A DNA stretch of 32,835 nt, from the NCBI GenBank assembly GCA_022615575.1, contig JAKEGM010000123.1, forward strand, positions 1 to 32,835, in the 5' to 3' direction. The stretch comes from Planctomycetales bacterium. Lineage in GTDB: Bacteria > Planctomycetota > Phycisphaerae > Sedimentisphaerales > Anaerohalosphaeraceae. The notes under the pieces were generated by a model. It had not been told where the DNA came from. It saw only the letters and a program-made list of their open reading frames with translations, and ran no database searches. The translations under genes and the position numbers were made by a program. This document shows positions 1 through 32,835 of the stretch, piece after piece (the first letter of the stretch is position 1; each line of letters begins with the position of its first letter).

Positions 1-942
1 ACTGTCAAGGACATCCTGGGTATGGTTCGGGTCGCAGCAGATGTAACTGTAAAACACACCCGTCCCATCCATGGATTCGCACTGCATCACGGCTGTTTCG
101 GCAATGGCCGGTTCCGTCAAAGCCCAGTAGTAGCGGGAACCGCTGTCGTCGCCGAGAATCATTCCCAGCAGCGATGCCGCATGCCGGCGGGGGTCCTGCA
201 TCGAGACCGCCGGACTCAGCAGGCAAATATGCTGGCGGGCCAGATTGGGGTTGGTTTGGCTTTTCTTCTTAAAAGTGCCTTTAAAGTCGCTCAATTCACG
301 ATGCGTTTTTACCGATTGCCAGCCCCCGCATTTCTGTTCGGCCAGGCGGCAAAGGGCGTCAAAATCAAAGTTGCCGCAGCATGTCAGCACCATATTGTTG
401 GGGGCATAACGCTGGGCGAAATAGGACCGCATCTGTTCGGCAGCCAGTGCGCCAATCGTGTCATTGGTCCCCAGCACGCTGTTGCCGCAAGGATGCTTGC
501 CGAAATGCTGCGCCCGGCCCTGATCCATCACCTCAAACTGCGGCAAATCCTTGTACATCGCGATTTCTTCGAGAATGACGTTCTTTTCGAGGGTAAAATC
601 GTCATCCCGAAGCGACGGCCGCATCAGCTGCGTCCACAGGTCTGCAACGGCATTGAGGTATTCCGGCAGCACCGCCGCATAATACACCGTGTTTTCCTCG
701 CTGGTAAAGGCGTTGAACTTGGCGCCGAGGCGATCAAACGCCTCATTGACCTCCAAGGCCGAAAGAGCCGGCGTTCCCTTGAAGACCATGTGCTCAAGGA
801 AATGGGAAACGCCGCTGATGGCGGCCATTTCGTCGCGGGCACCGGTGCGCACAAAAAAACCAACCGCCGCCGACTGGGCCGCCGGATTTACTTCTCCGAT
901 AATTGTCAGGCCATTTTGAAGATGGCGATGTTTGAATTCCAT
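1..942 (-). CDS. M16 family zinc metallopeptidase (partial, C-terminus beyond left edge of window)
   Basis: Manual translation of the minus strand from ATG at 942: MEFKHRHLQNGLTIIGEVNPAAQSAAVGFFVRTGARDEMAAISGVSHFLEHMVFKGT...; HxxEH zinc motif (HFLEH, approx. 790-804) and downstream NVILEEIAMYKDLP. Not in the ORF track because there is no stop inside the window. Confidence 0.9.
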   Translation of the reverse strand, partial: MEFKHRHLQNGLTIIGEVNPAAQSAAVGFFVRTGARDEMAAISGVSHFLEHMVFKGTPALSALEVNEAFDRLGAKFNAFTSEENTVYYAAVLPEYLNAVADLWTQLMRPSLRDDDFTLEKNVILEEIAMYKDLPQFEVMDQGRAQHFGKHPCGNSVLGTNDTIGALAAEQMRSYFAQRYAPNNMVLTCCGNFDFDALCRLAEQKCGGWQSVKTHRELSDFKGTFKKKSQTNPNLARQHICLLSPAVSMQDPRRHAASLLGMILGDDSGSRYYWALTEPAIAETAVMQCESMDGTGVFYSYICCDPNHTQDVLDS

Positions 943-959
943 AATCCGATTCGTTTTCC

Positions 960-2186
960 TTAGACCGTTATCGCCCGCGGGCCGATGGTTACTGTTGTGA
1001 AGCGTTCAAAGGGGTGGCCCCGCAAAAAAGCGAGAATGCCGTTTGTGTTCATGGCTTCAATTTTTTCGCGAATTTCATCAAGTTCGCGGACCCGGCCCAG
1101 CAGGAAATAATCGGAGGAGATTCCCGCTGCGCGGGCGCTGGTCGATTCGCTCTGCATAATCAGCGATGTTTTCAATCCGACCCTGGCCCGCTGCAGTTCA
1201 TCTTCCGTGATGCCGTCTTTAAGCCGGCGGAATTGTTCCAATACCACATCCACCGTCTCCTGTACTTTGTCCGGGGTGGTTCCCGCATAACAGGAAATCC
1301 CCGCAAAATCCCGGAGGGCTTTGTAACTGGCTCCCACGGCATAACACAGGCCGCGTTTTTCACGCACTTCCGTAAAAAGCCGGCTGCTCATGCTGCCCGA
1401 CAGGACAGAAACCGCCGCCGCCACCTCATAAAAATGCGGGGACGATGCGGGGGGGGCTTCCGTCATCAATCCGATATGCACTTGGGCGCCGTCGGTCTGT
1501 ACATGCGTATAGGCCTGCCCGCGCGGCACTGCCGCCGTCGCGGAAAGCCCTTGCGCAGCGGCCGATTCGAACAATACCTCCATCTGTTTGCAGACCGCAT
1601 CGAAATCATACCGGCCGCAAATCGAAAAAATCACGCGTGAAGGGTCAAAAATCGAGCGGGCGATGGCGGCTGTTTTTTCCGCCGTCAGCGCTCCAAGCTC
1701 GTCCGCTTTGCCGACGGCCGGACGTCCGAAAGGATCGGGATAAAACTGTTCGTACAGCAGAATCATGGTCTTCTGGCGGGGGTCGTCATCCAGTCCCGCC
1801 AGATCCGCCAGCGCAAGCTGCCGCGACGGCTCAAACTGATCGGCGGCCAGTTGCGGCCGTAAAATAATATCCGCAAACAACGCCAGCGTCTTCGACAGAT
1901 TGCCCGCCTCCAGGGAGGCGCTGAGCGAAAGATGATGCGATGACAGGGAGGCGTTTCGGTGGATACCCAGCCCATCCAGGGCTTCGACCAGTTGCCGGCT
2001 GCCGCGGTTTCCCGCCCCGCGGAACAGCCAGTCGCAGATTACTTCTCCGGCCCCGCAGCAGCCGTCCGGCAGCAGAGCCGCTCCGGCCGGAAGCAAAAAA
2101 TGAAACGAAACCGAATGCACCTGCTCCATCCGTTCGCCGAGCAGGATCATTCCGTTTTTAAACCGATAGCTGTCCAGTGTCTTCAT
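960..2186 (-). CDS. M16 family peptidase-like protein lacking the HxxEH zinc motif (probable non-catalytic partner subunit)
   Basis: M16-like N-terminus (YRFKNGMILLGERMEQVHSVSFHFLLPAGA) and C-terminal half SSRLFTEVREKRGLCYAVGASY; the zinc-motif position reads GEVICDWLFRG. Start 18 nt upstream of the catalytic M16 gene. Confidence 0.85.
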   Translation of the reverse strand: MKTLDSYRFKNGMILLGERMEQVHSVSFHFLLPAGAALLPDGCCGAGEVICDWLFRGAGNRGSRQLVEALDGLGIHRNASLSSHHLSLSASLEAGNLSKTLALFADIILRPQLAADQFEPSRQLALADLAGLDDDPRQKTMILLYEQFYPDPFGRPAVGKADELGALTAEKTAAIARSIFDPSRVIFSICGRYDFDAVCKQMEVLFESAAAQGLSATAAVPRGQAYTHVQTDGAQVHIGLMTEAPPASSPHFYEVAAAVSVLSGSMSSRLFTEVREKRGLCYAVGASYKALRDFAGISCYAGTTPDKVQETVDVVLEQFRRLKDGITEDELQRARVGLKTSLIMQSESTSARAAGISSDYFLLGRVRELDEIREKIEAMNTNGILAFLRGHPFERFTTVTIGPRAITV

Positions 2187-2222
2187 CGTTTCTGCACAAG
2201 AGGATTTTTATCCTGCTCTGTT

Positions 2223-5200
2223 TTATGCCACGGCGGCTTCGGTGTCCGCCTGGGCGTCTTCAAACTGCACGCTGATCTTTTTGCTGACGCCCTGTGTCTG
2301 CATTGTGATGCCGTACAGCACATCGGCAATGCTCATCGTCCGCTTGGAGTGCGTGATGATAACAAACTGCGACTGTTTCTGGAAGTCCTGCACAATCAGG
2401 TTAAACCGTTCATTGTTCGCCTCATCCAGGGCCGCATCCACTTCGTCCAGCACACAGAAGGGCGACGGCTTGGTCTGGAAGACCGCAAACAGCAGGGCAA
2501 TGGCAGTCATGGTTTTTTCGCCGCCGCTCAACAAGCTGATAGTGCGGGTTTCCTTGCCGGGGGGACGGGCCATGATTTCGATGCCGCTTTCCAGCACGTC
2601 GTCCGGCGTTTCCAATAGAATATCCGCCTTTCCGCCGCCAAAGAGCTTGCGGAACAACTGCTGGAAGTTCTGGCGAATCTGTTCAAAGGTTACCGCAAAC
2701 TTATCGCGGCTTTCCTTGTTGATACGCTCAATCAGCTGTTCCAATTGATGCTTGCTTTGATGGAGGTCTTCCACCTGGGCGGTCAGGAATTCATTGCGGT
2801 CTTCAAGGTCCTTCTGCTGGTCAATCGCATCCACATTGACATTGCCCAGTCGCTCAATCTTGCCGCGGAGGTCGGCGATCTGCTCCCTGACCTGCTCCCA
2901 GTCCACATCCGTCTGCTGAAAGTTTTCGTAGGCGTGAGCCAGTTCGATTTGGAGTTCTTCCCGCACGCGCAGCGTCAGGTCTTCATCCTTGACGGTCAGC
3001 TGGCTCAGTTCCAGGTCAAGCTGATGGAGCTGCTGTTCAATCTCGCTCTGGCGTGCCTGATGCACCCGAAGTTCTTCCTGATTCCGATCCCGCTGTACCT
3101 TCATTTGACGGGCTTTGCCGTGCAGTTCGACACTGTGTTTGTGGGCCTGTTCTTTTTCGAGATACAGCTCCGACAAACGCGACTCCGTCGCCAAAATGGT
3201 TCGCTCGGTCTGCACCGTCTGTTCCTCGCAGCCGACCGCTTCCGTGCGGGCGGACTCAATGCCCATGCGCCCGTGAAGAAGCTGGCTCTGGAGCGAGGCA
3301 ATTTGCTGGCGGATCGATGTCTGCCGCTCGTAAATCTGTCCGACCTGCACCTTCAGATTGGTTAGTTCCTCGCTGTGCTGCTGCTGGGCTTGACGCTGTT
3401 CTTCATAGCGGCTGGAAAGCTGCCGGATACGCTCATTCCGCTGGCGGTTAACTTCTTCCAGTTCATCCAATTTCTGGCGCGAAGTATGTTCTTTGCGGAC
3501 CGATTGCTGAATTTCTTCTTCGAGCTGATCGATTTCACCGGCGATCACGGGCTGTTCCTGTTTGAGCCGGCTGATGTTGTCTTCCAGAAGCCGCAGACGG
3601 GACTGGGCGTCCACCCGCTCGGTGTTGGCTTCATAAATACTCGTGCGCAATTCCTGGCAAAGCGTTGTCAGATGTTCCGTTTTATGGCCGGTTTCTTCCA
3701 GCAGAACATCCTTGTCGTGAATGCGTCCGCCGAGTTCTTCCAGTTCGGCCTGCAATTGCCCAAGGCGGCTCTTGCGGGAGATTAACCCCGTCTTTTTGCC
3801 GACCGGCCCCACGTGCAGCAGGCAGCCGCCGGAAAAGAGCTGTCCTGCCGGCGTAACATACCGATAGGCAGCGTCGTCATGCTGCCCGGAAAGCCCGATC
3901 GCCGCCTCTATCGAATCGACAAGGATTACATGCCCCAGCAAACTCCAGACCAGCGGGCCGAAACGGCTGTCGTAACGTACAAATTCGACCAGTCGCCCCA
4001 GAACACCGGGACTCTGCGAAATATCCGCCGCATCGCGAAACGGCGGGATACGATCCATGCAGATGACGCGAATGCGCCCGTCCAGTTTATCGTGCAGGGC
4101 TGTGTCATTCAGAAAGTCGCCGGTGCTGTTAATCAGCAGGGCATCCGTCAGCCCTTCCAGCGCGGCCTCTGCCGCCGCCGCATAAGCCGGCTCGGCGATA
4201 ACCACGTCCGCCACAATGCCCTCAACATACGGACGCTTTTCGGTTTCGGAATTCAAAATCTCAATGAGGGTCTGATTGAGTCCCTGCCGCCGCGCCTCCA
4301 TATCACTGAGTACATTATACTCGCTGGCAACCGCGCTGCGGCGCTCCTTGTCTGCGGCCAATTGCTCCAAAAGACGGCTGCGTGCATCGCCGATGGCCTC
4401 CGTCTCGGCGCGCTTAACGTCCAGGGTGTTCTGCAAGTCCGAAAGAACCCCTTGAACATCCTCCAGTTTCGCCTGCTGCTGGGCTTTTTCCGTCAGCCAC
4501 CGCGCAAGCTGCAATTCGGTTTCTTCCGCTTTTCCCGACAATCGTGTTTTTCGGCCCGCCAGATTGTCGCGGTAGCTGCTCAAACTCTGTATTTCGTTGT
4601 GAAGCTGCGCCGTCCGGCGGACAATGTCGATAATTCCGGATTTTTCATCTTCCAGCTGTGCCTCAAGTTCCGTACAGCGGGTGTTAATCTCGCCGATGGT
4701 CTGTTCGGCCTGACGAAGCTGGCGGGCTTTTGTGTCGGAAAGCTGCTCAACGTCCTGCAGGGTCGTTTGACACGTTCCCAACTGAACCGAAAGCTGGCGG
4801 GTCTGTTCCATCAACTGGGCAATTTGCTCCGTGGCGTTTTTTTTCCGCTCTAGCAGTTCTTTGATTCGGTTATTCAAAAACCCGATACGGTCATGGTGCT
4901 GTTCGATGCGGCTGCGCGCCGAAATCAGCGTTCCGTCCCAGCGGTTGATTTGGCTGTCCGTTTCCATCATCTCGGTGGACAGCTGGCTGACGGCCGCATC
5001 GCAGCGGGCCACTGCGGCGGCTGTTTGGCCGAACTGGTCCTTCCAGCCCGCCAGAGCGGTCTGTTTTTGTTTTCGCTGCGTTACGATGCGGTCGTATTCG
5101 GCCAGCGAAAAATTAACGCGCAGCTCCTTCAGCTGTTCGCTGTATTCCAGATAACTGCGGGCTTTGCCCGCCTGCAGCTTGATGCTGCGGAGCTGCTTTT

Positions 5201-5792
5201 GGACTTCCCCGACAATATCCGCCAGACGCAGCAGGTTTTGCTCCGTGCGTTCCAGTTTCCGCAGGGCCTCTTTCTTATGGGCCTTGTACTTGCTGATGCC
5301 CGCCGCCTCTTCAAAAATGACGCGTCGATCCTGCGTGGAGGCCTTGAGCAACTGGTCAATCTGCCCCTGTTCAATAATCGAATAGGCGCTGACCCCGATA
5401 CCCGTGTCCATAAACAGTTCCCGAATATCCTTCAGGCGGCAGGATTTGCCGTTGATCAAATAATCGCTTTCGCCGCTGCGAAAGAGTCGCCGGGAGATTT
5501 GCAGTTCATCCTGCTCGAGGTTCAGCCCCCGAACATCGGAAAAGCTCAGCGAAACCTCCGCCATGCCGCTGGGCTTGCGGCTGCTGGAACCGCTGAAAAT
5601 CACATCGGCCATTTGACCGCTGCGCAAGCTTTTAGGGCTTTGGTTCCCCAAAACCCACCTAAGTGCATCCACAACATTGCTTTTCCCGCATCCGTTCGGT
5701 CCCACAATGGCCGTGATGGGGTGGCTGATTTTCAGTTCCGTTTTATCAGCAAAGCTCTTAAATCCGTTTATTGTGATCTTCTCAAGTTTCAT
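2223..5792 (-). CDS. smc: Chromosome segregation protein SMC
   Basis: Walker A GPNGCGKSNVVDALRWVLG, long coiled coils, ABC signature LLSGGEK, Walker B FCVLDEVDAALD. Start moved to MKLEKITINGFKSFADK at 5792 (GAGGG upstream). Confidence 0.97.
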   Translation of the reverse strand: MKLEKITINGFKSFADKTELKISHPITAIVGPNGCGKSNVVDALRWVLGNQSPKSLRSGQMADVIFSGSSSRKPSGMAEVSLSFSDVRGLNLEQDELQISRRLFRSGESDYLINGKSCRLKDIRELFMDTGIGVSAYSIIEQGQIDQLLKASTQDRRVIFEEAAGISKYKAHKKEALRKLERTEQNLLRLADIVGEVQKQLRSIKLQAGKARSYLEYSEQLKELRVNFSLAEYDRIVTQRKQKQTALAGWKDQFGQTAAAVARCDAAVSQLSTEMMETDSQINRWDGTLISARSRIEQHHDRIGFLNNRIKELLERKKNATEQIAQLMEQTRQLSVQLGTCQTTLQDVEQLSDTKARQLRQAEQTIGEINTRCTELEAQLEDEKSGIIDIVRRTAQLHNEIQSLSSYRDNLAGRKTRLSGKAEETELQLARWLTEKAQQQAKLEDVQGVLSDLQNTLDVKRAETEAIGDARSRLLEQLAADKERRSAVASEYNVLSDMEARRQGLNQTLIEILNSETEKRPYVEGIVADVVIAEPAYAAAAEAALEGLTDALLINSTGDFLNDTALHDKLDGRIRVICMDRIPPFRDAADISQSPGVLGRLVEFVRYDSRFGPLVWSLLGHVILVDSIEAAIGLSGQHDDAAYRYVTPAGQLFSGGCLLHVGPVGKKTGLISRKSRLGQLQAELEELGGRIHDKDVLLEETGHKTEHLTTLCQELRTSIYEANTERVDAQSRLRLLEDNISRLKQEQPVIAGEIDQLEEEIQQSVRKEHTSRQKLDELEEVNRQRNERIRQLSSRYEEQRQAQQQHSEELTNLKVQVGQIYERQTSIRQQIASLQSQLLHGRMGIESARTEAVGCEEQTVQTERTILATESRLSELYLEKEQAHKHSVELHGKARQMKVQRDRNQEELRVHQARQSEIEQQLHQLDLELSQLTVKDEDLTLRVREELQIELAHAYENFQQTDVDWEQVREQIADLRGKIERLGNVNVDAIDQQKDLEDRNEFLTAQVEDLHQSKHQLEQLIERINKESRDKFAVTFEQIRQNFQQLFRKLFGGGKADILLETPDDVLESGIEIMARPPGKETRTISLLSGGEKTMTAIALLFAVFQTKPSPFCVLDEVDAALDEANNERFNLIVQDFQKQSQFVIITHSKRTMSIADVLYGITMQTQGVSKKISVQFEDAQADTEAAVA

Positions 5793-5837
5793 ACAAACCC
5801 TCAAACCTCGGTTTTAATTGATTAGGCCGTTCCTCTA

Positions 5838-7490
5838 TTATCGGCCGATAACCGGTAAATTCTGCAAAACCTGATCCTTCACGGGCTCCGGCCCTGTAAT
5901 AAATTGTGCCTTAATGGCCTCCTGGCCACACATTTTCCGCAGAATATGGACAATTTCTGCATACGGAACGGCCAATCCCGGACGGGGCGTCGATGAATCC
6001 TTGACGTCCGGCACTTCCCCCAGCGTTTGTATCAAATTTCCCACTTCATAGCCCGCATACAGCGGTCCGACCACTCGCGGCCGAAGGGGATGCTTGCGCG
6101 ACACTGAAATATATTTGTCATTCGCCTGAGCATTGATGGTAATAGCGTCGTTATCTGACTGGACAAAGATATTTTTTTCACAATAAAGCGGAGAGCCAAA
6201 CAGGATAATTCGTGGCGATAACTGCTGATAGACATAAACGGCCTTGGGGCCGCCGCAGGTTACCCTGTCCACCACGAAGGAACCCTTGGCGATAATCGTT
6301 CGAGAAATCTCCGGACTGTTGAGGCGTCCCAGCATTTCGTAGGCGGCCAGTCGGACCGGCGTGTTGGGGTCGTTTAGGGCGTTCAGCAGCATAGGACGGG
6401 CATCGTCGCGTTTTGCGTTTTGACCAACGGTGAGGATGGCTTCAATGCGATAAGGACTGGCGGTATCTAAAATGACCTTTCTCATCACAGGCAGGGGACG
6501 GTTGTCGCCGATATTCAACATACAGCGGGCGGCATAAAATCGAACGTCTGGATCAGGATGGTCCAGCAGTTTTGCCAAATTATCGAGCGCTGGTTTGCCA
6601 ATCCCTTCCAGAGCGATTTCGGCCGATTCTTTGTCCGTTTCTGTCGTAAGCCGCTGAATCAGGGTTTGTGTATATTCATCCTGAATTTGCAGATTGTCCG
6701 CAAGAATAAGGGTTGAGACCATTTTTAGAAACCGCTGTTTTTGCCCGATGTATCGAGCCGGAAAATAGAGGGTGCATTCCGCCGCGGATGTGGGGATCGC
6801 GGTTTTGGGGCCGAATCGTTCATTAATCCGATTGCGAATGGCATTGGCCGCGACGAAATTCGGCGCGTTAAGGATTAGTTTGACAAACCCTTCTTCCGTT
6901 GAACGCCCGCCTCCCAGAATATACCACTCTCGGGTTGAAGCATCGCCGGATGTTTTGGAAAAAACAGGGCCTTCTGCGGTTGCCAGGGTCTTGGAAAACT
7001 GGGTGAACTGTTCGACCCTCGCAAGGCGGCTCATTTCCTTCAGTTCTGCGGTATAAAGGTAGCCGCCGTCCAGCGAGGTGGTTTGGGTGCTTGAGAGAGG
7101 CCGCACAAACACATCAAAGCCGCTTTGAGGGGTTGCCAGCGGTGGTATCACCGCAACGATCTCAACCACGGCGGTATTCTGGCTTTCAATGAGAAGACGC
7201 GGATTAACCGCGCCTGCCTTCGGCACCTGCTTCCAGATATATTTTTCTAATTCTTCGCGAATGCTGGGGGGGCACTCCGCCGAACCCGTTCCCGCAAGAC
7301 CTACAACAAGCCCAATCCCGCGAACGGCTGTCGATTCTGTGGCCTGGTATGTGGCTATCGCGCCAATCGTGCTGCGAGGATCGACATCCTGCTGAGATAA
7401 ATCCGCCTTCGGCGCCGGCTGGCCGCACCCGAAAACAAACAGAACGGGCAGCAAAAACATATACCTGCTGAAATTGAATGACCGAGTCAT
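5838..7490 (-). CDS. FlgI (flagellar P-ring)-like lipoprotein with internal HEAT repeats
   Basis: Lipobox FLLPVLFVFGC; FlgI-like blocks VRGIGLVVGLAGTGS, FDVFVRPLSSTQTTSLDGGYLYTAEL, VKLILNAPNFVAANAIRNRINERFG; then HEAT-like repeats (PALDNLAKLLDHPDPDVRFYAARCML; PMLLNALNDPNTPVRLAAYEMLGRL); C-terminal VPYAEIVHILRKMCGQEAIKAQFI resembles the FlgI C-terminus. ATG at 7490 preceded by AAGGA. Confidence 0.75.
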   Translation of the reverse strand: MTRSFNFSRYMFLLPVLFVFGCGQPAPKADLSQQDVDPRSTIGAIATYQATESTAVRGIGLVVGLAGTGSAECPPSIREELEKYIWKQVPKAGAVNPRLLIESQNTAVVEIVAVIPPLATPQSGFDVFVRPLSSTQTTSLDGGYLYTAELKEMSRLARVEQFTQFSKTLATAEGPVFSKTSGDASTREWYILGGGRSTEEGFVKLILNAPNFVAANAIRNRINERFGPKTAIPTSAAECTLYFPARYIGQKQRFLKMVSTLILADNLQIQDEYTQTLIQRLTTETDKESAEIALEGIGKPALDNLAKLLDHPDPDVRFYAARCMLNIGDNRPLPVMRKVILDTASPYRIEAILTVGQNAKRDDARPMLLNALNDPNTPVRLAAYEMLGRLNSPEISRTIIAKGSFVVDRVTCGGPKAVYVYQQLSPRIILFGSPLYCEKNIFVQSDNDAITINAQANDKYISVSRKHPLRPRVVGPLYAGYEVGNLIQTLGEVPDVKDSSTPRPGLAVPYAEIVHILRKMCGQEAIKAQFITGPEPVKDQVLQNLPVIGR

Positions 7491-7617
7491 CTGTTTATCC
7501 TTTCGATACCGCATGTGTTTACGCGGCATGAATGTACTGCATCCTGTCATGAAAAGTTTGCAGGCAATACGATATGAAAATTCCCATGAAACGTCAAGGA
7601 TATTCTATCCATTGTGA

Positions 7618-7655
7618 AATAAAAAGCCGTAATCCACTATATATGGGCTACGGCT
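7618..7655 (-). terminator. Rho-independent terminator downstream of the ClpP/SppA-class protease gene
   Basis: Inverted repeat AGCCGTA (7625-7631) / TACGGCT (7649-7655); on the minus strand it is followed by TTTTTATTT. Confidence 0.65.
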
Positions 7656-7679
7656 GGAAGTTCTTTGCAGCGAAAAGCG

Positions 7680-9215
7680 TTAGCGAACAGGGCGACCTGA
7701 TGGCTGCTGAGGAACATCCGGATAAACAGGTTGATAGCGGTACAGATTGTCCAGTTGCGAGGAGGCCGAATCCGTATTTTTTTGAAGCGTTTCCATCGGC
7801 AGTTCGGCAGGAAGCCCTCCCGGCCAGCGCTTGGCCAGGTTAATGACTCGGCGATATTCCGCAACGAGGTTCCGCAGAGAATCCGCAAGCTGCCTTTGGA
7901 CAATCTCAATGTTTGCCGTCGGTTCAACCGTTGTGATGCTTTCAATGCGGGGGTTTCGCGTCCGTGTGCCCTGGGTACGGTCGTCTCTCGCTGTGACCGG
8001 ATTCTGGTCGGTGTAACGGTTATAATTCAGCGGCGTTCGTTCGCCGCTTCGGCGACGGTACACCTGGCCCCCTCCCTGGATGACTTCGCGGGTCATCGTG
8101 CCGGTACGCAGTTGTTCATCCAACGCGATAAATTGCTCATCGAGCGTTGCGGTCTGTTCCTCGAGCCGTTCAATTGTTGCAAGACCCTGTGCGATATTGC
8201 GGCGGGCGGCCTGATACTGCTTGATAGTGTTGTCAATGCTGCCCATGGTGGTCACCTTGGCCCCGGCTAAACTCAAATCTGACAGGATTTCCGGAACAGA
8301 ACCGGCGATTTTGTCCGCCAATCCCACCGCAACGGCATCTTGCGGCGTCAAATTCAAAACAGCACCCACTATATTCTCCGCGGCGGGTTTCGAAGTCCCT
8401 GCCGAAGCGCCGGACAACCCTTCGGCCAGCGTGCGAACAATCGTCTGGGTCGGCTGACGGTCGCTTTTCTGGATGAATTGACGGCTGCCGTCGATATTGG
8501 TTACTTCGACCACGGAAAGACGCTTGTCCACCAGCGCACGGGCCGGCAGGGCGGGACGATGGTTTTGCTGAGCCAGGGTCGAGACATAGGTGTTGTACGT
8601 GGCCAGCGAATCTGGGCTATAGGTCGCGAGGTATTCTTCAAAGTTCGGTGCGGCGCCGGCAAATCCGGTCGCTGGTCCGACGGCGCCAATTCCGGCGCTG
8701 GGTGCAATATAAACTTTCTGACAGGCCAGGGCCAGTACCGCCGCCGAGGAAAATGCGCCGCCGTACGGTCCGCCGGAAATATGCGCCGCCGTGGGGCAGT
8801 TGGTCGTTTGCGAAAGGGCGGAGGCAATAATCGCCATATAGTCGCCGCGCCCGCCCGGAGAGTCAATCTGGACAATAATCGCCTGGGGGCCGGTGTTGGA
8901 GGCGTCAACAATGGCAGCGGCGATTTTTTCGGAAACGGTCTGTGACAGCAGAACTTCCGGCTGCATAATTTGAATCAGTACCACGCTGTCGCGTCGCCCC
9001 TTTGTGTCAATGGCCACCTCATAATCAGACAGGACAACCGACGTCAGTTTACTCGTTTCGCTGTTAAACACGAGCGTCTTGCCACCTGTGCTTCTCTGGG
9101 TTACAAATCCGGTAAAAACCTCCCCGGTCTCCTTGTGCTTAAATGTATCTGCCCAAACCACAGACGCGCAAACCCATAAAAGAATCCATCCGTACTGTTT
9201 GACACCTGCCTTCAT
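7680..9215 (-). CDS. Secreted/periplasmic ClpP-class (SppA/NfeD-type) serine protease-like protein
   Basis: Signal peptide ILLWVCASVVWA; VQIDSPGGRGDYMAIIASAL, GGPYGGAFSSAAVLALACQKVYIAPSAGIGAVGP and ALVDKR blocks match the crotonase-fold protease family; coiled-coil C-terminal region. GGAGGTG upstream of ATG. Confidence 0.75.
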   Translation of the reverse strand: MKAGVKQYGWILLWVCASVVWADTFKHKETGEVFTGFVTQRSTGGKTLVFNSETSKLTSVVLSDYEVAIDTKGRRDSVVLIQIMQPEVLLSQTVSEKIAAAIVDASNTGPQAIIVQIDSPGGRGDYMAIIASALSQTTNCPTAAHISGGPYGGAFSSAAVLALACQKVYIAPSAGIGAVGPATGFAGAAPNFEEYLATYSPDSLATYNTYVSTLAQQNHRPALPARALVDKRLSVVEVTNIDGSRQFIQKSDRQPTQTIVRTLAEGLSGASAGTSKPAAENIVGAVLNLTPQDAVAVGLADKIAGSVPEILSDLSLAGAKVTTMGSIDNTIKQYQAARRNIAQGLATIERLEEQTATLDEQFIALDEQLRTGTMTREVIQGGGQVYRRRSGERTPLNYNRYTDQNPVTARDDRTQGTRTRNPRIESITTVEPTANIEIVQRQLADSLRNLVAEYRRVINLAKRWPGGLPAELPMETLQKNTDSASSQLDNLYRYQPVYPDVPQQPSGRPVR

Positions 9216-9391
9216 AAAGCACCTCCATTACATTTTTAACGCGTCACTTTATATGGATTTCGATTCCAGCGTTTTTCGGCGGGTTTTCGCCAATTGCAAT
9301 CCCTGTCTTTTTTATACGCCGATGCACTCCCCAAAGGTCGATTCTGCCCAAAAACGTCCTTGAAAATCGAAAATACCTCTCAAACACGCAA

Positions 9392-10588
9392 TTATGGCTG
9401 AATAAAGTATTCCATCATATCCGGGCCGTTTCGAATCTCAAATCCCGATTCAAAGCTGTTTCGCTCGCAGAAGGGCTTGGCATTGAGTACCCTTTTGATG
9501 CCGTGTCCGGCCATCGCAAAAGGAACCGGCCCGCCGATATGGCAGCGTTCTTCCACCGGCGTCGGGTGGTCGGGCATCACCAGAATACGGTAATGTTTGA
9601 AGGTCTGAATGGCCTCATAAACCGGCCCCACGATAAATTTGTCGATGGCCTCAATTGCTTGTTTTTTGTGATGGAGATTGCCGCTGTGGCTGGCCTCATC
9701 CGGCGCCTCAATATGCACCAGCACAACATCATATTTGTCCAGGGCCTCTATGGCCGCTTCCCCTTTGCCCGCATAATTGGTGTCCACATAACCGGTTGCT
9801 CCGGGAACACTGATCAGGTCAAAGCCAATCAGTTTTGCCAGCCCCCGAACCAGGTCCACCGCGGTAATGGCTGCGCCCTTCTTGCCGTATTTCTTCTCAA
9901 ACCGTTCCATTCCGGCTTTCTGCCCCTGTCCCCAGAGCCAGATTGTGGTAACGGGATTTTCGCCGAGGTCTCGGCGCACCTTATTGATGGGGTGGTTTTC
10001 AAACAACTGCACCGATTTTGCGATAAGGGTATTCAAGAATTCGGAGTTTTTCCCCTTCGGCAGGATTTTGGATAACTTTTCACCGATAAAATCGTGCGGC
10101 GGGCAGGTGACAACTTTGGAAAAATCGTGGCCTTTAATCACGCACAAATGCCGATAACTGACGCCGGTGTGCAGGGACACCGTATCCAGGGCAATCGCTT
10201 TGGCCAACTCGCCGATGAGCGCTCCGGCCTCTTTTGTCGAAATATGACCGGCGCTGTGGTCAACCATTTTTTCGTCCGCCGTCGTCACCAGGTTGCACCG
10301 AAACACCCAGTCCTGTGGCCCCAGCGGAATGTCCTGTGCGACCGCTTCGATCGGGGCGCGACCGGTGTAGTTCTTCGCCGGATCATACCCCAGCACGCTC
10401 ATCATCGCCACATCGCTGCCGGGCGTCATTCCCGTCGGAACCGTCCGGCAGATGCCCTGACGGCCGTCCATCGCGATTTTATCCATATTCGGCGTTGCGG
10501 CGGCCTCGATAACAGTTTTGCCTCCGAAACAGGACTGCGGATTGTCCGCCGCGCCGTCCGGCACAATAATCACATATTTCATATTCAC
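9392..10588 (-). CDS. Cofactor-independent phosphoglycerate mutase (ApgM)-family protein; proposed homoserine kinase
   Basis: MKYVIIVPDGAADNPQSCFGGKTVIEAAATPNMDKIA, TPGSDVAMMSVLGYDP, VLVHIEAPDEASHSG, VMPDHPTP. GTG start overlaps the hom stop (GTGA); internal ATG at 10582 is an alternative start. Confidence 0.88.
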   Translation of the reverse strand: MNMKYVIIVPDGAADNPQSCFGGKTVIEAAATPNMDKIAMDGRQGICRTVPTGMTPGSDVAMMSVLGYDPAKNYTGRAPIEAVAQDIPLGPQDWVFRCNLVTTADEKMVDHSAGHISTKEAGALIGELAKAIALDTVSLHTGVSYRHLCVIKGHDFSKVVTCPPHDFIGEKLSKILPKGKNSEFLNTLIAKSVQLFENHPINKVRRDLGENPVTTIWLWGQGQKAGMERFEKKYGKKGAAITAVDLVRGLAKLIGFDLISVPGATGYVDTNYAGKGEAAIEALDKYDVVLVHIEAPDEASHSGNLHHKKQAIEAIDKFIVGPVYEAIQTFKHYRILVMPDHPTPVEERCHIGGPVPFAMAGHGIKRVLNAKPFCERNSFESGFEIRNGPDMMEYFIQP

Positions 10589-11910
10589 TGTTCTTTATCC
10601 TCCGGAATGTCAACAATGCGGATGCAAACCGGCTTGCCGTGGATGACATTCAGCTGCTCCAGTTCCGTCAGCGCCGCGGTCATGTTTTTCTGAGGGGTCG
10701 GATGGGTGGTAATGACAACCGGCACCGTATTGTCCGGCCCGGTCCATTCGTGCTGTATGGCACCGCGAATGCTGATGCGATGTTTGCCCAGCGTCTGGCC
10801 GTATCTGGCGAAAACGCCCGCTTCATCCTTGGCCATAATCCGCAGGTAAAACCGGCTGTCGATGTCCTCGATGGGCTTAAACTGCGCCGGATGCCTCGTT
10901 TCCGTAGCCATCGGCATCGTTTCAAACAGCCGCGGATTGCTGCCGGTCGCAATGTCGATGATGTCGGCTACAACCGCACTGGCGGTCGCCATCATGCCCG
11001 CGCCGCGTCCGTAATACATCGTATTGCCGACGGCGTTGCCGAAGACGCTGACCGCATTAAACGGGCCGTCCACGCGGGCCAGCGGCGTATGTTGGGAGAT
11101 AAACGACGGATGCACCCGCAGGGAGATTCTCCCGTCGGCGGTTTTTTCGCCGATGGCAAGCAGTTTGAGAACATACCCCATCTCAAGGGCGCTGCGAATG
11201 TCGGCAAGATCAATGTTTTCGATGCCCTCGATATAAATGTCATCCATATCAATCCGGCAGTGGTATGCCAGCCCCCCCAAAATCGCCAGTTTGTGAGCGG
11301 TGTCTGTACCGCTGATGTCCAGTGTTGGATCCGTTTCGGCAAAGCCGCGCGACTGAGCTTCTTTGAGCGCCTCGGCAAATGGTATGCCGGAACCGGCCAT
11401 ATTGGTCAGAATATAGTTGCAGGTGCCGTTGAAAATGCCGTAAAGACCGCTGATGCGGTTGGCCGCCAGACCGCTCCGAAGGATTGAGACAATCGGGATA
11501 CCCCCGCAGCAGCTTGCTTCAAAGCCGATGCAGCGGCCCGCCTTCAAAGCCGCCTGGTACAGGTGGGGGCCGTGTTCAGCCAGGAGGGCCTTATTGGCGG
11601 TTACGACATGCTTGCCGGCCTTAAGCATCTGAATCTGGATGTCTTTGGCAATTGTCGTGCCGCCCACCAGTTCCAGCCCGACCTCAATGTCAGGGTTGTT
11701 GAGCAGGGTTTCCAGTTTGTCGGTTAAAAGCACCCTGGGAATCTGGAATTCCCGCGGAGTTTCCATATCTTTATCCACAACACAGGCCAGCTCCAGTTTG
11801 AGGCCCGTCCGTGCGGTAATTTCATCGGCGTTCTCGACGAGAATTCTGGCAACGCCCGTCCCGACGGTACCGTATCCCACCATGCCGATTTTAACCGTTC
11901 TTGGTTTCAT
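10585..11910 (-). CDS. hom: Homoserine dehydrogenase with C-terminal ACT domain
   Basis: VKIGMVGYGTVGTGVARIL nucleotide-binding motif; GIFNGTCNYILTNM; AEALKEAQSRGFAETDPTLDISGTDTAHKLAIL; ACT-like FYLRIMAKDEAGVFARYGQTLGKHRISIRGAIQ. Confidence 0.96.
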   Translation of the reverse strand: MKPRTVKIGMVGYGTVGTGVARILVENADEITARTGLKLELACVVDKDMETPREFQIPRVLLTDKLETLLNNPDIEVGLELVGGTTIAKDIQIQMLKAGKHVVTANKALLAEHGPHLYQAALKAGRCIGFEASCCGGIPIVSILRSGLAANRISGLYGIFNGTCNYILTNMAGSGIPFAEALKEAQSRGFAETDPTLDISGTDTAHKLAILGGLAYHCRIDMDDIYIEGIENIDLADIRSALEMGYVLKLLAIGEKTADGRISLRVHPSFISQHTPLARVDGPFNAVSVFGNAVGNTMYYGRGAGMMATASAVVADIIDIATGSNPRLFETMPMATETRHPAQFKPIEDIDSRFYLRIMAKDEAGVFARYGQTLGKHRISIRGAIQHEWTGPDNTVPVVITTHPTPQKNMTAALTELEQLNVIHGKPVCIRIVDIPEDKEQ

Positions 11911-11949
11911 ACAGGGTCTCAGATGTGCGGTATTTCAAGCGCCAAAAGC

Positions 11950-12606
11950 TTACCGGCTAACCGGTGCGGGTTGGCGAACCGGCATGGTTTTGCAGATTTT
12001 TTCGGTCATTTTACGGACCTTTTCTTCGGTTTGCGGGGTCAGCAGATACCCGGCCGCACCGCCGGCCGCACCGCCGCCCACTGCCCCAAGGACACGGTCT
12101 TCATCGCCGCTAACAGCTCCGCCGACAATGGCTCCCGCGGCAGCCCCAAGGACGGTCCCCAGCAGTTTGCCGCCGGAGCCCTTGCCCTCGCCCATCCACA
12201 GAATGCTCCCGTCCTCGACATCGACCATCTTGGCCGTGATGAAGATATTATCGCCGAACTTGGGAACATTGATGTACATAATCACCGGAACGTTTAGGAT
12301 TCGGCCTGCCTGGACGGCCCCCTCGCTGCTGGTAATATCCGAGGCCTGGAATTTCTGCTCGTTGAGCAGAATCTGTACCTGGGCGCGTTCGATAGGGGAG
12401 TAGCCCTTCTGAAGAAGTTCCATCATAAAAAAGTCGGCAATTTGGTTTTTCGCCGCTTCGCTGCCGACCGGACCAATGACATCCACGACCGCTATTTTAT
12501 CGATCTTGGAAAAGTCAAAGCTGGTATGATGATAGCTTTTCCCTGACGTACATCCCAAAAATGACACTGCCGCCAACCCCAGTAAAACCGTCTGTAACGT
12601 CTTCAT
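11950..12606 (-). CDS. CsgG/LpoB-like lipoprotein with glycine-zipper segment
   Basis: Lipoprotein signal VLLGLAAVSFLGC; KIAVVDVIGPVGSEAAKNQIADFFMMELLQKGYSPIERAQVQILLNEQKFQ resembles CsgG/LpoB-type domains; glycine zipper GTVLGAAAGAIVGGAVSGDEDRVLGAVGGGAAGGAAGYLL. Confidence 0.65.
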   Translation of the reverse strand: MKTLQTVLLGLAAVSFLGCTSGKSYHHTSFDFSKIDKIAVVDVIGPVGSEAAKNQIADFFMMELLQKGYSPIERAQVQILLNEQKFQASDITSSEGAVQAGRILNVPVIMYINVPKFGDNIFITAKMVDVEDGSILWMGEGKGSGGKLLGTVLGAAAGAIVGGAVSGDEDRVLGAVGGGAAGGAAGYLLTPQTEEKVRKMTEKICKTMPVRQPAPVSR

Positions 12607-12739
12607 ATATTTTGCTCCTTAAACAATAGTGCAATGGACAGTTTCCGATTCAAGACCCATTCTCTGATGTTTGGGGAAAATTGTCAATGCTTTTCTTTCA
12701 TTAAAGAAAGAGCGGCGGATTATTCGATGTGTAAAAAGA

Positions 12740-12767
12740 TTGACAGAACGGACCAAATGGTCATAAT
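12740..12767 (+). promoter_or_regulatory. Putative sigma70-type promoter for the mltA gene
   Basis: TTGACA (12740-12745), 16-nt spacer, CATAAT (12762-12767), about 75 nt upstream of the mltA ATG. Confidence 0.45.
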
Positions 12768-12841
12768 AGCCCTAACCCGTGTCCGTGAACACGGTTAAGC
12801 AAAAGAAAACGGAGTTTATTGATTGAGATGATGGAGTCCCT

Positions 12842-14086
12842 ATGAAACAGAGAATTTTCTTTGTCGCGGTCGTATCCGCATGTCTGGTAATGGTTGGCTG
12901 CAAAAGCGCCCAGAAGGTTGAAGCACCGGATTACAATAAGCCGCTTCCCCCCGGGCAATATGCCCTCCGGAAGATTACCGACCCGGCAATGATTCCGGAT
13001 ATGACGTTTGCCTGTTATAACCTCAAGGATATGCGGGAAGGCATCCACAACTCGCTCAGTTACCTGTCCAAACCCTCCAGCAAGCAGTTTTTCCCCATGG
13101 CGGACATCACGCACGATCGGGCAGTGGCCAGTTTGAAGGCCATGGCCGAACTGCTGGACAGCGGCCTCTACGGCAAGGACCTGCAGGCAGCTCTCCGCAG
13201 CAAGTTTGAGGTTTATCAGTCCGTCGGCTGCGATGACAAGGGGACCGTCCTGTTCACCGGCTACTACACGCCGATTTTCGACGGCTCGCTGACGCCTTCC
13301 GACAAGTACCGCTACCCGCTGTATAAACAGCCGCAGGACCTGGTCAAGAATGAAAAAGGCGATATCCTCGGCCAGCGGATGCCTGACGGCTCGCTGCGGA
13401 AATACCCCGCCCGCAAAGAAATCGAACAATCCGGAATGCTCAAAGGGCAGGAAATCGCCTGGCTGGCGGACCCCTTTGAAGTGTATATCGCCAATGTGCA
13501 GGGGTCGGCTCTGCTTCGCACCCCCGATGGGACAATGGTCACACTGGGCTACGCTGCCAACAACGGCCACGAGTACAGAAGCATTGGCCGCCAGATGATT
13601 CAGGACGGCGTCGTTCCCGCGTCGGGCCTGTCGCTCAAGGCCATGATCGACTATTTCAAGGCCAATCCCCAGCAGGTGGAAAAATACATCTATCTGAATC
13701 CGCGGTATGTCTTTTTCCGTACTGACAGCGGCAACCCGCGGGGCTGTCTGAATGAACCCGTGCTGGCGATGCGTTCCATCGCCACCGATAAGGCCATCTA
13801 CCCGCGGGCCAGCGTGACCTTCCTCAAGACCCGTCTGCCGCGTCCGACGGCGGGCGGGGCAGTGCAAAAGGCCTCCTATACCGGCTTTGCGCTGGATCAG
13901 GACGCTGGCGGTGCCATCCGTGCCCCCGGCCGCTGCGATGTCTATATGGGCGTTGGCGACGGGGCCGGAAAAATGGCCGGGCAGGTGTACGAAGAGGGCA
14001 AACTGTACTACCTGTTCATTCGGCCCGACCTCATGGGGCAGTCCCTAAGCCCCCAGAGCGTTCCAACCCCGGCCCAGCCCCAATAA
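12842..14086 (+). CDS. mltA: Membrane-bound lytic murein transglycosylase A (MltA family) lipoprotein
   Basis: Lipobox CLVMVGC; MltA blocks VLFTGYYTPIFDGSLTPSDKYRYPLY, GSALLRTPDGTMVTLGYAANNGHEYRSIGRQMI; 3D-type TGFALDQDAGGAIRAPGRCDVYMGVGDGAGKMAGQV. Confidence 0.93.
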   Translation: MKQRIFFVAVVSACLVMVGCKSAQKVEAPDYNKPLPPGQYALRKITDPAMIPDMTFACYNLKDMREGIHNSLSYLSKPSSKQFFPMADITHDRAVASLKAMAELLDSGLYGKDLQAALRSKFEVYQSVGCDDKGTVLFTGYYTPIFDGSLTPSDKYRYPLYKQPQDLVKNEKGDILGQRMPDGSLRKYPARKEIEQSGMLKGQEIAWLADPFEVYIANVQGSALLRTPDGTMVTLGYAANNGHEYRSIGRQMIQDGVVPASGLSLKAMIDYFKANPQQVEKYIYLNPRYVFFRTDSGNPRGCLNEPVLAMRSIATDKAIYPRASVTFLKTRLPRPTAGGAVQKASYTGFALDQDAGGAIRAPGRCDVYMGVGDGAGKMAGQVYEEGKLYYLFIRPDLMGQSLSPQSVPTPAQPQ

Positions 14087-14123
14087 GCGGGGGGGGGGCC
14101 ATAGGTTTTGTCAGGGAGCAGGC

Positions 14124-15536
14124 ATGAATTTTCAGTTGCGATTTCTGGGCGGCGCCGAATCTGTTACCGGCTCGCGGCACTTGCTGGAGTTTAACCACAG
14201 CAAGGTCTTGATTGACTGCGGCCTGTATCAGGAACGCGACCTCCAGAACCGCAACTGGGAAGATTTCGGCGTGGACCCTGCCGGTCTCGATGCCGTGCTG
14301 CTGACCCATGCCCACCTGGATCATTGCGGCCTGCTGCCCAAATTCGTCAAAGAGGGCTTTAGAGGCAAAATCTACTGCACCGAAGCCACCGCTGAACTCG
14401 CCAAAATCGTCCTGGCCGATGCTGGAAAGATTCAGGAAGAAGACGCCGAATTCAAGCGTAAACGTCACAAAAAGGCCAACTATACCCCGCCCCGGCCGGT
14501 CGAACCGCTCTACACCGTTCAGGACGCCGAGGCCTGTTTTCCGCTGTTTGCTCCCGTGGCGTTTGAACAGGTCATTCCCATCGGCCCCGATATGAAGGTC
14601 AGTTTTCACCCGGGCGGCCACATCCTCGGTGCTTCCATCATCCGCGTGGCGCTGACCCTCAACGGCGAAAAACGCACCCTTCTCTTTACCGGCGATCTGG
14701 GACGCATCGGAAAGCCCATCCTCAAAAATCCCGCGGTGTTCGAGCAAGCCGACTACATTCTCGTCGAGTCCACCTACGGCGACCGGCAGCATACGACGGT
14801 CGAAGACACCAAGGAGCAGCTTTGTCGGGCGGTCAGCGACACCTTCAGCGCCGGCGGCAATATCGTCGTTCCCAGTTTCTCCATCGAACGCAGCCAGGAA
14901 GTCCTGTACTATATGAACGAGCTGCTCATGGAAGACCGCATCCCGCACATCATGACGTTTCTGGACAGCCCGATGGCCGTCAAGGTAACCGAGGTCTTTA
15001 AGAAGCACCCGGAACTGTATGATGCGAATATGGCTCGCCTGGTCGTGCAGAACGGCTCGCCGTTTTCGTTCCGGGGACTCAAGCTTGTCCAATCGACCGC
15101 GGAATCCAAAGCCATCAACCATATCAAGGGCACGATTATGATTATCGCCGGTTCCGGCATGTGTACCGGCGGCCGCATCAAACACCACCTGGTTAACAAC
15201 ATTACCCGTCCCGAAAGCACGGTGCTGTTCGTGGGCTATCAGGCGGCCGGCACCCTCGGCCGCACCATCCTTGATTCAAAATCCGGCGATGAAGTCCGTA
15301 TTTTGGGGCAGACGTATCCGATTCGGGCCAGGATCATCAAGGTCAGCGGTTTTTCGGCCCACGCCGACAGGGAAGAAATGCTGACCTGGCTGGGGTCTAT
15401 TAAAAGCGCTCCCCGAAAGGTCTTCGTTGTCCACGGCGAAAAAGAAGCCGCCCACAGCTTCAAAGCATTTCTCACCGAAAAAACCGGCTGGAACGTCATG
15501 GTTCCCCAATACCAGGACATCATCAAAATCGACTAA
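14124..15536 (+). CDS. MBL-fold metallo-hydrolase, beta-CASP RNA-processing exonuclease family
   Basis: LTHAHLDHCGLLPK metallo-beta-lactamase motif; LLFTGDLGR; SGMCTGGRIKHHL and VSGFSAHADREEML beta-CASP/KH-type motifs. Confidence 0.93.
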   Translation: MNFQLRFLGGAESVTGSRHLLEFNHSKVLIDCGLYQERDLQNRNWEDFGVDPAGLDAVLLTHAHLDHCGLLPKFVKEGFRGKIYCTEATAELAKIVLADAGKIQEEDAEFKRKRHKKANYTPPRPVEPLYTVQDAEACFPLFAPVAFEQVIPIGPDMKVSFHPGGHILGASIIRVALTLNGEKRTLLFTGDLGRIGKPILKNPAVFEQADYILVESTYGDRQHTTVEDTKEQLCRAVSDTFSAGGNIVVPSFSIERSQEVLYYMNELLMEDRIPHIMTFLDSPMAVKVTEVFKKHPELYDANMARLVVQNGSPFSFRGLKLVQSTAESKAINHIKGTIMIIAGSGMCTGGRIKHHLVNNITRPESTVLFVGYQAAGTLGRTILDSKSGDEVRILGQTYPIRARIIKVSGFSAHADREEMLTWLGSIKSAPRKVFVVHGEKEAAHSFKAFLTEKTGWNVMVPQYQDIIKID

Positions 15537-15820
15537 TCCCCCAAAAGCTCTCCCAAGGACGGCAATATCAGCCAGTGGATGCGGACGGTCAAGGATTCCG
15601 GGCAGAATTCGTACAACCTGTCCACCAGCTTCGGCTGTAGCGGCGACATCATGACCGGAGCGGCGGTGCGGGCGGGTTCTTTCGGCGAACAAAAGCAAGC
15701 CATTTTTCAGTTGCCAGAGTCGGTTTTTTTCGATATAGTTTGGATGGTTTTTCTAAAACGATGAACCAAGAACTCAAAACTCGTAAACCAGTCACCGGTT
15801 GATTTTAGCAGGGAGGTTTT

Positions 15821-16171
15821 ATGATTGTTGTGAATACGGAGACGATTCCGGGGTATAAGATTGTTCAGATCAAAGGGCTTGTGCAGGGCAACACCGTCCG
15901 GGCCAAGCACATCGGGCGTGACATCGCGGCGTCGCTGAAGAATCTGGTCGGCGGCGAATTGACCGGCTATACGGAACTGCTGGTCGAATCCCGCCGGGAG
16001 GCCATGGCCCGGATGCTGGCACAGGCCCAGCAGCTGGGAGCCAACGCCGTGGTCAATGTGCGTTTTGCGACCAGTTCCATCACCTCCGGGGCGGCGGAAT
16101 TGTACGCTTACGGCACGGCGGTTGTCGCCGCTGCCGATACCCCCGCCCAGCCGGCACAAAATCCAGCATAG
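15821..16171 (+). CDS. YbjQ family (UPF0145/DUF74) protein
   Basis: IPGYKIVQIKGLVQGNTVRAKHIGRDIAASLKNLVGGELTGYTELLVESRREAMARMLAQAQQLGANAVVNVRF; GGGAGG RBS. Confidence 0.92.
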   Translation: MIVVNTETIPGYKIVQIKGLVQGNTVRAKHIGRDIAASLKNLVGGELTGYTELLVESRREAMARMLAQAQQLGANAVVNVRFATSSITSGAAELYAYGTAVVAAADTPAQPAQNPA

Positions 16172-16183
16172 GAGAAAACCGCG

Positions 16184-16633
16184 ATGGAAGCTTTACTTCA
16201 ACTGCTGATTCCGCTGTTTCTGGTCCTGATGGGTTTGATTGTCGGCAAAGGCATTGAACTGCATCATTTTCGCCGGCTTGCGGAGCGTGAAAAAGAGTAT
16301 CGGGATATTCTCGTGACGAACCTGAAAACCATCCCGCCGCAGCTTGAAAATACCCAGCCGTTTCTGGTGATGGGGGCGGCGGTGATTGCCACGGACTATT
16401 TTAAGGTGTTTGCGGCAGGGATTCGGGGGTTCTTTGGCGGGGAGATGAAGTCGTATGTAACGCTGATGGAGCGGGCGCGTCGGGAAGCCGTTTTGCGGAT
16501 GCTTGAGCAGGCCCGGGCACAGGGGGCGAAAGTCGTCTGGAATGTGCGCTACGAAACCACCATGACCGAAAGCCGGCAGGAGAAAAAGACCGGCGGTGCG
16601 GCGATTCTCGCTTACGGAACGGCGCTGAAATGA
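16184..16633 (+). CDS. YbjQ family protein with N-terminal transmembrane anchor
   Basis: TM helix LLIPLFLVLMGLIVG followed by YbjQ-like FFGGEMKSYVTLMERARREAVLRMLEQARAQGAKVVWNVRYE; starts 12 nt after the previous gene. Confidence 0.85.
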   Translation: MEALLQLLIPLFLVLMGLIVGKGIELHHFRRLAEREKEYRDILVTNLKTIPPQLENTQPFLVMGAAVIATDYFKVFAAGIRGFFGGEMKSYVTLMERARREAVLRMLEQARAQGAKVVWNVRYETTMTESRQEKKTGGAAILAYGTALK

Positions 16634-16656
16634 AGAGACCCCGTCGGGAGGCGATT

Positions 16657-17292
16657 TTAGGTTAATTCCACCGACCAGTAGGCATGGTCCAGAAACTGCT
16701 TCCAGCTGCTGTACCGCTCATGGTTTAAGTGGACATGAATCACGGGGTTGCGTCGGGGTTTTTCGGGTGTCCGAACCAGTTTCATCCCTGCCTGTGTAGG
16801 AGTCCGCCCGCCTTTTTTGACATTGCATTTCATACAGGCGCACACGATATTGTCCCATGTCGTTTCGCCGCCGAGCCGGCGGGGGATGACATGGTCCAGA
16901 GAAAGATCGGACAGCGGGAACTTTTTGCCGCAGTACTGGCAATGGCTGTTGTCGCGGGCAAACAGGTTGCGGCGGTTGAATTTGACGCTCTTGCCGGGAA
17001 GGCGATCGTAGCAAAGCAGGCGAATGACGCGCGGCACGGCGATGTCAAAATTGACAGTGCTGATCCAGTCGTACTTATGCGCCTCAAAGGTGCGTTTGGC
17101 CTCGCTGACTTCCTTCCAGCTTTGAAAATTGTAATTTGCATAGGCGCCGCCGTCGCACCAGACGACTTCCGCCAGATTGCGGCACAGCAGGGAAAACGCA
17201 CGGCGTGCACAGATAACACGAAGAGCCAGGTAGTGCTTGTTTAGGACAAGCACCCGGCAATCCAGCGCTTGTTGGGATGTTATCGAGGACAT
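16657..17292 (-). CDS. HNH endonuclease
   Basis: CQYCGKKFPLSDLSLDHVIPRRLGGETTWDNIVCACMKCNVKKGGRTP: canonical HNH with two CxxC pairs. Confidence 0.93.
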   Translation of the reverse strand: MSSITSQQALDCRVLVLNKHYLALRVICARRAFSLLCRNLAEVVWCDGGAYANYNFQSWKEVSEAKRTFEAHKYDWISTVNFDIAVPRVIRLLCYDRLPGKSVKFNRRNLFARDNSHCQYCGKKFPLSDLSLDHVIPRRLGGETTWDNIVCACMKCNVKKGGRTPTQAGMKLVRTPEKPRRNPVIHVHLNHERYSSWKQFLDHAYWSVELT

Positions 17293-17311
17293 CCTTTCTT
17301 CTCAATCAAAC

Positions 17312-17334
17312 GCATCAGCTGCTTCCGCTGATGC
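17312..17334 (-). other. Stable hairpin between the csp and HNH genes (possible attenuator/leader structure)
   Basis: Perfect 8-bp inverted repeat GCATCAGC (17312-17319) / GCTGATGC (17327-17334), 7-nt loop, no long U-tract on the minus strand. Confidence 0.5.
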
Positions 17335-17395
17335 AACAGCACCCCCCCACATTTTGCAATCTTTTTCTCCGCGGGTCTTAAACCGCCGGGCGGAA

Positions 17396-17629
17396 CTATG
17401 CGCCGGACGACGCCGCTGTGTGAGGACCTGCTTTCAGGGCGACATTGGCAGCGCGTAATCCCTTTTCACCGGGGACAACATCAAAAACCACCGCATCCCC
17501 GTCGTTCAGCGACCGCAAAGACCCATTGGAAAAACTTGTATAATGAACAAAAACATCGCCGCCGGTTTCACTCGAAATGAAACCGTAGCCTTTTTTCTTG
17601 TCGTACCACTTGACCTTGCCTTCGGTCAT
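17396..17629 (-). CDS. Cold-shock domain protein
   Basis: MTEGKVKWYDKKKGYGFISSETGGDVFVHYTSFSNGSLRSLNDGDAVVFDVVPGEKGLRAANV; RNP1/RNP2 motifs. Start at 17629 preferred because GGAGAG lies upstream. Confidence 0.95.
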   Translation of the reverse strand: MTEGKVKWYDKKKGYGFISSETGGDVFVHYTSFSNGSLRSLNDGDAVVFDVVPGEKGLRAANVALKAGPHTAASSGA

Positions 17630-17711
17630 GCCAGCACTCTCCATCGCTCTGTACTCTTGCGTTTTGTCAGTTTAACTCATCGGCCCAACCGGTATAGATG
17701 CCGCGGCGGCA

Positions 17712-18029
17712 TTATTTGGGGTTCTGTGTTTGGGCAAGCGGTGAGTTGTCGGAAAGCCGCTCCTTTAAGAGCCGTCCCATTTTGAACTTGACACTGCGCT
17801 TGGAGGGAACTTTAACGTGTTCCAGCGTTTTGGGGTTTTGCGCGACGCGAGCGGTGCGGCTTCGCGTTTCAAAAACGCCGAAATCGCGAAACTCCAACCG
17901 GTTATCAGCAACCAGCTCAGTTACGATCTCGTCCAGAAAGTACTGAACAATGCGTTTAACAACGACTCGTTTTGCCTGGGTGGCATCAGAAATTCTGTCA
18001 ATGAGATCTTTCTTTGTAATTGTTGACAT
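17712..18029 (-). CDS. HU/IHF family DNA-binding protein
   Basis: MSTITKKDLIDRISDATQAKRVVVKRIVQYFLDEIVTELVADNRLEFRDFGVFETRSRTARVAQNPKT...VPSKRSVKFKMGRLLKE. Confidence 0.94.
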   Translation of the reverse strand: MSTITKKDLIDRISDATQAKRVVVKRIVQYFLDEIVTELVADNRLEFRDFGVFETRSRTARVAQNPKTLEHVKVPSKRSVKFKMGRLLKERLSDNSPLAQTQNPK

Positions 18030-18172
18030 CTGCTACCCTCTTGATCTTAAAATTATTTCTTTTCTTCCATACAATGGTCAACCCGCACTGCTATTTTCGG
18101 GTAACGATTTCGCTTACTGCAAACTACTATACAATAACGACTTCGATGCATCAACCTTTTTTTTAAGATTTT

Positions 18173-18187
18173 TTTTGCGCCGCAAAA
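18173..18187. promoter_or_regulatory. Palindrome in the divergent HU/lepB intergenic region (possible operator)
   Basis: TTTTGCG-C-CGCAAAA, perfect dyad. Confidence 0.3.
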
Positions 18188-18303
18188 GCCAAAATTTTAC
18201 AAAAAATCGGTTTTCGATGAATTTTCCGTGTTTTGTGGAAATCTGTATTTGACGAATCTCCTTTTTTTGTTCATAATCATCTACTTATATATTTTTGAGG
18301 ACT

Positions 18304-19908
18304 ATGAAAAACGTGCCCACAGGCCCTGAAAAAAACCGGATTTTCAGCGGTAATGCCAAAATTGACGGCGTTTACCACAACATCGAATGGCTGCTCACCG
18401 CCTTTGCGAGCACGCTGGTTTTTATTATTTTTGTGATGCAGGTCTATCGTATTCCCACCGGCAGCATGGCCGAAACCCTGCGGGGCGCTCATTTTCGGGT
18501 TCGGTGCGGCCAATGCGGATTCCGCTATGACCATGACTTTATCGCCCGGCATTATCCCGTTCCCGGCACGAACCTCCGAATGCCCGACAACTACACCCCC
18601 TCCGCGGTTGTTCCTATCGGCCCGCGGGAAGGGGGACAGATGCGGTCTTCCCGCTGTCCAAGCTGCGGGTATTCAGAACCGGCGCCTATCCGAGCCAGCG
18701 ACGGCCGCTATTATGTCTATAAGAACGGCAAGTCCGTTCCGGCCTATTCGCGGACGGTCTTCAAGGGCGACCAAATCTTTGTTCAAAAATGCATCTACCA
18801 GTTTTTCCAGCCCAGGCGGTGGGATGTCATTGTTTTCAAAAATCCGCTCGACCCCCGCATTAATTACATCAAGCGGTGCGTGGCGCTGCCGGGTGAAACA
18901 TTGCAGATTATCGACGGCGATATTTACATCAACGGCCAAATCCAGCGGAAACCCCGAAATGTGCAGGAAGAGCTTTGGATGACGGTTTATGACAATGACC
19001 ACCCGCCTGCCCGGCCGGAGGAAAAAAGCTTCAACGGCCATACATGGAAGCAGCCGTTTGAAAAAGCGGGAACATCCGCATGGAACCTGTCCGCCGATGG
19101 GCCGACGGTTTTTGAATTGAACAGCCCGGATGCGACCGTTCACCGCATTCAGTACAATGATCGGCTGGGGAATGATTTTCGGGCGACGTATGCCTACGAT
19201 GACCCGGCCAGTTTCCCCTACATGCCGCTGTGCAGCGATGTGATGGCGGAATACTGCCTGTCGATAGAGGATTCGGTTGCGGCAGGCGCCCAGATTCGCA
19301 AATACGGAATTGCTTATGAAGGGTGGATACGGTCCGACGGGACGATGGAGATTGTCCGACTGGCGCCGGCGGAACAGCCGGTTGTGCTGGCAGCGGGGAC
19401 TTGCCGGCCGGAGACGCTGAAACGGATATCCCGCTTCCGGTTTGCGACCCTGGATCACCAGCTTGTGCTGGAATATGGAAACTCCACGTTGGTTCATGAC
19501 CTGGGGACGGGGATTGAGGATGCCGGCACGGGGTATCTGGTTAAGCCGGACGTTCAGCTTCTCGGCGTCGGCAGGGTGCGGCTGACACACATCGGCCTGT
19601 ACAGAGATATTCATTATATCTCCGAAAATATCAGGCGGGCCACGAAAGACAACCCGATGATTCTGCGTAAGGACGAGTATTTTGCCTGCGGCGACAACAG
19701 TCCTTTCAGTTTGGATTCCCGGCTCTGGGACCGGGAGGGCAAGGCCAATCCCGGCCAGGACAGTTACCCGGCCGGGGTGGTCCCGAAGGATTATCTGGTT
19801 GGAAAGGCGTTTTTTGTGCATTGGCCCGGCGGTTATCGGCTGATGAAAGAACCGATTCGATGGATACCCTTTGCGGATGGGATGAAGATTATTTACGGCG
19901 GGGATTAA
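18304..19908 (+). CDS. lepB: Signal peptidase I (large variant, Zn-ribbon insertion), paralog 1
   Basis: TM segment then YRIPTGSMAETL (catalytic Ser), CGQCGF...CPSCGYSE, RRWDVIVFKNPLDPRINYIKRCVALPGE (catalytic Lys region), YFACGDNSPFSLDSRLW (box E). ATG at 18304 preferred over TTG at 18295. Confidence 0.88.
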   Translation: MKNVPTGPEKNRIFSGNAKIDGVYHNIEWLLTAFASTLVFIIFVMQVYRIPTGSMAETLRGAHFRVRCGQCGFRYDHDFIARHYPVPGTNLRMPDNYTPSAVVPIGPREGGQMRSSRCPSCGYSEPAPIRASDGRYYVYKNGKSVPAYSRTVFKGDQIFVQKCIYQFFQPRRWDVIVFKNPLDPRINYIKRCVALPGETLQIIDGDIYINGQIQRKPRNVQEELWMTVYDNDHPPARPEEKSFNGHTWKQPFEKAGTSAWNLSADGPTVFELNSPDATVHRIQYNDRLGNDFRATYAYDDPASFPYMPLCSDVMAEYCLSIEDSVAAGAQIRKYGIAYEGWIRSDGTMEIVRLAPAEQPVVLAAGTCRPETLKRISRFRFATLDHQLVLEYGNSTLVHDLGTGIEDAGTGYLVKPDVQLLGVGRVRLTHIGLYRDIHYISENIRRATKDNPMILRKDEYFACGDNSPFSLDSRLWDREGKANPGQDSYPAGVVPKDYLVGKAFFVHWPGGYRLMKEPIRWIPFADGMKIIYGGD

Positions 19909-19909
19909 A

Positions 19910-19967
19910 ACCACGAAGAACACGAACAACACGGAGATTTTTATTTTAATTTATTTTTCTTCGTGGT
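19910..19967. repeat. Inverted repeat between tandem signal peptidase genes
   Basis: ACCACGAAGAA (19910-19920) / TTCTTCGTGGT (19957-19967), perfect 11-bp arms; interior CACGAACAACACGGAG resembles the arm motif tandemly decayed. Confidence 0.7.
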
Positions 19968-19983
19968 GATAACATTGCACAAG

Positions 19984-21486
19984 ATGGAAGAAACACGACC
20001 ACAACCTTATGAAAGTTTAGCCCATCGGCACCAGCATACCGTGGAGGGCGTTGTTACGCTGCTGGATTGGCTGCTGGTGGCGTTTATCCTGGCGCTGCTG
20101 TTTCAGGGGTTTGCCATGCAGGCGTTTCAGATTCCCACCGGCAGCATGGCCGAAACGCTGCGAGGCGCGCATTATCATCTGCGGTGCCTTCGATGCGGCC
20201 ACGCCTTTGATGTGGGCAGCGATTTGATGGAGTTTGGCCGACCCTGGTGCGGCAACTGCGATTATTACCAGCCGCCTTATGCCGCCGGCGATTTGAAGAA
20301 CGGCGACCGCATCTTTGTTTTGAAGTCCATCTATCAATTTTATGAGCCGAAACGGTGGGATGTCGTGGTTTTTAAAAATCCCACCAACCCCCGGGATAAT
20401 TACATCAAGCGTCTGATCGGGCTTCCCAACGAAACCGTGCAACTCATACGCGGCGATGTGTTTATCGACGGGAAAATCGCCCGGAAACCCGCCAATGTAC
20501 AGAACGAACTGTGGATACCTATTTTTCTGCGGGATTACCAGCCGCTTGCGGCGGCGGACCTTTCGAATAACTCCGCCGGGCAGGAACAAAACACGCCGGA
20601 CGGTCCCTCAGCGATGCCCTTTCAAAACGAGCAGGATTCGGGCTGGGAGCTGAAGGATGCCGTTTTTTCGCTGCACGATGCTTCAGGGCGGCGGCACACC
20701 CTGTCGTATGTTTCGGCCAATCCGCATGATTTTCAGGCGATGTGCAGCTACAATGACAGTTCGGACAATTTCGGCAAACCGGTTGTCAGCGACCTGATGA
20801 TCAATTTTTTTGCCCGGCCCGGCGGCACAGAGGGGTATATCGGGGCGTCGCTTGAAAAATACGGCGTTCTTTATTCGGCCCGGGTTGAATTCGGCGGGTC
20901 GCTGGTTCTGACCAGGACTGTCAACGGGGTTACGACCGACCTGCGGCTGCCGATGCTGATTGGGCGTGCAGAGCAGGGGCGTTTTGAGAAATTTGAATTT
21001 GCCTGCGTGGACCAGCTGCTGGTGCTGCGCTGGGGACAAAAGCGCTTGGCGTATGACCTTTCCGGCGATGCAGGGTTTGCGCGGCAGGAGTCCTCTGACG
21101 AAAAGCCGCCACGGGTGCAGATTTTTGCCGCCGGACCAGCCCAAATCCGGCATGTCGGGCTGTTTCGGGATATTTTTTATATGGGCAAAGAGGGGTATTC
21201 TTTGCGGGCCACCGACGAAACCCCGTTCACCCTCAAGGACGACCAGTTCTTTGTTTGCGGCGACAACAGCAACAACAGCCTGGACGGACGGCTTTGGCCG
21301 ACAAAGGGCATCGGCAACAACGGGCAAACCTACGATGAGGGAGTTGTACCGCGCGACTACATGATGGGAAAAGCGGTTATGGTCTATTGGTCGCAGGCCT
21401 TCAGACCCCTGCCGAATTTTCCGCCGATGATACCCAATTGGGGCACAATCAAGGTCATTTACGGCGGCGGCGAACGGGAATATTGA
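19984..21486 (+). CDS. lepB: Signal peptidase I (large variant, Zn-ribbon insertion), paralog 2
   Basis: FQIPTGSMAETLRGAHYHLRCLRCGHAF...WCGNCDYY; KRWDVVVFKNPTNPRDNYIKRLIGLPNETVQLIRGDVFIDG; FFVCGDNSNNSLDGRLW. ATG at 19984 chosen over GTG at 19963, which lies in the inverted repeat. Confidence 0.88.
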   Translation: MEETRPQPYESLAHRHQHTVEGVVTLLDWLLVAFILALLFQGFAMQAFQIPTGSMAETLRGAHYHLRCLRCGHAFDVGSDLMEFGRPWCGNCDYYQPPYAAGDLKNGDRIFVLKSIYQFYEPKRWDVVVFKNPTNPRDNYIKRLIGLPNETVQLIRGDVFIDGKIARKPANVQNELWIPIFLRDYQPLAAADLSNNSAGQEQNTPDGPSAMPFQNEQDSGWELKDAVFSLHDASGRRHTLSYVSANPHDFQAMCSYNDSSDNFGKPVVSDLMINFFARPGGTEGYIGASLEKYGVLYSARVEFGGSLVLTRTVNGVTTDLRLPMLIGRAEQGRFEKFEFACVDQLLVLRWGQKRLAYDLSGDAGFARQESSDEKPPRVQIFAAGPAQIRHVGLFRDIFYMGKEGYSLRATDETPFTLKDDQFFVCGDNSNNSLDGRLWPTKGIGNNGQTYDEGVVPRDYMMGKAVMVYWSQAFRPLPNFPPMIPNWGTIKVIYGGGEREY

Positions 21487-21684
21487 CGGACCAAGCGGAG
21501 TGACAATTTTCGATTGACGAAGAGGGTGGAATTTTGCTGTTTTATGCCGAAGCGAGGCGCTTCGTCCACAATGCCGGATTCTGCGATTTTTTGCACATTT
21601 TTTCGGGTTGTGAAACCCCCTTCAAAAACCCGCATAATTACTCTGAAAATGCCGAATTTTGGCTTATAAATTAAGAAGGATTCG

Positions 21685-21713
21685 TTGACAATTCTTACGG
21701 GGGCGGGTACACT
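21685..21713 (+). promoter_or_regulatory. Sigma70-type promoter upstream of gyrA
   Basis: TTGACA (21685-21690), 17-nt spacer, TACACT (21708-21713), about 75 nt upstream of the gyrA ATG. Confidence 0.65.
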
Positions 21714-21788
21714 ATTCCTTTCTATAAATACGGGGTTTAGAGAGTTTGCAGCCCCGGTCAATTTTGGAGTCAAAAGGACAGAAATTTT

Positions 21789-24350
21789 ATGGACGAAAAC
21801 ACAGAAGAAATCGTTCAGCCGGAACATTTTGAAGATATGCAGATTCTTGATGAACTCAAGAATTCGTACCTCAATTACGCCATGAGTGTGATTGTCGCCC
21901 GCGCCCTGCCGGATGTACGGGACGGGCTTAAACCGTCCCAGCGTCGCATTCTGGTGGCGATGAACGACCTGGGCCTTGGGCCTCGTTCCAAACACCGCAA
22001 ATGCGCCAAAATCGTCGGCGATACCAGCGGCAATTACCACCCGCATGGTGACCAGGCCACCTACGGCACGCTGGTGCGTATGGGGCAGGAATGGAACATG
22101 CGCGTTCAGTTGGTGGACCCGCAGGGCAATTTCGGCAGTATCGACGCCGACCCGCCCGCGGCCATGCGTTATACCGAAGCCCGGATGACCCAGGCGGCCA
22201 CGGACATGCTGGAAGACCTGAAACTGGACACCGTGGATTTTGTGCCCAACTATGACGAGACCCGCCATGAACCCACGGTGCTGCCCGCCAAGTTTCCCAA
22301 CCTGCTGGTCAACGGCGCCAGCGGGATTGCGGTGGGCATGGCGACGAACATTGCGCCGCATAATGCGGGGGAGGTGTGCGATGCGCTGCTGCTGATGATT
22401 GAAGACCCGGACTGCGGCTTTAAGGACATCCTGGAACGGCTGCCGGGGCCGGATTTTCCGACGGGCGGAGTAATTTGCGGGCGAAAAGGCATTATGGACG
22501 CCTATGTAACCGGCCGGGGACACCTGCGGGTGCGGTGCAAAGCCCATGTGGAAACCAACAAACGCGGCAAAGAAAGCATCATTATTACCGAAATTCCCTA
22601 TATGGTCGTCAAGACCACCATTGTCGCCAAGATTGCCGACTGCGTCCACGACGGCCAGATTGACGAAATCGCCGATATTCGCGACGAATCCGACCGCAAG
22701 GGGCTGCGGGTTGTGGTGGAGTTGAAAAAGGATGCCGACAGCAATGTGGTCATGAACAAGCTGTACCGCTTTACGCCGCTGCAAACGACGTTTGCGGTCA
22801 ACAATGTGGCCCTGGTCAATAACCGCCCGGAAACGCTCAATATCAAGCAGATGCTCCGGCTGTACATTAACCATCGCCTGACCGTGATTCGGCGGCGCAC
22901 ACGGCATCTGCTTCGGCGGTTCCGCAACCGGGCGCATATCCTGGAAGGCCTGATTCTGGCCGTCAGCGATATCGACGAAATCATCGCCCTGATTAAATCG
23001 TCGCCGGATGGCCCGACTGCCAAGGTCAACCTGATGAAAAAACCGCTGCGTCTGACGGAAAGTGAAATTCTTCGCAAACTGCTGCCGGCGGAATTTGTCG
23101 AACTCCGCACGAAAAACGACCACTTTCTGTCCGGGCCGCAGGCGGACGCGATTTTGACGATGCAACTTCAGCGGCTGACGGGGCTGGAAATCGAAAAACT
23201 GGCCAAGGAATACGCCGAAGTGGCGGAAAAAATCGCCGGGTTTGAGGCGCTGCTGGCCAGCCGGGACCTGCAGCTGGATGTCATTCGGGAAGACCTGCTG
23301 GAAATACGGGAAAAATACAAAAGCGCCCGCCGCACCCAGATTTTGACGGACGAAGCGGATACGCTGGAAATGGAAGACCTCATCGCCGAAGAGGAAACGC
23401 TGGTGACGGTTACGCACGGCGGCTACATCAAACGCATGGAAATTGATGCCTACCGCAAACAGGGGCGCGGCGGCAAGGGCGTCATCGGCTCGGACACCAA
23501 GGAAGGGGACTTCCTGGAGCATTTGTTTGTGGCCTCGACGCACGATACGCTGATGTTCTTTACGAGCCGGGGCATCTGTCACTGGCTGAAGGTCTATAAT
23601 GTGCCGGCCATGTCCCGCCAAAGCAAGGGACGCGCCATTATCAACCTGCTGCAATTGGACAAGGATGAAAAGATTACCTCGATCATCAATGTCCGCGAAT
23701 TCGACGATCAGCGTCAGCTTGTGATGGCGACACAGAACGGCACGGTGAAAAAGACGGCGCTGAGCGCCTACGGCAACCCCCGCAGCAGCGGCGTGATTGC
23801 CCTCAAACTCGATGAGGGCGATGTTCTGATTGGTGCGGCGATCACCTCCGGCAAGAATGACATTATTCTCGGCACACGCGACGGGATGGCCATTCGTTTT
23901 CACGAGTCCGCCGTTCGTTCGATGGGGCGCGTCAGCCACGGCGTGCGCGGCATTACGCTGCGGGAAGACGACCGTGTCGTCGGGATGGTGATTGCGGAGG
24001 AAGGGGCCTTCCTGCTGACGGTCTGCGAGAACGGCTACGGCAAGCGGACGGAATTGTCGGACTACCGTGCCCAGGGACGCGGCGGCATCGGCCTGATTAA
24101 TATCAAGACGACCGAACGGAACGGCAAGGTGGTTGCCATCAAGCCGGTTCACGACGATGACGAGCTGATGATGATTACCGCCAACGGGATGATTGTCCGT
24201 ACGGGGCTGGACGAGGTGCGGGCCATTGGCCGAAACACCGCCGGCGTGCGTATGATTTCGCTGAAGGAGGGCGATAAACTCGTTGCGGCCGAACGGCTGA
24301 TTGTTGAAGAAGACGATACAGGTGCCGAGGGCGAGCCGAACCCCCAATAG
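21789..24350 (+). CDS. gyrA: DNA gyrase subunit A
   Basis: [39 protein letters not shown] catalytic Tyr; GyrA box QGRGGKG; C-terminal beta-pinwheel repeats. Confidence 0.97.
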
Positions 24351-24360
24351 CGGATGCAAT

Positions 24361-25362
24361 GTGGCAAAAAAAACGGACAAACAGAAATCGCCGGCGGGAT
24401 TTACAGTTATCTATGGGGCCGATCCGTTTTTAGTCAGCCGGGAATGCCAATGCCTGCTGGATGCGCTGCTCGACCCGCAGGAACGGGACATGGCGCTGTA
24501 TGAGCCCAAGGCGGACGAGGCTCGGATGAGCGACGTTCTGGAGGAACTTGCGACCCTTCCGTTTCTGGCTTCCAGGCGGGTCGTGCTGATTAAAGGTGCC
24601 GAACCCTTTATCAAGGAAAACCTTGAATCTCTGGAAAAATACATCGATACCCCCAGCCCGTCCGGCCTGTTGATTCTGACGGCAACCTCTTGGGACAAAC
24701 GCCTGCGGCTTCATAAGAAACTGCAGGCGGCAGGCGGGCTAATTGAAGTGGCGGACATAAAGTCCTATCAGATGCCGGCGTATGTGACGGCTTATGCCCA
24801 GCAGACCCACGGCATCCGGCTGGACGGCTCGTGCAGTCGTTTTCTTGTCGAACTGGCAGGCGATGACCCGGGCCGCTTATGCCGGGAAATGGACAAGTTG
24901 GCGGTGTATGTCGCTCCGGCGAAAACGGTTTCCATGCAGGATATTGAGGCGTTGATTGGTCAAAACCGCTTGTTTAATGCGTTTGATGTAATCGACGCCA
25001 TAACCGCGGAACGCACGGGCGATGCCATTACGCGGCTTCGGGCGATGTTCGGGGCAGACCGGGATACGGAATACACGGTGGTAGGGGCGTTCGGATTCCA
25101 TTTCCGGCGGTTGTTTCGCGCCAAGGCGATGATCGAACAGGGCGCATCCCCGCAGCAGGCCGCGGCAAAGGCAGGGGTTCGCTTCAAAACCGAGGAATTT
25201 CTTCGGCAGGCCGCTCGGCTTTCGCTGCCGCAGATTGGCCGCATACTGGCGGAGTTGGGCCGGATTGATATCGGCCTCAAAACAGGTCAGACCACCGCGT
25301 CCGCCGCGATGGAACGGCTGATTCTGAAGATTTTTTCAGTGCAGAAAAATGCCTCTTTTTAG
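24361..25362 (+). CDS. holA: DNA polymerase III subunit delta
   Basis: FTVIYGADPFLVSRECQCLLDAL, LATLPFLASRRVVLIKGAEPFIKE, GRLCREMDKLAVYV, IGQNRLFNAFDVIDAI. GTG at 24361 preferred; the ORF-track start overlaps gyrA. Confidence 0.88.
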   Translation: MAKKTDKQKSPAGFTVIYGADPFLVSRECQCLLDALLDPQERDMALYEPKADEARMSDVLEELATLPFLASRRVVLIKGAEPFIKENLESLEKYIDTPSPSGLLILTATSWDKRLRLHKKLQAAGGLIEVADIKSYQMPAYVTAYAQQTHGIRLDGSCSRFLVELAGDDPGRLCREMDKLAVYVAPAKTVSMQDIEALIGQNRLFNAFDVIDAITAERTGDAITRLRAMFGADRDTEYTVVGAFGFHFRRLFRAKAMIEQGASPQQAAAKAGVRFKTEEFLRQAARLSLPQIGRILAELGRIDIGLKTGQTTASAAMERLILKIFSVQKNASF

Positions 25363-25473
25363 CCGTCATGTGTCCCTCGCCGGGCCGAAAAGAGATTGTA
25401 AAGCGTTTCGATTATTGTTAACCTGACCGTTTCGCGTAATCGGCACTAACACGATTTAACAAGGAAACCGGAC

Positions 25474-26340
25474 GTGTCATTTAAGATTTTAAGCAAGCGT
25501 CAGTTATCGGAAAACGTCTTTCAGGTGGATGTCCAGGCCCCGCTGGTGGCGCGTGCCCGCAAGGCGGGTCAATTCGTGATTGTTTCTCCCGACCCGGACG
25601 CCGGCGAGCGTATTCCGCTGACCATTGCCGGAGCCAACAGTGCCCAGGGGACGATTCGGCTGATTTTCCAGCGGGTCGGCAAGGCAACTGCCCAAATGGC
25701 CGAACTGAACGAGGGCGATGCCCTCGGCTATGTTGCCGGGCCGCTTGGACGGCCTACGCATATCGAAAATTTTGGCACGGCGGTATGTGTCGGCGGAGGC
25801 ATCGGCATTGCGCCGCTACTGCCGATTGCCGCCGCCCTCAAAGAGGCCGGCAATACCGTTGTCAGTATTCTCGGCGCCCGCACAAAGGAACTGCTGATTC
25901 TGGAAGAGGAGTTTAGGACGCTCAGCGACGAGTTGATTATCGTTACCGATGACGGGTCATACGGCCGCAAAGCAGTGGTGACCGAGCCGCTGGAAACGGT
26001 CTGTCGGCGCAGCCCGAAACCGAATCTGGCCATTGCCATCGGCCCGACGATTATGATGAAGTTCTGCTGCGAAACGACCAAGAAGTTTGAGGTTCCCACC
26101 CAGGTGTCGCTGAATACGATTATGGTCGATGGAACGGGCATGTGCGGGGGCTGCCGGGTGGAAGTCGGCGGAAAAACGAAATTCGTCTGCGTTGACGGCC
26201 CTGAGTTTGACGGCCATCAGGTCAATTTCGACCTGATGATGAAACGGATGAGCGCCTATAAAGCCCTTGAGCAGAAGGCCTATGAAGCGTTCAGAGAGCA
26301 TGTCTGCAAAATCGGGTTGCACCACAAAACGACTATTTAG
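25474..26340 (+). CDS. Ferredoxin-NADP+ reductase-like FAD/[2Fe-2S] subunit (NfnA/SudB-type)
   Basis: GQFVIVSPDPDAGERIPLTIAG (FAD), CVGGGIGIAPLLPIAAAL (NAD(P)), MVDGTGMCGGCRVEVGGKTKFVCVDGPEFDGHQVNF ([2Fe-2S]). GTG start with AAGGA upstream. Confidence 0.9.
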   Translation: MSFKILSKRQLSENVFQVDVQAPLVARARKAGQFVIVSPDPDAGERIPLTIAGANSAQGTIRLIFQRVGKATAQMAELNEGDALGYVAGPLGRPTHIENFGTAVCVGGGIGIAPLLPIAAALKEAGNTVVSILGARTKELLILEEEFRTLSDELIIVTDDGSYGRKAVVTEPLETVCRRSPKPNLAIAIGPTIMMKFCCETTKKFEVPTQVSLNTIMVDGTGMCGGCRVEVGGKTKFVCVDGPEFDGHQVNFDLMMKRMSAYKALEQKAYEAFREHVCKIGLHHKTTI

Positions 26341-26377
26341 GCGATTCGATTGCCAACACATTCACAACGAGGGCATT

Positions 26378-27844
26378 GTGACCAACGAGAGTAAAGAATT
26401 CCAGGAACTGGTTGAAAAACAGCAGGCCGGCCTGCTGAAACCAAAGGACCGCTTTGCGATCCCCGCGCAGGAGATGCCGGCACAGGATGCCCTTGGGCGG
26501 CGGAGCACCATGAGCGAAGTGGCGCTGGGCTATACGCCGATGCAGGCCCGGCTGGAAGCGATGCGCTGTTTGCAGTGCAAAAACGCCCCCTGCGTGGAGG
26601 GCTGCCCGGTTCGGATTCGCATTCGGGAGTTCGTGGAAGCGATCGCAAATGGAATGTTCCAGGAAGCGATTACTATCATTAAGGAAAATTCGCTGCTGCC
26701 GGCGGTGTGCGGGCGGGTCTGTCCGCAGGAAGTCCAGTGCCAGGAAAAATGCACGGTCGGACTGAAATTCAAGGATGTTAATCAAAGCGTTTCCATCGGA
26801 CGGCTGGAGCGGTTTGCGGCCGATCTTTCCAAAGGGTGCGGCGCCGTTCCGGCCGTCGCCCCGACAACGGGCAAGAAAGTAGCGGTCATCGGCTCCGGGC
26901 CGGGCGGTATTGTGGTGGCCGCCGATACCCGCCGCGCCGGCCATGAGGTAACGGTTTTTGAGGCGTTTCACAAGCCCGGCGGGGTGATGGTCTATGGCAT
27001 CCCGGAGTTTCGTCTGCCCAAGTCAATCGTGCAGGAGGAAATCGACGTTTTATCGAAAATGGGCGTCAAAATCGTCTGTAACTTTATTGTCGGACGCACC
27101 CGCACCATCGAACAGCTTATGAAGGAAGACGGATTTGACGCCGTGTATATCGGCGTGGGAGCGGGACTGCCCAAGTTTATGAATATCGAAGGCGAGCATC
27201 TGGTCGGCGTCTACAGCGCCAACGAATACCTGACCCGCGCCAATCTGATGAAGGCCTACGCCTTCGGCAGGGGGGCGGATACGCCGATTGCCGTCAGCAA
27301 AAATGTGGCCGTTCTGGGCGGAGGCAACGTGGCGATGGATGCGGCCCGCATGGCGGTTCGGCTGGGGGCAGAGAATGTCTATCTGGTGTACCGCCGAAGC
27401 GAAAAGGAAATGCCCGCCCGCATCGAGGAAGTCCACCACGCCAAAGAAGAGGGCGTGCGGTTCTGCACGCTGCAAAGCCCCAGACGCATTCTCGGCGACG
27501 CTGGCGGCCATGTGGTCGGTATGGAGTGCCTGCGGTACGACCTGGGCGAGCCGGACGAGTCCGGGCGGCGGCGGCCGGTGGCCATCAAAGGCAGCGAGTT
27601 TGTGCTGGATGTCGATACGGTGATTGTGGCCATCGGCAATGACGCCAATCCGCTGATTCAGCAGACCACGCCCGGGCTGGAGTTTAACACGTGGGGCAAC
27701 ATTGTCGTCGATGACAACTGCAAAACGTCCATGGAGGGCGTCTATGCGGGCGGGGATATTGTTCTTGGCGCTGCGACCGTGATTCTTGCGATGGGGCAGG
27801 GGCGCATTGCTGCAGCGGCGATGAATCAGTATCTGGCCCGGTAA
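26378..27844 (+). CDS. NADPH-dependent glutamate synthase small chain-like oxidoreductase (NfnB/SudA-type)
   Basis: Two 4Fe-4S motif sets (CLQCKNAPCVEGCP; CGRVCPQEVQCQEKC), GSGPGGIVVAADTRRAGHEVTVFEA, GGGNVAMDAARMAVRLGAENVYLVYRR. GTG at 26378 with GAGGG upstream. Confidence 0.9.
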   Translation: MTNESKEFQELVEKQQAGLLKPKDRFAIPAQEMPAQDALGRRSTMSEVALGYTPMQARLEAMRCLQCKNAPCVEGCPVRIRIREFVEAIANGMFQEAITIIKENSLLPAVCGRVCPQEVQCQEKCTVGLKFKDVNQSVSIGRLERFAADLSKGCGAVPAVAPTTGKKVAVIGSGPGGIVVAADTRRAGHEVTVFEAFHKPGGVMVYGIPEFRLPKSIVQEEIDVLSKMGVKIVCNFIVGRTRTIEQLMKEDGFDAVYIGVGAGLPKFMNIEGEHLVGVYSANEYLTRANLMKAYAFGRGADTPIAVSKNVAVLGGGNVAMDAARMAVRLGAENVYLVYRRSEKEMPARIEEVHHAKEEGVRFCTLQSPRRILGDAGGHVVGMECLRYDLGEPDESGRRRPVAIKGSEFVLDVDTVIVAIGNDANPLIQQTTPGLEFNTWGNIVVDDNCKTSMEGVYAGGDIVLGAATVILAMGQGRIAAAAMNQYLAR

Positions 27845-27867
27845 AAAAATGCCGGAAGAGAGAGGAT

Positions 27868-27911
27868 TTTGCCCGGGACGGCGTTGGGACCGACCCGGGC
27901 AAAGGTTTTTT
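27868..27911 (+). terminator. Rho-independent terminator after the nfnB-like gene
   Basis: TTTGCCCGGG (27868-27877) / CCCGGGCAAA (27894-27903), followed by GGTTTTTT. Confidence 0.85.
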
Positions 27912-27932
27912 GTCAGGCGTCGTCCGCGGCGG

Positions 27933-29255
27933 CTACCGCAGGTTTAAGGCGTCCAGGATCACATCTTCCAGCTTGAGCGAATCGCTGCGATCCTTGTATT
28001 CATAGCGAACCCGAAGCGTCGGCTTTTTGATTGTCATCAGACGCGGCAGGTCAAACGGCGTTCCGAACACCACATAATCGCAATCGGCACGGTTGATGGT
28101 TTCCTGCAGTTCCTTAACCTGTTTTTCGCCATAGCCCATGGCCGGCAGCACATTGGTTATGTGCGGATATTTTTCGTACGTCGCCTTAATGCTGTTCACC
28201 GCAAAGGGTCTGGGGTCAACGATCTCGGCGGCGCCGCAACGCTGGGCGGCGATAACGCCGGCGCCGAAGGTCATTCCGCCGTGTGTCAGGGTCGGGCCGT
28301 CTTCGACCACCAGCACCTTGCGGCCCTTGATTTTTTCCGGTTCATCGACGATGATTTCGGATTCGGCCATGATAATTTTGGCGCTGGGGTTGTACTGCTG
28401 GATATTCTTCCTGACATGCTCGGCCTGTTCGGGCTTGCAGGTGTCGGTCTTGTTGATAATCGCCACATCCGCCAGCAGCATGTTGGTGGTGCTGGGATAG
28501 TAATTCAGTTCGTGGTTGGCACGGTGGGGGTCAAACAGGACGATATTGACATCCGCCTTGAAGAAGGGCGTATCATTGTTGCCGCCGTCCCAGATCACCA
28601 CGTCGGCTTCCTGCTCGGCGCTTCGCAGGATTTTTTCATAATCCACCACGGCGTAAACGATGACGCCCATGTCCACCAGCGATTCGTACTCTTCGCGTTC
28701 TTCGATGGTGCATTCATGGATGTCAAAATCCTTATAGGTCGCAAATCGCTGCACTGCCTGCTTTTTCAGGTCGCCGTAGGGCATGGGGTGACGAACCGCC
28801 ACCACCTTTTTGCCCAGCGCCCCCAGGATGCGGCAGACCTTGCGGGTGGTCTGGGATTTGCCGCAGCCGGTTCTGATTGCACAAATGGAAATCACCGGCT
28901 TGTTGGATTTGATCATGGTCCGCTGGGCATCCAGCAGCATAAAGTTGGCGCCGTTGGCATTGGCGATGGCTGAAATGTGGACGACCTTGCTGTTGGGGAC
29001 ATCGCTGTAGGCGAACGTAACGACATCGACGTTCATTTCGCGAATCAGACGTGCCAGTTCGCTTTCGTCGTAAATGTCAATTCCTTTCGGATAGCGAGGC
29101 CCGGCCAACTCCACCGGATACTTGCGCCCGTGAATATTCGGGATTTGAGCGGCTGTAAAAGCAACGACTTCATAATCCGCGTTGTCTCTGAAAAACACGT
29201 TGAAATTGTGAAAATCTCTGCCGGCCGCACCGACAATAATCACTTTTTCCGACAT
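27933..29255 (-). CDS. Cyclic 2,3-diphosphoglycerate synthetase-like P-loop protein (COG2403-type predicted GTPase)
   Basis: KVIIVGAAGRDFHNFNVFFRDNADYEVVAFTAAQIPNIHGRKYPVELAGPRYPKGIDIY; P-loop CAIRTGCGKSQTTRKV; VIWDGGNNDTPFFKADVNIVLFDPHRANHE. Start at MSEKVIIVG (29255) supported by AAAGGA upstream. Confidence 0.75.
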   Translation of the reverse strand: MSEKVIIVGAAGRDFHNFNVFFRDNADYEVVAFTAAQIPNIHGRKYPVELAGPRYPKGIDIYDESELARLIREMNVDVVTFAYSDVPNSKVVHISAIANANGANFMLLDAQRTMIKSNKPVISICAIRTGCGKSQTTRKVCRILGALGKKVVAVRHPMPYGDLKKQAVQRFATYKDFDIHECTIEEREEYESLVDMGVIVYAVVDYEKILRSAEQEADVVIWDGGNNDTPFFKADVNIVLFDPHRANHELNYYPSTTNMLLADVAIINKTDTCKPEQAEHVRKNIQQYNPSAKIIMAESEIIVDEPEKIKGRKVLVVEDGPTLTHGGMTFGAGVIAAQRCGAAEIVDPRPFAVNSIKATYEKYPHITNVLPAMGYGEKQVKELQETINRADCDYVVFGTPFDLPRLMTIKKPTLRVRYEYKDRSDSLKLEDVILDALNLR

Positions 29256-29327
29256 CTTTTTTCCTTTCATCTTGCTTTCCGTTCAATGGCTGAACTGCTT
29301 GCCGAAAATTCGGTTATTCCATTCGAT

Positions 29328-30284
29328 TTATGACGCTGTTATCGTTGTTCCGGTTTTTCCCTGCAAGGCCTTCAGGGCGCACTTAAAGGAGGTGATGATC
29401 GCTTTTTCTCCGCCTTCTTCGACGAAGCGAATGGCGGCGGCGATTTTAGGCCCCATGCTTCCCGCGGGGAAATGACCCTCGGCCTGATACTGTTTGGCCT
29501 GCTCAACGGTGATGGTGTCCAGAACCGTTTCATCGGGTTTTCCAAAATTCAGGGAGACCTTTTCGACCGCCGTTAAAATCAGCAGAATATCGGCATTGAC
29601 AATCCGTGCCAGCATCGCGGCGGTATGGTCTTTGTCCACAACGCCTTCAATGCCGTACAGGGTCCCGTCTTTGCGCTGGATGACCGGAATTCCGCCGCCG
29701 CCGCAGGCGATAATAATCCATCCTTCGGCGAAAAGGGTTCGAATCGCCGGACCTTCGATGATGTCGACCGGCGCCGGCGACGGAACCAGCCGGCGGTAGC
29801 CGTCTTTTTGCTCGACCATCTTCCAGCCCTTTTCTTTTTCCATCGCCTCGGCCTGCTGTCGCGTGTAGTAGGGGCCGATGGGTTTAGTCGGATTTGAAAA
29901 AGCCGGGTCGTCGGCATCCACCAGGGTCTGGGTCAGAATGGTGATGACCGGGAAGTTCATCGAGTAGCAGCGTTTCTGCTGCTTGAGATAATTGACCGTG
30001 TACCGCTGAATCATATACCCGATCATGCCCCGGCTTTCGGCGCCGCAGACATCCATCGGCATCGGCGAAAACAGGTCTTTGGAGTATTCGTCCTTGAGCA
30101 TGATCTCGCCGATCTGCGGACCGTTGCCGTGGGTGATCAGGATGCTGTACCGCCCCTGAATGATGTCCACCAGCCGTTTGCAGGTTTCTTTGGCGTTTCG
30201 AAACTGCGATTCGATGTCGCCCTTATCACCGCTTTGCTGCAGCGCGTTGCCGCCAAAAGCCACGACTACTTTTTTGGGTATCAT
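29328..30284 (-). CDS. arcC: Carbamate kinase
   Basis: KKVVVAFGGNALQQSGDKG; ILITHGNGPQIGEIML; IIACGGGGIPVI; GVVDKDHTAAMLA; GSMGPKIAAAIRFVEEGGEKAIIT. Confidence 0.96.
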   Translation of the reverse strand: MIPKKVVVAFGGNALQQSGDKGDIESQFRNAKETCKRLVDIIQGRYSILITHGNGPQIGEIMLKDEYSKDLFSPMPMDVCGAESRGMIGYMIQRYTVNYLKQQKRCYSMNFPVITILTQTLVDADDPAFSNPTKPIGPYYTRQQAEAMEKEKGWKMVEQKDGYRRLVPSPAPVDIIEGPAIRTLFAEGWIIIACGGGGIPVIQRKDGTLYGIEGVVDKDHTAAMLARIVNADILLILTAVEKVSLNFGKPDETVLDTITVEQAKQYQAEGHFPAGSMGPKIAAAIRFVEEGGEKAIITSFKCALKALQGKTGTTITAS

Positions 30285-30296
30285 GTCCGTTTCTGC

Positions 30297-31274
30297 TTAT
30301 TTCCCCAAAGTAGCCACCATGACCGCCCGGATGGTGTGCAGCCGGTTTTCGGCCTGATCAAACACCCGCGAAAAACCGCTCTCAAAGGCCTCGTCGCTGG
30401 TTTCACATATATCCGGGAACTCTTTTCCGAGCTGCGTTTCATGCGTGTGATTGCAGGGCAGGCAATGCAGGTAGATCAGGCCCGGGTTGCTGGCTTTTTG
30501 AAACAGCGCCATGTTAACCTGATAGGGCTTGAGCAGCCGGATCCGTTCGGCAATCACGCTTTCCTCGCCCATGGACGCCCAGACATCGTTGTAAATCACA
30601 TCGGCGCCCCTGACGGCGCTGATGTCATCAGTCACGGTGATTGAGCCGCCCCGGCTGCCGATGCAGGCGTTGGCCCGTTTTAAAAAGGCCGGGCTGGGAT
30701 AAAGGGACGGATGGGTAATAACCGTAATGTTTGTGCCCATCTTGGCCGAGGCGATCATCAGCGAACTGGCGACATTGTTCCGCCCGTCGCCGCAATACAC
30801 CAGCTTGATTCCCTTAAGCTGTTTTTTTTCTTCACGGATGGTCAGAAAATCCGCCAGCGCCTGCGTCGGATGATAGGCGTCCGTCAGTGCGTTCCAAACC
30901 GGAACCCCCGCATACTCCGCCAGCTGCTCGACGGTGCGGTGGCTGAATCCGCGAAACGCGATGCCGTCAAACATGCGCCCCAGCACCCGGGCGGTGTCCT
31001 TGACGGTTTCGTCCCGTCCCAGATGAATATCGTTTTTGCCCAGATACACACATTGTGCCCCCTCGTCCGCACAGGCAACTGAAAACGCACAGCGGGTACG
31101 GGTGGACGGTTTTTCGAACAAGATCGCAATGTTCTTGTTGGCCAGGGTCCTGTGAGGGACGCCATTTTTCTTGTCTTCTTTGAGTTTAGCCGAAAGATCC
31201 AGAAGCGCGTCAATCTCTTCGGCGCTGTAGTCCAGAAGCGTCAGTAAATGCCGGCCTTTGAATGCTGCAGTCAT
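30297..31274 (-). CDS. argF: Ornithine carbamoyltransferase
   Basis: STRTR carbamoyl-phosphate site, HPTQALADFLTI, DVWASMGEE (SMG loop), HCLPC. Anabolic versus catabolic role not resolvable from sequence. Confidence 0.93.
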   Translation of the reverse strand: MTAAFKGRHLLTLLDYSAEEIDALLDLSAKLKEDKKNGVPHRTLANKNIAILFEKPSTRTRCAFSVACADEGAQCVYLGKNDIHLGRDETVKDTARVLGRMFDGIAFRGFSHRTVEQLAEYAGVPVWNALTDAYHPTQALADFLTIREEKKQLKGIKLVYCGDGRNNVASSLMIASAKMGTNITVITHPSLYPSPAFLKRANACIGSRGGSITVTDDISAVRGADVIYNDVWASMGEESVIAERIRLLKPYQVNMALFQKASNPGLIYLHCLPCNHTHETQLGKEFPDICETSDEAFESGFSRVFDQAENRLHTIRAVMVATLGK

Positions 31275-31298
31275 CCTAATTCCCTGTCTTAAAATAAG

Positions 31299-32529
31299 TT
31301 AGTCAAGTTCCCTGAAAACGGTTCTGAACTTTTCCAAAGCCCAGTCAACATCGTCCCGCTGAATAATCAGCGGCGGAGCCATCCGGATGACGGTTTCGTG
31401 CGTTTCCTTGCAAAGCAGTCCTTTTTCCATCAGCCCTTCACAGAACCGCCGTGCGCCGCCGGCCTCTTTGACCAGTTCGATTCCAATCAGCAGGCCTTTG
31501 CCGCGGACTTCCCGGATATGTCTGCTTTTAATCTCTTTCAGCTTGGAAATCAAGTATTCACCCTGCACGGCGGCATTTTCAATCAGAACGCTCTTCGGTC
31601 AGGACTTTCAGGGCCGCACGGGCCACCGCACAAGCCAGCGGGTTGCCGCCGAAGGTGCTTCCGTGGTCGCCCGGCATAAAGACGCCCAAAACTTCTTTGT
31701 TGGACAATACCGCTGAAACGGGGTAGAACCCCCCGGACAGCGCCTTGCCAATCAGGGTCAGATCCGATTCGATGCCTTCGTGTTCTTCGGCCAGCAATTT
31801 ACCGGTTCGGCCTAAGCCCGTCTGGATTTCATCCAGAATCAGCATGACATTGTTGCGCGTGCAGATGTCCCGCACCTGTTTGAGATAGCCGGCCGGCGGT
31901 ATCTTGATTCCGGCCTCGCCCTGAATCGGTTCCACCAGAAAAGCGGCGGTGTTGGGAGTAATGGCCTTTTCAAGTGCCTTGGCATCGCCAAAGGGGATCG
32001 TTTTGAAACCCGGCGCGAAGGGGCCAAAGCCGTCCTTGTACTGTGCTTCGGTGCTGAACCCGACAATCGCCAGGGTCCGGCCATGGAAGTTATCGGCGCA
32101 GGTGATAATTTCCGCCTGATCGGCGGGAATCCCCTTGACCTTATAGCCCCACTTGCGGACGGCCTTGATGGCCGTTTCTACGGCTTCAGCGCCGCTGTTC
32201 ATCGGCAGGACCGAATGCGAGTGGGTTAACTCGCAGAGTTCTTTATAAAAATAGCCAAGCTGATCATTTCGGAAGGCCCGCGAGGTCAGCGTGAGTTTTT
32301 CGCACTGGTCAACCATTGCCTGCCTGATTTTGGGGTGGCAGTGTCCCTGGTTGATGGCGGAATAGGACGACAGGCAATCCATGTATTTTTTGCCTTCAAT
32401 GTCCCATACCCAGATGCCTTTGCCTCGCGACAAGACCACATTCAGGGGTTTGTAATTGTGTGCACCATAGGTCTCTTCCATGTTAATAATTTCATTGACT
32501 CCAGCGGCGGGGGGTGTTTTGAATTCCAT
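31299..32529 (-). pseudogene. rocD: Ornithine--oxo-acid transaminase, split by a single frameshift (or sequencing error)
   Basis: ORF 31579-32529 ([68 protein letters not shown]..., PLP-Lys [16 protein letters not shown]) continues after a +1 shift near 31587 into the frame of ORF 31299-31568 (...[38 protein letters not shown]). Confidence 0.88.
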
Positions 32530-32563
32530 CGTTCGCTTGACCCTCGGTTTAACATTAGGTTAT

Positions 32564-32623
32564 AAAATTGTTAATAAAACACTTTTATTGCTGACAATTT
32601 TATAGTATAATAGCAATATTGTC
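32564..32623. promoter_or_regulatory. Divergent intergenic control region with repeated ATTGT/ACAAT half-sites and a TATAAT box
   Basis: AAAATTGT (32564-32571), ACAATTTT (32594-32601), ATTGTC (32618-32623); TATAAT at 32606-32611. Confidence 0.45.
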
Positions 32624-32689
32624 CATAAAAATATTTGATTTCTACGCGATTTTACGAAAAAAAGTTGCTGCAGCGGAAAGGGGTTTTCT

Positions 32690-32835
32690 GTGACCGTTGA
32701 TACGACCGACAAGCAAATTCTGCAAATCCTCCAGACGGGGGCCCGCACGACCAATTCGGAAATTGCCCGCAAATTGCATCTGACCCCGTCAGCCGTTCTG
32801 GAGCGGATCAAAAAGCTCAAAAAGAAAAAGCTGAT
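32690..32835 (+). CDS. Lrp/AsnC family transcriptional regulator (N-terminal HTH, truncated by right edge)
   Basis: Manual translation from GTG at 32690: MTVDTTDKQILQILQTGARTTNSEIARKLHLTPSAVLERIKKLKKKKL; GGAAAGGGG upstream. Not in the ORF track because there is no stop inside the window. Confidence 0.88.
   Translation, partial: MTVDTTDKQILQILQTGARTTNSEIARKLHLTPSAVLERIKKLKKKKL

Follow-up and report, generated by a model that had tools for sequence, protein, structure and literature searches.

Why should a gene related to that of the flagellar P-ring protein FlgI lie beside smc, in a stretch of DNA with no flagellar genes in view? FlgI is generally taken to be a purely flagellar protein. The window – the whole stretch of 32,835 nucleotides that was analysed – belongs to the draft genome of a Planctomycetales bacterium, and a reading made from its letters without database searches (the sequence-only reading) had proposed a FlgI-derived, ring-forming lipoprotein with a protein-binding insertion, possibly part of an undescribed envelope machine.

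The gene occupies positions 5838–7490 on the minus strand, exactly where that reading had placed it, and encodes 550 amino acids. The open reading frame could reach 7550, but the ATG at 7490 carries a ribosome-binding site (AAAGGA, 7498–7503, minus strand); the stop codon ends at 5838. All parts of the protein are given here by residue and by minus-strand position. Residues 1–22 form a lipoprotein signal peptide with the lipobox FVFG-C (7425–7490), recognised from the sequence and from relatives. Residues 41–266 correspond to the IRU and OR domains of FlgI (6693–7370), as found by Pfam FlgI, profile-profile comparison, hmmsearch and Foldseek. Behind them lies an insertion of eight helices, or four HEAT repeats (residues 267–390; 6321–6692), identified by HEAT_2, by the helices of the structural model and by matches to alphaRep and HEAT proteins in the PDB. 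A beta domain (residues 391–480; 6051–6320), confidently modelled and without recognised homologue, replaces most of the IRL domain of FlgI, and residues 481–534 (5889–6050) match the C-terminal helix-helix-strand tail of FlgI in profile-profile comparison.

Both the FlgI-like N-terminal block and the HEAT-like block described earlier are recovered by Pfam, at 1.3e-18 for FlgI (67.5 bits, cut-off 25.3) and 5.4e-17 for HEAT_2, which is also above its cut-off. Since FlgI was found in 37/37 diverse relatives and HEAT_2 in 33 of them, the combination is not a product of chance. Residues 41–266 match FlgI at 99.9% (E 4e-35) in profile-profile comparison, hmmsearch to Salmonella FlgI (7bgl) gives 2.4e-27, and the curated FlgI cut-off of NCBIfam is not reached (56.5 versus 300 bits). 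In the profile searches these residues align with Salmonella FlgI to approximately mature residue 237; in the Salmonella structure the border from OR to IRL falls between residues 230 and 231 (PMC8298488). The HEAT block thus sits at the OR/IRL junction, and the description of an interrupted FlgI fold is apt. Instead of the complete IRL domain that follows OR in FlgI, there is the inserted block, and only the tail matches.

The C-terminus had also been called FlgI-like, and for the last ~45 residues this holds: the profile score is 33, against a maximum of 14–16 among shuffled sequences (0/60 shuffles as good), with E-values from 3e-6 to 3e-5. It does not extend to the beta domain, for which we found neither a PDB fold match nor a profile match to FlgI. 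A predicted structure devoid of the FlgI fold would have counted against the earlier proposal. The AlphaFold model, built from 59 relatives (pLDDT 91.2, pTM 0.86), has that fold: the four best Foldseek matches in the PDB are FlgI chains (E 2e-13 to 8e-13, ~231–235 aligned columns), and behind these rank HEAT-type alphaReps. The alignment spans only part of FlgI and rigid superposition is poor (rmsd ~10 Å), so the placement of domains may differ from that in FlgI.

Signal peptide, lipobox and acceptor cysteine, by which bacterial lipoproteins are defined, are all present in the sequence, and processing is predicted. The lipobox is no peculiarity of the window protein, where the cysteine is residue 22: of the 123 family members whose corresponding region could be identified, 116 have one. 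The residue following the cysteine (+2) is Asp in only 9/116, which by the Asp+2 rule points to anchoring of most members in the outer membrane, although the rule comes from E. coli and need not apply to these bacteria. No lipobox cysteine was found in seven members (L057, L102, L115, L120, L121, L167 and L175); lipidation is therefore not essential everywhere, and most of the seven probably represent one lineage that lost it.

The distribution of the family is independent of flagella. Using a family profile at a threshold of E <= 1e-40, we found the family in 147 of 150 sampled Phycisphaerae genomes, one copy each (one of them split across two contigs), and in 124 of the 125 good genomes of the sample. 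The flagellar export component FlhA was found in 112/150. The only three genomes to lack the family are FlhA-positive, which means that all 38 FlhA-less genomes carry it. Three of these FlhA-less carriers are single-contig genomes (G018, G063 and G069). ChapFlgA was detected in 106/150 genomes and is absent from most that lack FlhA (the match in G116 is weak). In the source draft genome, which is 89.6% complete, we found no FlhA, ChapFlgA or ordinary FlgI, a result that takes the earlier remark about missing flagellar neighbours beyond the window, for which it is true; two relatives of the same genus possess all three.

Beyond Phycisphaerae, relatives of full length are present in four families (f47, f88, f97 and f68), with f54 a probable fifth; f47 and f88 probably belong to Planctomycetia. 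In the other outside families sampled, any match was just as long as an ordinary FlgI, and some had no match at all. The matches listed by one cross-phylum scan were all Planctomycetota, save one record titled Alphaproteobacteria, which is probably mislabelled, and one titled only 'bacterium'.

In flagellate genomes the family comes on top of ordinary FlgI. An ordinary FlgI (~360–400 residues) is present beside it in about 104 Phycisphaerae genomes, and in a tree of FlgI domains the HEAT family forms a clade (support 1.0) apart from that of ordinary FlgI (0.91). Homologues sitting consistently in flgH/flgI operons and replacing canonical FlgI had been named as the pattern that would contradict repurposing; what we see is coexistence, and no conserved flagellar neighbour at the loci surveyed. 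At the level of residues, G19, G30, D85 and G100 are invariant in the relatives, and these core residues are kept in ordinary FlgI too. Among the 37 relatives the rod-contact residue Lys-95 is Thr in 25, Lys-63 is variable, and positions 18, 46, 50 and 104, which belong to the hydrophobic FlgH pockets of FlgI, are mostly polar. Ordinary FlgI of Phycisphaerae has Lys at 63 in 19/50 and at 95 in 22/50.

The remaining case for a variant or accessory of the planctomycete P ring is the FlgI homology itself, together with the fact that most host genomes are flagellate by the FlhA count. Against it stand the FlhA-less carriers, the coexistence with ordinary FlgI in a separate clade, the absence of FlgA from most genomes where flagella are missing, the unconserved rod and FlgH contacts and the lack of a conserved flagellar neighbour. 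We rejected this identity and consider it very improbable. That the protein is a FlgI paralogue repurposed outside the flagellum, as the sequence-only reading had it, is strongly supported.

Two further observations concern flagellar genes in the class. Three genomes of family f10 (G005, G015 and G025) have FlhA, and neither ordinary FlgI nor ChapFlgA was found in them; their flagella may lack a P ring, or the FlhA may belong to some other export system. Genomes of family f14 (for example G029, G070, G076 and G117) each contain two FlhA paralogues.

A second source of information is the neighbourhood. Directly downstream lies smc (2223–5792, minus strand; Pfam SMC_N 1.1e-70, hinge 7.5e-14), likely the second gene of an operon. 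Its likely ATG at 5792 is 45 nt past the stop of the FlgI-HEAT gene (the listed open reading frame starts at a TTG at 5804), and a scan of the gap for terminator-like sites came up empty, although such scans are weak evidence. The same arrangement, with smc directly downstream on the same strand, was seen at 25 of 41 loci and at 19 of 20 further loci; among 80 named loci, a set which overlaps the others and in which 74 have enough downstream sequence, it was seen at 41. Combined by family, smc is directly downstream at 44/61 loci in 17 of 23 families, including 9/9 loci in f47; it was not seen in the other six. No other neighbour is shared as deeply and genes upstream are not conserved. The spread of smc adjacency over more than one class-level group, which no other neighbour matches, suggests selection for co-expression.

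Of the two neighbours singled out earlier, then, smc has proved deeply conserved, whereas the secreted ClpP/NfeD1b-like protease immediately upstream (7680–9215, minus strand) is lineage-specific: among the loci surveyed it was seen only in the window's own family, and it falls outside the conserved unit. At two loci (L055 and L189) two related copies of this protease stand side by side. Downstream of smc are two M16 peptidases (1–942 and 960–2186, minus strand), kept in the window's family and part of f4, and the same gene run includes a lipoprotein with a glycine zipper and a weak match to CsgG (11950–12606, minus strand). Elsewhere the window encodes, in tandem, two long proteins that resemble signal peptidase I (Peptidase_S26; 537 and 507 aa; 18295–19908 and 19963–21486, plus strand) and two overlapping long open reading frames on opposite strands (21459–24380, minus; 21789–24350, plus), either of which may be the gene; the 973 aa minus-strand frame has no Pfam match.

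A HEAT protein encoded next to smc raises the possibility of a bacterial HAWK-like subunit of the SMC complex. The repeats and the conserved adjacency favor it. Against it, nearly all members carry an export signal, and the complex has its usual partners: ScpA was found in all 61 genomes and ScpB in 60 of them, the source genome included. Such a subunit would be expected in the cytoplasm, in place of the KITE subunit ScpB, which fits neither the lipobox signal nor the presence of ScpB. We rejected this candidate too, and give it next to no credence.

Taken together, the data point to a membrane-anchored, undescribed envelope component. With moderate confidence we propose a periplasmic scaffold, mostly anchored in the outer membrane, with a partner-binding HEAT arm and expression tied to smc. 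A FlgI paralogue would have left the flagellum, keeping the IRU and OR domains and the C-terminal tail. The mostly outer-membrane lipobox signal and the character of the OR domain, which in FlgI is similar to OmpA-like domains that bind peptidoglycan and to the N3 domain of secretins (PMC8298488), lead us to place it as an outer-membrane-anchored scaffold, possibly oligomeric, in the peptidoglycan zone; contact with peptidoglycan is an inference whose sole basis is this resemblance. The HEAT arm, which fits the protein-binding insertion postulated earlier, may hold a partner protein in the periplasm. Production together with SMC would let supply follow the chromosome and growth cycle. The role would be a housekeeping one in the envelope; the protein would not touch SMC directly, as the inner membrane separates the two. 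A more ambitious version, in which a lipid-anchored, FlgI-derived ring with its HEAT arm is made with SMC as an envelope machine that coordinates envelope growth or constriction with segregation, strikes us as unlikely.

Two alternatives differ from the proposed scaffold chiefly in how much of the P-ring architecture they retain. The protein might build a P-ring-like ring around some non-flagellar structure – a pilus, a secretion conduit or a division collar – with the HEAT arm as decoration. The IRU domain, the OR domain with its secretin N3-like fold and the C-terminal tail are indeed kept, and the core glycines are invariant; but most of IRL, a contributor to the contact between P-ring subunits, has given way to an unrelated-looking beta domain, and both the FlgA chaperone and the rod-facing lysines are gone. 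We regard such a ring as possible but doubtful. The same loss of IRL and of the rod and FlgH contacts would suit a monomeric lipoprotein tether or chaperone, in which the FlgI fold is a mere spacer, the HEAT arm captures substrates and the smc adjacency is old, meaningless gene order, as the unconserved upstream genes and the six families without that adjacency might suggest. This we think rather unlikely, for the adjacency extends beyond one class-level group as that of no other neighbour does, and so speaks for selection on co-expression.

We found no description of the family in the literature searched, which left out most subscription papers, and no NCBIfam model that names it; the text of the P. 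limnophila essential-gene paper makes no mention of FlgI or SMC. Here, then, is a FlgI paralogue present as a single copy almost throughout a class, retained where flagella have been lost and tied to smc across class-level groups. It offers a ready target for studying how planctomycetes connect their envelope and chromosome cycles, and a warning against annotating such genes as 'flagellar P-ring protein FlgI'. An SMC-coupled envelope machine, if true, would concern a phylum with unusual cell division.

How does the family compare with known systems? The crateriform pits of planctomycetes are likewise envelope structures, located where the outer and inner membranes meet (PMC5394234), but in those Phycisphaerae that have been examined they are reported to be lacking or were not seen (PMC7783415), while in this class the gene is nearly universal; a role as pit component is accordingly disfavored. 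With SMC-ScpAB condensin and the eukaryotic HAWK subunits it shares a HEAT protein encoded beside smc, and differs in that the protein is exported while ScpA and ScpB are both present. HEAT-repeat proteins (HEAT_2, PF13646; alphaRep; the phycobilin lyases CpcE/F) have in common with it the repeats, four in number here, and a probable binding surface, the difference being that its repeats are an insertion within the FlgI scaffold of an exported lipoprotein. The closest relative remains FlgI (PF02119; Salmonella 7CLR/7BGL), which assembles a 26-fold ring. Common to both are the IRU and OR domains, the invariant core glycines, Asp-85, the C-terminal helix-helix-strand tail and export to the periplasm; the FlgI-HEAT protein departs from it in the lipobox, the HEAT insertion at the OR/IRL junction, the replacement of most of IRL, the loss of rod and FlgH contact residues and of any link to flagellar genes or FlgA, and its presence in genomes without flagella.
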